Position numbers and translations under genes: made by a program
Assembly: GCA_900318115.1 (NCBI GenBank)
Contig: ONJJ01000006.1
Location: 33,909-97,908, forward strand
DNA length: 64,000 nucleotides
Direction of reading: 5' to 3'
DNA from: an uncultured Prevotellaceae bacterium
GTDB taxonomy: Bacteria; Bacteroidota; Bacteroidia; Bacteroidales; Bacteroidaceae
Notes under the pieces: model-generated
Told to the model about the DNA's origin: nothing
The model's database searches: none
What the model saw: the letters and a program-made list of their open reading frames with translations, nothing else
In this document: positions 1 through 64,000 of the stretch, one piece after another
How positions within the stretch are numbered: position 1 is the stretch's first letter
Layout: each line of letters opens with the position of its first letter

Positions 1-697
1 GCTTGTCCTTCTCCGGCGAGCGAACGAGGTGCAGGGAAAGTTTGCCTTCTGACGCCGTGGCCGCGGCATCGTGGTCGGTGAAGTCCATCTTCCGGAAATC
101 GGCTCCGACGAAGGAGGGTATCTGGTCGCTGTCCGTAGCCGAGAGGAGGAAACGGCGTTCGAGGCATGGCAACATCCCGATGACCTCTCCCATCTCGTCC
201 TGGAAACCCAGCTCCAAGCTCTTGTCGAACTCATCGATGATGAGTGTACGGATGAGTCCGCCGGAGAAATTCTGCTTACGCAAGTGGTCGGCAGCACGAC
301 CGGGCGTGGCGACTATGATGTGTGGTTGCACCTCGCGCAACACGCGGTGCTCATCCATCGCTGGACGCCCCCCGTAGCAAGCCACAGCCCGCAAGCCACA
401 CTTCATCGCCTTGATGACCTCCACCGTCTGCGAAGCGAGTTCGCGGGAGGGAACGAGGACGAGTGCAAGCGGCCAGGGAGAGGGGGCGGAAGTGGCAGGG
501 CTGCCGAATTGTCCGGAGTCTTCCACGGCGTGCTGGAACTCCTCGGCGAGGGGAAGCAGATAGGCCAGCGTCTTGCCACTGCCCGTGGGCGAGAGGAGCA
601 CAAGCTGGTGATGACGTCGGTAGGCGGCAACGGTCTCTTCCTGCATGGCATTCAGTGCTTCGATACCAAGGTTTTGAAGGATTTCCTGCTGGGACAC
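1..697 (-). CDS. DEAD-box RNA helicase, C-terminal part missing (left window edge)
   Basis: ATP-dependent RNA helicase of the DEAD-box superfamily; only the N-terminal RecA-like domain lies inside the window. Reading leftwards from about 697 the motifs are a Q-motif-like MQEE, motif I SPTGSGKT, motif Ia PSRELASQ, motif Ib TPGR, a motif II that reads DEFD rather than DEAD, and motif III SAT. There is an in-frame stop about 30 bases upstream of a GTG at 697 (reading VSQQEILQNLG), which I prefer because the Q-motif region lies after it; an ATG at 646 would cut into that region. The end given is the window edge, not a stop. The start lies 37 bases after the stop of the GH51 gene on the same strand. 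The family is clear; the exact helicase is not. Confidence 0.85.
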   Translation of the reverse strand, partial: MSQQEILQNLGIEALNAMQEETVAAYRRHHQLVLLSPTGSGKTLAYLLPLAEEFQHAVEDSGQFGSPATSAPSPWPLALVLVPSRELASQTVEVIKAMKCGLRAVACYGGRPAMDEHRVLREVQPHIIVATPGRAADHLRKQNFSGGLIRTLIIDEFDKSLELGFQDEMGEVIGMLPCLERRFLLSATDSDQIPSFVGADFRKMDFTDHDAAATASEGKLSLHLVRSPEKDK

Positions 698-734
698 GGG
701 GATGTATTTTACAGATTTACGAATTTACTCCTTA

Positions 735-3149
735 TCAGAATTCGATGACGGCAAAGGCATAGGCGGGAATGGTCACGGGCGCCTGAGCCTTGAGCAGGAA
801 TTTCAGAAATTCCTTTGGCCGGGCATCCTGGCTGTTCCATTCTCCCGAGAGGACTGTCATCCCTGCTTCTGTGCCTTGTGGGATATCTACCCCCTGGAAA
901 TCGAGGGTGAACTCGACGGGTTCCGGAAGGAGATTGACGAGTTTCACATAGGTCTTGCCCGTGGCTGTATCGCGAACAGTGCTTACTGCCAGACGCCGAT
1001 TGGCATCCGGACCTAAATCAAACTGGAGTGTAGAGGGCAGATATTGATTGCCCTGCGACTGTCCGCACATCTTCTGGACGAAGTAGTCCACCGTGGGATA
1101 GACCTGCGTGTTGTCGAAATAGATGAGGTCGGGGTTCCACTGGGTGTGACGATTCTTCGCCAACAAGGGTGCATAGCTACTCATGACCACGACATCGCCA
1201 TTGCGTTCGAGGTTACAGATGTGCATGGCGCAGGTGAGTGCCGTCTCGATGGTGGACTTGCGGCCCGGTCCATGGCTGGCGTACTCGCCGAGATAGACCT
1301 TCGATGCGGAGCGGTCGTACTGGTCATAGAAGTGCTGGTTGTGGATGTACCATCCGGGCGAGACATAGTAGTGCTCGTCCACCATATCAATCTTGTTTTC
1401 TTTGGCCAGACGCCAGCCCTGCTCGTAATCCGAACCTTCGAAGAAAGGACCTGTGGTGCCACAGACAGTAATTTCAGGATAGCGCTCTTTCACCGCTTGG
1501 ATAAGCGGCAGGTAGCGTTCTGTGAACACCTCACTGATAAGATCCTCATTGCCGATACCCAGATATTTAAGGTTGAAGGGCTTGGGATGTCCTGCATCGG
1601 CACGCATCTTCGCCCACTTGGAGGTCTTCGGGTCGCCGTTGGCCCACTCGATGAGGTCCAAAAGGTCCTGCTTGTATTGCTCAAATTCCGGACCAAAGGG
1701 GATGCCGCCCTGCTGACCACCGCCGCCCGTGCTGCTGTTCTGACAAGGCACAGCAGCCGGCACTACAGGTAAGGGCTCACAGCCGATGTCCTCACAGAAC
1801 TGGAAGAACTCGAAGTAGCCGATACCGCGCGACTGATGGTAGCCCCAGATGTTGCGCTGAGGTTTGCGTTCCCACAGCGGACCGATGGTTTCCTTCCAGT
1901 GGTACATATTGCCGAGTCCGTCGCCATGGGCCACGCACCCACCAGGGAAACGCATGAAACGAGGATGCAAGTCAGCGAGGACTTGGGCAAGGTCGGGGCG
2001 CATACCATTCTTGCGGCCGCGGAAGGTCTGCTGCGGGAATAGAGAAATCATATCGACACACGAACGCACCGCTTTCTGAGGAACGATGACCAGCCGGGCT
2101 TTCGTGTCGGAGGCGGTGGCGGTGAGGACGGTGGAGTACTGTTGCCACTTGCCGGCACGCGTCTTCAGAACGGTCTTGGCCAGCACGGTGCCATTGGAAC
2201 CCACCAGTTGAATAACGAAGTCCTGCTTCTGGCCACCGGCCGAGACAAACATGGAGAAATCATATTTCTTGCCCTGCTCGACGACGATGCCGTCCCAACC
2301 CTCGTTCCACAACGTGTCTTGGCTGAGGACTGCATAGTGCGGGTTGTTAGGGTGCAGGGGCTGATCCGTGGCAATTTCTATGGGGCGCGGGGAGTGCCAG
2401 GCGGTGGTGGCGTTCCAATCCCGCTCAGAATACTCGAAGTCGCGGTTCTGGATCAGCTCTGCATAGAGACCACCGTCGGCGCTGTAGTTAATGTCCTCGA
2501 AGAAGATGCCGATGAGTTTGTCGGAGATGGCCTTGGGACGTGTGCCAACGATCTGAACACGAGCCCGCAAGTATTTGTTTTTCAGAGCCGAGAAGCGCGA
2601 CGCGTCGTCGGCCAGCGACTCGCTGTTCTGCCGTCCGCGCTGCGATGCTGCTTCCTGGAAGCGCTGCATGGCCTGCACCTCAGCAAAACTGACACGGTTC
2701 ACGCAGCCCTGAAATTCCCGACCGTTCACTACCGCCTTCTGATAGAAGTTGTGTTCGTAGTCATCGAACAGTTGCTGGACGACCTCACGACTGGCCACAT
2801 AAGGATAGTCCTGCGGTTTCCAATGGATGAGATCCGGCGAGGTGGCAATGGCGTACTGGTTCGTCTTGTGGTTGACCTCGAAGGTGAGTTGCCATGTGCC
2901 GTCGGCCTGGCGGGCCAGCACGGGACGGTGCATCTTCTTCTCGGCGCCCCATGTGCCATAGTCGCTCTTGACGAACGCTGCACCATCGGCCACGGAAGTC
3001 CACGTCCGTCCATCGGCTGAGTAGGCGAAGGAGAGTCCTTGCGCGGGGTTGGGGTTATAAGAAAAGAGGTAAACGGAGTCGGGCTCGTTGGCACGCAACG
3101 GAAGCGCAACTGCGAGGGCCAGGGCCGCTATCGATGTCAAGAGTCTCAT
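735..3149 (-). CDS. Secreted GH51 alpha-L-arabinofuranosidase with N-terminal GH43-like segment
   Basis: 804 residues with a signal peptide (about 1-20). Residues about 24-120 carry S-x-DG-x-TW and SPDLIHW phrases typical of blades of a GH43-type propeller, but too short for a whole one. From about residue 200 the sequence is GH51-like (GIFFEDINYSADGG), with an inserted beta-sandwich resembling CBM4/9 (about 240-385), then the TIM barrel. The acid/base is Glu535 in GIGNED and the nucleophile Glu622 in YLGEYASH; the C-terminal beta domain completes the enzyme. Expected to remove terminal arabinofuranosyl groups from arabinoxylan or arabinan outside the cytoplasm. A BACON lipoprotein and lptD lie upstream on the same strand; no SusC/SusD pair is in view. 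Family assignment is firm, substrate inferred. Confidence 0.9.
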   Translation of the reverse strand: MRLLTSIAALALAVALPLRANEPDSVYLFSYNPNPAQGLSFAYSADGRTWTSVADGAAFVKSDYGTWGAEKKMHRPVLARQADGTWQLTFEVNHKTNQYAIATSPDLIHWKPQDYPYVASREVVQQLFDDYEHNFYQKAVVNGREFQGCVNRVSFAEVQAMQRFQEAASQRGRQNSESLADDASRFSALKNKYLRARVQIVGTRPKAISDKLIGIFFEDINYSADGGLYAELIQNRDFEYSERDWNATTAWHSPRPIEIATDQPLHPNNPHYAVLSQDTLWNEGWDGIVVEQGKKYDFSMFVSAGGQKQDFVIQLVGSNGTVLAKTVLKTRAGKWQQYSTVLTATASDTKARLVIVPQKAVRSCVDMISLFPQQTFRGRKNGMRPDLAQVLADLHPRFMRFPGGCVAHGDGLGNMYHWKETIGPLWERKPQRNIWGYHQSRGIGYFEFFQFCEDIGCEPLPVVPAAVPCQNSSTGGGGQQGGIPFGPEFEQYKQDLLDLIEWANGDPKTSKWAKMRADAGHPKPFNLKYLGIGNEDLISEVFTERYLPLIQAVKERYPEITVCGTTGPFFEGSDYEQGWRLAKENKIDMVDEHYYVSPGWYIHNQHFYDQYDRSASKVYLGEYASHGPGRKSTIETALTCAMHICNLERNGDVVVMSSYAPLLAKNRHTQWNPDLIYFDNTQVYPTVDYFVQKMCGQSQGNQYLPSTLQFDLGPDANRRLAVSTVRDTATGKTYVKLVNLLPEPVEFTLDFQGVDIPQGTEAGMTVLSGEWNSQDARPKEFLKFLLKAQAPVTIPAYAFAVIEF

Positions 3150-3204
3150 AGGAACTATAAGGTATATAAGTTATTGAGGTTTCTCTTATTCGAGGATGTT
3201 CATC

Positions 3205-3885
3205 TTAGGATTGTTTGACACCTTCCTGGATGACGAAGATAGAATCCTGCACGCCATTGGAAATGAGGATGAGGGTGTCCTGGCGCTCCGTGGCGAGGGT
3301 GTTAGGCTCTACGGTCAGATTGACAATCCGGTGACCAGCTGCACCTTCAGTAGCCTGTGGAACCACCCATGTGCCACCGAGGGGATTCAGGGTCCAGTCG
3401 CCATAAGCGTTGAACGACACGCTGTCCAAGGTAGCTGCTGCTTTCAGCTTCAGGGGATAGGTTTCTACTTCCGTCAGGTCGTTGCTCACCAGTCGCTGGG
3501 GACGTGAAATGCCCAGGAAGGGTACCTGCGAGTAGTAGGCCGCGTTGGAGGACTCGCCGGCATCGATTTTCAGGAGAACGCTGCGGAGCTTGCCCGTCGT
3601 GTTGACCTGGAATGTCAGGGGCACGCTCGTCACCACCCATGTGTTTGAGTATTTGTTATTGAAGCTGGCGTATTCCTTAGGGAAGCTGCACCACGCCTCG
3701 GCGGAGTTGGTCAGTATCCATGAATCGGTGGAGGCAAAGACCAGGCTGTCTGCCGTCTGATCTGCCATCACCAGGCGATAGCGGGTGGACGGATAGAGCA
3801 CGTCCGTGTAGTGACTTTCGTTGCCTTTGCCGCAAGCTCCCAGCAGGAGGGCGGAGGCGAGAAGTGTGAAGATAGATTTTTTCAT
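3205..3885 (-). CDS. Lipoprotein with two BACON-like domains
   Basis: 226 residues. A lipobox ends at Cys18 (LLLGAC), so the protein is probably anchored in a membrane by lipid. Two Ig-like repeats follow (about 25-125 and 130-225); the second shows the BACON pattern of W-x-L near its start, a central W-x-x-P, an N-x-x-x-x-R segment and a closing Q-x-G. BACON domains occur in Bacteroidota surface proteins and are thought to bind carbohydrate or mucin, or to act as spacers. It starts 25 bases after the lptD stop, so it is probably co-transcribed with lptD, and is followed 55 bases later by the GH51 gene. No catalytic residues are seen; specific role unknown. Confidence 0.72.
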   Translation of the reverse strand: MKKSIFTLLASALLLGACGKGNESHYTDVLYPSTRYRLVMADQTADSLVFASTDSWILTNSAEAWCSFPKEYASFNNKYSNTWVVTSVPLTFQVNTTGKLRSVLLKIDAGESSNAAYYSQVPFLGISRPQRLVSNDLTEVETYPLKLKAAATLDSVSFNAYGDWTLNPLGGTWVVPQATEGAAGHRIVNLTVEPNTLATERQDTLILISNGVQDSIFVIQEGVKQS

Positions 3886-3910
3886 AACGATATATGTGTT
3901 TATTTCTACA

Positions 3911-6883
3911 TTACCAGGATAATTGATTGCTGTAGCTGCTCTGCTTGCGCCACTTCAGGACGTCGGCCAGGGTGGAGGCGTTGCAGGCAAAGGTGAAGTT
4001 GAAGGAGGTATAGGGCGAGAGCACCACGCTGCACGACATATTGAAGCAATGGAGGTCGCGAGAGAGCGATGCGGTGGTCATCGAGAGTTTCTTGTAGTTG
4101 AAGTCATAGCCCGAGGACCATTGAATATTCCATCCCTCGGCAATCTGCAGGCTGCCGGAGAAATTCAGGGTGTGGGTGAGTTTGTAGCCATAACGCATCC
4201 GCTTCGGATTGAACGTGCCTCCGGTGTTCTCTCGCATGGAGACACCATAGGAGATGGAGAACGACCAGGGCAGCTGGAACTTCAGATAGCCGTCCTCATC
4301 GAGGTCGCCGCTTTCTGTGCGTACGCCTCGTTGTCCCCGATTCAAGTCCGGGTCAAGGTTGGTGTCGTTATTGATACCTTCTTCATCTTCATTTTCATCA
4401 TCTTCGTCGTCCTCGTCACCACGTCCGTTTCCCTTATCCTTGTCATCTTTCTTTCCGAACCATTTCTTGAATGTCTGGTTGTTGAAGGTGTAGGAGAAGT
4501 TTTGGCTCATTCCTTGGAAACGACCGAAGCGGCCGTAGCTGTACTCCGTGCGGTCGCCCACATAGACACGTCCGTTCTCATCCATCTCATAGGCATAGGT
4601 AGCCCACTGAGCGTTGAAGGAATAGGTCTTGTTCTTGCCTATTTTTATGCGTAGGCGGGTATTGAGGTCGCTCCACGGACGAGTCTTGGCGGCCATATTG
4701 TAGGACATCGAGGCACCCAGTTCGTCGATGATACTGATTTTCTTCAGGGAGTCGTTGGCCGTGCGCACCTTCATCTCAATGTTATTGCCGATATCCATGG
4801 TCACACTTCCTGTCTGACCCTGACCGGGAACGCCGTAGAGGGCACCCTGATAAGGCGAGTAGGTGACGGTGCTCACGTTGCCGTCGCGGTCTGTCTTGAC
4901 GTAGGTGTCGTAGTACCCGAAGCGGGAGGCACCGAAGTCCGGAGCGTAGGAGAAACTGACCGTTGGCGTCAGGACATGGCGTATGGCCTGAATCTTCTTG
5001 CCGATGAGTGGCGTGTAAGTACCATAAAGCTTGGTACTGGCCGAGACGCTCAGGTTGTAGTCATACACATTGTGGAAGCCATAGGTGGTGTCGGCCACTT
5101 CCCGCTGAGTCTGCTCATTCCACGAACGGTTGACCTTGTACATATACATACGGTCCTGGAAGTTGAACGAGGGCGTCACGTTGATGTAGTTCAGTAGCGA
5201 GAACGATGCACTGACGGGAATGGAGTGCCGCATACCGTTGCGCCAGTCCTTGATGAGGTTCGAGTGCAGGAGTTTGTTCTCCTTCGTGGATATGCTGTTG
5301 GAGAAGGTTCCCGTGTAGCTCACGGCAATCTTCTCGTACCAACGTTCTGCGCCGACCATCTTCTTGCGCTTGAAGGGGTTGAAGCGGGCCAGGGAGATAT
5401 TCAGTGAAGGCAGCGTCATCGAGATGCTGCTGTCGCGCACGTTCTGCGAGAGGTTCATCGTGGCCGACAAAGTCAGACCAATATCGGCGAAGTTGCGGCT
5501 GTAGGAGACGGAGGAGGTACGTGTACTCTGGGTGTAGCTCTGAGGATTGTACATCGAGGTCAGGTTGTTACGCTCGTAGCTCGAGGTGGCAAAGTTCACG
5601 CTGGCCGAGAAGCTCTGCTTCGGGTTGGCCTTGGCATCCTGGCGGTGGCTCCACTGCACCTTGAAGCTCTTGCCCACCGAGTAGTCGGGCATGTTTTTCT
5701 CGCCCTCCACCGTGTTCTGGTAGGCCACGTTGAACGAGCCGCTGAAGCGATATCTCTTGCGGTAGGTGCTTTGGGCATTCAGGGCCCACGAACCCTTGGT
5801 GTATATCTCACCCAGGAGTTTGACGTCTATCTTGTCATTGATGGCGAAGTACCATCCGCCGTCGCGCAGGTAGAAACCACGGTTGGTTTCGTCGCCGAAG
5901 GTAGGCACGATGAGTCCGCTGCTGTATTTGCTCGAGAAGGGGAAGAAGCCGTAGGGAATGGCCAAGGGCAGAGGCACGTCCTCCACCACGAGGTAGGCAG
6001 GGCCGAAGACCACATCCTTGCCCGGACGCACCTTGGCACGGGTGAGAGCGAGGTAGAAGTGGGGATGGCGGGCATCGCAGGTGGTGTACTTGGCCTTGGC
6101 TACGTACATCGTTCCGCTGGAGTCACGTTTGCTCTCGTCACTGGTCATGAAGCCCTCGCCTTGCTGGGTGAAGACATTATGGATGAAAGCCTTACGCGTC
6201 TTGAAGTTATAAGCTATCTTATCGGGTTCGTAGGTATCCTGACCCTGCTTGAACACGGGCGGCACCACCACGTTGCCCAAGGAGTCCTTGGTACCCAAGG
6301 CATGCACCAGACTGCTATCGACGCTGTAGGTGATAAGGTCGGACTCCAGCTCCAGATTCTGGTACTTCACGTTGGCCTTGCCGTAGAAGTTCACACGGTT
6401 GGCACGATAGTCGAAGACCAGCGAGTCGTTGGCCGTGAAGTCCACGGGCGATTCCAGCGAGCTCTTGCTCTGCTTGGAAGAGTCGATGGCAAGGGTATCC
6501 AGGCCTGTGTGGCCACCGCGTCCGAGGTACACGGTATCTTCGCCCACGATGATGAAGCGCGCCGTGTCTTCCGGAGCCAGCACGGACAAGGAATCCAGCG
6601 ACAAGGAGTCTGTGCCCAGCAAGTCTGAGGGCAAAGACGCCAACCCGAGTGAATCCGTTTGCAACGAATCCCTTTGAGCGGGGAGCCTTCGAACCGAATC
6701 CTGCCGCACCGAGTCTCGAAGAGCCACGTCTCGGCGTGTAGCATCACTCCGCACCGAGTCGCTCCGCACCGAATCGGACGAGAGCCATTGCCCTCCCCTA
6801 CTCCGCGCAGGTGTGGTGGCGGAAGCAACGATGAGACAGACCAAGCAGGTCAGCAGGAATATGATGATACCTTTCTTATTCAC
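3911..6883 (-). CDS. lptD: LptD-type LPS assembly outer-membrane protein
   Basis: 990 residues. A hydrophobic signal (about 1-24) is followed by a Ser/Asp/Arg-rich tract (about 35-105) with repeated DSVR and TDSL units. Then comes an OstA/LptA-like beta-jellyroll (about 130-260, with FDYRANRVNFYGKA) and a long beta-strand-rich barrel to the C-terminus, which ends in an aromatic-rich strand. A very acidic loop of Asp/Glu (about residues 815-840, near 4370-4440) lies inside the barrel region. LptD inserts lipopolysaccharide into the outer leaflet; LptC of the same pathway is encoded at 54669. The repeat-rich N-terminus and acidic loop are unlike proteobacterial LptD, but the family varies in Bacteroidota. 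A -7 box at 6955-6962 points at this gene. Confidence 0.85.
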   Translation of the reverse strand: MNKKGIIIFLLTCLVCLIVASATTPARSRGGQWLSSDSVRSDSVRSDATRRDVALRDSVRQDSVRRLPAQRDSLQTDSLGLASLPSDLLGTDSLSLDSLSVLAPEDTARFIIVGEDTVYLGRGGHTGLDTLAIDSSKQSKSSLESPVDFTANDSLVFDYRANRVNFYGKANVKYQNLELESDLITYSVDSSLVHALGTKDSLGNVVVPPVFKQGQDTYEPDKIAYNFKTRKAFIHNVFTQQGEGFMTSDESKRDSSGTMYVAKAKYTTCDARHPHFYLALTRAKVRPGKDVVFGPAYLVVEDVPLPLAIPYGFFPFSSKYSSGLIVPTFGDETNRGFYLRDGGWYFAINDKIDVKLLGEIYTKGSWALNAQSTYRKRYRFSGSFNVAYQNTVEGEKNMPDYSVGKSFKVQWSHRQDAKANPKQSFSASVNFATSSYERNNLTSMYNPQSYTQSTRTSSVSYSRNFADIGLTLSATMNLSQNVRDSSISMTLPSLNISLARFNPFKRKKMVGAERWYEKIAVSYTGTFSNSISTKENKLLHSNLIKDWRNGMRHSIPVSASFSLLNYINVTPSFNFQDRMYMYKVNRSWNEQTQREVADTTYGFHNVYDYNLSVSASTKLYGTYTPLIGKKIQAIRHVLTPTVSFSYAPDFGASRFGYYDTYVKTDRDGNVSTVTYSPYQGALYGVPGQGQTGSVTMDIGNNIEMKVRTANDSLKKISIIDELGASMSYNMAAKTRPWSDLNTRLRIKIGKNKTYSFNAQWATYAYEMDENGRVYVGDRTEYSYGRFGRFQGMSQNFSYTFNNQTFKKWFGKKDDKDKGNGRGDEDDEDDENEDEEGINNDTNLDPDLNRGQRGVRTESGDLDEDGYLKFQLPWSFSISYGVSMRENTGGTFNPKRMRYGYKLTHTLNFSGSLQIAEGWNIQWSSGYDFNYKKLSMTTASLSRDLHCFNMSCSVVLSPYTSFNFTFACNASTLADVLKWRKQSSYSNQLSW

Positions 6884-7498
6884 AATACTACATCGGGACC
6901 GCGCACACTCCTCCTTAGCAGAGGTTTACGACGCGCTCGTCCTGAAAACGTGTGCAAAAATACAGCAAATCGCGCGAGATTGCAAGAAAATTCAGCTTTA
7001 TTAAGGCTTCCCGTCCCCTTTTCGTTTAATTTAGTGCTTCTCTACCCTTTCTCGCCCGCAAAGACGCCAAAAGGATTGTCACAAAAGATTGACGATAAAA
7101 TTGACGAAGATTGACGACTCCATACATCTACAGGCAAGAATGGCATCATCGATTACCCAGCACTAAAGCCACATATTATAACTCAAGCACTATCCCAGAG
7201 CAAACAAAGTCCGTACGTTGCCAGTAAGACATACACGGACCGACTTGTTCTCGTGTGAATTATTGGCGGTATTCAAAACGAAGAGAACAAGAGCAGAAAG
7301 CTCAAGTTATCGATAAGAAACGAAAGGAACTACGCGCATTCTTGGTTGTTAATGATTTGCCGTTGGACAAAGGGTGTCCGCTGGCAGTTAATTTAAAATG
7401 CGTAAAATCCCTGTTAGAAGGCGTGTGCCTGGCACACCGCTCATTCCGTCTCGTTCAGTTCTATGTCTGTTTCTTAAAATTTGATTTTATATTAAACA
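6884..7498. other. 615-base intergenic region without a convincing gene
   Basis: Apart from the lptD promoter at 6955-6962 I see only AT-rich sequence, short direct repeats of ATTGACGA near 7087-7115 and a small inverted repeat around 7423-7440. A GTG-initiated frame at 7255-7515 has no recognisable domain, signal or promoter, so it is not called a gene. No tRNA cloverleaf was seen. Confidence 0.5.
6955..6962 (-). promoter_or_regulatory. Bacteroidota -7 box for lptD
   Basis: Reads TATTTTTG on the minus strand, matching TAnnTTTG, with a TTG about 20 bases further upstream. It would give a leader of roughly 65 bases before the lptD ATG at 6883. Confidence 0.55.
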
Positions 7499-7876
7499 TT
7501 ATGATGTCTCTGTAGTGGTCCAGACATTCCAGTCTGTATCTGATAGATAGCTGGCAATTTGCTGACGCAAAGGTCCTAAATCCTCACGAATAACCTTCCA
7601 CACTTCACGAACACTAATCTGATAGTAGTCATGAACGAGGACATGGCGCATCTTAATGATATAAGGCCAAGGCACTTCTTGATGCTGATTCTTAAAAGCA
7701 TCTGTCAATTTATGTGCTGCCTCACCGATTATTTCTATGTTCTTAACTACAGCAAAGAACAACATCTTATTGTCTGACAAGTCCGTAATTGACTTGCCAT
7801 CAGCAAAATCAAAGATATTGTCTATGGAGGTCAAAATATGCTCCAGACGTCCCTTGTCCCTAATTGGCTCTCTCAT
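7499..7876 (-). CDS. hepT: HepT-like toxin (DUF86 family)
   Basis: 125 residues, the usual size of HepT. It carries the diagnostic RX4HXY motif at Arg77, His82 and Tyr84 (sequence RHVLVHDY), on an all-alpha HEPN fold. HepT toxins act as RNases or are held inactive by AMPylation of the motif tyrosine by the partner MntA. The start overlaps the end of the mntA-like gene by 17 bases, so translation is probably coupled, with antitoxin first. The C-terminus TDWNVWTTTETS looks non-conserved. Family firm; whether the pair is active, for example in phage defence, is unknown. Confidence 0.88.
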   Translation of the reverse strand: MREPIRDKGRLEHILTSIDNIFDFADGKSITDLSDNKMLFFAVVKNIEIIGEAAHKLTDAFKNQHQEVPWPYIIKMRHVLVHDYYQISVREVWKVIREDLGPLRQQIASYLSDTDWNVWTTTETS

Positions 7877-8156
7877 AAATCAACTTTTTATCGCGATTGG
7901 CAGTACTGACAGCAAAGGGAAGCAAAGTGCCGACTTCTACAATGTCCACTGGGCGATGGAGTTTATTCTCCAAATCCACAATCATTGCAGCATGCTTCAG
8001 CAAGCTAACTCCTTCATTATCATACTCGACAAGAATATCTACATCGCTATCTGGCCGCTGCTCTCCACGGGAGAAAGAGCCAAATAGCCATGCTTTCAAG
8101 ACGGGTTGAGTCTTGAAGTAATTAACAATGGTATGGACAACGGCCTCTGTAGTCAT
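7860..8156 (-). CDS. mntA: MntA-like minimal nucleotidyltransferase antitoxin
   Basis: 98 residues with the minimal nucleotidyltransferase signature GSX10DXD: Gly26-Ser27, then Asp38 and Asp40 (GSFSRGEQRPDSDVD). In characterised pairs MntA AMPylates the HepT tyrosine and so neutralises it. It is the first gene of the two-gene operon and overlaps hepT by 17 bases. A -7 box TACTTTTG at 8186-8193 lies just upstream. AT content here is higher than in the flanking housekeeping genes, which fits horizontal acquisition but does not prove it. Confidence 0.88.
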   Translation of the reverse strand: MTTEAVVHTIVNYFKTQPVLKAWLFGSFSRGEQRPDSDVDILVEYDNEGVSLLKHAAMIVDLENKLHRPVDIVEVGTLLPFAVSTANRDKKLIYERAN

Positions 8157-8185
8157 GAGAAGATGATGTGAGAAGTATCACGCCG

Positions 8186-8193
8186 CAAAAGTA
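8186..8193 (-). promoter_or_regulatory. -7 box for the mntA-hepT operon
   Basis: TACTTTTG on the minus strand, about 30 bases before the mntA ATG at 8156. Confidence 0.6.
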
Positions 8194-8297
8194 GTAACTT
8201 TCAGCGAATAAGCCAAAGAAATCCTGAACTTTTTCGCTTTTCAACTTAAAATATGGTTCAGAAAGGTAGAATGAACGGGAAAGTTTAGGGGAAAGAT

Positions 8298-8834
8298 TTA
8301 GGCAAATAGCTGCATCCAGTGCTGCATTCTCCCGACACCTTCGGCACCAAATTTCTCGAGGCTACGTAGGGCTTGTTCCGGGGTTCGGGTGCGTTCGAGG
8401 TGGGTTTTGGAGAAGAATTTGTCGGCGTAGCAGATGATTTGCTCCTCGACGGTCTCGGGCGAGAAATCCTGTTCGGGCAGGGGGAGCTGCTGGCGACGAA
8501 TGGTATCGACGGTCAGGCCTGTGCCTGTATGGCGCTCGGCCACGCGGGCATGGCGCGGGAAGCCCTCGGAACGAAGAAGTCGGCCGCCTAATAAGCCATG
8601 GCAGATGTATGGTTCCTTGCCGAAACACTGGATTCCGGGAGCATCGGTGAGAAAGATTCCGATATCATGAAGCATGGCCGCCTCACGCACAAAAGCCTCA
8701 TCGGCACCCAGCTCCGGGTGGCGGCGAACGATGTCCACGGCCATATTCGCCACAGAGGTGCTATGTGTGACGAGGATATGACGCAGGGAGGGTGCATCGC
8801 CGTAGTACTTATCTATCAGTGAAATAGGATCCAT
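8298..8834 (-). CDS. HD-domain phosphohydrolase-like protein
   Basis: 178 residues from the ATG at 8834 (MDPISLIDKYYG); a longer frame to 8900 reads through repeat-derived sequence and is less likely. The HD signature is His in VTHSTSVA, then LHDIGIF, with further His residues in CHGLLG and ERHTG, as in HDIG-type metal-dependent phosphohydrolases. The C-terminal half (ADKFFSKT) resembles the small family of about 180-residue HD proteins common in Bacteroidota and archaea, whose substrate is not settled. It stands alone between the toxin-antitoxin pair and the C10 peptidase. Confidence 0.8.
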   Translation of the reverse strand: MDPISLIDKYYGDAPSLRHILVTHSTSVANMAVDIVRRHPELGADEAFVREAAMLHDIGIFLTDAPGIQCFGKEPYICHGLLGGRLLRSEGFPRHARVAERHTGTGLTVDTIRRQQLPLPEQDFSPETVEEQIICYADKFFSKTHLERTRTPEQALRSLEKFGAEGVGRMQHWMQLFA

Positions 8835-8882
8835 GACAACATTCCGAGGGATGAATGATATGATTCGGTAGGAGTTTATTAT

Positions 8883-8926
8883 ATGATTCGCCGAGAACAA
8901 ATGTATGATTCGCCGGGAACAAATGG
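8883..8926. repeat. 22-bp tandem duplication
   Basis: Two adjacent copies of ATGATTCGCCG(A/G)GAACAAATG(T/G), at 8883-8904 and 8905-8926, between the HD-protein start and the C10 peptidase stop. A partial relative (ATGATTCGG) lies just before, at about 8858. Confidence 0.8.
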
Positions 8927-8927
8927 C

Positions 8928-10700
8928 TTATTTCGTTGGAACGAGGTATTTCTTGCCTTGATGTATCAGCAGATGAGACGGCTTGCGTAGGGCTACACGT
9001 CCTGATGTATCAAAAGATACATCAAGACGTGAAGGCTCCTGCGGCTTGATGCATGAGTTCATACCTACTGGTAACAGAGTGGTAAAGTCCTGCTGCATCT
9101 GCACCGCCCACGGGCAGCGCAGTAGCATGGTATAGTGGGTTCCGGGAAGCAGGTTGTGGAAGGTCATAGTGACCTGCTGGGACTGACCCGCCGGCAACGA
9201 GAGTACTTCGTAATGCCGGGTGTCTTCATCCTCATGACCATCGGGGTAGAGGCAATAGGTGACGAGGTCGGCGGCGTAGCCATCTGCGGCCTTGTTCTCC
9301 ACGGTGGCCGAGCAGGTGACGGATTGTCCATCGTCCGAGAGCTCATAGGTCAAGCCGCTCCAGACGAGTTGACCGCGGGTGCCCTGGGTGATGGTGATGG
9401 GCATGGAGAACGGTATCGTCACATCATCGTGTGAGATTCCTATGAGACGATCGCCGGGCACCGAGAAATTCAGGTAGGTGCGTTGCACACGACGCTCGCC
9501 CGGAGCCAAGGTGAGACCTGCCAGGCCGACATAATCCGCCTGCCAGAAGATGGCCGTGTCCGTGGGCAACCAAGTCATTACCTCGTAGGTGTAGGTCACG
9601 GTGTCTCTACCATGATTTATGAATTGGAAATCAGCAGCAATGCGTCCTTGCAGGTCGGCAGGACGGGTCATCGTCAGCCTCTCGAGTTCCACCCCGAGGT
9701 CATCCAGCGCCAAGGTGTCGGGCATCAAGGGTGCGGCCTCCTCTGAAGGATGCATGAACAAGGCACTCTGATTGCAGAAGAAACCAATGGCATAGCCGTC
9801 CGCCGGGTAGTCCGTAGGCTCGAAGGGATTCAGCCAGTCGAGGTCGTACCATCCGTCGTAGCTACCGTTATAGCCCCAATTGACGTGGTAGTATCCTTCA
9901 GCATCCACGCCATCGATGTTGAAGGCATGGCCGCCGAGATCCATGTTATGACCTGCATAGACGATGGGGCGCCCTTCTTCCAGTTCATGTCTCAACATAG
10001 CGTGCCAACGACCGGGGGTGTAGAGAATGCGGTCGAAATACTCAGCCATGCCGTAACCGAAAGCACGATGCAAGGGTTCCACGGCCCGATAGACGTTTGC
10101 ACCCGAGGAGCCAAGACCATAGTTCATGTGAACCGCCATTCCCGCCGCCAAACTGGTGAGGGCTATGGCGTTGCCTTGGGCTGGGGTCCATCCATCGCGA
10201 TAGTCCAGGAGATAGTTGCCCCAGTCGAATCGGGTACCGGGCAACATATCCGGAATCGTATAGTTGTCCGTCTGCCAACCGAAGAGGGTGTCCTTCAAGA
10301 CTTCGGGATAGCGATAAAAAGCCATCACCTGCTCAATGGCGGTTGCGACACATCCGCTGAGGCAACGGGCCTCGCTGACGGTGCCGTCCTCTGAGGTCCA
10401 CTGGGGACACAGCAGGTTATAGGGCTCCTCTTGTGCGCGAATGGACTGAAGCAGGGGACCGATGGTGGCTCCCTTCTGAACCTGTCCCCGCCGACGAGCC
10501 CGCGAGGGGGCAAGACGCGTCGCGTTCTCATCCTGCACCTGCCATGAGCGGGCACCCACCAGCTGACGAAGTGCCTCGGGAACCACGCCCGTACGGCTGA
10601 CTCCATGGGCAATCACTTCGCCTTCCGAGGTCAGCATGCGCTGGCCATGAGCACCAAAACTCACCAATAGCAGGACTATGAGAACCAGTTGTTTGCGCAC
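8928..10700 (-). CDS. Secreted C10-family (streptopain-like) cysteine peptidase
   Basis: 590 residues: signal peptide (1-19), propeptide (about 20-75), C10 catalytic domain (about 80-315) and beta-sandwich domains to the end. Catalytic Cys117 sits in CLSGCVATA and His258 in GGHAFNIDG, with the supporting Asn-Trp in NWGY (274-277), the pattern of streptopain, interpain and PrtT. The last 20 residues (PSHLLIHQGKKYLVPTK) resemble tails seen on type IX secretion cargo in oral and gut Bacteroidales. Expected to be secreted or surface-attached and broadly proteolytic. Family firm; the sorting route is inferred from the tail. Confidence 0.9.
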   Translation of the reverse strand: MRKQLVLIVLLLVSFGAHGQRMLTSEGEVIAHGVSRTGVVPEALRQLVGARSWQVQDENATRLAPSRARRRGQVQKGATIGPLLQSIRAQEEPYNLLCPQWTSEDGTVSEARCLSGCVATAIEQVMAFYRYPEVLKDTLFGWQTDNYTIPDMLPGTRFDWGNYLLDYRDGWTPAQGNAIALTSLAAGMAVHMNYGLGSSGANVYRAVEPLHRAFGYGMAEYFDRILYTPGRWHAMLRHELEEGRPIVYAGHNMDLGGHAFNIDGVDAEGYYHVNWGYNGSYDGWYDLDWLNPFEPTDYPADGYAIGFFCNQSALFMHPSEEAAPLMPDTLALDDLGVELERLTMTRPADLQGRIAADFQFINHGRDTVTYTYEVMTWLPTDTAIFWQADYVGLAGLTLAPGERRVQRTYLNFSVPGDRLIGISHDDVTIPFSMPITITQGTRGQLVWSGLTYELSDDGQSVTCSATVENKAADGYAADLVTYCLYPDGHEDEDTRHYEVLSLPAGQSQQVTMTFHNLLPGTHYTMLLRCPWAVQMQQDFTTLLPVGMNSCIKPQEPSRLDVSFDTSGRVALRKPSHLLIHQGKKYLVPTK

Positions 10701-10742
10701 AATTACTTAAAGAATTAATTCAATCAGAATTTATCATTCCAC

Positions 10743-11675
10743 TCAGAGTCCCAGCAGGGCACGTCCTTCCTCAGAAAGCACCTCGCGCACCTTCTCGAAA
10801 GAGAGGGTTCCGGAAGGCAGGCCACAAGCGTAGGACGCGATTTCGTACTGCTGATAGACAAAGGCGATGCCGTCCCGCACGACGTAGGGCTCGGAAGCCG
10901 GAAGGGGTATTCCGAACTCCAATTCGTTCTCGGGGGTGTCGGGGTCATCCCAGAGCTGAAGCTGCTCCATGAGTTCCTCCTCGCTGACGGGCGGCTGGCC
11001 TTCAGCAAAGGCGAAATACCCACGCAGCTCGTCCTTGATGAGAGCCACGATCTGAGCTTTCTTGCTCATGTCAAAGAGGTCCCATCCCATCCGTTTGCCA
11101 TCGCTCTTGCGGAAAGTGACACCAGAGGCTATGAAAGCGCCATGGGCTCCACCTGTGTACAAGGAATGGCTTTCTTCGAGGGTGACATATTTCCGGGTTT
11201 GCAGGGCCACGGAAGCCGTGTAGTCGTTCTCGTAGCCAGCGGAAAAGCCTTCTTCGGCCATGGATTTCACGGCATCGACCATCTGCTTCATACCTTCTGC
11301 AGCGTAGGCTGAAAGATACTCTTGCTCCTCGCCGACTTTGTACTCAAAGCTGAACTCAGGAGCATCCTCTCCCCACGAAGGGAAGAAACGATGGGCTATT
11401 CTATCCGTCAGATAAGCCCGAAGGCTATCGGCCAGGATGCCCTCGGCCTCCGGCACGGGGAAATCAACCTTCATCTTCTCGCTTATGGATGCCTCGAGGG
11501 TCAGCGTGTCCTCATACATCACCGTGCAGAAGGCTATCGAATCAGCACTCACCAGGGAGTCCACGGATGTGGAATCTGCTCCTCCCCCGCCCTTCTTCAT
11601 GAAGTCGCAGGATTGGAAACTCAAGGCGGCTACGGCAAGAGCTGCCACGGCCATATACGAACTTCTTTTTCTCAT
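10743..11675 (-). CDS. DUF3298/RsiV-like lipoprotein
   Basis: 310 residues with a lipobox ending at Cys23 (SFQSC). The mid-section LYTGGAHG followed by a hydrophobic FIASGVTF and WDLFD is the DUF3298 (PdaC/RsiV C-terminal) signature; the part before it corresponds to DUF4163. In RsiV this fold binds lysozyme; in PdaC it accompanies a peptidoglycan deacetylase. No enzyme domain or sigma factor is attached here, so this is a stand-alone envelope lipoprotein of unknown function. It lies 42 bases upstream of the C10 peptidase on the same strand. Confidence 0.78.
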   Translation of the reverse strand: MRKRSSYMAVAALAVAALSFQSCDFMKKGGGGADSTSVDSLVSADSIAFCTVMYEDTLTLEASISEKMKVDFPVPEAEGILADSLRAYLTDRIAHRFFPSWGEDAPEFSFEYKVGEEQEYLSAYAAEGMKQMVDAVKSMAEEGFSAGYENDYTASVALQTRKYVTLEESHSLYTGGAHGAFIASGVTFRKSDGKRMGWDLFDMSKKAQIVALIKDELRGYFAFAEGQPPVSEEELMEQLQLWDDPDTPENELEFGIPLPASEPYVVRDGIAFVYQQYEIASYACGLPSGTLSFEKVREVLSEEGRALLGL

Positions 11676-11778
11676 TCTACCTATTTATTTTAGCACGGAT
11701 TACACCGACCTCACGGCTTCATCCACATCCACGACGCAGATGGAAGAACCGCGGAGTCCGCGCAATCCGTGGTCTTTA

Positions 11779-12447
11779 TTATGCCCGAGCCTCAGCAATG
11801 ATGTCCAGGCACTCGCGGCACTTGTCGGTGACATACTGCCAGTCCTCGGCAGCCACCTTGTCCTTCGGGAAGAGCTTGGAGCCCATGCCGACGCAGTAAA
11901 CACCAGCCTTGAACCAGCTACGCAGATTCTCGGCATCGGGCGAGACGCCGCCCGTGACCATAATCTTGGACCAGGGCATCGGAGCCATCAGTCCCTTGAC
12001 CATATTCGGGCCATAGACATCTCCAGGGAACAGCTTGGTGAGGTCGCAACCCAGCTCCTGGGCCTTGCCGATCTCGCTGACGCTGCCGCAACCCGGGCAA
12101 TAGGGCACGAGGCGACGATTGCAAACGGGAGCAATCTCGGGGTTGAACAGAGGACCGACGACGAAGCAGGCACCCAGCTGGAGGTACATGGCTGCCGTGG
12201 GAGCGTCCACGACGCTGCCGATACCCAGTGCCAGCTCAGGGCACTCCTTGGCCGCAAACTTCACGCACTCAGCAAACACCTCCTGGGCGAAGTCGCCGCG
12301 GTTGGTGAACTCGAAGGCGCGCACGCCGCCATCGTAACAAGCCTTGATGACCTTCTTGGCCACCTCAACATCCTTGTGATAGAACACGGGCACCATACCC
12401 GTTTCGCCGATTTTCTTCATCACGGCGAGTTTATCGAATCTTGCCAT
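11779..12447 (-). CDS. eda: KDPG/KHG aldolase
   Basis: 222 residues, the usual length. Class I aldolase splitting 2-keto-3-deoxy-6-phosphogluconate into pyruvate and glyceraldehyde 3-phosphate. A conserved Glu lies in RAFEFTNRG, the probable Schiff-base Lys in the segment LTKLFPGD, and the phosphate-binding glycines in MVTGGV. Starts 97 bases after the stop of kdgK, so the two genes form one pathway unit: kinase first, then aldolase, the lower branch of uronate (pectin or alginate) breakdown. Confidence 0.92.
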
Positions 12448-12460
12448 TGCTTTATTGTAC

Positions 12461-12508
12461 GAATTGACTTATTTTTCGAATTGACTTATTTAATGATTTG
12501 ACTTATTT
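12461..12508. repeat. Three 17-bp-spaced GA(A/T)TTGACTTATTT copies between kdgK and eda
   Basis: Copies at 12461-12474, 12478-12491 and 12495-12508; the first two are identical and the third has one change. The regular 17-base spacing lies wholly within the 97-base gap between the two genes. Confidence 0.8.
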
Positions 12509-12544
12509 TACGTTGTAGAATTAGTCATATCGGTCCCATTTAAA

Positions 12545-13567
12545 TCATCTTTGCACGCGACCGTTGGCATTTCCGCCCGCCAGTGCTTCCACCTCCTCGG
12601 CGCTGACGAGGTTGAAGTCGCCGTTGATGGTGTGCTTCAGGGCACTGGCTGCTACGGCAAACTCCAGGGCCTCGCCCTGAGTGGCTTTGGTCAGCAATCC
12701 GTGGATCAGTCCTCCGGAGAACGAGTCGCCTCCGCCCACGCGGTCGATGATGGGATCGATATCATAGCGCTTGCTCTGGTAGAACTCCTTGCCATCGAAG
12801 ATGAGGGCCTTCCATCCGTTGTGTGTGGCCGAGAAACTCTCGCGCAGGGTGGAAACGACGTACTTGAAACCGAACTCCTCCTTCATCTGGCGGAAGATGC
12901 CCTCGTAGCCGGCAGCATCGGTCTTGCCGCCTTCCACGTCGGCATCGGGTTTGAATCCGAGGCAGAGTTCAGCGTCTTCCTCGTTGCCGATGCATACGTC
13001 CACATACTTCATCAACGGGCGCATGATACTGATGGCTTTCTCGCTGGTCCACAACTTCTTGCGGAAATTCAGGTCCACGCTGACGGTGACTCCGTGGCGC
13101 TTGGCGGCCTCGCAGGCCAGACGCGTCAGTTCTGCTGCCTTATCGCTGATGGCGGGAGTGATACCGCTCCAGTGGAACCAGTCGGCACCTTCCATGATGG
13201 CGTCGAAGTCGAAGTCCTCGGGCACGGCCTCGGCAATGCTGGAGTGAGCGCGGTCGTAGATGACCTTGGAGGGACGCATGGAAGCACCCGTCTCGGCGTA
13301 GTAGAGGCCCACACGATCACCGCCACGAGCCACGAAGCGCGTGTCCACGCCGTAGCGGCGCAGGGCATTCAGGGCTATCTGCCCGATCTCGTGCTTGGGG
13401 AGTTTAGAAACGAAATAGGCCTCGTGGCCATAGTTGGCCAGCGAAATGGCGACATTGGCCTCGCCACCGCCGGGGATGATGCGAAAACTCTCGCTCTGGA
13501 TGAAACGGTCGTTTCCCTGGGGAGAAAGGCGAAGCATGATTTCGCCTAAAGTGACAATCTTGGACAT
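12545..13567 (-). CDS. kdgK: 2-keto-3-deoxygluconate kinase
   Basis: 340 residues, PfkB/ribokinase family. The N-terminal glycine pair is in PGGGEANVA, and the C-terminal PfkB signature is RVGGGDSFSGGLIHG, whose Asp is the catalytic base. Phosphorylates 2-keto-3-deoxygluconate to KDPG, the substrate of the eda product immediately downstream. A -7 box at 13674-13681 lies about 107 bases upstream, with a C-rich/G-rich palindrome in the leader that could act as an attenuator or is a dispersed repeat. Identity rests on family plus the eda neighbour. Confidence 0.9.
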   Translation of the reverse strand: MSKIVTLGEIMLRLSPQGNDRFIQSESFRIIPGGGEANVAISLANYGHEAYFVSKLPKHEIGQIALNALRRYGVDTRFVARGGDRVGLYYAETGASMRPSKVIYDRAHSSIAEAVPEDFDFDAIMEGADWFHWSGITPAISDKAAELTRLACEAAKRHGVTVSVDLNFRKKLWTSEKAISIMRPLMKYVDVCIGNEEDAELCLGFKPDADVEGGKTDAAGYEGIFRQMKEEFGFKYVVSTLRESFSATHNGWKALIFDGKEFYQSKRYDIDPIIDRVGGGDSFSGGLIHGLLTKATQGEALEFAVAASALKHTINGDFNLVSAEEVEALAGGNANGRVQR

Positions 13568-13588
13568 AAAATATCAGGTCCCCTCCCA

Positions 13589-13650
13589 ACCTCCCCCAAG
13601 GGGGAGGGGCTTTGAGTTTTTTTGATGTCGGCCTCTGCCTTGGGGGAGGT
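13589..13650. repeat. C-rich/G-rich palindromic repeat in the kdgK leader
   Basis: CCTCCCCC AA GGGGGAGG (13590-13607) forms a tight hairpin. A second G-rich arm at 13638-13650 is exactly complementary to 13589-13601, so two alternative pairings are possible. Related C-rich/G-rich palindromes occur at about 19605-19650 and 38230-38275. Confidence 0.65.
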
Positions 13651-13673
13651 AGAGAGACCGTTCGTTTCGGGTG

Positions 13674-13681
13674 CAAATTTA
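13674..13681 (-). promoter_or_regulatory. -7 box for kdgK-eda
   Basis: TAAATTTG on the minus strand, about 107 bases upstream of the kdgK ATG. Confidence 0.5.
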
Positions 13682-13788
13682 CGCATAATTCTCCGAACTA
13701 TCGGTCTTCCGACGGTCATTTTATGGGAAAAGAGGACGTTTTTCATCACTTTTAGTGCCGAAACGGACGAAATGTCACGGAAAAAGCG

Positions 13789-13796
13789 TACCTTCG
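13789..13796 (+). promoter_or_regulatory. -7-like box abutting the nhaC start
   Basis: TACCTTCG ends only 4 bases before the ATG at 13801. If used, transcription would start at or very near the initiation codon. Confidence 0.4.
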
Positions 13797-13800
13797 CGCC

Positions 13801-15081
13801 ATGAAGAAAGGATTATTAGCCCTCAGTCCCATCGCCGTGTTCCTGGTTGTGTACGTCGTCACCAGCATCGTTGCCGGCGACTTCTACAAGGTTCCCATCA
13901 GCGTGGCGTTCCTCATCACGGCCATCTATGCCATAGCCTCCAGCCGTGGCCTTCCCCTGCGCGACCGCATCACGCTCTTCAGCCAGGGGGCAGGTGATTC
14001 CAACATCATGCTGATGATCTGGATTTTCGTCCTCGCGGGAGCCTTTGCGGCCTCGGCCAAAGCCATGGGAGCAATCGACGCCACGGTTAACCTTACGCTT
14101 CAACTTCTACCAGATAACTTATTGTTAGCCGGACTATTTATAGCATCATGTTTCATCTCGCTCAGCATAGGCACCAGCGTGGGCACCGTGGTTGCTCTGA
14201 CGCCTATTGCCGCAGGTATCGCCGAAGCCACAGAGGCCACGGTTCCCTTTGTCGTGGGGGTCGTTGTGGGCGGTGCTTTCTTCGGCGACAACCTGAGCTT
14301 CATCTCCGACACCACCATCATGGCCACCCGCACTCAGGGGTGCCGCATGAGCGACAAGTTCCGCGTGAACTCGCAGATCGTGGTCCCCGCCGCCGCCCTG
14401 GTCCTGCTGGGCTACATCGTCCTGGGCACCCAGATCCACGCTCCGCAGGGCGTTCCGGAGGTCGATGCGCTGAAGGTGCTTCCCTACGTGGTGGTCCTCG
14501 TCACGGCCGTCGTTGGCGTGGACGTCATGGTGGTGCTTGTGGTGGGCATCCTCCTGAGCGGCATCATAGGTCTGGGCTATGGTGACTACGACGTGTTCGG
14601 GTGGTTCGCTTCCATGGGCGAGGGCATCCTCGGTATGGCGGAGCTCATCATCGTCACCATGATAGCCGGCGGCCTGATGTCTCTGATCCGCCATGGCGGG
14701 GGCATCGATCTCGTCATCCGCCACCTCACGCGCCACATCCACGGACAACGCGGAGCCGAGCTGACCATCGGCGGAATGGTAGCTTTCACGAATGTGTGCA
14801 CCGCCAACAACACGGTGGCCATCCTGACCATAGGCCCCATCGCCAAGGAAATAGCCGACCGCTACGGCATCGATCCCCGCAAGAGCGCGAGCCTGCTCGA
14901 CACCTTCTCCTGCCTGGCGCAAGCAATGCTGCCCTACGGCGCCCAGCTCCTGATGGCCGCCAGCCTGGCCACCCTCTCACCCGTGGAAATCATACCTTAT
15001 TTATATTATCCCTTCTGCATGGGCATCTGTGCCCTGCTGAGCATCCTCTTCCGCTGGCCCAGGCTCTCCGCTAAGGAATGA
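13801..15081 (+). CDS. NhaC-family Na+/H+ antiporter
   Basis: 426 residues with about 11-12 hydrophobic segments. The central GGAFFGDNLSFISDTTI is the NhaC hallmark with conserved Asp residues in membrane segments, and a second half with FTNVCTANNTVAI and a late TFSCLAQAMLPYGAQ segment completes the inverted-repeat fold. Inner-membrane exchanger of Na+ for H+ or of organic acid pairs (malate/lactate type). Divergent from kdgK, monocistronic before rsmG. Substrate not settled from sequence. Confidence 0.87.
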   Translation: MKKGLLALSPIAVFLVVYVVTSIVAGDFYKVPISVAFLITAIYAIASSRGLPLRDRITLFSQGAGDSNIMLMIWIFVLAGAFAASAKAMGAIDATVNLTLQLLPDNLLLAGLFIASCFISLSIGTSVGTVVALTPIAAGIAEATEATVPFVVGVVVGGAFFGDNLSFISDTTIMATRTQGCRMSDKFRVNSQIVVPAAALVLLGYIVLGTQIHAPQGVPEVDALKVLPYVVVLVTAVVGVDVMVVLVVGILLSGIIGLGYGDYDVFGWFASMGEGILGMAELIIVTMIAGGLMSLIRHGGGIDLVIRHLTRHIHGQRGAELTIGGMVAFTNVCTANNTVAILTIGPIAKEIADRYGIDPRKSASLLDTFSCLAQAMLPYGAQLLMAASLATLSPVEIIPYLYYPFCMGICALLSILFRWPRLSAKE

Positions 15082-15172
15082 CCTCCAGCCCCTCTGTTTA
15101 CTATCGATGTATTCTATTAATTGAAAATTCTCTATGCACTCGACCTTCGGTCGCCTCTACACTTCGAAGAAT

Positions 15173-15180
15173 TATCTTTG
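15173..15180 (+). promoter_or_regulatory. -7 box for rsmG
   Basis: TATCTTTG, ending 29 bases before the rsmG ATG at 15210; it places the start at MEIINKY rather than at an upstream frame extension. Confidence 0.65.
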
Positions 15181-15209
15181 TCTGCTCTCGTCTAAGTCCC
15201 ATTAGTCCT

Positions 15210-15896
15210 ATGGAAATCATTAACAAATACTTCCCCACCCTCAGCGCCGTGCAGCAGGAACGCTTCGCGGCCCTCGATGCGCTCTACCACGACTGGAATT
15301 CCAAGATCAACGTCATCAGCCGCAAGGACATCGACAACCTCTACGAGCACCACGTGCTCCACTCCCTCGGCATAGCCGAAATCATCAACTTCCGCCCCGG
15401 CACACGTGTGCTGGACCTGGGCACGGGAGGCGGTTTTCCCGGCATCCCGCTTGCAATCTTCTTCCCCGAGGTCCGCTTCCACCTGGTCGATAGCATCGGC
15501 AAGAAGATTCGCGTATGCAACGAGGTGATCAGCGCCTTAGACCTGGAGAACGTCACTACCCAGCACGCGCGCGCCGAAGAGATCAAGTACCAGAAGAGCC
15601 CAAAGAAACTGCGGAAGGGCGAAGAGCCCGCTCCAGCAGAAGGGCTGCTCGCGGAGCGCTTCGACTTTGTCGTCAGCCGGGCCGTGATGCCCCTGGCCGA
15701 CCTCGTCAAGATTTCCCGTCCCCACATCAGCCAGCGCCAGCAGAACGCCCTGCCCAACGGCCTCATCGCCCTCAAAGGAGGCGAGCTGGAGCACGAGGCC
15801 GCGGCCGTGAAATCCGAGAAGCTCATCACTCCCCTCTCCGACTTCTTCCAGGAAGAATACTTCCAAACCAAGAAAGTCGTATATGTCCAGCTCTAA
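15210..15896 (+). CDS. rsmG: 16S rRNA (guanine527-N7)-methyltransferase
   Basis: 228 residues. The SAM-binding motif I is VLDLGTGGGFPGIPLA, preceded by the RsmG phrase EHHVLHSLG and followed by SIGKKIRV and FDFVVSRAV. Methylates G527 of 16S rRNA, where loss can give low-level streptomycin resistance. A lysine/proline-rich insert (KSPKKLRKGEEPAPAEG) between motifs is longer than in E. coli. The ATG at 15210 is chosen because the promoter box lies directly upstream and alignment starts there. Confidence 0.93.
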   Translation: MEIINKYFPTLSAVQQERFAALDALYHDWNSKINVISRKDIDNLYEHHVLHSLGIAEIINFRPGTRVLDLGTGGGFPGIPLAIFFPEVRFHLVDSIGKKIRVCNEVISALDLENVTTQHARAEEIKYQKSPKKLRKGEEPAPAEGLLAERFDFVVSRAVMPLADLVKISRPHISQRQQNALPNGLIALKGGELEHEAAAVKSEKLITPLSDFFQEEYFQTKKVVYVQL

Positions 15897-15953
15897 TATC
15901 CCGCCATCAGCTCTAACATCCCCGAATATCTCGCCCTGGACCAATCATCCCTG

Positions 15954-16036
15954 CCTCGGGCTCGAATATCCAATCCCGGGCTCGAATATCCAATCCTCGG
16001 GCCCGAATATCCAATCCTCGGGCCCGAATATCCCGC
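15954..16036. repeat. Four tandem 20-21-bp palindrome-bearing repeats
   Basis: Units CCTCGGGCYCGAATATCCAAT at 15954-15974, 15975-15994 (one base shorter), 15995-16015 and a last partial copy from 16016. Units 3 and 4 contain the 10-bp perfect palindrome TCGGGCCCGA. They fill most of the gap between rsmG and the MBL-fold gene. A minus-strand reading frame across them is repeat-derived and not called. Confidence 0.85.
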
Positions 16037-16109
16037 CCCGGCTTTAAAATCCCGAATTACGTCCCGTTTTTTCCGTCGCAATTCTATTGCGACAACACCT
16101 CCTCCCCCC

Positions 16110-16757
16110 ATGCTCACCATAAAATCATTTCCCCTCAACCCGCTCAGCACCAATTGCTACGTCGTCAGCGACTCCACCCAGGAAGCCGTCATCATCGATT
16201 GCGGCGCCCTCTACGACGAAGAAAAAGCGGCCGTCTCCGATTATATCGACACCCAGGAGCTTCGCCCCGTGGCCCACATACTCACCCATGCCCACTTCGA
16301 CCACTTCTGGGGTGCCGCCTTCCTCCACGCGCGCTACGGTCTGGCAGCCCGTTGCCCCGAGGGCGACCTTTCCCTCTTCCACGATGCCGAAGGCCAGATG
16401 CGGGACATCCTGGGTCATGCCATGCGTTGTCCCACGGGTCCCGACGGCGAGGTCATCACCCCGAGCAGCATCATCTCCTTCGGCACCCACGAGTTCACCG
16501 TTCTCCCCTCGCCGGGCCACACTCCCGGCGGCGTCTGCTTCTATTGCGAGGCGGAACATGTCCTGTTCTCGGGCGACAGCCTCTTCCAGCTGAGCATCGG
16601 GCGCACGGACTTCTCGGGCGGCAACCACTGGGACCTCATCCGTTCGCTCCGGCACATCCTCCGCGACCTGCCCGACGACACGGACATCTACCCCGGCCAC
16701 GGCCCCAAGACCACCGCCGCCTTCGAGCGCAAGAACAACCCCTACCTCTCGTTCTAA
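16110..16757 (+). CDS. MBL-fold metallohydrolase (glyoxalase II-like)
   Basis: 215 residues. Metallo-beta-lactamase fold with the zinc motif THAHFDH, a later PSPGHTPGG His, an FSGDSLF Asp and a terminal PGHGPKT His, as in the short YcbL-type hydrolases. Probably cytoplasmic thioester or hydroxyacyl-thiol hydrolase. No rhodanese domain or substrate-binding glyoxalase II C-terminal domain is present, so the substrate is open. Followed 25 bases later by a GH gene on the same strand. Confidence 0.87.
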   Translation: MLTIKSFPLNPLSTNCYVVSDSTQEAVIIDCGALYDEEKAAVSDYIDTQELRPVAHILTHAHFDHFWGAAFLHARYGLAARCPEGDLSLFHDAEGQMRDILGHAMRCPTGPDGEVITPSSIISFGTHEFTVLPSPGHTPGGVCFYCEAEHVLFSGDSLFQLSIGRTDFSGGNHWDLIRSLRHILRDLPDDTDIYPGHGPKTTAAFERKNNPYLSF

Positions 16758-16781
16758 TCCTCCACCCTGCACACGCCTACT

Positions 16782-18761
16782 ATGAAACACCTCCTCCTTG
16801 CCCTGGCGCTATTATGGGGCACCCTCGCTTTGGCTCAATCGCCAGACCTTTTCTCCGACACCTGGACGGCCACCGATGCCCTCGGCCGAACCATGCCCAC
16901 GGCCGAGGAAGCGCCCGTGCGCACGGACAAGTCCCGCACGGTGGGCATCTTCTACATCACCTGGCACGACGAGGGCAAGCACAACCTGCGCGCCCCCTAC
17001 GGAGGCGACGTCACCCGCACCCTGCAGGCAGCCCCCGAGGCACGCCTCGACGCCTATCACCCAGCCTGGAAGGAATGGAGCCTGCACTGGGGCGAACCCG
17101 AGGCGGGTTACTTCCTCAGCCAAGACCGGTGGGTCATTCGTCGGGACCTCTCCATGCTCGCAGATGCAGGCGTGGACGTACTCATCCTCGACGTCACCAA
17201 CGCCGTGCTCTATTGGGACGAGTGGCGAGTGCTCTTCGACGAGATGCAGCAGATGCGCGCCCTGGGCAACCCCGTGCCCCAATTCTGCTTCTGGGCCTTC
17301 AACGGAAATGTCGTCAGCGTCGTTCAGCAACTCTATGAGCGTATCTACAAGGAGGGCACGGCGCGCGATTTCTGGTTCCAGTGGGAGGGCAAGCCGCTTC
17401 TGCTCTACAACGCCGAGCCCGACCACGACGCCAACGGCGGAGGCTACGACGCAGGCGCCTACCCGCAGGAAATCTACGACTTCTTCACCCTCCGCAATAT
17501 GTGGTGGGGCTACTACGAATGGGGCGGACATCGATATGTGGGCACGGAGGACAACTGGTCGTTCGGATTCGAGTTGAACGACGACCGCGTGGCCGCACTC
17601 CAGCCCCAGGACCTCGCCTCGCGTCACCAAGGCCGTCTGGAGGAGATGCCCGTCACGCCCGCCCAGCACCCCATCAGCATCACCGGCAAGAGCTGGCGCC
17701 GTCAGACCCAGGAACCTCGGCTCGACGAATACGACCTGCCCGACTCCGCCTATGTACCCTGGCTCGGCCGCACCGTGAGCCACCCCGAGGGCTATGGCAT
17801 CTATTTCCAGGACCGGTGGGACGAGGCTCTGGCCGCCGACCCCGACTTCATCTACCTCAATGACTGGAACGAATGGACTGCCGGCAAGTATGTCTCGGGC
17901 TTCGCTCCCGGAAGCACCACCGTGCCAGGCCCCACGACCTTCCTCGGGCGCCAGAACCCCTTCTACTTCGTGGACCAGTACAACGCCGAGTTCAACCGCA
18001 GCATCCAGCCCATGCGAGGGGGCTACACCGACAACTACTACATGCAGATGGTGCAGAACATCCGCCGCTACAAGGGCGTGCGCCCCACTCCCCTCCACCG
18101 CGGCTACTCCACCACCAAACACCCCGCCTCCTCTGCCTCCAAACACCCCACCTCATCCACCTCCAAACACCCCGCCTCATCCACCTCCGGCCGCCCTGCC
18201 TCCTCTGCCTCCCCTGATCCTACCCCTGTTGACGGCGGTTCGTCCGCCGTCGCCCACTACCTCGACACCCACGGCGACATCCTCCACCGCGACCACCCCG
18301 GCTACGGCGGCCTCCACTACACCGACTCCACGGGGCGCAACGACATCATCTCCTCCACCGCTTCCGTGACCCGCAAATTCCTCATCCTGACAGCCACTAC
18401 GGCCGCGCCCCTCACCCCCAGCACAGACCCTGCCTGGATGCTCCTCTACCTCGACACGGACACCTCCCCCACCACGGGCTGGCAGGGCTTCGATTACCTG
18501 GTGCTCCACGGCTGGCTCTATCGCTTCGATGCCGCCTCCCATACGTGGCAGCCCATCTCGCCCGTCGCCCAGACCATAAGCGAGCGGCAGCTCACCCTTC
18601 TCATTCCTCGCAAGTCACTGAATCTCAACCAAGAACTATTCTCCATAGACTTCAAGTGGGCCGACAATCCCACGGACCCCTTCGACATCATTTCCATCTG
18701 CACCACGGGCGACACGGCCCCCAACCGCCGCTTCTGCTACCGCTTCCGCTGGCAGAAGTAA
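16782..18761 (+). CDS. Secreted GH71/GH99-like protein with Ser/Pro linker and C-terminal beta domain
   Basis: 659 residues. Signal peptide (1-18), then a TIM-barrel-like domain (about 50-410) with VGIFYITWHD, DVLILDVTNA, FQWEGKPLLLYN and YLNDWNEWTAG, features of the GH71/99-like group common in Bacteroidota. A repetitive linker (about 446-480: four 8-residue units such as KHPASSAS) joins it to a C-terminal domain (about 490-659) resembling a carbohydrate-binding beta sandwich. Family members act on alpha-mannan or related glycans, but this subgroup is poorly characterised. The linker is encoded by exact 24-base units (18117-18212). Confidence 0.7.
   Translation: MKHLLLALALLWGTLALAQSPDLFSDTWTATDALGRTMPTAEEAPVRTDKSRTVGIFYITWHDEGKHNLRAPYGGDVTRTLQAAPEARLDAYHPAWKEWSLHWGEPEAGYFLSQDRWVIRRDLSMLADAGVDVLILDVTNAVLYWDEWRVLFDEMQQMRALGNPVPQFCFWAFNGNVVSVVQQLYERIYKEGTARDFWFQWEGKPLLLYNAEPDHDANGGGYDAGAYPQEIYDFFTLRNMWWGYYEWGGHRYVGTEDNWSFGFELNDDRVAALQPQDLASRHQGRLEEMPVTPAQHPISITGKSWRRQTQEPRLDEYDLPDSAYVPWLGRTVSHPEGYGIYFQDRWDEALAADPDFIYLNDWNEWTAGKYVSGFAPGSTTVPGPTTFLGRQNPFYFVDQYNAEFNRSIQPMRGGYTDNYYMQMVQNIRRYKGVRPTPLHRGYSTTKHPASSASKHPTSSTSKHPASSTSGRPASSASPDPTPVDGGSSAVAHYLDTHGDILHRDHPGYGGLHYTDSTGRNDIISSTASVTRKFLILTATTAAPLTPSTDPAWMLLYLDTDTSPTTGWQGFDYLVLHGWLYRFDAASHTWQPISPVAQTISERQLTLLIPRKSLNLNQELFSIDFKWADNPTDPFDIISICTTGDTAPNRRFCYRFRWQK
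18117..18212 (+). repeat. In-frame 24-bp minisatellite in the GH71/99-like gene
   Basis: Four contiguous 24-base units at 18117, 18141, 18165 and 18189; each encodes 8 residues of the type KHPASS(A/T)S. The unit is a multiple of three, so copy-number change would alter linker length but keep the frame. Confidence 0.9.
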
Positions 18762-18862
18762 TATCTGCTCCCGAACAATCCCCCGAGCCCCGAGGAATGT
18801 GAATTTTTCGGGTTCATTGTGCTTTTCTTCCTGTTTTCTTTGGTCAAACGGGAAGAAAACAC

Positions 18863-18870
18863 TACTTTTG
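18863..18870 (+). promoter_or_regulatory. -7 box for the DUF4199 gene
   Basis: TACTTTTG, 45 bases before the ATG at 18916, with a TTTG further upstream in a plausible -33 position. Confidence 0.65.
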
Positions 18871-18915
18871 CAGCCGAAACGCGCGCAGGCGCACACGCAA
18901 ACCTCATTTAGTAAT

Positions 18916-19479
18916 ATGTCAGAAACCAATCCTAACGACCGCCGTCAAGCGGCCACCGAAGCGCAGCAGACCCGGGCCTACGCGGGCTACTACGGTCTCT
19001 GGATCGGGCTGTGCTGGGTCCTCAGCTTCGGGCTGACCATGGCGGGCCTGAAATCGCCCCTGCTGGGTAACATAGGAATGCTGGCGGGCATCATGTCGCT
19101 TCCGCTGGGTGCCTGGTTGTTGAGGGGCTTCCGCGACCACGTGGGTGCCCTGCCCCTGCGCCGGGCGTGGCATCTCTCGTGGATGATGTACCTCGCCGGC
19201 GCCCTGATCTGCACCGCCGCCCAATACATCTACTTCGCCTACCTCGACGATGGCCTGCTCGTGCGCACCTATTCCGAGCTGCTCCAGCAACCGGAGGTTC
19301 AGGACATGCTCTCGAGGATGCTTCCGGGTCAGGATGCCCTGGGACTGATGGACGAGGCCCTCAGCACCTTCGCCTCCACGCCGCCCTCGCAACTCGCCTT
19401 CCAGTTCCTCTTCTTGAACGTGCTCTTGGCCAGCGTGGTGGCGTTGCCCGTGGCACTGACGGGAAGAAGTAAGTCATAG
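18916..19479 (+). CDS. DUF4199 membrane protein
   Basis: 187 residues with four predicted membrane segments (about 25-45, 52-72, 85-105, 160-180) and a charged extracytoplasmic stretch between the last two. Pattern and size match DUF4199, a Bacteroidota family of unknown function that commonly precedes a GT2 gene, as it does here. The ATG at 18916 (MSETNPNDRR) is preferred over an upstream frame extension because the promoter lies between them. Confidence 0.82.
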   Translation: MSETNPNDRRQAATEAQQTRAYAGYYGLWIGLCWVLSFGLTMAGLKSPLLGNIGMLAGIMSLPLGAWLLRGFRDHVGALPLRRAWHLSWMMYLAGALICTAAQYIYFAYLDDGLLVRTYSELLQQPEVQDMLSRMLPGQDALGLMDEALSTFASTPPSQLAFQFLFLNVLLASVVALPVALTGRSKS

Positions 19480-19568
19480 AGAATGATTATTTTAGGTCTA
19501 TAATTCTTATAATCTTTTATTCTTATATTTTTTAATTTTTATAATCTTTAATTTTCCACTCCTCATAT

Positions 19569-20624
19569 ATGGATCTTTTTGACCAACAACCTTCACCAGA
19601 ATATACTCCCCTCCCCACGAAGGAGGGTCAGGGGGAAGAATCCGGGCGCCCATGCCCCGGGGGAAAGAGCTCCCTCGACATCTCCGTCGTCGTTCCCCTC
19701 TTCAACGAGGCCGAGTCGTTGCCCGAGCTGCAGGCTTGGATTCAGCGTGTGATGGAACAGCACGGCTTCAGCTACGAAATCATCTTCGTCAACGACGGCT
19801 CCACGGACAACTCGTGGAATGTCATCGAGCGCCTGAGCGCCGAGCACCCCGAGGTCAAGGGCATCAAGTTCCGCCGCAACTACGGCAAGAGCCCCGCTCT
19901 CTTCTGCGGCTTCCGCCGGGCCGTGGGCAACGTGGTCATCACGATGGACGCCGACCTCCAGGACTCCCCCGACGAGATTCCCGAGCTGCGCCGGATGATC
20001 GTGGAGGACGGCTATGACCTCGTCAGCGGCTGGAAGCAGAAGCGCTACGACCCGCTCTCGAAGACCATCCCCACCAAGCTCTTCAACGCCACGGCCCGCG
20101 CCGTGAGCGGCATCCACAACCTGCATGACTTCAACTGCGGCCTGAAAGCCTACCGCCGGGATGTCATCAAGAACATCGAGGTCTATGGCGAGATGCACCG
20201 CTACATCCCCTATCTGGCCAAGAACGCAGGCTTCACCCGCATCGGCGAGAAGGTGGTGCACCACCAAGCGCGCAAATACGGCACCACGAAGTTCGGCCTG
20301 GACCGTTTCGTCAACGGCTACCTGGACCTGATGACGCTCTGGTTCCTCTCGCGCTTCGGCCAGAAGCCCATGCACGTCTTCGGCCTGGGCGGTTCGCTGA
20401 TGTTCATCATCGGTTTCTTCGCCGCGCTCGCCGTCGGAATCAGCAAGTTGGTGGCCCTCTCGCGCGGCATTCCAGCCCGTCTGGTGACGGACAACCCCTA
20501 CTTCTTCATCGCCCTGACCATGATGCTGCTGGGCACCCAGCTCTTCCTGGCCGGGTTCCTGGGCGACCTCATCAGCCGCAATAGCGACCAGCGGAACAAC
20601 TACCAGATAGAGAAGGAAATCTAA
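19569..20624 (+). CDS. GT2 glycosyltransferase, polyprenyl-phosphate sugar synthase type
   Basis: 351 residues. GT-A fold: VVPLFNE, FVNDGSTDN, then MDADLQD with the DXD metal site. Two C-terminal membrane segments (about 275-300 and 313-335) as in GtrB/DPM-like enzymes, which transfer a sugar from UDP or GDP to a polyprenyl phosphate for later extracytoplasmic transfer. Residues about 12-32 (PLPTKEGQGEESG and on) are encoded by a C-rich/G-rich palindromic stretch like those between genes elsewhere in the window; the conserved domain begins only at about residue 36. The DUF4199 gene lies 89 bases upstream. Confidence 0.9.
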   Translation: MDLFDQQPSPEYTPLPTKEGQGEESGRPCPGGKSSLDISVVVPLFNEAESLPELQAWIQRVMEQHGFSYEIIFVNDGSTDNSWNVIERLSAEHPEVKGIKFRRNYGKSPALFCGFRRAVGNVVITMDADLQDSPDEIPELRRMIVEDGYDLVSGWKQKRYDPLSKTIPTKLFNATARAVSGIHNLHDFNCGLKAYRRDVIKNIEVYGEMHRYIPYLAKNAGFTRIGEKVVHHQARKYGTTKFGLDRFVNGYLDLMTLWFLSRFGQKPMHVFGLGGSLMFIIGFFAALAVGISKLVALSRGIPARLVTDNPYFFIALTMMLLGTQLFLAGFLGDLISRNSDQRNNYQIEKEI

Positions 20625-20645
20625 AATCCCTCGTACCCGACACGC

Positions 20646-21185
20646 ATGAGCAAGAAAGGAACATCGTACAGGCTGCTTCCCTCCATCGCGGGAGGCGTCA
20701 TGGCGTGTGTGCTGGGGGTAGCCCTCTGCGCTTGCGAGAGTGTCTCCTGCCCGCTGAACAACACGGTGGAGAGTGTCTATGGCTTCTACGCCGCCCTCTA
20801 CGACGACAACGGCCAGCTGGTGAAGGACCAGGGAATCTCCATCGGCGACACCCTGAACGTGACCCTGCTGGGGCCCGACAGCATCATCGCCAACCGCGTC
20901 ACGAACCAGAGTGGCGTGAATCTGCCCGTGAGCTTCTATGAGGACACCGATGTCATAGAGTTCGCCCTGACCGACACCCTCAGCCGTGTGGGGCGCGACA
21001 CGCTCTGGATCCACAAGCGCAACACCCACCACTGGGACGACCCCTCGTGCCCCGTGCACATGTGGCACCAGGTGCTGGGCGTGCGCAGCACCCACCACCT
21101 GATAGACACCGTCCTCGTCACGAATCCCCAAATAAACTACGATGGTCTCGAGAACTTCCAGATATATTTCCGCATTGCTGAGTAG
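20646..21185 (+). CDS. DUF6452-family lipoprotein
   Basis: 179 residues. Hydrophobic signal ending near Cys28/Cys30, followed by SCPLNNTV, then beta-strand-rich sequence with DTLWIHKRNTHHWDDPSCP. The pattern and the partner gene downstream match the DUF6452/DUF6048 pair of Bacteroidales, assigned from memory of the families. It overlaps the next gene by 44 bases, implying coupled translation. Function unknown; probably envelope-located. Confidence 0.68.
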   Translation: MSKKGTSYRLLPSIAGGVMACVLGVALCACESVSCPLNNTVESVYGFYAALYDDNGQLVKDQGISIGDTLNVTLLGPDSIIANRVTNQSGVNLPVSFYEDTDVIEFALTDTLSRVGRDTLWIHKRNTHHWDDPSCPVHMWHQVLGVRSTHHLIDTVLVTNPQINYDGLENFQIYFRIAE

Positions 21186-21933
21186 CGCGTTGCTGCTGCT
21201 GCCGGCCTGCCCTCTGCTGGCCTCGACGCCGCCGGCACTCCCCGAGGAGCAGCTTCGGACACTCCCCGAAGGAGACCTCCAGGGGGACTCCATCGTGGTC
21301 AACCTCGACAGCACCACCGTGGCCGAGGCCCTGGGGCAGAAGGCCGAGAAGAAGGTGCACTTCATCAACGGCTTCGGCGTGGGCGTGGACTTCGTGGGGC
21401 TGGTTCAGAAAGCCATCGGCGCCGACTGGGCCCAGATGGAGGTGCTCGCCCGCATGAACCTCAAGGAGCGCTTCTTCGTCGTCTTCGAACTCGGACTGGG
21501 CGAGGCCGACCACGAGGGGCGCGACCTCGACAACCACTTCCACGTGCGCTCGCCCTACTTCCGCCTCGGATGTGACTACAACATACGCCACAAACACCCG
21601 GACGGCAACCGCTTCTTCGTGGGGCTGCGCTATGCCTTCTCGGCCTACAAGTACGACCTCACCTCCCCCACCCCCATCACCGACCCCGTCTGGGGCACCA
21701 CCCAACCCTTCGACCTACAGGGCCTCAGCGGCAATGCCCACTGGGGCGAACTCGTCCTCGGAGTGGAGACGCGCCTCTGGAGCATCATCCGACTGGGATG
21801 GGACATGCGATTCAAACTCATCATCACCCAGAAGTCCCACGAGGTGGGCGTGCCCTGGTACATACCCGGACTGGGAAAGCAACCCGACGGCATCGCATGG
21901 GGAGGCACCTTCAAGCTCCTGTTTGACATCTAA
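21142..21933 (+). CDS. DUF6048-family outer-membrane-like protein
   Basis: 263 residues with a signal peptide (about 1-27), a short low-complexity spacer and about 190 residues of alternating polar/aromatic strands (GFGVGVDFVGLV, YFRLGCDYNI, FVGLRYAFSAYKYDL) ending in FKLLFDI, as in small outer-membrane beta barrels. It begins inside the DUF6452 gene, so the two are very probably produced together. Function unknown. Confidence 0.68.
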   Translation: MVSRTSRYISALLSSALLLLPACPLLASTPPALPEEQLRTLPEGDLQGDSIVVNLDSTTVAEALGQKAEKKVHFINGFGVGVDFVGLVQKAIGADWAQMEVLARMNLKERFFVVFELGLGEADHEGRDLDNHFHVRSPYFRLGCDYNIRHKHPDGNRFFVGLRYAFSAYKYDLTSPTPITDPVWGTTQPFDLQGLSGNAHWGELVLGVETRLWSIIRLGWDMRFKLIITQKSHEVGVPWYIPGLGKQPDGIAWGGTFKLLFDI

Positions 21934-21940
21934 AGAATTA

Positions 21941-21980
21941 ACGGATTTACAATTTACGAATTTACAGATTTACGGATTTG
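21941..21980. repeat. Iterated GATTTAC/AATTTAC tract
   Basis: Runs of ATTTAC and GATTTAC after the DUF6048 stop. Much of the phrase (ACAGATTTACG followed by AATTTAC) recurs at 711-728 just upstream of the helicase start, suggesting a dispersed AT-rich oligonucleotide. Confidence 0.55.
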
Positions 21981-22052
21981 GAAGCGGGCATCCGCATTTC
22001 ATATTCCAATTTTCATATTTCAAGTAGATGCACACAATTAGTTTACAATTTA

Positions 22053-22116
22053 GACACAGAGACGCAGAGTCACAGAGAATATATATATAAACTCTGTGTC
22101 TCCGTTCCTCTGTGTC
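22053..22116. repeat. Imperfect 25-bp inverted repeat of GACACAGAG type
   Basis: Arms 22053-22077 and 22092-22116 pair at 20 of 25 positions around a 14-base AT-rich loop (ATATATATA). Each arm also contains internal ACAGAG repeats. It sits between the DUF6048 and apbE genes and may act as a terminator or be a dispersed element. Confidence 0.75.
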
Positions 22117-22174
22117 CTAAAGATTGTGTCAGTTAGTTTTGATTGTTTACTTATATTATATTTTACATTTTCCA

Positions 22175-23266
22175 ATGACCGACCCTCTGAACCCCATAGA
22201 AACGACGGACGAGAAATTCTCGCCCCTGACGTCCCAAGACCAGCCGCGCTCCCAATGGCGGCGCTGGCACCTGCCTGTGCTGCTGCTGCTGGCCATCGGT
22301 TCCTACCTCATCATCACACACCGCTCGACCCCTGCGCCGTACCAGCGGAACGAGGGCGCCGTCTTCGGCACCTTCTACCACATCACCTACCAGAGCCCCG
22401 ACGACCTCCAGGCGGACATCGCCGCCGAGCTGGCGCGCGTGGACCAGAGCCTCTCGATGTTCAACCCGCAGAGCACCCTCAGCCGCCTGAACCAGGGTGA
22501 GGACATCGTGGCGGACTCGCTCTTCCGCGCCGTGTTCGCCCTCTCCCAGCGCGTCTCCGAGGCCACCGGCGGCGCCTTCGACATCACCGTGGCCCCGCTG
22601 GTGAACGCCTGGGGCTTCGGTTTCAAGAGCGGCGCCCTGCCGGATAGTTCCGCCGTGGACTCCCTGCGCCAGCTCATCGGATTCCGGCGCGTGGACCTCA
22701 GCGCCGACGGCCGACTGCATCGCCAGGACCCGCGCATGATCCTCGATTGCGGAGCCGTGGCCAAGGGATTCGGCGTGGACCAGGTGGCCAACCTCTTGCG
22801 CGCGCGCGGGGTAAATAATTATATGGTGGAGATTGGAGGCGAAGTCGTCGTCGCCGGAGTGAACCCCAAGGGGCAGCCCTGGCGCGTGGGAGTCAACCGC
22901 CCCGTGGACGACCCCGATAGCCAGAGCAACGAGCTCGACACCGTGCTCACCCTGACCGACTGCGCCATGGCCACGAGCGGCAACTACCGCAACTTCTATG
23001 TCACGGCCGACGGGCGGCGCGTGGCCCACACCATCGACCCCGCCACGGGCTACCCCGTGCAGCACACCATCCTCTCGGCCACCGTGCTGGCTCCCACCTG
23101 CGCCGAGGCCGACGCCTTCGCCACCTCGTTCATGGTGCTGGGGCTGGACGGCGCGCGCGAGGTGCTGCAGCAGCACCCCGAGCTCGAGGCCTACTTCATC
23201 TGCGACAACCCCGATTCCGCCGGAGGCGATTACCGGAAAATCTATTGGAGGCACCCGCGGCAATGA
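22175..23266 (+). CDS. apbE: FAD:protein FMN transferase
   Basis: 363 residues. An N-terminal membrane anchor (about 33-51) precedes the ApbE domain: FGTFYHITYQ, LSRLN, VNAWGFG, ILDCGAVAKGFGVD, EIGGEVVVAG, ATSGNYRN, HTIDPATGYPV. Attaches FMN to threonine residues of Na+-translocating NADH:quinone reductase (NqrB/C) and Rnf subunits outside the cytoplasm. ATG at 22175 (MTDPLNP) is chosen over a GTG 51 bases upstream. The stop overlaps the next start as ATGA. Confidence 0.93.
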   Translation: MTDPLNPIETTDEKFSPLTSQDQPRSQWRRWHLPVLLLLAIGSYLIITHRSTPAPYQRNEGAVFGTFYHITYQSPDDLQADIAAELARVDQSLSMFNPQSTLSRLNQGEDIVADSLFRAVFALSQRVSEATGGAFDITVAPLVNAWGFGFKSGALPDSSAVDSLRQLIGFRRVDLSADGRLHRQDPRMILDCGAVAKGFGVDQVANLLRARGVNNYMVEIGGEVVVAGVNPKGQPWRVGVNRPVDDPDSQSNELDTVLTLTDCAMATSGNYRNFYVTADGRRVAHTIDPATGYPVQHTILSATVLAPTCAEADAFATSFMVLGLDGAREVLQQHPELEAYFICDNPDSAGGDYRKIYWRHPRQ

Positions 23267-24375
23267 CGTTTTCATCCCATAGAACCCTACGTAGGCTCGT
23301 AGGCCTGCTGCTGTTGCTGGCCATCTGCGTCCCCTCCCAGGCGGGAGGCGGATTCAAGCGCGCGTGGAAGAAATTCAACGAATGGCTGGAGAAAGGGCAG
23401 TACGAGGGCATCGACACGGCCTACATCCAGGTGCCGCGCCTCAACCGCCAGATCTACCTCGGCGGCTATGCCTACTGGCAGAGCTACCGCATGGACATGC
23501 CCGTCCACCTGGAGGATGTCGCCGAGGGCTACAACTTCAACGGCACCTACCACCAGAAAGCCCACTCGTGGCAGGCCGAGGTGGATCTGGGCATCGACTG
23601 GAAGGGGCTGGCAGTGGAGCTGCCCATACCCGTTCGCAACAAATACTCCTTCAGCATCGGTCTGGCCAAGAACGGCAGCGTCTGGGGCGCCCGCTTCCGC
23701 TACAAGAACCTGCGCCGCATGGACGGCACCTGCACCATCGACGAATACCCCATCGACGAGAGCAGCAACAGCATCAAGACCTTCTACATCGAGGGTTACT
23801 ACATCCTCATGCCCAAGAAGTTCTCTATCGGCGCGGGGCTCTTTGCCGACATGATCCAGCGGCGCTCTGCCGGCAGCCCCCTCATCTACGCCAACTACTA
23901 CCACAGCCGCTACCGCGTGGAGCAATTCTTCCCGGCCAACTTCGACAGCTTCCGCACCAACCAGATCTCCCTGGGGGCAGGCTATGCCTACAACCTCTCG
24001 TTCCTGCGCGGACGTCTGGTCTTCCACGCCTCCGTGGTGCCTATGTTCACTTTCTACAACAACCTGAAGCACATGGTGGGCTACGACGACAACTTCTTCA
24101 CCACCATCTCCCAGGACCCCAATGCCAAGGAGGCGGCCAAGGCGGCCTCGGGGCTGACGGACGAGCAATGGAACGACTTCTACCGGCCCGCGGAGCAGGG
24201 CTCAGCGCGCTTCCGCGTGAATGCCTTCGCCCGCTTTGCGGCCAACTACAGCTTCGACCGCTTCATCGTCACCCTCCTCTGCAACTACCGCCACTACGGC
24301 TACAGCAATGACCTCGACCTGAAGATCCTGAACCAGGAAGCCGACATCCAGCTCAACTTCTGCACGCGGTTCTGA
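23263..24375 (+). CDS. DUF4421 outer-membrane-like protein
   Basis: 370 residues. Signal peptide (about 1-27), then many amphipathic strands with frequent aromatic ends, finishing in NFCTRF, a barrel-type terminal Phe. The pattern (YAYWQSYRMDMP, FYIEGYYILMPKKFS, LGAGYAYN) fits DUF4421, a Bacteroidota family of unknown function. The ATG at 23263 overlaps the apbE stop by 4 bases, so the two are translationally coupled. Confidence 0.75.
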   Translation: MTFSSHRTLRRLVGLLLLLAICVPSQAGGGFKRAWKKFNEWLEKGQYEGIDTAYIQVPRLNRQIYLGGYAYWQSYRMDMPVHLEDVAEGYNFNGTYHQKAHSWQAEVDLGIDWKGLAVELPIPVRNKYSFSIGLAKNGSVWGARFRYKNLRRMDGTCTIDEYPIDESSNSIKTFYIEGYYILMPKKFSIGAGLFADMIQRRSAGSPLIYANYYHSRYRVEQFFPANFDSFRTNQISLGAGYAYNLSFLRGRLVFHASVVPMFTFYNNLKHMVGYDDNFFTTISQDPNAKEAAKAASGLTDEQWNDFYRPAEQGSARFRVNAFARFAANYSFDRFIVTLLCNYRHYGYSNDLDLKILNQEADIQLNFCTRF

Positions 24376-24474
24376 GGAGAGTGAGGATGGCTGCGTTCTG
24401 CTCTTCATCCGGCTGAGGAATAGTTTGCCAAAAGAAATCCCAGCCTGTTCTCCCGTGCGAAAAAAGATTTTGAG

Positions 24475-25004
24475 AAAAAATGTCGGAATCTTACGCATTT
24501 ATCGATAATAATACTGATATACAAACACTTGCGATGCGTAAGATTGTGCGTAAGATTGTGATTTTGCGTAAGATTTTTGTGCCTAAACGTGTTTACGCAG
24601 GCTATTAGGCGCCAACTTTATCGAATACCTCTCGAACATCATCAACAAGATATACCGATTACCTCTCGAACGTCATCAAAAAGCCTACATCGATGCAACC
24701 GGACTCCTAAAACGAAGTTTCAGCGAATACCAGCGGTGGTACAAAAAAGTACCACCGCTGGTACTTTTAAGTACCACCGCTGGTACACGCCCTCATTCCA
24801 TGGGCCGGAGCACGGGATCCCTTGATTTAGGTTGCTCCTTGCTACCATCCATTTAGTCCGATTCCAGCCTAAATCTTACGCAAATTCACTAATCTCACGC
24901 AAAATCTTACGCAAAATCACCAATCTTACGCAGAATCTTACGCATCATAACACACTATATTCAAGCGAATTAAGTGGCAAATGCGTAAGATTCCGACATT
25001 TTTT
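24475..25004. repeat. Noncoding element bounded by 26-bp perfect inverted repeats, with mirrored GCGTAAGATT iterons
   Basis: 24475-24500 and 24979-25004 are exact reverse complements over 26 bases. Inside, GCGTAAGATT occurs in plus orientation at 24536, 24548 and 24566 and in minus orientation at 24872, 24903, 24922 and 24934 (plus a one-base variant at 24891); each outer repeat carries one more in the opposite sense. The arrangement is therefore mirror-symmetric around a centre of about 290 bases, which holds a 15-bp hairpin (24728-24763) with a third copy of its arm and a direct repeat with core TACCTCTCGAAC (around 24626 and 24660). No reading frame in the core is convincing. It covers most of a gap of over 600 bases. 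Confidence 0.85.
24728..24785. repeat. Hairpin TACCAGCGGTGGTAC with a competing third arm
   Basis: Arm 1 is 24728-24742 and arm 2 is 24749-24763, a perfect 15-bp stem with an A6 loop. A second exact copy of arm 2 at 24771-24785 could pair with arm 1 instead, giving two mutually exclusive structures. Confidence 0.85.
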
Positions 25005-25382
25005 CTGAAATTATTATTGTTCCCAGTCTTCCCAGTCGCTTCTGATTCATCCCAGAAGCCACTGCCACGCGAGACCGTCAGCCGCATCAAGCAGCAGCTA
25101 CAGCAGTATGTGGAAACGGAAGAGCATTTTCTTGATCCTCACCTCACGCTCCGCGACGTACTCGTGGTCGGCTGCACCTACAACCGCAGTTATGTGTCGC
25201 GCGTACTCAACGAGGAGATGGGCTGCACCTTCTCGGCCTACGTCAACCGCCTGCGCCTGCAGCGGGCCGACGACCTGCGCCGCCAGGAGCCGCAGGCACC
25301 TATCGGCGACATCATCGCCCGCTCCGGCTTCGACTCGCCATCAAACTACTATAAGGCGAAGCGGAAGTATGGGGAGGAGTGA
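24981..25382 (+). pseudogene. AraC-type HTH fragment, probably truncated regulator
   Basis: Residues about 30-133 are a clear AraC/XylS DNA-binding domain: TLRDVLVVGCTYNRSYVSRVLNEEMGC, FSAYVNRLRL, then IGDIIARSGFDS and YYKAKRKYG. The usual N-terminal sensor or membrane part of Bacteroidota AraC proteins is absent, and the second helix-turn-helix ends abruptly after KRKYGEE. The first residues (MRKIPTFFLK) are encoded by the right inverted repeat and are also encoded, as a mirror image, by the left one, so they are not native regulator sequence. Either a decayed gene or a mini-regulator using the element for its start. Confidence 0.6.
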
Positions 25383-25439
25383 AAATCAGGATTGTGTCTG
25401 ATGCAGGGCTACTACACGGAAAATTAAGGAATTAGATAA

Positions 25440-25483
25440 TTAAAGAATAAAAGAATAAATAAATTAAAGAATAAAAGAATAAA
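25440..25483. repeat. AT-rich tandem duplication
   Basis: Two copies of an about 23-base unit rich in AAAGAATAAAAGAATAAAT between the AraC fragment and the terminator hairpin. Confidence 0.65.
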
Positions 25484-25520
25484 TCCCCGCCGGCCTACTG
25501 ATGAGAGGCTGGCGGGGATT
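25482..25520. terminator. Bidirectional terminator-like hairpin
   Basis: AATCCCCGCCGGCCT (25482-25496) pairs with AGGCTGGCGGGGATT (25506-25520) over 15 positions with one wobble, loop 9 bases. It separates the plus-strand AraC fragment from the minus-strand efflux operon and is flanked by A-rich sequence on the left, so it could serve both directions. Confidence 0.75.
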
Positions 25521-25538
25521 ACTATATTCTGAGAAATC

Positions 25539-25603
25539 TTGCAGTTATTTCTGCGTACCCCCCTGCAGTTCTTGCAGTATTGCAGTTTTTTCTGCGTGGG
25601 GGG
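25539..25603. repeat. Repeats and C6/G6 stem downstream of the efflux operon
   Basis: TTGCAGTTATTTCTGCGT (25539-25556) recurs with one change at 25580-25597; a C6 run at 25558-25563 can pair with a G6 run at 25598-25603. Lies 30 bases after the stop of the outer-membrane factor gene. Confidence 0.6.
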
Positions 25604-25632
25604 TGCTGCTCCGAGGGGAGGGAGGCGGAGGG

Positions 25633-27009
25633 TTACTCGGGGATGAGGGAGCCGCCGCCGAGGGCCTGGTAGAGGTCGATGGTGGCCTGGACGGTGGCAA
25701 AGCGGTTGCTGATGAGTCCGAGCTGGGCCTGGAGGAGTCCCGTCTGGGCGGTGAGCACGTTGAGGTAGTTCACCGAGCGGGTGACGTTGTCCTTGTAGAG
25801 GGCCTCGGTGGCCTGCACGGCATCGCCCAGGGCGCTGATCTGCCCGGCGATGAGCTGCTGCTTGCCGGTGGTCTTTTGGAGTGTTGCCAGGGCGGTGTTC
25901 ACCTCGTTGCCGGCGGCGATGAGGCTCTGCTGGAAGGCCATCTTGGCTTCTTCCTGCTGGAGCTCTGCCACCTTCTTCTGGGCGCGCAGACGGCCGTTGG
26001 CGAAGAGGGGCTGGGCGAGTTGTCCGAGGGCGTTCCAGATGAACTTACCGGGGTTGATGACGGTGGAGCCGGCGCTGTTGGTGAAGCCCAGGGTGCCGCT
26101 GATGGTCAGCGAGGGGTAGAAGGCGCTCTTGGCGGTGTTCACGGCGTAGAAGGCGCTGGCGAGCTTGAGCTCGGCCTGGCGCACGTCGGGGCGGTTCTGG
26201 AGCAGGGCCATGGGCAGTCCGGTCTGCACGGCGGGAGCCTGGAAGCTCTCGAGCGAGGTACGCTGGATGTGGTGGGGTGCCTCGCCGAGGATGGTGCAGA
26301 GGGCGTTCTCGGCCTGGGTGATGGCCTCCTGGAGGTCGAGCACGCTGGCGGCCACGCTGAGGTAGTTGGCCTCGGACTGGGCCACGGCGGCTTTGTTGGA
26401 GCGCCCGGCCTGCATGAGTTTCTTGTTCAGCTCCACGCTCTGCTTCCAGTTCTCTGTGGTCTGCTGGCTCACAGCGAGCTCGGCGTCGAGCATGCAGAGG
26501 GTGTAGTAGAGGTTGGCGACGTTGGCCACGAGGCTCTGCTGGACGGCCATGCGCACGGTGCGCACCTGTTCCACGGCCACTTCAGCGGACTTCTTGGCGT
26601 TGCGCAACTGACCGAAGCTGCCGATCTGCCAGGAGGCGGTGACGGGCAGGGTGTAGGTCTTGTTGGGCGCGGCCCAGTCGAAGCTGCTGAGCTGCCCTTG
26701 CGGGGTGAAGACGAGGCTGGGGATGTAGGCCAGCTTGGAGCATTTGAGGTAGGCCTGGGCCTCCTGGATCTGGAGGTCGGTCTGCCGCATGTTGGTGTTC
26801 TGGGTCAGGGCCTGCTGGATGAGGGCCTGCAGCGTGGGGTCGGTGAAGAACTCACGCCAGTGCATGGCTCCAGTGCTCTGATCGCCGCTCTGGGCGGTGC
26901 CGTAGAGGCCATCGGTCTGGAGGTCTGTGGGGCGCTCGTAGGACTTGTAGATGCCGCAGGAGGTGAGGGCCAGGGTGGCAACGGCTATGAGGATGAGTTG
27001 TTTTTTCAT
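25633..27009 (-). CDS. RND efflux outer-membrane factor (TolC/OprM type)
   Basis: 458 residues, lipoprotein with Cys18 in LALTSCGIY. Two tandem outer-membrane-efflux repeats of helices and strands typical of NodT/OprM proteins: SFGQLRNAKKSAEVAVEQV and SLVANVANLYYTL in the first half, QNRPDVRQAELKLASAFYAV and GPL-free but homologous LFANGRLRAQKK in the second. It forms the trimeric outer-membrane duct. Last gene of the adaptor, pump, channel operon; 21 bases separate it from the pump gene. Confidence 0.93.
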   Translation of the reverse strand: MKKQLILIAVATLALTSCGIYKSYERPTDLQTDGLYGTAQSGDQSTGAMHWREFFTDPTLQALIQQALTQNTNMRQTDLQIQEAQAYLKCSKLAYIPSLVFTPQGQLSSFDWAAPNKTYTLPVTASWQIGSFGQLRNAKKSAEVAVEQVRTVRMAVQQSLVANVANLYYTLCMLDAELAVSQQTTENWKQSVELNKKLMQAGRSNKAAVAQSEANYLSVAASVLDLQEAITQAENALCTILGEAPHHIQRTSLESFQAPAVQTGLPMALLQNRPDVRQAELKLASAFYAVNTAKSAFYPSLTISGTLGFTNSAGSTVINPGKFIWNALGQLAQPLFANGRLRAQKKVAELQQEEAKMAFQQSLIAAGNEVNTALATLQKTTGKQQLIAGQISALGDAVQATEALYKDNVTRSVNYLNVLTAQTGLLQAQLGLISNRFATVQATIDLYQALGGGSLIPE

Positions 27010-27030
27010 TGCTGTTTCGGGGTTATATCG

Positions 27031-30000
27031 TTATTGCTCGTGGCTGGCTTCCTGCTTTTCCTGCTGGGTGCGCTGCTGCTCCACGAGGAATTGCTGGTCG
27101 GCTTCCACCTTCATGGCGGGGCGCACTTTCTCCTGCACCCACTCGAAGAAGATGAAGAACACGGGCACGGTGAAGAGGATGGCGGCGGTGCCGACAATCA
27201 TACCTCCGATGACACCGATGCCGATGGTGCGGTTACCGTTGGCACCGGCACCGCTGGCGAAGACCAGGGGCAGCATACCGAGCACGCAGGTGAGCACGGT
27301 CATCAGAATTGGGCGCAGACGGGCCTCGGCGGCGGCGTAGGCTGCTTCGACGATGCCCATGCCCTTGCGGCGGCGCTCCAGGGCGAACTCGGTGATAAGG
27401 ATGGCCGTCTTGGCCAGCAGACCGATGAGCATGATGACACCCGTCTGGAGGTAGATGTTGTTCTCCACCTGGCCGATGACGTACATGTCGGCGCCCGTGG
27501 CCAGGCGTCCGATGCCCACGCTGACTTGGTTCCAGAGCCATGCGAGGCCGAAGCTGCCCATCAGACCGGCGGGCACGGAGAGGATGACGGCGAAGGGCAC
27601 GAAGAAGGACTCGTAGAGGCAGGAGAGGATGAGGAAGATGAGGACGACGCAGATGGCGTAGATGAGGATGGTCTGGTTGGATCCCATCTGCTCATATTCC
27701 TCGCGCGAGATGCTGCCGTACTCGTAGGTGATATGGTCGGGCAGTGTCTGAGCGCGCACCTCATCGATGGCGGCCATGGCGTCGGACGTGGTGTAGCCCA
27801 CGGCGGGCTGGACCACGCAGCTGATCTCGGAGAAGAGGTTGAAGTGCTTGTCGATCTCGGGACCGAGGACGGGTGTCAGCTTGGCGAACTGGGAGATGGG
27901 TGCCATGCCGGCGCTGCCGCGGACGTACATATTAGAGAGGTCAGCCTCGCTGGTGCGGTACTTCGGGTCGGTCTGGAGCATGACGCGATAGACCTTACCG
28001 AACTGGTTGAAGTTTGAGGCGTAGCTGCCGCCGAGGTATCCGCTCATGGCGGAGAGCACCTGCGCGGGTGAGATGCCGGCGAGCTTGCACTGGGCGGCAT
28101 CGACGGTGACCTGGTACTGTGGGAAGTTGCGGGCGTAGGAGGTCATGGCCATCTGGATCTCGGGCCGTTCGCCCAGCACCTTCAGGAACTGCTGCGTCTG
28201 CTCCAGGAAGAGGCCCTTGTCGCCGTCGGAGCGGTCCTGCAGGTGGAGGTCCACATTGGAGCCGAGGCCGTAGCCGGGAATCATACCGGGCTCGAAGCAG
28301 AAGATCTGTGCCTCGGGGATTTCCTTCATGAACTGGCCCATGAGCATGAGTTTCTTGATGCTGGAGGTGTGCTGCAGGCCGCTGCGCTGGCTCCAGTGCT
28401 TCAGGCGCAGGATGAGCATACCGTTGGCGGCACCCTGACCGCCCATCATGCCGTAGCCGGCGGTACGGGAGAAGGTCTGGATATCCGGGTCGTCCTTGAT
28501 GATTTCCTGCACACGGTCGAGCACGCTCTCGGTGTAGGCCAGGTTGCTGCCCGGAGGACAGGTGACATCGACCATGAGCACACCCTGGTCTTCCTGGGGC
28601 ACCAGGCCCTTGGGCAGGGCCGTCATGAAGAAGACCAGCAGCACCACGGCGATGACCAGACTCAGCGGGCCCACCCAGCGGTGGTTGATGACGCCGCGCA
28701 GGTGGCGCGCATAGTTGCGCGCCGTGCCGCCGTAAACCTTGTCATAGACCTTGCGGGTGCCCTTGTTCAGGCCGAGGAAGAAGCGGCTGACGGGGTTCTT
28801 GGCCACGCGGTCGCTCTTGGCGGGGCGCATCAGCATGGCGCACAGAGCGGGGCAGACCACGAGGGCCGAGATGCAGGAGATACCCACGGCCACGGCCAGC
28901 GTGACACCGAACTGGGTGTAGAACATACCGCTGGTGCCGCTCATCATCGTTACGGGGATGAACACGGCCATGAAGACGAACGTACAGGAAATGACGGCCA
29001 TGGTCACGTCCGCCATGGCGTCCTTGGTGGCCTTGTAGGCCGAGGTGTAGCCCGCATCGAACTTTGCCTGAACAGCCTCCACCACCACGATGGCGTCGTC
29101 CACCACCGTGCCGATGGCCAGCACGAGGGCGAAGAGCGTCAGCAGGTTCAGCGTGAAGCCCGCCGCCTGCAGGGCGGCAAAGGTGCCGACGAGGGAGATG
29201 ATGATCGAGATAGAAGGTATCAGCGTGGCGCGGAAGTCCTGCAGGAAGAGGTACACCACGAAGATGACAAGCAGGATGGCGATGATGAGCGTCTCCTCCA
29301 CATTGGCGATGGACTCCAGCAGGAAGTCGTTGGACGACATCATCTGCTCGAAGTGCAGGCCCTGAGGCAGCGTCTTCTCCATCTCGCGAAGGGCGGACGT
29401 CAGGCGGTCGTTGGTCTCCTTGGCGTTCGCACCCGAGAGTTGGAAGGCCATGAAGGTGACGGAGGGCTTGCCGTTGAGCTTGCCGCTGAAGCCGTAGTCC
29501 ACCTGCCCCATTTCCAGGTCCGCCACGTCGCGCAGACGCAGCAGCGAGCCGTCGGGCTTGGCCATGATGACGATGTTGCGGAACTCCTCGACCTCCTTCA
29601 GGCGGCCGGTGTAGCGCAAGGTGTACTGATAGACGTTGTCCACGCCTGCGCCATGGCCGCCCTCCATGGGTTTCTCGCCCAGACGGCCCACGGCGGCCTC
29701 CAGGTTCTGCTCGGCCAGACAGGCCGTGATATCGCTGGGCACGAGGCCGTACTGGGCCATGATCTCAGGCTTCAGCCATACACGCAAGGAGTAGTTGGCT
29801 GCGAGGGCGAACACCTCACCCACGCCCTTGATACGCTTCAGCTGAGGGGTGATGTTGATGGCCATGTAGTTGCCCATGAAGTTCGGGTCGTACTCCGGAA
29901 CGTCGCTCACCATGGCGTTGATCTGAAGCATGGAGGTCTGGCGCTTGAACGTGGTCACGCCGATCATCGTGACTTCCTGAGGCAGCAGACCTTGTGCCAT

Positions 30001-30339
30001 GCTGACGCGGTTCTGGGTGTTCACCGCGGCCATGTCAGGGTTCGTGCCCTGCTTGAAGAACACCGTAATCTGAGCGGAACCCGAGTTGGTGGCGGTGGAG
30101 GTCATGTAGGTCATGTTCTCCACACCGTTGATACTCTCTTCCAGGGGCTGGATGACGGCCTTGGTGACCGTCTCGGCCGAGGCGCCGGGGTAGGTGGCGC
30201 TGACCACGACCGTTGGCGGAGCGATGTCCGGGAACTGCTCCACCGGAAGGTTGAAATAGCTGATGGCGCCGAGCAGGACGATGACGATGGCTATGGACAT
30301 GGCCATCACCGGGCGCTTGATAAATATGTTTCCTTTCAT
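27031..30339 (-). CDS. RND (HAE1) multidrug efflux pump, inner-membrane subunit
   Basis: 1102 residues; E. coli AcrB has 1049. Twelve membrane segments with two large periplasmic loops. The start FIKRPVMAMSIAIVIVLLGAISYFNLPVEQFPDIAPP is the HAE1 N-terminus (shortened here to its key blocks FIKRP and FPDIAPP), and GTVVDDAIVVVE holds the two proton-relay Asp residues of segment 4; a further family motif is LIGLLAKTAILI. The C-terminal 25 residues are Gln/Glu-rich and extend past the usual end. Drives proton-coupled export of drugs, bile acids or detergents together with its adaptor and channel partners. Confidence 0.95.
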   Translation of the reverse strand: MKGNIFIKRPVMAMSIAIVIVLLGAISYFNLPVEQFPDIAPPTVVVSATYPGASAETVTKAVIQPLEESINGVENMTYMTSTATNSGSAQITVFFKQGTNPDMAAVNTQNRVSMAQGLLPQEVTMIGVTTFKRQTSMLQINAMVSDVPEYDPNFMGNYMAINITPQLKRIKGVGEVFALAANYSLRVWLKPEIMAQYGLVPSDITACLAEQNLEAAVGRLGEKPMEGGHGAGVDNVYQYTLRYTGRLKEVEEFRNIVIMAKPDGSLLRLRDVADLEMGQVDYGFSGKLNGKPSVTFMAFQLSGANAKETNDRLTSALREMEKTLPQGLHFEQMMSSNDFLLESIANVEETLIIAILLVIFVVYLFLQDFRATLIPSISIIISLVGTFAALQAAGFTLNLLTLFALVLAIGTVVDDAIVVVEAVQAKFDAGYTSAYKATKDAMADVTMAVISCTFVFMAVFIPVTMMSGTSGMFYTQFGVTLAVAVGISCISALVVCPALCAMLMRPAKSDRVAKNPVSRFFLGLNKGTRKVYDKVYGGTARNYARHLRGVINHRWVGPLSLVIAVVLLVFFMTALPKGLVPQEDQGVLMVDVTCPPGSNLAYTESVLDRVQEIIKDDPDIQTFSRTAGYGMMGGQGAANGMLILRLKHWSQRSGLQHTSSIKKLMLMGQFMKEIPEAQIFCFEPGMIPGYGLGSNVDLHLQDRSDGDKGLFLEQTQQFLKVLGERPEIQMAMTSYARNFPQYQVTVDAAQCKLAGISPAQVLSAMSGYLGGSYASNFNQFGKVYRVMLQTDPKYRTSEADLSNMYVRGSAGMAPISQFAKLTPVLGPEIDKHFNLFSEISCVVQPAVGYTTSDAMAAIDEVRAQTLPDHITYEYGSISREEYEQMGSNQTILIYAICVVLIFLILSCLYESFFVPFAVILSVPAGLMGSFGLAWLWNQVSVGIGRLATGADMYVIGQVENNIYLQTGVIMLIGLLAKTAILITEFALERRRKGMGIVEAAYAAAEARLRPILMTVLTCVLGMLPLVFASGAGANGNRTIGIGVIGGMIVGTAAILFTVPVFFIFFEWVQEKVRPAMKVEADQQFLVEQQRTQQEKQEASHEQ

Positions 30340-30380
30340 ATAATAGATTATCTATGAGGTTGTTGGGTTTCCTGGGAGGG

Positions 30381-30470
30381 GGCTAGGGTTTTCTAGGATT
30401 TCCTAGGACTTCCTAGGGCTTCCTAGGTTATCCTAGGACTTCCTAAGTCTTCCTAAGGCTTCCCAGGCTT
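30381..30470. repeat. Nine 10-bp-phased TCCTAGGNNT units between adaptor and pump genes
   Basis: Units start at 30381, 30391, 30401, 30411, 30421, 30431, 30441, 30451 and 30461. Four contain the perfect palindrome CCTAGG; the rest differ by one or two bases. They occupy most of the 136-base gap and repeat exactly once per helical turn. Confidence 0.9.
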
Positions 30471-30475
30471 CTATG

Positions 30476-31600
30476 CTACTTCACCAGCGCTCCTTCCTTG
30501 ACCATGCCGGCTCCGTCGGCGATGATCTCGTCGCCTTCCTTCAGTCCGCTCAGGACGATAAATTCCTTGCCGGTATTGTAGGGTGCCACTTCGATATTGG
30601 TGCCTTCGGCCACGCGCTGGCCATCCTTCTGCACCACCTTGAAGACTTGGTGCACGGTCTGCAGCTGCTTCACGGCGGCAGCGGGCACGATGATGTGGTT
30701 CTTCAGCTCCACGGGGATGACCACGTTGCCGGTGCTGCCGGAGTGGAGCAGGCCGCTGGGATTATTGAACACGGCACGCAGGGAGACGCTGCCGGTGGAC
30801 TGGTCCACGACGCCGCTGGCCGTCTCCACGACGCCCGTCTCCTCATACATCGAGCCATCCACGAGCTGCAGACGCACGGCAGGCATGGCCTTCACGGCGG
30901 CCTCGGCACTACCGGCCTCGCGGATCTTCTCCAGCAGCTGGGCCTCGGTCATGGAGAAATAGACGTACATCTGATGGTTGTCAGAGACGGTGGTCAGGGG
31001 AGTGGGAAGGCTGGGACCCACGAGGGCTCCAACGCGGTAGGGCAGCGTGCCGACCACGCCGTCCGCCGGGCTCTTGACGACCGTGTAGCTGAGGGAGTTG
31101 GCGGCATTGGTCACGGCGGCGTTGGCCTGAGCCACGGCGGCCTTGGCCTGCATGTAGGCGTTGTTGGCCGTCTGGAGGTCAAAGTCGCTGACCACCTGCT
31201 GGGCGTGGAGGTTCTGGGTGCTTTCATAGCTGAGCTTGGCGGTAGCCTCGGCAGCCTTGGCGGCTTCGAGGTTGGCGCGGGCGGTGTTCAGAGCGGCCTG
31301 GTAGGGCACCTGGTCGATGATGAACAGGGTCTGGCCCTTGCGGACGCGCTGACCCTCGGTGACACACAGCTGCGTGAGCTGGCCACTGACCTGGGGCAGG
31401 ACCTGGATGTCCTGGCGGCCGCGGATGGTGGCGCTGTACTTGGTGTCGATGGTGCGGTCTTCGGCCTTCACCTTCACCGTCTTGTAGGCCACGGGGGCGT
31501 TCTGCGGGTTCTGCGCCCCCTGCTTCTTGCCGCAAGAGACGAACAGAGCGGTTCCAACGACTGCTGCAATGAGTGCGATGGATTTCATGCTTCTTTTCAT
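30476..31600 (-). CDS. RND efflux periplasmic adaptor (MFP) lipoprotein
   Basis: 374 residues, lipobox ending at Cys23 (ALFVSCGKK). Order of domains: barrel-sandwich half (VLPQVSGQLTQLCVTEGQRVRKGQTLF), alpha-hairpin rich in Ala (about 95-150), second half-motif VVKSPADGVVG, beta barrel and membrane-proximal domain ending in GLKEGDEIIADG. AcrA/MexA-like; joins pump and outer-membrane duct. First gene of the operon, with a -7 box at 31704-31711. The start could also be the ATG four codons later (MKSIALI). Confidence 0.93.
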   Translation of the reverse strand: MKRSMKSIALIAAVVGTALFVSCGKKQGAQNPQNAPVAYKTVKVKAEDRTIDTKYSATIRGRQDIQVLPQVSGQLTQLCVTEGQRVRKGQTLFIIDQVPYQAALNTARANLEAAKAAEATAKLSYESTQNLHAQQVVSDFDLQTANNAYMQAKAAVAQANAAVTNAANSLSYTVVKSPADGVVGTLPYRVGALVGPSLPTPLTTVSDNHQMYVYFSMTEAQLLEKIREAGSAEAAVKAMPAVRLQLVDGSMYEETGVVETASGVVDQSTGSVSLRAVFNNPSGLLHSGSTGNVVIPVELKNHIIVPAAAVKQLQTVHQVFKVVQKDGQRVAEGTNIEVAPYNTGKEFIVLSGLKEGDEIIADGAGMVKEGALVK

Positions 31601-31703
31601 GTTGTTGTCTTTACCTTAATTTGATTGTTATTTTTACTGTTTTCTCTTCTGATTTTTGAGCGTATAAAAGCCTCCGGAGGAGACTCTTTCCCGAAATCGG
31701 GTG

Positions 31704-31711
31704 CAAAGGTA
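31704..31711 (-). promoter_or_regulatory. -7 box for the RND efflux operon
   Basis: TACCTTTG on the minus strand, about 104 bases upstream of the adaptor ATG. I saw no TetR-type operator palindrome or regulator gene next to it. Confidence 0.6.
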
Positions 31712-31756
31712 CAACAAAATCTCGACATACGCGACATTCCAACTCTCCGAAGAGGC

Positions 31757-31790
31757 AAAAAAATTGTGCAAAACTTCCGTTCTGCACAAC
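31757..31790 (-). terminator. Intrinsic terminator after the C1-type peptidase gene
   Basis: On the minus strand GTTGTGCA (31783-31790) pairs with TGCACAAT (31763-31770) and is followed by a run of T (31757-31763). It lies 57 bases after the stop at 31847. Confidence 0.7.
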
Positions 31791-31846
31791 TTTTTAACAC
31801 GATTTATAGGTTTTACAACACTTTCTCCTTGTCCTATTGGTCGGAA

Positions 31847-34800
31847 TCAGCGTACAATGACCTTCTGCCGATTCACCACATAGATGCCTCGCCGCACGGG
31901 GATGGTGGCGTTGGTATCCAGCCATTCGTGGAAGATGACCTTGCCGCTGAGGTCGCTGACCGTGACGTGCTGGGGCTGCGACACCTGAATACGGAGGCAC
32001 CCGTAGCCGCCTGCGGCCTGGAGCGAAGCCTCGGCCGAGACGAAGTGCCGGCTGATGTCGTCCGTGGGGTCGATGTCAGTGCCCTCCTCATGGATGACCA
32101 CCTTCTGCAGGAGTACGAACTTGCCCACGGCCACGCACTTCTTGTCGCTCATGTTGGCGATGAGTCCGAGGCTCACGCGCGTGGGCTCGCTCAGGCTGAA
32201 GGAGATGGAGCCGCTCTCGCTCAGGGGCGAGGAGGCCAGGGCCTGCTCCTCGAGGTCGGCCGTCAGGGGGAGTTCTTCGCCCGCGGCGGCGGCCACGTAG
32301 GTGCCGTCCGTGAGCCAGTTGTAGTAGTAGTCATCACCATCGCGGTCGGCTATGAAGGTGTACTCGCCCTCGGGCAGTTCCACGGTCTGGAAGATCATCA
32401 GGTCCTTGATGACCTCCTCGAATCCGGAATAGGTGTCCTCGAGCGTGAGGTAGTTGTTCTTCTGGGCATCCACGTGCCACTCGGTGTAGATGGAACCGTT
32501 GCGGACCGTGTTCTTCTGCACCCAAGGCGAGGTCGTGCGGTTCATCAGCAGACGGAGGTAGCGCGAGCTGTTGGCGGGGTTGCAGGTGCCGCTGCTCTTG
32601 AAGGGGTGCTTGTAGTTCTTCAGGTAGTCGGCCGTGACGTCGTTGAAGGTGCCCTTGGGATTGAGACAGAAGATGCCCTTGGTGCTCTCCCAGGCATCGC
32701 CGTCGGGGCCGAAGTTCAGGCGCTGACCCTCAAGGCCGTGGCCCGAGCGGTCGATGACATTGCCTCCGTTTTGGTTAAAGTCATAGTAGAGCAGAAGCGA
32801 GTCATTCGTCTCAGGATCAGGCACGGGAGCGTTGGCCACGCCGAGGATGTCCTTCTGGGCGATGGCGTAGTTCCAGACGCGGAGTTCATCGATGAGGGCA
32901 TTGACGGGGCGCTCCTTTCCGCCGATGGCGAAACGTGAGAGCACCGGCAGGACATTGACTCCCGAGAGGCGGCCGGAGCCCACCTTCTCCTCATCGCGAT
33001 AGAACGTGAAGGCGCCACTCTTGAAGGTGATCGTGTAGTGATGCCATTCATCGGTGATGACGGTGCCCTCGGGGCTCTGGAGGCTCTTGCCGGAGCTCTC
33101 GACCACGAACTGGCCGTTGGGCTTCAGGCTGATGCGAAGGGTGGAGGCGTCGTCGCCCAGGTGGAACGAGGCGTCGGTGGTGCGGCCCGGGAACATCCAC
33201 CAGTCGATGGAGAAAGCCTTCGGGGTAGTCTCGCCGAAGGGCGAGGCACTCTCCACGAGGTCATCCTCGCCGTCGAACTTCAAGCCGTTCTTGCCGTCGG
33301 CGTTGCATACCACCACGGCCCGCGAGCGCCGGAGCACGCTGGAGCCCTTGTCGTTCTCCGCCGTGAGGGTGACATCGTAGATGCCCGGCACGTCCAGGCT
33401 CACGGCTTTGTTCTGGCCCTCCACGCGATAGATCTCCACTCCGCTGGCGAGGTCCCAGGTCCACTTCTTCGGGGCGAACTTGGAATCGTCGATGAGGTTG
33501 ATTTTCTCGCCGCGGAGGACGATGTTGTTCTGGATGGTGAAGGCAGCCTGGGGCTTCACGCCCACGATGCTGATGGTCTTCGTCTTCGAGGTGGTGCCCA
33601 GCTCGTTGTAGGCCGTAAGCTTGACGTTATAGGTGCCCGTGGCGGCAAAGGTGGCGGCAGCATTGGCGGTCTTCACCACTGGGTTGTCCGCTCCCTCGAT
33701 TTCCCACTCGTAGGTGGCGGCGTCGATGGGCGAGGAGGTGTTGACGAAGGTGACGTGCTGCCCGGCGCCAATCTCGCCCTCGGGAACGCGGAAGTCCACG
33801 GAGGGCAGCTGGGCCGCCACGACTTCCACCTCGGCGGTCTTCTCGGAGGTCTGCCCGAAGAGGTTGGTGGTCTTCAGGCGGACGGTCTGCGTGCCGGCCT
33901 CGCGGAAGATGACCACGGGGTCCACGGTGCCCGTGATCTGCTCCTGCGCGGCTCCCGTGAAGTTCCATTCCCACTGCACCGTTCCCAAGCTGCTGAGGTC
34001 GTGCACGGGCAGGGGCCGGCCGGCCACTACGCTCGCCGCCGTCTCGAAGTCGGCATAAGCCAGGGTGTCCAGCGGGTTCAGGCGCTGGTGGTAGTCGAGG
34101 TCGCTGAGGGCGAAGTCTTCGGAATTGATGATCTGTGCATCGCTCTCGCCCTTGCTATCTATGAGGTAGATGTCGTCGCCCTCCGAGCGAGTGGACATAG
34201 TATAATAATGTGTCAGGTGCTCGTGGAGGTGGGGATAGGCGATGGGGGTCTTATAGTCATTCTTGATTTGCTCGGGGGTGCGGGCGCAGGTCCAGAAGCG
34301 GATTTCGTCGATGTCGCCCACCCAGGGTGCATCATAGACGACCTTGTAGTTCGAAGTGGTTCCTTCCGTGCGGCCGAAGACGAGGTCCGTGGCACTCTCC
34401 AGACCCTTGTGGTTATAGCGGCTGGCCCAGTTGATGAAGCGTTTGCCGTCCACAAAGACCTGCATGGACAACCCCTCGTTGACGATGGCCACATGGTGGA
34501 ACGTGCCGGAGCTGATGGTGCCGGAAGAGCGGGTGTAGTCGCCGCCGTCGTGACCGATTTCGACCTGACCTCCGCTGATCATCTTGAAGAAGAAATTGGT
34601 GGTGGTGGCCTTGATTCCGTAGAAGTCGGAGCTGGGGTTGGAGCGCGGCCGGAACCAGAATTCCAGGGTGAAGTCGGGCGTGGCCTTCTCCACCAAGTGC
34701 GGGATGATGATCTGGTTGCCTTTCTTCAGGCTCGCGATGGTGTTGACGGCTTCGCCCTGAGCGGGGGCTATCATGGAGATGACGGAGGCCGAGCGCTTGC

Positions 34801-36514
34801 TCTCCACGTCGTAGCCATTGACCTCATAGACGGCGCTGACGGAGTAGCTTCCGCTGCCCTCGACCTGCGCCTTCCGAGCCTGACCGTCCACGGAAGTCAG
34901 CAGCTCGCCGCCCTGATAAATCCTGAAGGAAGCCGGGGTGAAGCGGCCGGCGGCCTGCAGCTGCCAGCTGAGTTCCGTGCCGTCGATGGCCAGGTTGCTG
35001 GGGACGGGCACCGCCTCGCCGAGCACCACGGCCGTCAGCTGAGTCTTACGCCCCTTGCTGGGCACATCCACGGGCCCCTCCAGCGGGAAGGGCACTTCCA
35101 CTCCGTCGCGGTCGAGGGTGTAGTCGAGGATGCTGACTTCATGAATCTTGCCTTCGCCCTCACCCCAGGAACGGGTTTCCACCCAGAAGAAATACTTCAG
35201 CGGGCGGCTGAGGTCGAAGTCCGAGGTCAGGTCCGTCAGGTCATAGCCGAACTCCATGGGTTCGGGGTGCAACCCGTCGAACCAGCGGCCAAGCATGGGT
35301 ATTTCGGGAGCCGGCTGGGTCTTGCCCTGATTGCCGTCGCCGCAGTAGTTGAAGTGGGTCAGGGTGATGGACTTCTCCGGCTTCGTGGCATTGACGTCCT
35401 GCGCCACACCGACGTTCAGGCATATCTCCGAGCGGCGCGTGTACTCCATCTTCACGCGGATGGTGCGCAGGGGGCGATAGTCGCGCATGACGTCGTAGAA
35501 ACCGGGGGTGAAACTGTTCTCCTTGGGCCACCCCTTGACGCTATTGCTCTTCTCATAGGGGCAGTAGATGAAGCCGTTGTTGGCATAGCCGTCGCCCCAG
35601 GAATTACAGATGATCCACGCTCCTACTTCATTATCGCCGTCGGCATTCATCTCTTCGCCGATGACGCCATTTCCGTCGAGGTCAAACTCGATGCGGTCGT
35701 CGTAGCCCACAATGGTCATCGCGTGGTTGTAGGTCTCGTTCCAGTCGGTGATGTACTTCATGCCAGTGACTCCCACGGCATCGTTGACCTCGGTCTTCGG
35801 GATATTTCCCTCGAAGGGACCTGCCGCCACGCCGATGCCGCAGATGCCGCCCGAGGCGTAGCTATCATCGCCACATCGGTTCCAGAGGTAGTTCTTGACG
35901 ATTTCCCGACCTTCGGGAGTGCCGCAGTTCATGGGGAAGCTATTGCCGGTGAGGATGCGGTTGTGCATGGTGGCGAACCAGCTGTCATAACCCTGCATCC
36001 AGCCGCAATCGTCGTCCTGGTCGTCCTGCCCGGAGTTACCGTAGATGCGGCTATAGGTGGTACCTCCATAGACGGCCACGCTGGCGATACCCACATCACG
36101 TCCCAGGCGGTCATAACCCGTACCTCCCGTGCCGTTGGTGTTCAGCATCCAGGGGAAGTGGGTGGCGTAGCGTCGCTCATCGGAATCTGCGGCCGAGAAG
36201 CGGGCCGTGTTGATCTGGTTGGTGAACTGATAGTAGATGCTGGAGGCCGCGCCACACGAGCCGCCAGACTGGTTGATGATCGGCGGGAAGGAGGGGTTCA
36301 GGGCATTGTTGATGTGGTCGGGGCGCCGTTTGCCCTCGGCCTCGTTGCGTTTCACCCGTCTGACCATCTTCCGGTAGGCCTCATAGTTAATGTTCTTCGG
36401 CTTGGGGTCGGGCAGGTCGGGATACTTCTCGCGATCCCAGAGGGGAGCCTGGGCAGAGGCCGTTGCGAAAGCGGCCAGCGCGAGGGTGATTAGACTTAGA
36501 CGTAAGTTGTTCAT
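31847..36514 (-). CDS. Giant secreted C1-type cysteine peptidase with LamG, PKD and sorting domains
   Basis: 1555 residues. Signal peptide (1-21). Papain-like catalytic domain (about 65-390): Gln82 and Cys87 in NQSGGSCGAASS, His264 in NHAMTIVGYDD, Asn304 in ICNSWGDGY; a Ca-binding-like loop DLDGNGVIGEEMNADGDNE lies at 278-296. Then a beta domain, a fibronectin-III-like domain (about 520-600), a first LamG/concanavalin domain (about 620-800), three PKD-like domains (about 850-1110), a second LamG (about 1120-1300), a DUF5013-like region (about 1330-1500) and a C-terminal type IX sorting-like domain ending GIYVVNRQKVIVR. Likely surface-bound and acting on protein or glycoprotein. Catalytic residues are intact. 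No clear promoter was found upstream. Confidence 0.85.
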   Translation of the reverse strand: MNNLRLSLITLALAAFATASAQAPLWDREKYPDLPDPKPKNINYEAYRKMVRRVKRNEAEGKRRPDHINNALNPSFPPIINQSGGSCGAASSIYYQFTNQINTARFSAADSDERRYATHFPWMLNTNGTGGTGYDRLGRDVGIASVAVYGGTTYSRIYGNSGQDDQDDDCGWMQGYDSWFATMHNRILTGNSFPMNCGTPEGREIVKNYLWNRCGDDSYASGGICGIGVAAGPFEGNIPKTEVNDAVGVTGMKYITDWNETYNHAMTIVGYDDRIEFDLDGNGVIGEEMNADGDNEVGAWIICNSWGDGYANNGFIYCPYEKSNSVKGWPKENSFTPGFYDVMRDYRPLRTIRVKMEYTRRSEICLNVGVAQDVNATKPEKSITLTHFNYCGDGNQGKTQPAPEIPMLGRWFDGLHPEPMEFGYDLTDLTSDFDLSRPLKYFFWVETRSWGEGEGKIHEVSILDYTLDRDGVEVPFPLEGPVDVPSKGRKTQLTAVVLGEAVPVPSNLAIDGTELSWQLQAAGRFTPASFRIYQGGELLTSVDGQARKAQVEGSGSYSVSAVYEVNGYDVESKRSASVISMIAPAQGEAVNTIASLKKGNQIIIPHLVEKATPDFTLEFWFRPRSNPSSDFYGIKATTTNFFFKMISGGQVEIGHDGGDYTRSSGTISSGTFHHVAIVNEGLSMQVFVDGKRFINWASRYNHKGLESATDLVFGRTEGTTSNYKVVYDAPWVGDIDEIRFWTCARTPEQIKNDYKTPIAYPHLHEHLTHYYTMSTRSEGDDIYLIDSKGESDAQIINSEDFALSDLDYHQRLNPLDTLAYADFETAASVVAGRPLPVHDLSSLGTVQWEWNFTGAAQEQITGTVDPVVIFREAGTQTVRLKTTNLFGQTSEKTAEVEVVAAQLPSVDFRVPEGEIGAGQHVTFVNTSSPIDAATYEWEIEGADNPVVKTANAAATFAATGTYNVKLTAYNELGTTSKTKTISIVGVKPQAAFTIQNNIVLRGEKINLIDDSKFAPKKWTWDLASGVEIYRVEGQNKAVSLDVPGIYDVTLTAENDKGSSVLRRSRAVVVCNADGKNGLKFDGEDDLVESASPFGETTPKAFSIDWWMFPGRTTDASFHLGDDASTLRISLKPNGQFVVESSGKSLQSPEGTVITDEWHHYTITFKSGAFTFYRDEEKVGSGRLSGVNVLPVLSRFAIGGKERPVNALIDELRVWNYAIAQKDILGVANAPVPDPETNDSLLLYYDFNQNGGNVIDRSGHGLEGQRLNFGPDGDAWESTKGIFCLNPKGTFNDVTADYLKNYKHPFKSSGTCNPANSSRYLRLLMNRTTSPWVQKNTVRNGSIYTEWHVDAQKNNYLTLEDTYSGFEEVIKDLMIFQTVELPEGEYTFIADRDGDDYYYNWLTDGTYVAAAAGEELPLTADLEEQALASSPLSESGSISFSLSEPTRVSLGLIANMSDKKCVAVGKFVLLQKVVIHEEGTDIDPTDDISRHFVSAEASLQAAGGYGCLRIQVSQPQHVTVSDLSGKVIFHEWLDTNATIPVRRGIYVVNRQKVIVR

Positions 36515-36586
36515 AGAGGTAAATTATTTTTGTTGAAAGTTTCGGGGGGATAGTTTCGGGTTGGAAGCTTTCGGGCTTATGGAGTC

Positions 36587-38740
36587 CTATTTCTTGCCGA
36601 ACCGCTCCAATCCGCCTTCCAGCCACTTGACGAAACCGGGGATGTCTTCTTTGTAGCTGAAAGAACCGGAGAGAGGACGTCCGTCGTGATCCACGAGGAC
36701 ATAGAAGGGCTGGGTCTGGGCACCGAACTTGGTGCGCTGGAGGTAGCTCCAGCGGTCGCCCACGGTACGCAGCTTGCGCGTGGTGCCATCGGCCTCGGTG
36801 ACTTCCTGCGGAGCGGGCAGCGGCGTCTTGTCGTCCACGTAAAGGCTGACGAGCACGAAATCCTCGGTCATCAGCTGCTTCACGCGTGAGTCGGGCCACA
36901 CGGCGGCTTCCATCTTACGGCAATTCACGCATCCGAAGCCCGTGAAGTCCAACATCACGGGTTTGCCCAAACGGCGGGCAGCGGCCATGCCTTCTTCATA
37001 GTCGGTGTAGGTGGCTTCCACCGTGTTCTGGTTGAGGTTGAAGTCCTGGGTCCACATGGGAGGAGCAAAGGCGCTGACGGCCTTGCACGGAGCACCCCAG
37101 AGACCGGGTACCATATAGAGCGCAAAGGCGAGCACACACAGGGCGGAGAGGAAACGCGTCACGCCAATCTTCGGACGCTGGATGACGTTGCCCTCATCGT
37201 CGTATTCGTCCTCGTCGTGCGGCAGGCGGATCCAGCCGAGGAGGTAGAAACCCATGAGGGCAAAGATGAGGATCCAGAGACAAAGGAACGCCTCGCGATC
37301 GAGCAGGCGCCAGCCGTAGGCCAAGTCTGCCACACTCAGGAACTTCAGCGCAAAGGCGAGTTCCACAAGACCCAGCACCACCTTGATGACATTCATCCAG
37401 TTGCCGCTCTTAGGAGCAGACTTCAGCCAAGTGGGGAACATAGCGAAGAGGGTAAAGGGAGCCGCCAGCGCGAGCGCAAAGCCCAGCATGCCAACTGTGG
37501 GGGCTATGACGCTGCCGCTAGTGACCATATCCACCAGCAGCAGGCCGATGATGGGACCCGTGCAGGAGAACGAGACGAGCACCAACGTCAGTGCCATGAA
37601 GAAGATTGAAAGCAGACCCGTCGTGGAGCTCGCCTTCTCGTCGATCTTGTTGGACCACGAAGCGGGCAGGATGATCTCGAAGCCACCCAGGAACGAGGCG
37701 GCGAAGACCACCAGCAGGGCGAAGAGGAAGAGGTTGAACACGGCGTTCGTGGAGAGGGCGTTCAGCGACGAGGGTCCCCAGATGAGGGTGACCAACAGGC
37801 CGAGTCCCACGTAGATGACCACGATGCTGAGTCCATAGAGGATTGCGTCCTTGAGGCCCTTCTGCTTGTCGTCCTTGGCGCGCTTGAGGAAGAAACTGAC
37901 GGTCATCGGGATGATGGGCCACACGCAGGGGGTCAGCAGGGCAATCAGCCCACCCAGCACACCCAGCAGGAAGATGCCCCAGAGCGAGCGTGACTGGGTG
38001 TCGGAGGCGGCATCTAGCTCGTGGAGTTCGGAGATGACGGGGGTCCAGAGGGAAGAGGACTCGCCCTCAGCTCCCTCTGTCAGGGAGGAAGCGCTCACCT
38101 CTGACTGGGCGTCTGCCTCGTTTCCGGCTTCGGCTCCAGCTTCGGCACCTGTTTCCGTTCCAGCTTCAACACCGGTTCCTACACCAGTCCCGTTTCCGGC
38201 CGCATCACCACCTTGGGCACCACCTTCCAGGTGTCCGTTCTCCCCCTTCAAGGGGAGTGAGGAGGGTGTCTGGGAGTCCTTTGCTGAGGAGAGCGCCTCT
38301 CCCTCAAAACTAAACTCCACCGGAGTGGGCGGCATGCAAGCCTCGTCGTTGCAAGTACCATATTCCAGGTAGCCAGCAGCTTTCCACTTACCACCCTTCA
38401 GACGCAGGCGTTGGGTAGCCGTGCCCTTGGTTTCAAAGTACGTCACGTCGCACTCGAAGACGTTGTCGTGCACCTTCTTGGGTGTTGGTGAGAGGCGCAG
38501 AGCACCCTCCAGCTGGGCTCCCTCCAACGTCTCGATGTTGAAGGTCATCGGAGTGGGACCGCCGTCGTTGTCCGGACCATAGACGTGCCAGCCGGGTTCA
38601 ATGGCAAAACTGAAAATCAGATCCACCAGGTCATCGTGACCGCTGACGGGTTGCTGCTTGACGGAGGCCTTTACGGGATTCTGGGCGAACGCGAGTGCGC
38701 ACGCGAAAAACATGAAAAGGAGTGTTGCGTAACGTTTCAT
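36587..38740 (-). CDS. dsbD: DsbD-type thiol:disulfide interchange protein
   Basis: 717 residues. Signal (1-19), DsbD-alpha-like domain (about 25-150) with its cysteine pair Cys130 and Cys135 (GTCNDEACMPP), a low-complexity linker (about 152-232), eight membrane segments of the CcdA/DsbD type (about 253-560; FSCTGPIIG and LTPCVWPIIP), and a C-terminal thioredoxin-like domain with FGCVNCRKME. Moves electrons from the cytoplasm to the periplasm for disulfide repair and cytochrome maturation. The linker has a GTGVEAGTETGAEAG tract and is longer than I expect for the family. Promoter box at 38769-38776. Confidence 0.93.
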   Translation of the reverse strand: MKRYATLLFMFFACALAFAQNPVKASVKQQPVSGHDDLVDLIFSFAIEPGWHVYGPDNDGGPTPMTFNIETLEGAQLEGALRLSPTPKKVHDNVFECDVTYFETKGTATQRLRLKGGKWKAAGYLEYGTCNDEACMPPTPVEFSFEGEALSSAKDSQTPSSLPLKGENGHLEGGAQGGDAAGNGTGVGTGVEAGTETGAEAGAEAGNEADAQSEVSASSLTEGAEGESSSLWTPVISELHELDAASDTQSRSLWGIFLLGVLGGLIALLTPCVWPIIPMTVSFFLKRAKDDKQKGLKDAILYGLSIVVIYVGLGLLVTLIWGPSSLNALSTNAVFNLFLFALLVVFAASFLGGFEIILPASWSNKIDEKASSTTGLLSIFFMALTLVLVSFSCTGPIIGLLLVDMVTSGSVIAPTVGMLGFALALAAPFTLFAMFPTWLKSAPKSGNWMNVIKVVLGLVELAFALKFLSVADLAYGWRLLDREAFLCLWILIFALMGFYLLGWIRLPHDEDEYDDEGNVIQRPKIGVTRFLSALCVLAFALYMVPGLWGAPCKAVSAFAPPMWTQDFNLNQNTVEATYTDYEEGMAAARRLGKPVMLDFTGFGCVNCRKMEAAVWPDSRVKQLMTEDFVLVSLYVDDKTPLPAPQEVTEADGTTRKLRTVGDRWSYLQRTKFGAQTQPFYVLVDHDGRPLSGSFSYKEDIPGFVKWLEGGLERFGKK
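38045..38287. repeat. Low-complexity, palindrome-bearing linker DNA inside dsbD
   Basis: The stretch encoding residues about 152-232 contains short repeats of GCTTCGGCTCCAGC type (about 38125-38200) and two C-rich/G-rich palindromes (about 38230-38275 and 38065-38090) like those found between genes in this window. Confidence 0.6.
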
Positions 38741-38768
38741 TTAGAATGGATTTTGTAATTTTCTGCCG

Positions 38769-38776
38769 CAAAGGTA
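38769..38776 (-). promoter_or_regulatory. -7 box for dsbD
   Basis: TACCTTTG on the minus strand, 28 bases upstream of the dsbD ATG at 38740. Confidence 0.7.
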
Positions 38777-38881
38777 GTGGTTTTCGGCGGAACGTCCAAA
38801 TTTTCAGGCATCATAGTGCCGCAACGCAAGCGAAACCACCTAAAAAAGTCAGACGCCCCCGCAAGCACGCAGCATAAAAGA

Positions 38882-38922
38882 TGTGCGCCATCCGGAGAAC
38901 ATCTCCCCAGGGATGGCACACA
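38882..38922. other. Stem-loop between mscL and dsbD
   Basis: TGTGCGCCATCC (38882-38893) pairs with GGATGGCACACA (38911-38922) with one wobble, and an inner GGAGA/TCTCC stem continues it. It lies about 97 bases past the mscL stop; there is no strong T-run, so terminator function is uncertain. Confidence 0.55.
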
Positions 38923-39018
38923 ACATTCGTTCGACATCTGAAGTCGATTGGAAAGGACATTTATAATTTAAGGTACGCACGCACATGCGCGCATGAAGGG
39001 TTCTACCCCACCCTGCTC

Positions 39019-39471
39019 TTACTTCTTGGCCAACAGGTCGCGGATCTCGGTCAGCAGGACCTCTTCCTTGGTGGGTTCGGGCTCTGCAGCAGGTTCGGGT
39101 GCAGGAGCTTCCTCCTTCTTCAGCTTGTTCATAGCCTTGATGAGCAGGAAGATGCAGAATGCCACAATGAGGAAGTCGATGCACGTCTGGATGAAGGCAC
39201 CGTAGTTGAGGGTGATGGCCTCGGTGGCCTTCTGAATGACCTCGCCTGCCTCATTGACCACTTCGGGCTGAGCCTCCTTCAGCGTGACGGCAAGATCAGC
39301 GAAGTTCACGTTGCCCATCAGCATGGCGATGGGGGGCATGATGATATCGTTCACTACGGAGGTCACGATCTTGCCAAAAGCACCGCCGATGATGACACCA
39401 ACTGCCATGTCAACTACGTTTCCGCGCATTGCGAAGTCCTTAAACTCTTGAATAAAGCTACTTTTTGCCAT
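39019..39471 (-). CDS. mscL: Large-conductance mechanosensitive channel
   Basis: 150 residues from the ATG at 39471 ([13 protein letters not shown]), the standard MscL N-terminus. First membrane helix is [19 protein letters not shown], second [19 protein letters not shown], with a periplasmic loop between and a C-terminal Lys/Glu/Pro-rich bundle. Opens on membrane tension during hypo-osmotic shock. An upstream TTG-initiated extension is rejected because the -7 box at 39503-39510 lies within it. Confidence 0.94.
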
Positions 39472-39502
39472 AATTTTACATATTTTAGTGGGTTTGATGT
39501 CG

Positions 39503-39510
39503 CAAATATA
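39503..39510 (-). promoter_or_regulatory. -7 box for mscL
   Basis: TATATTTG on the minus strand, 31 bases upstream of the mscL ATG; it lies 12 bases from the divergent plus-strand box at 39523-39530. Confidence 0.65.
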
Positions 39511-39522
39511 AAACAAATTTTG

Positions 39523-39530
39523 TAATTTTG
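39523..39530 (+). promoter_or_regulatory. -7 box for the small lipoprotein and perhaps gap
   Basis: TAATTTTG, 20 bases before the ATG at 39551. No separate strong box was seen between the small gene and gap, so it may drive both. Confidence 0.65.
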
Positions 39531-39550
39531 CCGCGCAAAACAAGAAAAAA

Positions 39551-39643
39551 ATGACTCAAAAGGCTATCTACACCCTCATTTTGGCACTTTGCACCCTGCT
39601 TTTGGCAGCCTGCAAGTCCGCAGAATATTGCAATTGCGGATAA
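39551..39643 (+). CDS. 30-residue putative lipoprotein upstream of gap
   Basis: Starts [11 protein letters not shown], continues to the lipobox LLLAAC with Cys at residue 21, and ends KSAEYCNCG before TAA. After processing only about 10 residues would remain, with two further cysteines. A good -7 box lies 20 bases upstream and the leader is A-rich. The gap gene starts 81 bases after its stop. Size and lipobox resemble entericidin-like or other micro-lipoproteins, but I do not recognise the family. It could be a real peptide or a leader affecting gap expression. Confidence 0.6.
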
Positions 39644-39724
39644 ATAGAGCCTCGAAAGTCTTACACCCCCCGAATGTGCTAACACACACATATCTTTTCA
39701 TTCATTTAAAACAACAAAAAGAAA

Positions 39725-40750
39725 ATGACAAAAGTTGCTATTAACGGCTTCGGCCGTATCGGTCGCCTCGCTTTCCGTCAGATGTTCGAGGCTGAAGGTT
39801 ATGAAGTAGTCGCTATCAACGACCTCACCAGCCCCAAGATGCTGGCTCACCTGCTGAAGTATGACACCGCTCAGGGCGGTTTCTGCGGCAAGTTCGGCGA
39901 GAACAAGCACACCGTAGAAGCTGGCGAAGACTACATCGTCGTCGACGGCAAGAAGATCACCATCTATGCTATCCCCAACGCTGCCGAACTGCCCTGGGGC
40001 AAGCTCGATGTTGACGTCGTCCTGGAGTGCACCGGTTTCTACACCTCCAAGGAGAAGGCTTCTGCTCACCTCACCGCTGGTGCAAAGAAGGTCGTCATCT
40101 CCGCTCCCGCCGGCAATGACCTCCCCACCATCGTTTACAACGTCAACCACAAGACCCTGACTCCCGCCGACACCGTCATCAGCGCTGCCAGCTGCACCAC
40201 CAACTGCCTCGCTCCCATGACCAAGGCTCTGAACGACTTCGCTCCCATCCAGAGCGGTATCATGACCACCGTGCACGCCTACACCGGCGACCAGATGATC
40301 CTCGACGGTCCTCAGCGCAAGGGTGATGTCCAGCGCGCTCGCGCAGGTGCCCAGAACATCGTTCCCAACAGCACCGGTGCTGCCAAGGCTATCGGCCTCG
40401 TCATCCCCGAACTCAACGGTAAGCTCATCGGCGCAGCTCAGCGCGTTCCGACTCCCACCGGCTCCACCACCATCCTGCACGCTGTTGTGAAGGGCGAGGT
40501 CACCGTTGAGGGCATCAACGCTGCCATGAAGGCTGCTACCAACGAGAGCTTCGGCTACACCGAGGAGAAGCTCGTCAGCAGCGACATCATCGGCATGAAG
40601 TTCGGTTCTCTCTTCGATGCCAACCAGACCATGGTCAGCAAGATCGGCGACGGCAACTCCCTCGTTCAGGTTGTTGCTTGGTACGACAACGAGAACAGCT
40701 ACACCAGCCAGATGGTTCGCACCATCAAGTACCTCGCTGAGCTGAAGTAA
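39725..40750 (+). CDS. gapA: Glyceraldehyde-3-phosphate dehydrogenase, type I
   Basis: 341 residues. NAD-binding [13 protein letters not shown], an IND acidic residue fitting NAD rather than NADP preference, catalytic Cys157 in SAASCTTNC, and the C-terminal WYDNENSY. Converts glyceraldehyde 3-phosphate to 1,3-bisphosphoglycerate in glycolysis. Codon choice is strongly biased to a few C-ending codons with frequent GCT and GTT, unlike its neighbours, as expected for a very highly expressed gene. Followed by a good intrinsic terminator. Confidence 0.97.
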
Positions 40751-40769
40751 GAAATCCTTCCATTTTTAT

Positions 40770-40812
40770 AGCCGCTCTCCTCGAACCGCGAAGAGGGCGG
40801 CTTATTTTTTTC
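40770..40812 (+). terminator. Intrinsic terminator after gapA
   Basis: AGCCGCTCTCCTCG (40770-40783) pairs with CGAAGAGGGCGGCT (40789-40802) with a short mismatch, followed by TATTTTTTTC. Confidence 0.85.
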
Positions 40813-40826
40813 TCCAAGCAAGAACG

Positions 40827-41459
40827 ATGATAAAGATAGAGACACAGCCTGCCGACAGCCCGCTGACAGGACAGAGCAAATGGTGGGGAGAACCTGATAT
40901 GCCCGACGATCTGGACTATCCCGAAGTGCTGGTGACAGCCGACGACGGCGACAACTGGCAGGACCCGTTGACCTTCGTCTGCCAGATCCGTTGTGAGGAC
41001 ATTGCCGCGCTCGATCCCGAGGGAGTGCTGCCCCACGAGGGTATGCTCTACTTTTTCGCTGCTCTCGACTATTTCCTGGGCGACATCGGAGCCCTCTCCT
41101 ATCCCGGCATGGGACAATGGCAGCAGCAATACTTCCGTGTGCTCTACGCGCCGTCATGCGACGAGCTGCACACCCACCATATTGTCAACGAGGACGGAAC
41201 CCCTGCCACGCTGCCTGCCGAGGCCATCACCTTCACCGCCTGCGACGAGCACACAGACGGCATCAGAATGCTGGGATACCCCTATATCGAAGAGGTACGC
41301 GAGGCGATGCCCGCCATGCTCTCGCTGCTGCAGGTGGACGAGGACGACCGCTGGAACCTCACCTTCCACGACTGCGGAACGCTCAACTTCATGATTCATC
41401 CCCGCCACCTGAAGGAACGGCGATGGGAGAAAACCGCCTGCTACCTTTATTCCTTCTGA
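40827..41459 (+). CDS. DUF1963 (YwqG-like) protein
   Basis: 210 residues. The features SKWWGEPDMPDD, DPLTFVCQIRCEDIAALDPEG, GMLYFFAALD and a C-terminal LLQVD...NFMIHP are those of DUF1963, a cytoplasmic family of unknown biochemical role known from YwqG of Bacillus. It starts only 15 bases after the gap terminator run and ends 14 bases before the next gene, with which it probably forms an operon continuing into miaA. Confidence 0.85.
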   Translation: MIKIETQPADSPLTGQSKWWGEPDMPDDLDYPEVLVTADDGDNWQDPLTFVCQIRCEDIAALDPEGVLPHEGMLYFFAALDYFLGDIGALSYPGMGQWQQQYFRVLYAPSCDELHTHHIVNEDGTPATLPAEAITFTACDEHTDGIRMLGYPYIEEVREAMPAMLSLLQVDEDDRWNLTFHDCGTLNFMIHPRHLKERRWEKTACYLYSF

Positions 41460-41473
41460 CAAAGCTAACCGCT

Positions 41474-42067
41474 ATGGATAACAGACAGAGAATACAACGC
41501 CTCGTCACCATTACCGACGAGATGCGCAAGAACTCAGAAGAGATGCGCAGCTGGAAGAATATCCCGCAGGCCAAGGAGTGCGTGGAGCTACTGAAGGCTA
41601 TCGACGACCCCGAGGAAACGCCGATGGGCAAGGCGTTGGCGTGCGAAGCCGTCATCGAACAACTGCCGGAATACGATGTGCCACGACTGGTACTGGGCAT
41701 CCTGCGCTACCAGCTGGAACTGGTAGGGCAGTCGGACGAGCCGGAATCCAGCGGTTATCCCACGGTGGACGGAGTTCAGGCAGAAATCCGGCGTCTGGAG
41801 GATTACATCGACACAGAGCATGTCAGCATCAAGGAGTTCATGGACAAGTACCATCGGTCCCTGAAGTTTGCTCCCGTGGAGCGCACACCCATGTGGGAGA
41901 AGCACTACTATGAAGTGGAGGAGGAATGCGACCGCCGCCTGGGCGAGACGCCGCGCGGCATGGGTTTCTGCTTCGCCTATTGGAGCACCCTGCGCCAAGT
42001 CCTTTCGGAGCGCGGCATCCAATGGCAGTCGCCCAGCGAACTGAATCCGCGAGTGATGTTTGATTAA
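41474..42067 (+). CDS. Unrecognised cytoplasmic protein between DUF1963 and miaA
   Basis: 197 residues, no signal or membrane segment. Mostly helical by composition, with Glu/Arg-rich segments (EEMRSWKNIPQAKECVELL, EYDVPRLVLGILRYQLEL) and a C-terminal half with PMWEKHYYEVEEECDRRL and GMGFCFAYWSTLRQVLSERGI. I do not recognise the family. It starts 14 bases after the DUF1963 stop and ends one base before the miaA ATG, so co-expression is likely. Confidence 0.75.
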   Translation: MDNRQRIQRLVTITDEMRKNSEEMRSWKNIPQAKECVELLKAIDDPEETPMGKALACEAVIEQLPEYDVPRLVLGILRYQLELVGQSDEPESSGYPTVDGVQAEIRRLEDYIDTEHVSIKEFMDKYHRSLKFAPVERTPMWEKHYYEVEEECDRRLGETPRGMGFCFAYWSTLRQVLSERGIQWQSPSELNPRVMFD

Positions 42068-42068
42068 G

Positions 42069-43301
42069 ATGGAAAAAATGATAACCATACTCGGACCTAC
42101 CGCTTGCGGCAAGACAGCCGTCGCCACCCAGCTGGCTGCCCGTTTCTGGCAGCAGGGCACGGGCGCCGAGATCATCTCCGCAGACTCCCGCCAGGTCTTC
42201 CGCGGCATGGACATCGGAACCGGCAAGGACCTCGCCGACTACGACGTCCCCACCTCTCCCTCCTCCGCTTCTCCCTCCTCCGCTTCTCCCTCCCCCGCTT
42301 CCCCCTCCTCCGCTTCTCCCTCCTCCGTTTCTCCCTCCTCGCCCTCCTCCGCTTCTGCCTCCCCCGTTTCTCCCTCCTCGCCCTCCTCCGCTTCTGCCTC
42401 CCCCGTTTCTCCCGTCGAGGCAGTGGTGCCCGGCGGTTTCCCGCCGGGTCTCCCGTCGGGCCTCCCCCCCGTCCTGCACATTCCCTACCACCTCATCGAC
42501 ATCGCCCAGCCGGGCACCAAGTACTCCGTCTTCGAGTTCCAGCGCGACTTCATGCGCGCGTATATAGATATAGGTTCGCGCGCGCGAGTGCCCATCCTCT
42601 GCGGCGGCACAGGGCTGTACATCGAGAGCGTGCTCCGCGGCTACAACCTCGTCGAAGTACCCGTGAACCCCGAATTGCGCCGGCAGCTGGAGGGCAAGAC
42701 CCTCGCGGAGCTCACAGCCATCCTTGCCACCTACAAGCGCCTGCACAACACCACCGACGTGGACACCGCCCGCCGCGCCATCCGCGCCATAGAAATCGAG
42801 GAATACTACCGCCAGAGCGGCCTCTCGCACTCCTCCGCCGTCCCCAGCGCGGAAGTTCCCCCGTCTACTTCCCCTGCAGCCTGCGGCCTTGTCGGCGGAC
42901 TCCCCTCCGCCATCCCCTCCATCACCATCGGCCTGGACATCCCCCGCGACCTGCGACGGGAGCGCATCACAGCACGCCTGCGCCGCCGCCTCCAGGAGGA
43001 ACACATGACCGACGAAGTGCAGCACCTGCTGGACTCCGGAGTGCCAGCCGAAGCACTGCTGAGCTATGGTCTCGAATACCGCTACATCACCCTACACCTC
43101 CTCGGACAGCTCTCCTTCGACGACATGGCGCGCCAGCTCGAAATCGCCATACATCAGTTCGCCAAGCGGCAGATGACCTACTTCCGGGGAATGGAGCGAA
43201 GGGGCGTAAACATCCGCTGGATTGATGCAACAAGCGCTCCAAAAGACGTTGCAGATGAAATTTTCGGCATTTTTCTTGCTTCCTTCAAAGAAAAGCTGTA
43301 A
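42069..43301 (+). CDS. miaA: tRNA dimethylallyltransferase with low-complexity insertions
   Basis: 410 residues; bacterial MiaA is usually 300-320. Transfers dimethylallyl to A37 of tRNAs reading UNN codons. P-loop GPTACGKT, SADSRQVFRGMDIGTGKD, IPYHLIDIAQPG, CGGTGLYIE and RAIRAIEIEEYY are all present, so the enzyme looks functional. Between DIGTGKDLADYDV and IPYHLIDI lies an extra segment of about 75 residues, chiefly ASPSS repeats, encoded by a minisatellite (42255-42407). A second Ser/Pro-rich insert of about 20 residues follows EEYYRQSGL. Start chosen at the ATG one base after the upstream stop; MITILGP (42078) is possible. Confidence 0.9.
   Translation: MEKMITILGPTACGKTAVATQLAARFWQQGTGAEIISADSRQVFRGMDIGTGKDLADYDVPTSPSSASPSSASPSPASPSSASPSSVSPSSPSSASASPVSPSSPSSASASPVSPVEAVVPGGFPPGLPSGLPPVLHIPYHLIDIAQPGTKYSVFEFQRDFMRAYIDIGSRARVPILCGGTGLYIESVLRGYNLVEVPVNPELRRQLEGKTLAELTAILATYKRLHNTTDVDTARRAIRAIEIEEYYRQSGLSHSSAVPSAEVPPSTSPAACGLVGGLPSAIPSITIGLDIPRDLRRERITARLRRRLQEEHMTDEVQHLLDSGVPAEALLSYGLEYRYITLHLLGQLSFDDMARQLEIAIHQFAKRQMTYFRGMERRGVNIRWIDATSAPKDVADEIFGIFLASFKEKL
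42255..42407 (+). repeat. In-frame minisatellite inside miaA
   Basis: Five 15-base units of type TCTCCCTCCTCCGCT (42255-42329) followed by two identical 39-base units (42330-42368 and 42369-42407). Both unit lengths are multiples of three. The strand bias is extreme: almost no purine on the plus strand. Confidence 0.95.
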
Positions 43302-43306
43302 CTTTG
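43299..43306 (+). promoter_or_regulatory. -7 box for mce, overlapping the miaA stop
   Basis: TAACTTTG, whose first three bases are the miaA stop codon; leader of about 65 bases to the ATG at 43376. Confidence 0.65.
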
Positions 43307-43375
43307 CACTCGCTAAGACGAAAAATCCTAAAATTCATAACCCATAATAACAACTAAAAACCCAAAAAGAAAAAA

Positions 43376-43789
43376 ATGAAAATTTCCAAGATTGAACATC
43401 TGGGCATTGCCGTGCAGAGCATCGACGAAGTCCTCCCCTATTTCGAGAACGTCCTCGGACTGAAGTGCTACAAGACAGAGGTCGTTGAGGACCAGAAGGT
43501 GAAGACTGCCTTCCTCAAGGTTGGCGAAGTGAAACTCGAACTCCTCGAGCCCACATGCCCCGAGAGCACCATCCAGAAGTGGCTGGACAAGGGCAACAAG
43601 GGCATCCACCACATGGCATTCTGCATCGAGGACGGCGTGGCCAACGCCCTCGCCGAAGTCAGCGAGAAGGGCATCCGACTCATTGACGAAGCTCCCCGCA
43701 AGGGCGCCGACGGACTCCAGATCGCATTCCTCCACCCGAAGTCCACAGTAGGCATCCTCACAGAGCTCTGCGAAGACCCCAACAAGTAA
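43376..43789 (+). CDS. mce: Methylmalonyl-CoA epimerase
   Basis: 137 residues, the family length. Vicinal-oxygen-chelate fold with metal ligands at His8 (KIEHLGIAV), Glu in LELLEP (55/58), His in GIHHMAF (78/79) and Glu130 in ILTELCEDP. Interconverts (2R)- and (2S)-methylmalonyl-CoA in the succinate-to-propionate route, a main fermentation pathway in Bacteroidales. The mutase and decarboxylase genes are not in this window. Own promoter and terminator. Confidence 0.94.
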   Translation: MKISKIEHLGIAVQSIDEVLPYFENVLGLKCYKTEVVEDQKVKTAFLKVGEVKLELLEPTCPESTIQKWLDKGNKGIHHMAFCIEDGVANALAEVSEKGIRLIDEAPRKGADGLQIAFLHPKSTVGILTELCEDPNK

Positions 43790-43850
43790 ACAAAGAACAG
43801 CAAAGAAAAGAACTTTTAGTACTAGTATTTCAAACATTTGTTGATTTGTT

Positions 43851-43884
43851 AATCCCCCGCTGCCTGTGAAGGTCGCGGGGGATT
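43851..43884 (+). terminator. Terminator-like hairpin after mce
   Basis: AATCCCCCGC (43851-43860) pairs exactly with GCGGGGGATT (43875-43884), loop 14 bases; downstream is CTGCTTTC, a weak T-tract. Lies between converging mce and GH43 genes. Confidence 0.7.
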
Positions 43885-44006
43885 CTGCTTTCAATCTCTG
43901 ATAAAATAATGAATGTGGTGTTGTAGCTCTTGGTATGATGGGGTTTTATGGATATTTCAGGCGGGTTCTTTATGGATATTTCCTGGTGCAAGCAGCTGCC
44001 GGAGGC

Positions 44007-45581
44007 TCAATGAATCAGGATCTTGCGCGCCCGCGGCTTGCCGCCCTGCAGCTCGCGGCGGATCAGCAGCCCCCGGGCATCGGGGCCCGCGGCACGTCCG
44101 CTGAGGTCGCATGTCACGACGGCTGCCGTCGCAGGCCTCTCCGCAGCGGGGGCAGCGACGCCCGTAGGGGGCTGCGAGAACTGCCAGCTGTCGAACTCGA
44201 ACAGCGACTTCCCGGAGCCCTGGAAGGTGAAGCTGATGTCCCGCACGCCCGTCAGCGGCGCCGCGAGGTCGGCCACGACCTCCACCCATTCCCCGTCCGT
44301 AGGCTCCACGGCCACACGCGCCTTCACGCTGCCCGTCCTGCTGCCCTGGCGCACCACCAGCGTGGCTTTCTGGGACGAACGTACCCGCGCCTTGAAAGAG
44401 AGCGCACCCTCGCTGCCGAAGTCCACGTTGCGAACCTTGATGTAGCCGCTGGAGCTGATGTTGGTCACGTAGCATTGGCGGTAGTCACCCACGCAGAGGA
44501 TGCCCGAGCTCTGGTTGATGGTCTCGGCCTCCTGCCGCACGTAGGGATCCAACGTCTGCAGCGGCTCCACGCCCTTGGTGGTGAACTTTATCAGCGGCAG
44601 CGAGCCGTCCTCGTTCCGGGTAAACTCCTCCACGCATGTCGAGCGCTTGAAGCCCCCGCCGCCGGGCAGTTTGCCGTTGTGGTAGAACATATAGTGGTGT
44701 CCGCGGAATTCCACGCTGCCGCCGTGGATGGTGAAGCTGCCGTCGGCCTGACCCATCACCTTGCCGCCGTAGGTCCAGGGGCCCGTGACCTTGTCGGCTG
44801 TGGAGTAGGCCCAGTACTCCGGCACTCCGCCTGCGGCGTATTCCAGGTAGTACTTGCCGTCGCGCTTGTAGATCCACGATGCCTCCTCGAAATTCGTCTT
44901 CGGAGTGCCGTTGTCCTCATATCCCTTGAAGGGTCCGAAGGCCTTCTCGTCCCTCGTCTTCACCTCCACCTCGCCGCCCGTGATGGCTGTCATGCTCTTC
45001 GTCAGCCGCGCGTACCAGAGGTTGTTGTTGCCGTAGAAGAGGTACGCCTGGCCGTTGTCGTCGATGAACACCGTGGGGTCGATCTTGAACCAGCCCTGCA
45101 CCAGCGGCTTGCGGATGGGGTCGCGGTAGGGGCCTGCGGGGGAGTTCGCCACAGCCACGCCGATGCCCGGATAGGCCTGACCCTTGATGGTGGCGGTGAC
45201 GTACCAGTACCACTTGCCATTGCGCTCTATACACTGGCTCGCCCAGCAGTCGTTGTCTTGCTTGGCCCACGCGGAGAACGTAGCCGACGTCAACGGCGTG
45301 CCCCGGTACGTCCAGTTCACCATGTCCACCGTGCTGTAGAGCAGCCAGTCCTTCATCGTGAAATAGCCGTTCTCGGTGACGTCCTCGTCATGATCCACGA
45401 AGAGGTAGAGCGTGTCGCCGTGCACGTAGGGCGCCGGGTCTGGAGTATATCGGTCGCAGATTATCGGGTTCTGAGCCACAACATTCAGCGCCACAATAGC
45501 GCCGCACGTCGCCAGCGCCACTCGCCTGCACAATCCCGGCATCATCGTACCATCCATCTGTATTTTCATTTTCTTTTCCAT
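44007..45581 (-). CDS. Secreted GH43 glycosidase with CBM6-like and sorting domains
   Basis: 524 residues. Signal region (about 14-37), GH43 five-blade propeller (about 40-340) with general base Asp48 in RYTPDPAPYV, Asp168 in KIDPTVF and catalytic Glu232/233 in FEEASW. Residues about 350-470 form a CBM6-like sandwich (RQEAETINQSSG opening). The last 40 residues (VTCDLSGRAAG ... GLLIRRELQGGKPRARKILI) resemble a type IX secretion sorting domain. Likely releases xylose or arabinose from plant side chains. Promoter box at 45700-45707. Several alternative ATGs exist within the first 14 codons. Confidence 0.88.
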   Translation of the reverse strand: MEKKMKIQMDGTMMPGLCRRVALATCGAIVALNVVAQNPIICDRYTPDPAPYVHGDTLYLFVDHDEDVTENGYFTMKDWLLYSTVDMVNWTYRGTPLTSATFSAWAKQDNDCWASQCIERNGKWYWYVTATIKGQAYPGIGVAVANSPAGPYRDPIRKPLVQGWFKIDPTVFIDDNGQAYLFYGNNNLWYARLTKSMTAITGGEVEVKTRDEKAFGPFKGYEDNGTPKTNFEEASWIYKRDGKYYLEYAAGGVPEYWAYSTADKVTGPWTYGGKVMGQADGSFTIHGGSVEFRGHHYMFYHNGKLPGGGGFKRSTCVEEFTRNEDGSLPLIKFTTKGVEPLQTLDPYVRQEAETINQSSGILCVGDYRQCYVTNISSSGYIKVRNVDFGSEGALSFKARVRSSQKATLVVRQGSRTGSVKARVAVEPTDGEWVEVVADLAAPLTGVRDISFTFQGSGKSLFEFDSWQFSQPPTGVAAPAAERPATAAVVTCDLSGRAAGPDARGLLIRRELQGGKPRARKILIH

Positions 45582-45699
45582 TTTCAGTTTGTTTTCATGT
45601 TTATTCAGCGGGGCTCTTCTGCCCCCTTATCATGCGACCTTATTGCCCGTCCAGAGAACTGTCCATGTTCCCCTTCGGGCATCATCACGTTTTCGCCTG

Positions 45700-45707
45700 C
45701 AAAGATA
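45700..45707 (-). promoter_or_regulatory. -7 box for the GH43 gene
   Basis: TATCTTTG on the minus strand, giving a leader of about 110 bases. Confidence 0.6.
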
Positions 45708-45880
45708 CGACTAATCTCCTCCACTCTGCCTCCTCGCACGTCTCGCTTATTTCCACTTTCGTCTCACATCTGCCAAAAGAGCCTCCAGCTAAAGAGGTGT
45801 GTTCTATTACCACCTCAAAAGAAAGCCCTGCGAAGGCAACAGCGGCAGATGGTGAGCAGACAGAGGGAGAGGAAAGAGAC

Positions 45881-45912
45881 ATCCCCGCTTGTCCTGATGG
45901 GCAGGCGGGGAT
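45881..45912 (-). terminator. Hairpin downstream of secA
   Basis: ATCCCCGCTTGTCC (45881-45894) pairs with GGGCAGGCGGGGAT (45899-45912) over 14 positions including wobbles, loop TGAT. Lies about 200 bases past the secA stop; only a weak T-rich tail. Confidence 0.5.
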
Positions 45913-45951
45913 GAGTATTGGAGGCGGGGGAGAGCTCCGCACAAATATGCG

Positions 45952-46080
45952 CGGCACCCAACCTTCGCAGGGTCACACGAGAGAGGGACGGCACCCGGCC
46001 TTCGCAGGGTCACACGAGAGGGGGCGGCACCAAACCTTCGCAGGGTCACACGAGAGGGGGGGCACCAAACCTTCGCAGGG
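45952..46080. repeat. 36-bp tandem repeats downstream of secA
   Basis: Units starting CGGCACC and containing CTTCGCAGGGTCACACGAGA at 45952-45988, 45989-46024, 46025-46060 and a partial copy at 46061-46080. They begin 31 bases after the secA stop. Confidence 0.9.
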
Positions 46081-46110
46081 AATCGAGGCCGAAGCTGGCG
46101 AGGGGGAAGG

Positions 46111-49542
<3,432 letters not shown>

Positions 49543-49627
49543 ATTATGATTTTATGATTTGCAATTTATAATTTAAAATTTTCCCGAATATCGGAATATC
49601 GGTATAATGACATGCCGAAACTATAAT

Positions 49628-51238
49628 TTACTTGATGACCAGCGGCATCTCCCTGCTGCCATTGGGAGCCCGAATACGCAGGCACCGGGCCAGCGTGGGG
49701 GCCACAGCCGCCGTGGAGACGGGAGCCGAGAGGCGCTCGACACGCACGTCGGGAGCCATGAAGAAGAGGGGGTACGAGAGGTAGGGCTCACCCTGATTGA
49801 CGTACTCCGAGCCCTGTTCGCTCTGAATGCGCCAGCCGGGGTTCACGTCGATAATAATGTCGCCGGAGCGGGCACTGTTCCACCCCGAACGCACGCGATC
49901 AAGTCCCTTGACCCACGCTCCGAGCGCCAAGCGCTGGGAGGTATAGACATCGCGCACGCCATCCATTTGGGAGAGGAACTCCTCGGCACGCGCCAAGACG
50001 TCGTTCAGGTTCAACTGCTTGTGCTCGATGAGCTTGTGGTCGAGGTAGATCTGCTGGTTATAGGTCGATACCACGAACTGGGCTTGTCCGTAGAGAGCCG
50101 TGAGATACATGTTGAGCAGCATGGAAGCACGCTGCATGGAAAAGGTGCCCGAGGGGATGCGGTTTCCGACGAAGTCGATGTCGTCGGCATCGCTGTCGGC
50201 ATAGCCCGTGGAGGACACCACGTAGAGCACGTCCTCGCGCTTGACCACCTGCTCCACGCTGGAGAAGATATGAGCCAAGGCAAGGTCCAGGCGAACGTAG
50301 ATGTCCTGCAGCTCCGAGGGGCTGCGGAAGATGCTCTGATGTTCGTAGTTGCCGGCGTAGAGCCCCACATTCAAGAGGTCAGGGACGGCGTCGCCTCCGA
50401 TGCCCGAAGCGGAGAGACAGCGGTCAACGAAGAGGGCTACCTCCTCGTTGATGAGCCCGGAGGTCTTCAGCTGACGGAAACGGCGGTCGCCCCGGAACTG
50501 ATGCTTGAAGTCACGCCCGTCGGCATCGGCGGCATTCTGGTAGTAATGGAACGACTGCAGGGCACCGTCGTAGAAGGGTGTCCACACCTGCTTGGCGATG
50601 CGCTTGGCGAGGGACTTCTGGCGTTCATAATCCTGTGCCCACGTGGGGAAGGCACCATAGTAGGCCGTACCGCTCCAAGCACCCGTCTGGTCGTTGAGCC
50701 AGAAAGCACCATCAGCAGCATGACCCGCCAGCAGCACGGCCATATCGCGCTCGGGACAGATACTATAAACGTGAGCGCGGCCGCCCGTGGCCATCTCCAG
50801 CTCGTCGGAGAGCGAGGTAGTCAGGAGATAGCGCGGAGAGGTCTTTTCGGAGGTCTGATGCCCCTGGAAAGCGGGGTCGTCCACGCAGTAAACAGGCTGC
50901 AGTGTCTGGCGTGAGAGCCACTGCAGCGAGGGGATGCCGTTGTCGTAGGGGATGGCACCGGTGCTCAGGCATGCTGCGGCCGAAGCACGATCGGCCCCGC
51001 GGAAGGGCTGCTGCGCATCGGCGTAGTACTGCGACTCGGCCATCAGACGCTTCAGGCCTCCCTCTGTGTAGAGCGGAGAAAAAGCCTCCATGTAGTCCGT
51101 ACGCAGTTGGTCGATGAGGATGTTCACCACCAGACGCGGCAACTCGGGCGCAGCCTGCGCCTCGACTCCCGAGAGAGCAAGCAGGGCCACGAGGCTGGTC
51201 AGCAGACAGGTCTTATTTATGGTCGGAGTGGACTTCAT
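49628..51238 (-). CDS. Alkaline-phosphatase-fold protein, apparently lacking catalytic residues
   Basis: 536 residues, signal peptide (about 1-29). The overall course matches PafA/nucleotide-pyrophosphatase-type phosphatases: VVNILIDQLRTDYMEAFSPLYTEGGLKRL at the start and SYPLFFMAPDVRVERLSAPVSTAAVAPTLARCLRI at the end (quoted by their blocks ILIDQLRTDY and FFMAPDV). But the nucleophile region reads RGADRASAAACLSTG where family members have a Thr followed by HA, and the metal-binding SDH/ADHG segment reads VVSSTGYADSD. The D-x-x-x-H segment is changed to GNYEH. Probably a pseudo-enzyme in the envelope. Its start overlaps the stop of the DUF4105 gene by 4 bases. Confidence 0.72.
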   Translation of the reverse strand: MKSTPTINKTCLLTSLVALLALSGVEAQAAPELPRLVVNILIDQLRTDYMEAFSPLYTEGGLKRLMAESQYYADAQQPFRGADRASAAACLSTGAIPYDNGIPSLQWLSRQTLQPVYCVDDPAFQGHQTSEKTSPRYLLTTSLSDELEMATGGRAHVYSICPERDMAVLLAGHAADGAFWLNDQTGAWSGTAYYGAFPTWAQDYERQKSLAKRIAKQVWTPFYDGALQSFHYYQNAADADGRDFKHQFRGDRRFRQLKTSGLINEEVALFVDRCLSASGIGGDAVPDLLNVGLYAGNYEHQSIFRSPSELQDIYVRLDLALAHIFSSVEQVVKREDVLYVVSSTGYADSDADDIDFVGNRIPSGTFSMQRASMLLNMYLTALYGQAQFVVSTYNQQIYLDHKLIEHKQLNLNDVLARAEEFLSQMDGVRDVYTSQRLALGAWVKGLDRVRSGWNSARSGDIIIDVNPGWRIQSEQGSEYVNQGEPYLSYPLFFMAPDVRVERLSAPVSTAAVAPTLARCLRIRAPNGSREMPLVIK

Positions 51239-52479
51239 TTATTTCGATAAAGGAGCAGATGCACTACTGCACGACTCAGCAAAAGTAGTGCCAAAGGTAG
51301 AATCAGCTCGCTAAAATCTTGGGGTATGATGAAATATAAGAGCAGGAAAACGACGATGCCCACAGCCGCAAAAGCGTGATAGACACAGGGCTCGTGACGT
51401 CTGTCGGCCTGCACGACGGAATAGACGAAAAAGAGGGGAATGGGGTTGAGCAGCCAGACCTGCCAATTTGACGCAACAGCGGGGTGTACGGAGAAGAGTG
51501 CCATGAAGCAGAGCAGTATGCCGGCCAGCCCCTGCAAGGTCATCAGCACGGCATCCACGGGCCAGCAGATGCGGCGGCGCTTCCACTCGAAGAAAGCCAC
51601 ACACAGCCCCACAACCAGCAGCAACCAACCCAGCAGACGCGGCGAGACGGGGAACGACGGCTGAGCGGCGGCAGCGGCCTGCTGGCGAGTGGCGTTGGCC
51701 TCGATGAGGATACGGCTCTCACGAACCAGGTTGCGATAATGCTGGCGACCGGCGTCGATGAAGGCGCTGTCCACGTAGTTCATCAGATAGAGGGGAGCGA
51801 ACATCTCGTCACGCTCAGTAATCAGCGTATCAACGTCCACACCGAGCAGCAGGTCATTACCCTCGCGAGCCCAGGGATGTCCCTCGGTGTACTGATCCAA
51901 CATAGTGCGGAACGTGTTGCGGGTGGCCCTCACGGGGTAAATAACGCGCCCCCGGATGCACTCCTCTATTATATCACGTGCGCGCGTAGTGCAATTATTA
52001 CGGAATATGTTGTAGCGATAGACGCGGTTTTCGGGCCGGCTCTCTGCGCGCAAGGAATCGCTCAGCCGCTGGGCTTCCTCGGGAGTGAGGTTCAGCACCT
52101 GCTCCCGAACCCACGAACCGCGCGCGTAGTACTGGATGGCAAAGAGCTCCAGGGGCTCGGCCCAAAGAAGGTAGTCGCACTTGCCCAGCACAAAGCGCCA
52201 GATGAAGTGAGGGGCGTTGAAGTCAAAAGCTCCATAATTATAGACGATGCCCGAGGGATCCTTGCTGCTGGTCACGCGCAGAGCGGTGTGGCCATACAGC
52301 TCATAGGTCTCCTGTCCGGGGGAGCAGGTGAGCAGGCTGACCGTCAACGTGGAATCCAGAACCGGACGGACAGACAGGGAATCGGAAACGGGAATCGCCC
52401 TCTCCACATCCTGAGCGAAGAGCGAAAATGGCAACAAAAAAGCTGCCAAAAAGGCTATATAGGAAGAAAAACGTCTCAT
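51235..52479 (-). CDS. DUF4105 / Lnb-type membrane protein (probable lipoprotein N-acyltransferase)
   Basis: 414 residues from the ATG at 52479; a longer TTG start is unlikely because only 10 bases separate the -7 box from this ATG. Signal peptide, then a periplasmic domain (about 30-290) with YELYGHTALRV, NYGAFDF and YNIFRNNCTTRARD, whose His and Cys are invariant candidates for catalysis, then several membrane helices (about 290-410). PF13387 (formerly DUF4105) is, to my knowledge, the domain of Lnb, the lipoprotein N-acyltransferase of Bacteroides that replaces Lnt. It would add the third acyl chain to the lipoproteins seen in this window. The identity as the functional Lnb is inferred. 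Confidence 0.75.
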   Translation of the reverse strand: MRRFSSYIAFLAAFLLPFSLFAQDVERAIPVSDSLSVRPVLDSTLTVSLLTCSPGQETYELYGHTALRVTSSKDPSGIVYNYGAFDFNAPHFIWRFVLGKCDYLLWAEPLELFAIQYYARGSWVREQVLNLTPEEAQRLSDSLRAESRPENRVYRYNIFRNNCTTRARDIIEECIRGRVIYPVRATRNTFRTMLDQYTEGHPWAREGNDLLLGVDVDTLITERDEMFAPLYLMNYVDSAFIDAGRQHYRNLVRESRILIEANATRQQAAAAAQPSFPVSPRLLGWLLLVVGLCVAFFEWKRRRICWPVDAVLMTLQGLAGILLCFMALFSVHPAVASNWQVWLLNPIPLFFVYSVVQADRRHEPCVYHAFAAVGIVVFLLLYFIIPQDFSELILPLALLLLSRAVVHLLLYRNK

Positions 52480-52488
52480 AAACGGGCG

Positions 52489-52496
52489 CAAAGTTA
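52489..52496 (-). promoter_or_regulatory. -7 box for the DUF4105/Lnb-type operon
   Basis: TAACTTTG on the minus strand, 9 bases before the ATG at 52479; divergent from the coaX box at 52549-52556. Confidence 0.65.
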
Positions 52497-52548
52497 CACA
52501 TTTAATTTTATTTTCACTTCTTCATTCTTCTATTTTTTCATTTTTATG

Positions 52549-52556
52549 TACCTTTG
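52549..52556 (+). promoter_or_regulatory. -7 box for the coaX operon
   Basis: TACCTTTG, 9 bases before the coaX ATG at 52566, leaving a leader of only a few bases. Confidence 0.7.
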
Positions 52557-52565
52557 CGGCCGAAA

Positions 52566-53333
52566 ATGAAGCTAATTATCGATATAGGCAACACCATCAG
52601 CAAGTATTTTCTGTTCGATGGTGACAATCTTGAAGGCCACGGAAGCGAACTCGGCCACACCCTCGGCATCATCCCACAGCTGCTACGGGGAACAGCCCCT
52701 GGGCAAGGCAAGGCCGTGTGTCCGGAGGCGGCCATCGTCAGTTCCGTGGTGGATCTGTCAGCAGAGGCGGAGAAAAATCTCCAGCTCCTGCCCTGCTCCC
52801 TCGTGCGCTTCAATGCCCAAACGCCCACCCCCCTTATCAACAAATATAGGACTCCGAACACCTTGGGAACTGATCGGCTGGCTGCCGCCGTAGGGGCATG
52901 GGCATCCCGCCCCGGCCACCCTCTGCTCATCATCGATGCCGGCAGCTGCATCACCTTCGACTTCGTCACCGCCGAGGGAGAGTATCTGGGTGGAAATATA
53001 GCACCGGGATTGCACGCACGTCTGCAGGCCATTGACGACTATTTTCCACGCCTGCCACTCGTGGAGCCGGAAGGTCCCACACCAGAACTGGGCTACGACA
53101 CAGAAACAGCCATCAGAGCGGGCGTAATTGAAGGGATGAGGCACGAGATTGAGGGCTATATTCACCACTTTATGGCTAAATATCCTCAACTTTTGGTTTT
53201 TTTAACGGGCGGAGACGAATTTAATTTTGTCGACACAATAAAAAGTCGCATCTTTGCAGACCAATTCCTTGTTCCTCGTGGCCTGAACCATATCCTCAGC
53301 CACATTGAGGCACCAAAAACAGAGCAAAAATGA
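52566..53333 (+). CDS. coaX: Type III pantothenate kinase
   Basis: 255 residues. ASKHA fold with DIGNTISKY (phosphate 1), NTLGTDRLAAAVGA, DAGSCITFDFV (phosphate 2) and FLTGGDE near the end. First step of coenzyme A synthesis. ATG at 52566 chosen as MKLIIDIGNT begins the fold and the promoter box lies directly before it. Stop overlaps the next start as ATGA, so it leads a five-gene envelope cluster. Confidence 0.93.
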   Translation: MKLIIDIGNTISKYFLFDGDNLEGHGSELGHTLGIIPQLLRGTAPGQGKAVCPEAAIVSSVVDLSAEAEKNLQLLPCSLVRFNAQTPTPLINKYRTPNTLGTDRLAAAVGAWASRPGHPLLIIDAGSCITFDFVTAEGEYLGGNIAPGLHARLQAIDDYFPRLPLVEPEGPTPELGYDTETAIRAGVIEGMRHEIEGYIHHFMAKYPQLLVFLTGGDEFNFVDTIKSRIFADQFLVPRGLNHILSHIEAPKTEQK

Positions 53334-54664
53334 ACCTGAAACATAGGATCCTCGTGGCCACAGCGGCCTGTATTCTTTCCACCACTGCGGCGTTGGCCCA
53401 GAGCAATGGCTCCAACTCCCCCTACTCCAGATTCGGAATGGGACTCGTGAACGACCAGTCACAAGGCCCCAACCGATCCATGGGCGGCATAGGCCAAGGA
53501 CTGCGCAACGGCGCCCGAGTGAATATGCTCAATCCCGCCAGCTACTCCGCCACCGACTCTCTGAGCTTCATCTTCGACATCGGAATGGGGCTGCAACGCA
53601 ATCGTCTCACCCAGAACGGAGCACACCAGAGCGTCAACAACACGACCTTCGACTACGTAAACGCAGCCTTCCGACTGATGCCCAAGCTGGGAATGAGCGT
53701 GGGATTCATGCCCTACACCAGCATCGGATATACCTTCTCGCAGGATTTCGAGGTCATGCACGATGACGTCTCCAATCAGACCATCACTCAGGAGCAGACC
53801 TACACCGGATCCGGAGGTCTGCGTCAAGCCTATTTGGGCGTGGGATGGATGCCACTGAAGAACCTGTCCATCGGAGCCAACGTCGGGTTCCTTTGGGGAG
53901 ACGTGGATCACGGAGTGACACAATCCTTTGCCGAGGACGGAAAGTCCAACACGACCTACTACGGGGGACTCATCACCGTGTACTCCGCCGACCTCAGGAC
54001 CTGGAAGGCAGACATCGGACTGCAGTACTCCATACCACTCAACAAGGAGGACGAACTCACGCTGGGTGCCACCGTGGGACTCGGCCACAAAATAAGCGGA
54101 GAAGCCACCATGCTACGCATCTCACTCAACGCCGACACCATCGTCCGCTCGACCAACAATGCATTCCAACTCCCCATGACGTACAGCGTCGGTGCCACAT
54201 GGAAGCACAAACAGAAATGGACCGTAGGTGCAGACTTTACCCTCGAGCAGTGGGCTAACTGCGTAGCACCCCATATCGAGAGCAACAGCGATGACGCCAA
54301 CGAAGCCCGGTACGTAGCGACCAAAGGCAGCTATTCCAATCGTTTCCGTATCAACGCCGGAGCGGAATACATTCCCGATAGATACGGACGTTCGTACTTA
54401 CAAAGGATTAACTACCGCTTTGGTGCTTACTTCTCCACGCCCTACCTCAAAATCAATGGTCAGGACGGACCCAAGGAATTCGGACTCACGGCAGGGGTAG
54501 GACTGCCCGTGAACTTCTGGCACAGCCGCTCGCAAGTGAACTTCGGAGTACAATGGGCACGCAGGAACGCATCGGCTGCCGGGATGATCAATGAGAACAT
54601 CCTGCGCATCAATCTGGGAGTCACCTTCAACGAAGCCTGGTTCATGAAATGGAAGATCGATTAA
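53330..54664 (+). CDS. Outer-membrane beta-barrel protein of the coaX-lptC cluster
   Basis: 444 residues. Signal peptide (1-24), then NSPYSRFGMGLVND, the common opening of a Bacteroidota FadL/OmpP1-like family, and about 14 amphipathic strands. Conserved position after coaX and before lptC. Transport substrate unknown; it may help insert or pass a hydrophobic compound. Starts inside the coaX stop (ATGA). Confidence 0.78.
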   Translation: MNLKHRILVATAACILSTTAALAQSNGSNSPYSRFGMGLVNDQSQGPNRSMGGIGQGLRNGARVNMLNPASYSATDSLSFIFDIGMGLQRNRLTQNGAHQSVNNTTFDYVNAAFRLMPKLGMSVGFMPYTSIGYTFSQDFEVMHDDVSNQTITQEQTYTGSGGLRQAYLGVGWMPLKNLSIGANVGFLWGDVDHGVTQSFAEDGKSNTTYYGGLITVYSADLRTWKADIGLQYSIPLNKEDELTLGATVGLGHKISGEATMLRISLNADTIVRSTNNAFQLPMTYSVGATWKHKQKWTVGADFTLEQWANCVAPHIESNSDDANEARYVATKGSYSNRFRINAGAEYIPDRYGRSYLQRINYRFGAYFSTPYLKINGQDGPKEFGLTAGVGLPVNFWHSRSQVNFGVQWARRNASAAGMINENILRINLGVTFNEAWFMKWKID

Positions 54665-54668
54665 GAGG

Positions 54669-55346
54669 ATGCGAGACCCACGGCAGACAAGACTAACACA
54701 CCACTCTTGGCTCATCGTCCTAATGATGATGGCAATCATGGCTTGTGACAACACCCACGAACACATAGCCCCAGCCATCAATCCCGAGGACTCCCTGCCA
54801 TTCATGACCAGCCACGGCATCTCCAACCTCATTTCTGATTCCGGAGTCATCAGCTATAAAATCGTGGCCGAAGACTGGGATATATACACCACCACACCTC
54901 AGAAATGGACCTTCCTGAAAGGACTTTTCCTCGAGAAATTCGACACCACTTTCCACGTGGAATGGCACGTACAGGCCGACACAGCCTACTGCCACGACAA
55001 CCGCATCTGGGAACTGCGTGGGCGAGTTGTCATACTCAACCGCGAAGGCACCTTGTTCCGTTCCGAAGAACTCTTCTGGGACATGAATGAGCACAAGATG
55101 TGGAGCAATCTCTTCATGCGCATCGACAAGCCCGACAGCGAACAGCAACTGGAAGGCAACAGATTCCGATCCAACGAGGAAATGACGGATTACCACATCA
55201 CGTCGTCCTCCGGATTCACACCCGTATCAGAGTCGGACAACGAACAACCGACACCCGCTGCCCCCACAGAGGAAACGGCCAAGAAAGACTCGGTCGTAGT
55301 GCGGGCACCCAACAAACCTATTCCATCATCCATCCACCGACAATGA
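54669..55346 (+). CDS. lptC: LPS export periplasmic protein LptC
   Basis: 225 residues. Hydrophobic segment with Cys26 (MMMAIMACDNT), so probably a lipoprotein rather than the bitopic form of E. coli, then a beta-jellyroll (about 55-170) with DSGVISYKIVAEDWDIY and EELFWDMNEHKMWSN, typical of LptC in this phylum. Carries LPS from LptB2FG to the bridge; LptD is encoded at 3911. The C-terminal 45 residues are Pro/Glu-rich and disordered. Starts 4 bases after the OMP stop. Confidence 0.87.
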   Translation: MRDPRQTRLTHHSWLIVLMMMAIMACDNTHEHIAPAINPEDSLPFMTSHGISNLISDSGVISYKIVAEDWDIYTTTPQKWTFLKGLFLEKFDTTFHVEWHVQADTAYCHDNRIWELRGRVVILNREGTLFRSEELFWDMNEHKMWSNLFMRIDKPDSEQQLEGNRFRSNEEMTDYHITSSSGFTPVSESDNEQPTPAAPTEETAKKDSVVVRAPNKPIPSSIHRQ

Positions 55347-56617
55347 CAACACTCATCATCTATATTGTGCTCATTCTGGCCCTCTCCGCTTTCTTCTCGG
55401 GAATGGAAATCGCCTTCGTATCGAGCAACAAACTCCGCTTCGAGATGGAGCGGGCACAGAGCACCTTCAGCGCCCGACTGGCCTCCACATTCTTCGAACA
55501 TCCCAACAGCTTCATATCTACACTGCTCGTAGGAAACAACATCGCGCTCGTCATCTATGGCATCCTCATAGCACGCTTGCTGGAACCGACGGTCATACGC
55601 CCGCTGGGAATACAAAACGAATGGGTGGCACTGCTGACACAGACCATCATCTCCACACTCATCGTCCTCGTCACGGGAGAGTTCATCCCCAAGACCCTCT
55701 TCAAAATCAACCCCAACAGGGCACTGACCTTCTTTGCCCCGCTGGCATACCTCTTTTATATAATACTCTACCCCATCTCGAAATTTACGGGAGGACTGGC
55801 CAAGCTGCTTCTGAGAATCTTTGGACTGAAGGTGGCACAGACCGACAGCGACTCGGCCTTCAGCAAAGTGGATCTCGACTTCCTAATCCAGTCCTCCATC
55901 GACCAGAGCGACAACGACGAGGAAATAGAGGATGAGGTCAAGATATTCCAGAACGCCTTGGATTTCAGTAACTGCAAGGTCCGAGACTGCATCGTTCCTC
56001 GAACGGAAATAGTGGCCGTGGACGTCACCGAGAGCCTGGAGCAACTGAAGTCCAAGTTCATCGAGAGCGGATGCTCTAAAATCATCGTTTACGATGATGA
56101 TGTCGACAACATCCTGGGATTCATCCATTCATCTGAGATGTTCAGGCTCAAAAGCGGCGACAGCTGGAAAGAGCACATCCGGGAGGTACCTATCGTGCCC
56201 GAGAGCATGAATGCCCAAAAGTTGATGCAGACCCTCATGCAGCAGAAGATATCGCTGGCCGTGGTCGTCGACGAATTCGGAGGCACCAGCGGCATCTGCA
56301 CCCTCGAAGACCTCGTCGAGGAAATCTTCGGCGACATAGAGGACGAGCACGACCAGCAATCCTATACGGCAAAGCGGCTTCCAAACGGAGAATTCGAACT
56401 CTCCGGCCGACTTGAAGTAGAGAAGGCCAACGAACTACTGGACATCGACCTGCCTGAAAGTGACGACTACCTCACTGTGGGCGGATTGATCCTGCACGAA
56501 ATCCAACGATTCCCGAAGCTGAATGAAGTAGTTCGGTTCAGCCACTACGAATTCAAGGTTATTAAGAATACAAGCACCAAAATTGAGCTCGTTCGCTTGC
56601 GAATTATGCCCGATTAG
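55343..56617 (+). CDS. CNNM/CorC-family transporter with CBS pair (hemolysin-like, GldE-related)
   Basis: 424 residues from the ATG overlapping the lptC stop (ATGA). DUF21/CNNM membrane domain (about 1-180, with SGMEIAFVSSNKLRFE and TGEFIPKTLFKINP), two CBS motifs (about 205-330, with VPRTEIVAVD and FGGTSGICTLEDLVEEIFGDI) and a CorC_HlyC C-terminal domain (about 345-424). Related proteins export Mg2+ or Co2+; in gliding Bacteroidota the relative is called GldE. No haemolytic activity is implied. Confidence 0.9.
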   Translation: MTTLIIYIVLILALSAFFSGMEIAFVSSNKLRFEMERAQSTFSARLASTFFEHPNSFISTLLVGNNIALVIYGILIARLLEPTVIRPLGIQNEWVALLTQTIISTLIVLVTGEFIPKTLFKINPNRALTFFAPLAYLFYIILYPISKFTGGLAKLLLRIFGLKVAQTDSDSAFSKVDLDFLIQSSIDQSDNDEEIEDEVKIFQNALDFSNCKVRDCIVPRTEIVAVDVTESLEQLKSKFIESGCSKIIVYDDDVDNILGFIHSSEMFRLKSGDSWKEHIREVPIVPESMNAQKLMQTLMQQKISLAVVVDEFGGTSGICTLEDLVEEIFGDIEDEHDQQSYTAKRLPNGEFELSGRLEVEKANELLDIDLPESDDYLTVGGLILHEIQRFPKLNEVVRFSHYEFKVIKNTSTKIELVRLRIMPD

Positions 56618-56692
56618 AGACTTTTTTGCGTTCTGAAGTCCCTATTTCGACAAAATTCCGACGAAACACGTGGTAGTTTGAGAAATTCTTTG

Positions 56693-56700
56693 TACCTTCG
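56693..56700 (+). promoter_or_regulatory. -7-like box for the PpiD-like foldase
   Basis: TACCTTCG, 47 bases before the ATG at 56748; one mismatch to TAnnTTTG. Confidence 0.5.
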
Positions 56701-56747
56701 TGCGCTTTTTGAGAAATAAATAACAAAAAATAATAAAAGAACCTATT

Positions 56748-58907
56748 ATGGCAGCATTACAAAAGATTAGAAGCAAAGGCGCAATCCTGCTCCTCGTAGT
56801 GGGTCTGGCCTTGTTTGCTTTCATTGCCGAAGAAGTCGTGCGCGCGCTTTCATCATCTCGCACTGAGAGCCGCCAAAGCGTAGGCGAAGTCTATGGCAAG
56901 AGTATCAACATCCAGGAATTCAACGACCTCGTGGACGAGTACACCAGCGTCGTGAAATTCTCATCCGGCCTGGAAAACCTCAACGAGGAGCAGACCCAGT
57001 CCATCCGCGACCAAGTCTGGCAGACCTATGTCCAGAACCAACTTCTCCAACACGAAGCTGAAGAACTCGGGCTCACCGTGACAGATGCTGAAGTTCAGGA
57101 CATCATCAACAACGGACAGAGCCCCCTGCTCGCCCAGACGCCGTTCAGCAATCCTCAGACCGGTGCCTTCGACGTCCAGACTCTGAACCAGTTCCTCACA
57201 AACTACAAGGCAATGAAGGACCAGCCCAACCAGCCTGCAGAAGCCGTGGAGTACTACCAGCAAATCTACAACTACTGGAAGTTCATCGAAAAGAACATTC
57301 GTACTCAGCAGCTCTCACAGAAGTTCCAGAACCTGCTTAGCAAGAGCTTCATCGCCAATCCCGTAAGCGCCCAGAACAGTCTCACCGCCAGCAATAGCGA
57401 GAAGGACATCCTCCTGACTGCCATCCCCTACAGCAGCGTGAAGGACGAGGAAGTGAAGATTGAGGACAGCGACCTCAAGGCTAAGTACGAAGAGATGAAG
57501 AGCCTCTTCCGCCTGAACGAGCCCACCCGCGACATCAAGTACATCGACGTGAACATCACCGCCAGCAAGGCTGACCGCGAACAGATCGAGAGCGAGATGG
57601 CAGAAGTGGCCGCACAGCTTCAGGCTGAGGGCGCTGATATCGCTACCATCGTTCGTAAGAGCGGCAGCACCATCAGCTACAGCCCCGTGCCTCTCCGTCG
57701 CAACGCCATTGCTCCGGATATCGCCATGCAGCTCGACTCCATGGCTGTCGGCACCCAGAAAGGTCCCTACCTCAATGCCGCAGACAATACACAGAACATT
57801 ATCCGCTTCATCTCCAAGACCACCCTACCCGACTCCATCCAATTCCGTCAGATTGGAATCGCAGGTATCGACGAAGCCGCCCAGAAGACTGCAGACAGCA
57901 TCATGACAGCCCTCAATGCTGGTATTCCTTTCGACAGCATTGCCAAGAAGTACAACCAGACCGGCGAGGAGAACTGGATTACCTCTGCTCAGTACGAGGG
58001 TGCCACTCTCGACGAGGCCAACCAGCAGCTCATCAAGGCCATCAGCACGCAGGCCGTCGGAACCACTCAGCAAGTGAAACTTCCCACCGCTATTATTATC
58101 ACGCGCGTAACCGACCGTCGTAACATGGTTGAGAAGTACGACGTGGCCATCGTCAAGCGTCCCTATGACTTCTCCAACGACACCTACAACAAGACCTACA
58201 ATGATTTCTCCCAGTTTGTTGCCAGCAACAAGACCGCCGAAGAAATTGAGGCCAATGCCATGAAGAGTGGATACATGGTTCAGCAACGCAAGGGAATGTT
58301 CGCCAGCGAGCACAATGTAGCCGGCATCAGTTCCACCCGTGATGCCCTCCGCTGGATATTCAACAAGGACACCAAGGTGGGCGAGATTTCCGAAATCTAT
58401 GCCTGCGGCAACAACGACCACCTGCTCGTTGTCATCCTCGACGGCAAGAACGACGGCAAGTTCCGTACGCTGGAGTCCGTCAAGGACATGATTCAGTCCG
58501 AAGTGAGCCGCGATAAGAAGGCTGAGGTTATTCGTCAGCGTCTGGCTTCTGCCACCGATGTGGCCTCCGCAGCCAAGGTTGCCGGAGCACTGCCCGTTGA
58601 CACCATCAAGCACGTGACCTTCAACTCACCCGTCTTCATCAGCAGCGTGGGTGGTAGCGAGTACAGCCTGAGCGGTGCTGTGGCCAAAGCCTCCAAGGGT
58701 GCCTTCGTCAACGGCATCAAGGGCCAGACTGCCGTCTATGCTTTCCAGGTCATCAACGATCACCCTAGCAATATGAAGTTGGACGAGAAGAACAAGCAGC
58801 AGACCTATTCACAGGTGGCCAACCAGCAGCTGCGTGGTGCATCGCGTTTCATGCAGGAACTCTTTGAGCGTGCCAACGTGAAGGACAACCGCTACATCTT
58901 CTACTAA
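56748..58907 (+). CDS. PpiD-like peptidyl-prolyl isomerase/chaperone
   Basis: 719 residues. One N-terminal membrane anchor (about 12-32, RSKGAILLLVVGLALFAFIA), a SurA/trigger-factor-like N-domain with long helices (about 40-220), a parvulin (PpiC)-type rotamase region about 345-450 and further helical domains to the end. Like PpiD it would fold proteins emerging from SecYEG. The classical parvulin residues are hard to identify, so isomerase activity is uncertain. Codon use is more biased than in the preceding genes, suggesting good expression. Confidence 0.87.
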   Translation: MAALQKIRSKGAILLLVVGLALFAFIAEEVVRALSSSRTESRQSVGEVYGKSINIQEFNDLVDEYTSVVKFSSGLENLNEEQTQSIRDQVWQTYVQNQLLQHEAEELGLTVTDAEVQDIINNGQSPLLAQTPFSNPQTGAFDVQTLNQFLTNYKAMKDQPNQPAEAVEYYQQIYNYWKFIEKNIRTQQLSQKFQNLLSKSFIANPVSAQNSLTASNSEKDILLTAIPYSSVKDEEVKIEDSDLKAKYEEMKSLFRLNEPTRDIKYIDVNITASKADREQIESEMAEVAAQLQAEGADIATIVRKSGSTISYSPVPLRRNAIAPDIAMQLDSMAVGTQKGPYLNAADNTQNIIRFISKTTLPDSIQFRQIGIAGIDEAAQKTADSIMTALNAGIPFDSIAKKYNQTGEENWITSAQYEGATLDEANQQLIKAISTQAVGTTQQVKLPTAIIITRVTDRRNMVEKYDVAIVKRPYDFSNDTYNKTYNDFSQFVASNKTAEEIEANAMKSGYMVQQRKGMFASEHNVAGISSTRDALRWIFNKDTKVGEISEIYACGNNDHLLVVILDGKNDGKFRTLESVKDMIQSEVSRDKKAEVIRQRLASATDVASAAKVAGALPVDTIKHVTFNSPVFISSVGGSEYSLSGAVAKASKGAFVNGIKGQTAVYAFQVINDHPSNMKLDEKNKQQTYSQVANQQLRGASRFMQELFERANVKDNRYIFY

Positions 58908-58954
58908 TTCACACATTCTGCGCCCTCGCGCGCGCACGTAATATTAAATAAGGT

Positions 58955-58993
58955 GTCTCCTCTGCATCAAAAATGGCAGGGGAGACGTCTTTT
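58955..58993 (+). terminator. Intrinsic terminator after the PpiD-like gene
   Basis: GTCTCCTCTGC (58955-58965) pairs with GCAGGGGAGAC (58976-58986) with one wobble, followed by GTCTTTTTC. Confidence 0.85.
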
Positions 58994-59060
58994 TCAGGCT
59001 TGATTACGTTAAAAAAGTTAAAACTTCAACCAAATCTTTTCTTGTGAACACATAAAGCCT

Positions 59061-59068
59061 TATCTTTG
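59061..59068 (+). promoter_or_regulatory. -7 box for the NTF2-like gene
   Basis: TATCTTTG, 37 bases before the ATG at 59106. Confidence 0.65.
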
Positions 59069-59105
59069 CAGTTGCAAACTGAAGATAGCAAAATTAGTTA
59101 CCCAT

Positions 59106-59603
59106 ATGAACACCAACTTAATCCTGAAACGTCCCGTTCACGTTGCTCTCGAATCACGCCGAGAGAAAGAATCCGTGAGACGTCTGCTCACCTTCGAGCG
59201 TTTTGCCCGCGACAATCAACTTTGGCAGGAAATGCTCACCTGCTACTTGCCCGATGCTACTGTGCAAGCATCGTGGTTTAAAGGTAGTGCCAAGGATTTT
59301 GCCGATGCACTGGCCGCCCGCACCGACCATATCCCCTACCACATCCATGCATGTCTCGTCTGGACCTATGGAAACCGTTCCATTGCCATCGTCGAGACCA
59401 CTTTCCCCGTGAAGACAGAGATTGCAGGTACAACATTCAACCAGACTGGAGACTCGCAATACATCTATCGCCTCACACGTATCAACGGGGAATGGTACAT
59501 CAACAGTTGCACTACCATCCTGGAAGAGCTGCCAGGCAAGAGCCGTCCGGAGTACCTGACAAAGCTGTACGAGGAAGCCGACCAATGGCTGCAGAAAGGA
59601 TAA
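59106..59603 (+). CDS. SnoaL/NTF2-like protein
   Basis: 165 residues with the alpha+beta cone-barrel order of SnoaL-like proteins: helices RRLLTFERFARDNQLWQEML, strand segment YLPDATVQASWFKG, then FADALAARTDHIPYHIHA and the long strands WTYGNRSIAIVETTFPV and YIYRLTRINGEWYINS. Polyketide cyclase and isomerase relatives use the cavity for catalysis; no specific substrate can be given. Cytoplasmic. Converges with the patatin gene, whose stop lies 4 bases away. Confidence 0.78.
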   Translation: MNTNLILKRPVHVALESRREKESVRRLLTFERFARDNQLWQEMLTCYLPDATVQASWFKGSAKDFADALAARTDHIPYHIHACLVWTYGNRSIAIVETTFPVKTEIAGTTFNQTGDSQYIYRLTRINGEWYINSCTTILEELPGKSRPEYLTKLYEEADQWLQKG

Positions 59604-59607
59604 CCGA

Positions 59608-60459
59608 TTAGGATTGCAGGAACGACTTAAGTTCTTGCAATCTTTTTTTTGCATCTCCACGCCCTATATCATAAACGGCCTGCATCTCTGCCGGATCATG
59701 ACTTATATGACCTATGGGCAAGGCACGCTCTGGACGGAATACCAAGACGCGTCCAGCTCGCTCCTCTTCCCACACGTAGTCCAACTCAGCATTGTACATA
59801 TAATGTCTTTCGGCCACAGCTCGCAGGAAATTCGGATACTTGCGCAGGCCACTCACCCGCATCAGAGGCAGGAATTTGTTTTGACCTTTGATATAGTCAG
59901 CGGGTTGTGTCAGCACTACCACGTTCTTCTCATAACCTTGATCCTGAATGAACCGAAGAGGAATACTGTCCGCCACTCCGCCATCCAGCAACTTACGTCC
60001 CTCCAGCTCTACTACGCGCGAACAGAGAGGCATGGAGGCTGATGCACGAATCCAGTCATAGGTCAGGTCGCCGCCATGTTCTAACTTCTTGTAGAAAGCA
60101 CAACCCGTCTCTACATCCGTGCATACGACCCAGTACTCCAAAGGATTTTTCTCGAAGGTCTCATTATCAAACACATCCAGCTCATTGGGAACCGTATGAT
60201 AGGCGAAGTCTGCTCCAAAGAGATCTCCCGTTTGGATGAGCGAACGGAAGCTGCAATACCTCCAATCCTTGGCAAACCGTTGGTTATAGCGCAGCGGACG
60301 GCCTATCTGTCGGCTCTTCATATTACAACCGAAAGCAGCACCGGCCGACACGCCTACGAGGCCATCGAACTCGATGCCCTCCTCCATCATTACGTCCAAG
60401 ATTCCCGCGGTGTACAAGCCACGCAGAGCACCCCCTTCAAGAACTAATCCTTGCCTCAT
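59608..60459 (-). CDS. Patatin-like phospholipase
   Basis: 283 residues. Oxyanion hole GGALRG at the start, nucleophile Ser38 in GVSAGA and catalytic Asp159 in DGG, the full patatin dyad. No signal peptide, so a cytoplasmic or membrane-peripheral acyl hydrolase, similar to the YjjU-type group. A -7 box at 60508-60515 precedes it; the transglutaminase-like gene is divergent. Confidence 0.9.
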   Translation of the reverse strand: MRQGLVLEGGALRGLYTAGILDVMMEEGIEFDGLVGVSAGAAFGCNMKSRQIGRPLRYNQRFAKDWRYCSFRSLIQTGDLFGADFAYHTVPNELDVFDNETFEKNPLEYWVVCTDVETGCAFYKKLEHGGDLTYDWIRASASMPLCSRVVELEGRKLLDGGVADSIPLRFIQDQGYEKNVVVLTQPADYIKGQNKFLPLMRVSGLRKYPNFLRAVAERHYMYNAELDYVWEEERAGRVLVFRPERALPIGHISHDPAEMQAVYDIGRGDAKKRLQELKSFLQS

Positions 60460-60507
60460 TTTAATACTAATTTTTCGAGCTTACGATGTCATTTTCCTTT
60501 ATCGGTG

Positions 60508-60515
60508 CAAAGATA
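60508..60515 (-). promoter_or_regulatory. -7 box for the patatin-like gene
   Basis: TATCTTTG on the minus strand, 48 bases upstream of the ATG at 60459. Confidence 0.65.
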
Positions 60516-60572
60516 TGTATTATTCTTGTAATTCTCTTGCACTTTTTTACGCTTTTATTCAACAATTATTAG

Positions 60573-60580
60573 TATATTTG
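60573..60580 (+). promoter_or_regulatory. -7 box for the transglutaminase-like lipoprotein
   Basis: TATATTTG, 9 bases before the ATG at 60590, giving a very short leader. Confidence 0.65.
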
Positions 60581-60589
60581 CGCCCAGAT

Positions 60590-63085
60590 ATGAAAAAAAC
60601 TCTCATCCCACTGCTTGCAGCCCTCCTGATAACGGCATGCAATGCCCCATCCGTCGACACCTATGTCGATTTCCTGTACGAAAATTTGTCGCTGCCCGAC
60701 CGCATCGACTATCCACGTGACTACTACACAAATCAAGTACGCTTGTCCTTGCAAGCCCGTTCTGAGATGCCTTGGGGGGATAGCATTCCCGAGCGTGAAT
60801 TTCGCCATTTTGTGCTGCCTCCACGTGTCAGCAACGAAGATCTTGACACCTGCAGAGCCGTTTTCTACCGTGAACTGAAGCCCCGCCTGGAGGGACTCAC
60901 GATGAAAGAGGCCGTTCTGGAGGTCAACCATTGGTGCCATGAACACGTCACCTATCGCCCGACGAATGCACGGACCCTCAGTCCATTGGCGACCTACAAC
61001 ACAGCCTATGGACGCTGTGGTGAGGAGTCAGTATTCACGGTGGCTGCACTCCGTAGCGTGGGCATACCAGCCCGACAAGTCTACACTCCACGATGGGCAC
61101 ACACAGACGACAACCACGCTTGGGTCGAAGCATGGGCCGACGGGCATTGGTGGTTCCTCGGTGCCTGCGAGCCCGAGCCGATCCTGAACATGGGTTGGTT
61201 CAACGAGAGTGCATCACGAGGAATGTTGATGCACACCAAAGTTTTTGGCAACTATGATGGTCCGGAGGAAGTCGTCAATCGCCAACACGCCCTCACGGAA
61301 ATCAATGTCATCGACAACTATGCCCCCACACGCAAACTGACGGTGAACGTCTTGGACGTTCAAGGACAACCCGTTGTCGATGCCACTGTAGAATTTAAGC
61401 TCTATAACTACGCCGAATTCTTCACCGTCGCCCGCAAGCAGACCGACAAGGATGGCCGTGCAGCACTCACTGCTGGATTGGGTGATATGCTGGTGTGGGT
61501 AAGTACTCCCAGCGCCCTTGCTTACAAGGAAGTACACTTCGCCACCGACAGCATGATCACCATCCACCTCAGTCAGGAAGTTACCAGCAGCCTGTTCCAC
61601 CCCGTTGACCTGGACATCACACCGCCACCCGTCAGTGCCTCTCTACCTGACGTAACTCCTGCGCAACGTGCAGAAAACAATCGTCGACTGGTTTTGGAAG
61701 ATAGCATCCGCCATGCCTACGAAATAACGATGCCCGACCAGCGCAGTCGTGGCAATCATGTTGTTGTAGAAGCGTTCCTCGATAGTGCCTCTGCCAATGG
61801 AAATCAACACTTTGCCGAATCCTTGCTGGCAACTCTCCCTGACAAGGATCTGCAAGACGTAACCCTTTCTGTGCTCTTAGATAATCTGCACGCAAAATCC
61901 TATCAATCAAACACCTATCCCGCAGAGGTCGCCTTCCCCTACCTCTACTCACCTCGCATTGAGCGCGAACGTTTGACTGCTTTCAAGGCACCCCTCGTCG
62001 CTGCCTTTTGCGGCTTTGAACTTCCACAACTCATCGCATGGACACGCGATAGCATTCAGATCATCGACGATCAAAATCCCCAGAACCTGCGTATGCAGCC
62101 CCTTGGTGTCTTCCGCAGTCGCACTGCCGACCGCCTTGGACGCGACATATTCTTTGTCGCCGCTTGCCGTGCGTTGGGCATCCCCGCACGCATCAACGAA
62201 ATCAATGGGAAAGTACAATGTTTTGACACAGAATGGAATGATGTCGTCTTCGACCATATGAAATCCCCAACCGACCAAGAGGCCTCCACCACTAAGAATG
62301 AAGGAATCCTATACCTCACCTACATGCCATCGGATCATATCCCTGACGCCAAATACTACACCCACTTCACCCTCTCTCGACTCAATGAGCTAAACCAGCT
62401 TCAACTCTTGACCTATCCCGAAGAAGCGACTTTCAAGAACACGTTCGCCAACGGAGTCAAGCTCGATACCGGAACATACATTCTGACCACTGGTATTCGT
62501 CTGGCCGATGGCAGCGTGCGTTCACATCTTCAGGCTTTTGAAATCAAGAAAGATTCTTCGACCACCATACCTCTGACCCTACGCACAGCGCAGGATGCCA
62601 TCGCCGTTATCGGATCCCTCAATGCCGAAGACCTATATCTGCCCTTCAATGCCCAGGCTAAGAGTTCTGGCAAAGCCACCTCATTGCTCGCTACGTGTGG
62701 TCGTGGCTACTATGCCTTGGGCCTCATCGCTCCCAACCAAGAACCTACGAACCACGCTTTGCGCGACATTGCCCTTGTGCGTGAAGATTTTGAAAAATGG
62801 GGACGAAAGCTGGTACTTCTCTTTGAAGACGAAAGCGCAGCCAACCGATTTAACTTCCACGAATTTACAAGCGAGTCAGCACCTGTTCATCTCCCCGCCA
62901 TTACCCACTGGGGAATCGACATCAACGGCAGCATTAAGAAGGAAATATTCGAACAAATGCACCTTACCTCTCCTACCCTGCCCATCTTCCTCATCTGCGA
63001 CAGCTTCAACCGAGTCGTCTTCATCCAGCAAGGCTACACCATCGGCCTCGGCGAACAACTGCTGAAGGTCATCCACCAGTTGTAA
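60590..63085 (+). CDS. Transglutaminase-like lipoprotein with C-terminal thioredoxin-like region
   Basis: 831 residues, lipobox ending at Cys17 (LLITAC). Transglutaminase-core domain (about 95-195) with Cys143 in GRCGEES, His176 in DDNHAWVEAW and an acidic partner in the following strand. Then a beta-sandwich domain (about 235-335). Around residues 500-540 a stretch FFVAACRALGIPARINEINGK echoes the RSVGIPAR part of the first core, suggesting a degenerate second copy. The last 110 residues (KLVLLFEDES to LPIFLICDSFNRVVFIQQGY) resemble a thioredoxin-like fold without a CxxC. Could act as a peptidase or crosslinker at the envelope. The ATG at 60590 is fixed by the promoter just upstream. Confidence 0.8.
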   Translation: MKKTLIPLLAALLITACNAPSVDTYVDFLYENLSLPDRIDYPRDYYTNQVRLSLQARSEMPWGDSIPEREFRHFVLPPRVSNEDLDTCRAVFYRELKPRLEGLTMKEAVLEVNHWCHEHVTYRPTNARTLSPLATYNTAYGRCGEESVFTVAALRSVGIPARQVYTPRWAHTDDNHAWVEAWADGHWWFLGACEPEPILNMGWFNESASRGMLMHTKVFGNYDGPEEVVNRQHALTEINVIDNYAPTRKLTVNVLDVQGQPVVDATVEFKLYNYAEFFTVARKQTDKDGRAALTAGLGDMLVWVSTPSALAYKEVHFATDSMITIHLSQEVTSSLFHPVDLDITPPPVSASLPDVTPAQRAENNRRLVLEDSIRHAYEITMPDQRSRGNHVVVEAFLDSASANGNQHFAESLLATLPDKDLQDVTLSVLLDNLHAKSYQSNTYPAEVAFPYLYSPRIERERLTAFKAPLVAAFCGFELPQLIAWTRDSIQIIDDQNPQNLRMQPLGVFRSRTADRLGRDIFFVAACRALGIPARINEINGKVQCFDTEWNDVVFDHMKSPTDQEASTTKNEGILYLTYMPSDHIPDAKYYTHFTLSRLNELNQLQLLTYPEEATFKNTFANGVKLDTGTYILTTGIRLADGSVRSHLQAFEIKKDSSTTIPLTLRTAQDAIAVIGSLNAEDLYLPFNAQAKSSGKATSLLATCGRGYYALGLIAPNQEPTNHALRDIALVREDFEKWGRKLVLLFEDESAANRFNFHEFTSESAPVHLPAITHWGIDINGSIKKEIFEQMHLTSPTLPIFLICDSFNRVVFIQQGYTIGLGEQLLKVIHQL

Positions 63086-63180
63086 TGATCGTACATATAC
63101 CTTATGCATACAATGAGTTTTGCGAAAGGCGCACACGATTTCTTTGAAACAAATCAGATGCGCCTTTTCGCACGATCATT
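63084..63180 (+). terminator. Nested palindrome after the transglutaminase-like gene
   Basis: Outer arms AATGATCGT (63084-63092) and ACGATCATT (63172-63180) enclose a strong inner stem TGCGAAAGGCGCA (63121-63133) with TGCGCCTTTTCGCA (63159-63172). The outer arm includes the stop codon. Probably terminates transcription, with a cruciform-like fold. Confidence 0.7.
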
Positions 63181-63301
63181 TAAATATGCTCTAGAAGAGG
63201 ATTTAGCCGTTTTTTGTGCTTTCATGCGCTTTCCTTCATTAATATTGCAGTAAGTTTGTGAAAAAATGGTGAAAAAAGTTGGCCGCATGGAAAGAAAAAT
63301 G

Positions 63302-63309
63302 TAATTTTG
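63302..63309 (+). promoter_or_regulatory. -7 box for the last, partial gene
   Basis: TAATTTTG, 75 bases before the ATG at 63385. Confidence 0.6.
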
Positions 63310-63384
63310 TCAGCTGAAAAGGCCACAAGAGGCCTGATGGCTTTTAGCCTACTTTCGCTAACTAACACAAACAAATACAGCATT

Positions 63385-64000
63385 ATGAAGAGTTTCTTAC
63401 TTCGAGGACTTCTGCTTAACGCCGGCTTGACGTTGAGCTGTTTATTCGCATTTACTTCTTTCCTGCAAGGAGCTGTAATGAGGGACAAGGCTGATGACGG
63501 CCTTGTAGTTCGCTTCGTCGATGCTTCCGGCGCTCCCATTCTTCGAGCCAGTTCCACCTTGCCTGAAGTCATTCGTCTCCATGGCACGGGCGCCGAGGCA
63601 ACAGTCACCGTGTCCGCTACCGGCCTTTCGGAGGACATCAGTCTGCGTGTAGGTTCTGGGTTTGAAGTTTCACCTACTACAATCAAGGCCGGAACAGAGT
63701 CCACCAAAGTGACTGTTCGCCATCTCTCGACCTTGAGGCATGCTGAAAGCCGACTCATCCTTCGTTCGGGCGATATCCGTACTTATGTGAATATTATTGC
63801 AGAAGGAACGCCTTTACCCAGCAAAGATATCTCCTCCTTGCCCACCACCGCTTCTTCTGCCTCGGGTCAGGTGTTCGGCGGTTCGTCTGCCGAATCGGCC
63901 TCCTTCCCCGCCAGCGCCCTCAGCGACAAGGGCTACACCATCGAGATCAAGGCCAAGACGGACGACCCCGGCAAGTCCGTCCTCCCCTACGCCGTGACCT
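63385..64000 (+). CDS. Secreted protein of unknown function, C-terminal part missing (right window edge)
   Basis: Open without a stop to the window end (205 codons). The N-terminus MKSFLLRGLLLNAGLTLSC is followed by a hydrophobic stretch typical of a signal peptide. Residues about 55-140 look like an Ig-like domain (EATVTVSATGLSEDISL, SPTTIKAGTESTKVTV), then a Ser/Ala-rich linker and the start of what may be a LamG-like domain (GYTIEIKAKT). An in-frame ATG 48 bases earlier (63337) is possible but would hide the signal. GC content rises sharply after about 63840, where the linker begins. Confidence 0.75.
   Translation, partial: MKSFLLRGLLLNAGLTLSCLFAFTSFLQGAVMRDKADDGLVVRFVDASGAPILRASSTLPEVIRLHGTGAEATVTVSATGLSEDISLRVGSGFEVSPTTIKAGTESTKVTVRHLSTLRHAESRLILRSGDIRTYVNIIAEGTPLPSKDISSLPTTASSASGQVFGGSSAESASFPASALSDKGYTIEIKAKTDDPGKSVLPYAVT

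Follow-up and report, generated by a model that had tools for sequence, protein, structure and literature searches.

The segment between positions 24454 and 25024 of the window (the whole stretch of 64,000 nucleotides analysed here) is probably, with a likelihood that we put at about 0.62, a non-autonomous representative, itself without genes, of a family of Bacteroidales chromosomal elements, and one on which a VapE-type protein acts in trans. Its mirror-image ends are like those of larger, helicase-coding elements, and it therefore looks like a stripped-down form of these. The coding members carry one large gene, in which a BT4734-like (PrimPol-like) domain is fused to a VapE-type AAA+ helicase, sometimes accompanied by DUF6078. 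The ends are family-specific iteron arrays, each made of an outer site, a spacer of ~35–40 bp and two to five sites in reversed orientation. The window element shares its ends with other elements, occurs in several dispersed copies, holds no genes and has coding relatives, and a sister copy is absent from a syntenic site. The initial annotation had offered three readings of this segment, and was right in part: the one that finds support is a MITE-like element mobilised in trans, given the dispersed copies, the syntenic site lacking one of them (C45) and the coding elements that have these ends or sister ends.

The two 26-mers that bound the segment are, as described before, exact reverse complements of each other; among 200 mononucleotide shuffles of the 901-bp region, the best reached a perfect inverted repeat of 16. 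The inverted repeat continues imperfectly beyond 26 bp (40 nt at 90% identity), and each 26-bp arm forms the core of an imperfect end of ~125 bp, the left and the right end being 79% identical over ~117 bp (Table 1). All nine exact iterons reported earlier (TGCGTAAGATT or AATCTTACGCA) are present, plus a tenth with one mismatch. From the outside in, each end consists of an AT-rich stretch with AAAAAATGTCGG, one iteron, a spacer of ~35 bp and the inner iterons in reversed orientation. Since the outermost iteron of each end is oriented opposite to the inner ones, the left and right ends are mirror images; the mirror symmetry noted originally thus holds, but the iterons do not uniformly face inwards. 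The longest ORF inside (82 aa) has no Pfam match, which agrees with the earlier view that the segment contains no convincing gene, and Pfam named no recombinase among the seven window ORFs scanned. As DNA, the element had no match in the plasmid and phage collections.

Table 1. Features of the window element and of its right flank (window coordinates; R1 is the end model described in the text)
Feature	Position	Strand	Remarks
Left end (outer flank and iteron, spacer, three inner iterons)	24454..24579	+	R1 model 100.5 bits (L039:6363-6488); one of the 14 R1 input sequences
Perfect 26-bp inverted repeat, left arm	24475..24500	+	
Outer iteron, left end	24487..24497	-	
Three inner iterons, left end	24535..24575	+	At 24535, 24547, 24565
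Two interior 31-bp direct repeats	24619..24683	.	87% alike
Palindrome array GTACCACCGCTGGTAC, three units, 22-bp period	24728..24786	.	Similar arrays elsewhere in own genome
Five inner iterons, right end	24872..24944	-	At 24872, 24891 (one mismatch), 24903, 24922, 24934
Right end, mirror of left end	24900..25024	-	R1 model 105.7 bits (L039:6809-6933); one of the 14 R1 input sequences
Perfect 26-bp inverted repeat, right arm	24979..25004	-	
Outer iteron, right end	24982..24992	+	
5'-truncated AraC-type gene fragment beside right end, outside element	25035..25382	+	HTH_18 and HTH_AraC only

The centre of the element had been described as a switchable 15-bp hairpin with an extra copy of one arm. 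These sequences (24728–24742, 24749–24763 and 24771–24786) form part of an array of palindromes with a 22-bp period, and arrays resembling it are found at four other places of the same genome (C28, C34, C26 and C72; L035–L038), where no iterons were found. The central palindromes, which recall REP/BIME-like arrays, are a dispersed repeat separate from the elements and present also outside them, and they do not explain the ends. Rfam gave just sub-threshold miRNA and sRNA matches for the window element, all to the palindromes. The palindrome unit varies by lineage (GTACC..GGTAC, GTTCC..GGAAC, GTCTCA..TGAGAC, GTCCCA..TGGGAC, GTTTCC..GGAAAC), and the 22-bp period was seen in 15 of the 19 gene-less elements described below, among the two best periods listed for each.

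The window element is one of several in its genome (G000; 3.33 Mb in 74 contigs, an assembly 87% complete), which has 41 exact copies of the 11-mer TGCGTAAGATT and none of the reversed control. Forty of these lie in six clusters that correspond to five two-ended elements, the window's included, and one half element; a copy of a sister subfamily is also present. By eye, the flanks of the copies are unrelated to one another. The outer sequence CGCGCGTAATAA occurs four times in this genome, each time at an element end (reversed control, once). Of the four other two-ended GCGTAAGATT copies, C40, C42 and C45 extend at both ends outward into an alternating CG run and C38a has something similar at one end only; the window copy has none.

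Across the genus, the iteron pair was found, with up to two mismatches, in two of 139 genomes, one of them G000. R1, a model without structure built from 14 ends, had matches at E 0.01 or better in 24 of the 139. The matches are concentrated in G000 (22), G127 (21) and G123 (18), part of them being weaker readings of the same ends on the opposite strand; in each of the remaining 21 genomes there are one to three matches, of which many are weak and may be due to chance. The sister subfamily, with the iteron GCAGTAGATT and usually two inner sites per end, is present in G127, G083 and G000 (C49). In total we found 19 two-ended gene-less elements of 489–882 bp, eight of them in G127 alone. The ORFs of the 18 others are 61–176 aa long, the Pfam scan having covered that of the window element. 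The exact iteron-pair pattern was found in a single record (L041) of the genome contig collection and in none of the viral contigs, which also had no match to the outer-site pattern of a human-gut family described below. Two instances of sequence sharing were seen along the way. First, a mosaic segment of 314 bp that includes an element end (L089:2625-2938, L101:96-409) is 99.7% identical between G000:C49 and G127:C5, which differ on both sides of it; second, two contigs of the assembly G078 (L109 and L110) have at least 5408 identical bases in common, including an end-like match.

Facing ends also enclose coding elements, of 3.1 kb in G123 (C16), 3.2 kb in G127 (C25) and 2.7 kb in G093 (C22). 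R1 scores at these ends were 74.0 bits (C16, right), 37.3 and 29.2 (G127:C25) and 32.6 and 20.3 (G093:C22); of the six ends, just the left one of G123:C16 had been used in building the model. The gene between the ends has 703–750 codons and encodes PF08800 (BT4734-like N) and PF05272 (VapE-like), above the curated Pfam cut-off in the proteins of all three coding copies (L086, L087 and L088; 63–75 and 102–112 bits, respectively), and PF19555 (DUF6078) is additionally present in G123:C16 and G127:C25. The VapE gene, plus DUF6078 in two, accounts for the long frames between the ends; the remaining frames either overlap these genes or are in part outside the ends. In G093:C22 the whole space is taken up by the VapE gene, which the other listed frames overlap. 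No integrase, packaging or virion gene was found among the long frames, which the domain scan covered, unlike in VapE-type phage satellites, which carry an integrase and genes for phage interference or packaging, and the element proteins scanned had no recombinase or transposase domain. In G127:C25 (L087:6628-9519) there is a third, right-type end beyond the coding element, and genes of the RhuM family and for KilA-N lie between the two right-type ends, as if neighbours could be enclosed.

The genome of the window has four PF08800 genes, none of them found with GCGTAAGATT ends in the 87% of it that is assembled, so its copies may be stranded, or their partner may lie in the missing part. Among viral contigs, no relative of the L086 protein was confirmed; relatives of the protein of L285, a human-gut coding element described below, occur at three loci, where no mirrored pair was found. 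Two of the three begin at the contig start and have no left side; an array on the right side is seen by eye.

All 13 genomes searched for genes with PF08800 (G000 and 12 chosen for their R1 matches) have them, 62 matches in total, while 14 named control genomes gave one match, in Bacteroides ihuae. We screened 43 BT4734/VapE loci (40 regions around 40 of these PF08800 matches, and the three coding copies, whose genes are likewise among the 62) for mirrored ends, defined as mirrored arrays of the same 10-mer, one mismatch allowed, upstream and downstream of the gene. Eight loci passed (L086, L087, L155, L156, L158, L160, L183 and L184), compared to 11 of 1806 mismatched locus pairs; the other 35, including all ten of one clade, had no mirrored ends in this screen. 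With slightly looser settings, two of ten GenBank loci passed (L285 and L292) against 1 of 90 mismatched pairs, and no mirrored ends were found at the other eight, among them L290 of P. distasonis. A score-based screen of all 53 loci, with a score of 2 or less required, retained 8, compared to 3 of 2756 mismatched pairs; L156 (score 3) and L160 (above 4; in G000) failed it, and six loci pass both screens. As L086 and L087 owe their inclusion to the R1 model, a less biased score-based count is 6 of 50, with L086, L087 and L088 set aside; L088 passes neither screen. The iteron word varies by family, the forms seen being GCGTAAGATT, GCAGTAGATT, GAAGGTGTAA, GTGCATGAA, GTGACAGAT, AAAGTGCT, GTGAAGGCAAA, GGTGGCAGTTT, GTTGCAGAT and CTGACAATA. 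Eight loci without detected mirrored ends (L161, L162, L164, L165, L167, L171, L174 and L175) belong to one clade and have neighbouring sequence in common across species; this clade is possibly a settled, non-mobile copy.

Both GenBank loci that passed are coding elements, one in Bacteroides finegoldii (L292; NZ_OY725909.1), the other in a contig from human faeces (L285; MT838091.1). By eye, their ends follow a similar order, with one outer site, ~40 bp, three inner sites and a further inverted site inside. Another faecal contig (L294; MT837971.1) contains a gene-less element of ~530 bp whose ends are those of L285 (78% identity over 137 bp). It also has a palindrome array, and is the human-gut counterpart of the window element. 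The faecal contigs L284 (MT839260.1), L285 and L294 are labelled 'Bacteriophage sp.' and look like pieces of bacterial chromosomes; in L285, for example, the region of a ferritin-like gene matches a B. finegoldii record at 87%.

By Pfam, the coding elements encode a member of the BT4734/BF3469 family (PF08800 with a VapE-like PF05272). In the section of PMC5862659 that deals with them, BT4734-like proteins are listed as a family of AEP primases, whose motif I is hhhDhD/E, and VirE/VapE-type (PF05272) domains as predicted helicases of mobile-element replication. An alignment of 50 proteins shows the two acidic residues of motif I together in none of the 11 from mirrored-end loci (the eight of the 10-mer screen, L285, L292, and L088, which was assigned by the R1 model) and in 17 of the 39 others (Fisher p 0.009, a statistic that ignores relatedness). 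The mirrored-end proteins thus have a degenerate motif I, unlike that expected of an active AEP primase; they retain Walker A- and B-like motifs. In a tree of 43 proteins (7 divergent rows were dropped), L086, L087 and L088, the coding copies with related ends, form a clade with 100/100 support. The 11 mirrored-end rows are scattered within a group of 37, and 8 changes are needed to account for them; as 45 of 500 shuffles gave a number as low, the label is not significantly clustered. A clade of ten rows, which includes the loci with conserved neighbours, has no mirrored-end member.

That the elements have moved is supported by their dispersal, by one syntenic site without a copy and by one homology break at an element end. 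The syntenic site is that of C45: in G123 the genes flanking it are conserved (94% over 1432 bp and 86% over 131 bp) and no iteron element was seen between them, but the DNA between the genes is longer and divergent, which makes the junction unreadable. The homology break is between the coding copies of G123 and G155, which are 90.7% identical over 2295 bp up to a CG-rich terminus, the flanks beyond being unrelated; the G155 copy runs to near the contig end. At the trpS locus, where G123 has C16, the element is absent from G000, the left gene alone being comparable. A comparison with relatives thus yielded a syntenic site lacking the copy, but no base-exact empty site, be it for the flanks of L032 (4 genomes), L097 or the window locus (139 genomes each), the trpS locus (18 genomes) or L285, L290, L292 and L294 (annotated collections); the search with L034 in 15 genomes led to the C45 site described above, which is syntenic and lacks the element but is not base-exact. 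Consistent with the earlier failure to see a target duplication, none was found in 20 two-ended elements, the summed flank match being 46 compared to a permuted mean of 61 (sd 7.4; 294 of 300 permutations reached the observed sum or more), with the limit that pure CG matches were skipped and the ends are mostly CG runs, so that a short CG-only duplication would be missed.

At the window site itself, G123 is the one relative found to have the element, at the same position and in the same orientation, so the window copy either predates the split of the two or has been shared through recombination. Identity between the two genomes is 81–86% for the left side and most of the element, and 97–99% for the right border and right flank.

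We propose a way in which gene-less copies might move. A VapE protein of the same family would bind both mirrored arrays as a nucleoprotein complex and then unwind, replicate or excise the segment between them; gene-less copies would be moved in trans without a detectable duplication of the target, and the CG termini may have a role in this. Iterons are typical of origins, and the ends could, alternatively, be the sites at which integrated satellite-like islands, using the VapE helicase, are replicated or controlled, with the gene-less copies being remnants or decoys that do not move themselves. PHROGs profiles matching the element proteins are indeed named DNA helicase or DNA primase, and PF05272 domains are predicted to serve mobile-element replication (the section of PMC5862659 cited above). 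VapE/PrimPol replication modules of mobile elements and phage satellites likewise combine iterons with a helicase fused to a primase-like domain. In the present family, however, the iterons are mirrored on both sides and gene-less derivatives retain both ends; the copies are dispersed, as the eight in G127 illustrate; and none of the 11 mirrored-end proteins has an intact motif I in its primase-like domain. We therefore regard such islands as an unlikely explanation.

Somewhat less likely again is that a conventional transposase of unrecognised type, encoded elsewhere in the genome, moves the elements and that the BT4734/VapE gene is mere cargo. The lack of a recombinase domain in the scanned element proteins would fit this, as would the genome of the window, which has GCGTAAGATT copies and no detected coding copy of the GCGTAAGATT family. 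Against it, iteron words vary between protein lineages, the three coding copies whose ends are related encode proteins that are sisters, and in G093:C22 there is little between the ends but the VapE gene.

The other two readings of the initial annotation fared poorly. An invertible, promoter-switching segment, suggested by a gene-less stretch between inverted repeats, is very improbable, because neither strand of the element has a TAnnTTTG box (as had been noticed), no recombinase was found among the seven window ORFs scanned, the orientation is the same in G000 and G123, and copies occur elsewhere in different surroundings. That the iterons are clustered sites to which the AraC-type regulator encoded next to them binds, as the start of the ORF with the AraC fragment inside the right repeat might suggest, is hardly credible, since the genome has five further clusters of these iterons and the gene lacks the N-terminal part present in its G123 counterpart, which lies within a 434-codon open frame ~5.4 kb from the element of that genome.

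As a probable non-autonomous element dependent on a VapE-type protein, the window element resembles MITEs in being short (19 elements of 489–882 bp, all below ~1 kb), without coding capacity, bounded by terminal inverted repeats, dispersed in several copies and related to larger coding elements with the same ends. It differs from them in its long, composite ends with iterons of mixed orientation, in that no target duplication was found, and in that the elements sharing its ends encode a helicase-type BT4734/VapE protein and DUF6078 and, among the proteins scanned, no recognised transposase. In the open-licence literature we found no description of BT4734/BF3469-family proteins within elements bounded by mirrored iterons. 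The family may, somewhat short of an even chance, represent a class of mobile elements that move without a canonical recombinase, by means of a helicase joined to a catalytically degenerate primase-like domain and recognising mirrored iterons, with an iteron of its own for each protein lineage, each of which could support gene-less derivatives, in rumen-type Bacteroidales and in Bacteroides of the human gut.

BT4734-type genes, found in every one of the 13 genomes searched, are listed just as a primase family in the cited section of PMC5862659. Their iterons, mirrored and specific to each lineage, offer a direct way into the role of these genes, and the gene-less copies are natural substrates. 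If the protein moves its element, this would be a mobile element whose sole large gene is a helicase, and movement of DNA without a recognised transposase would be testable in culturable gut Bacteroides.
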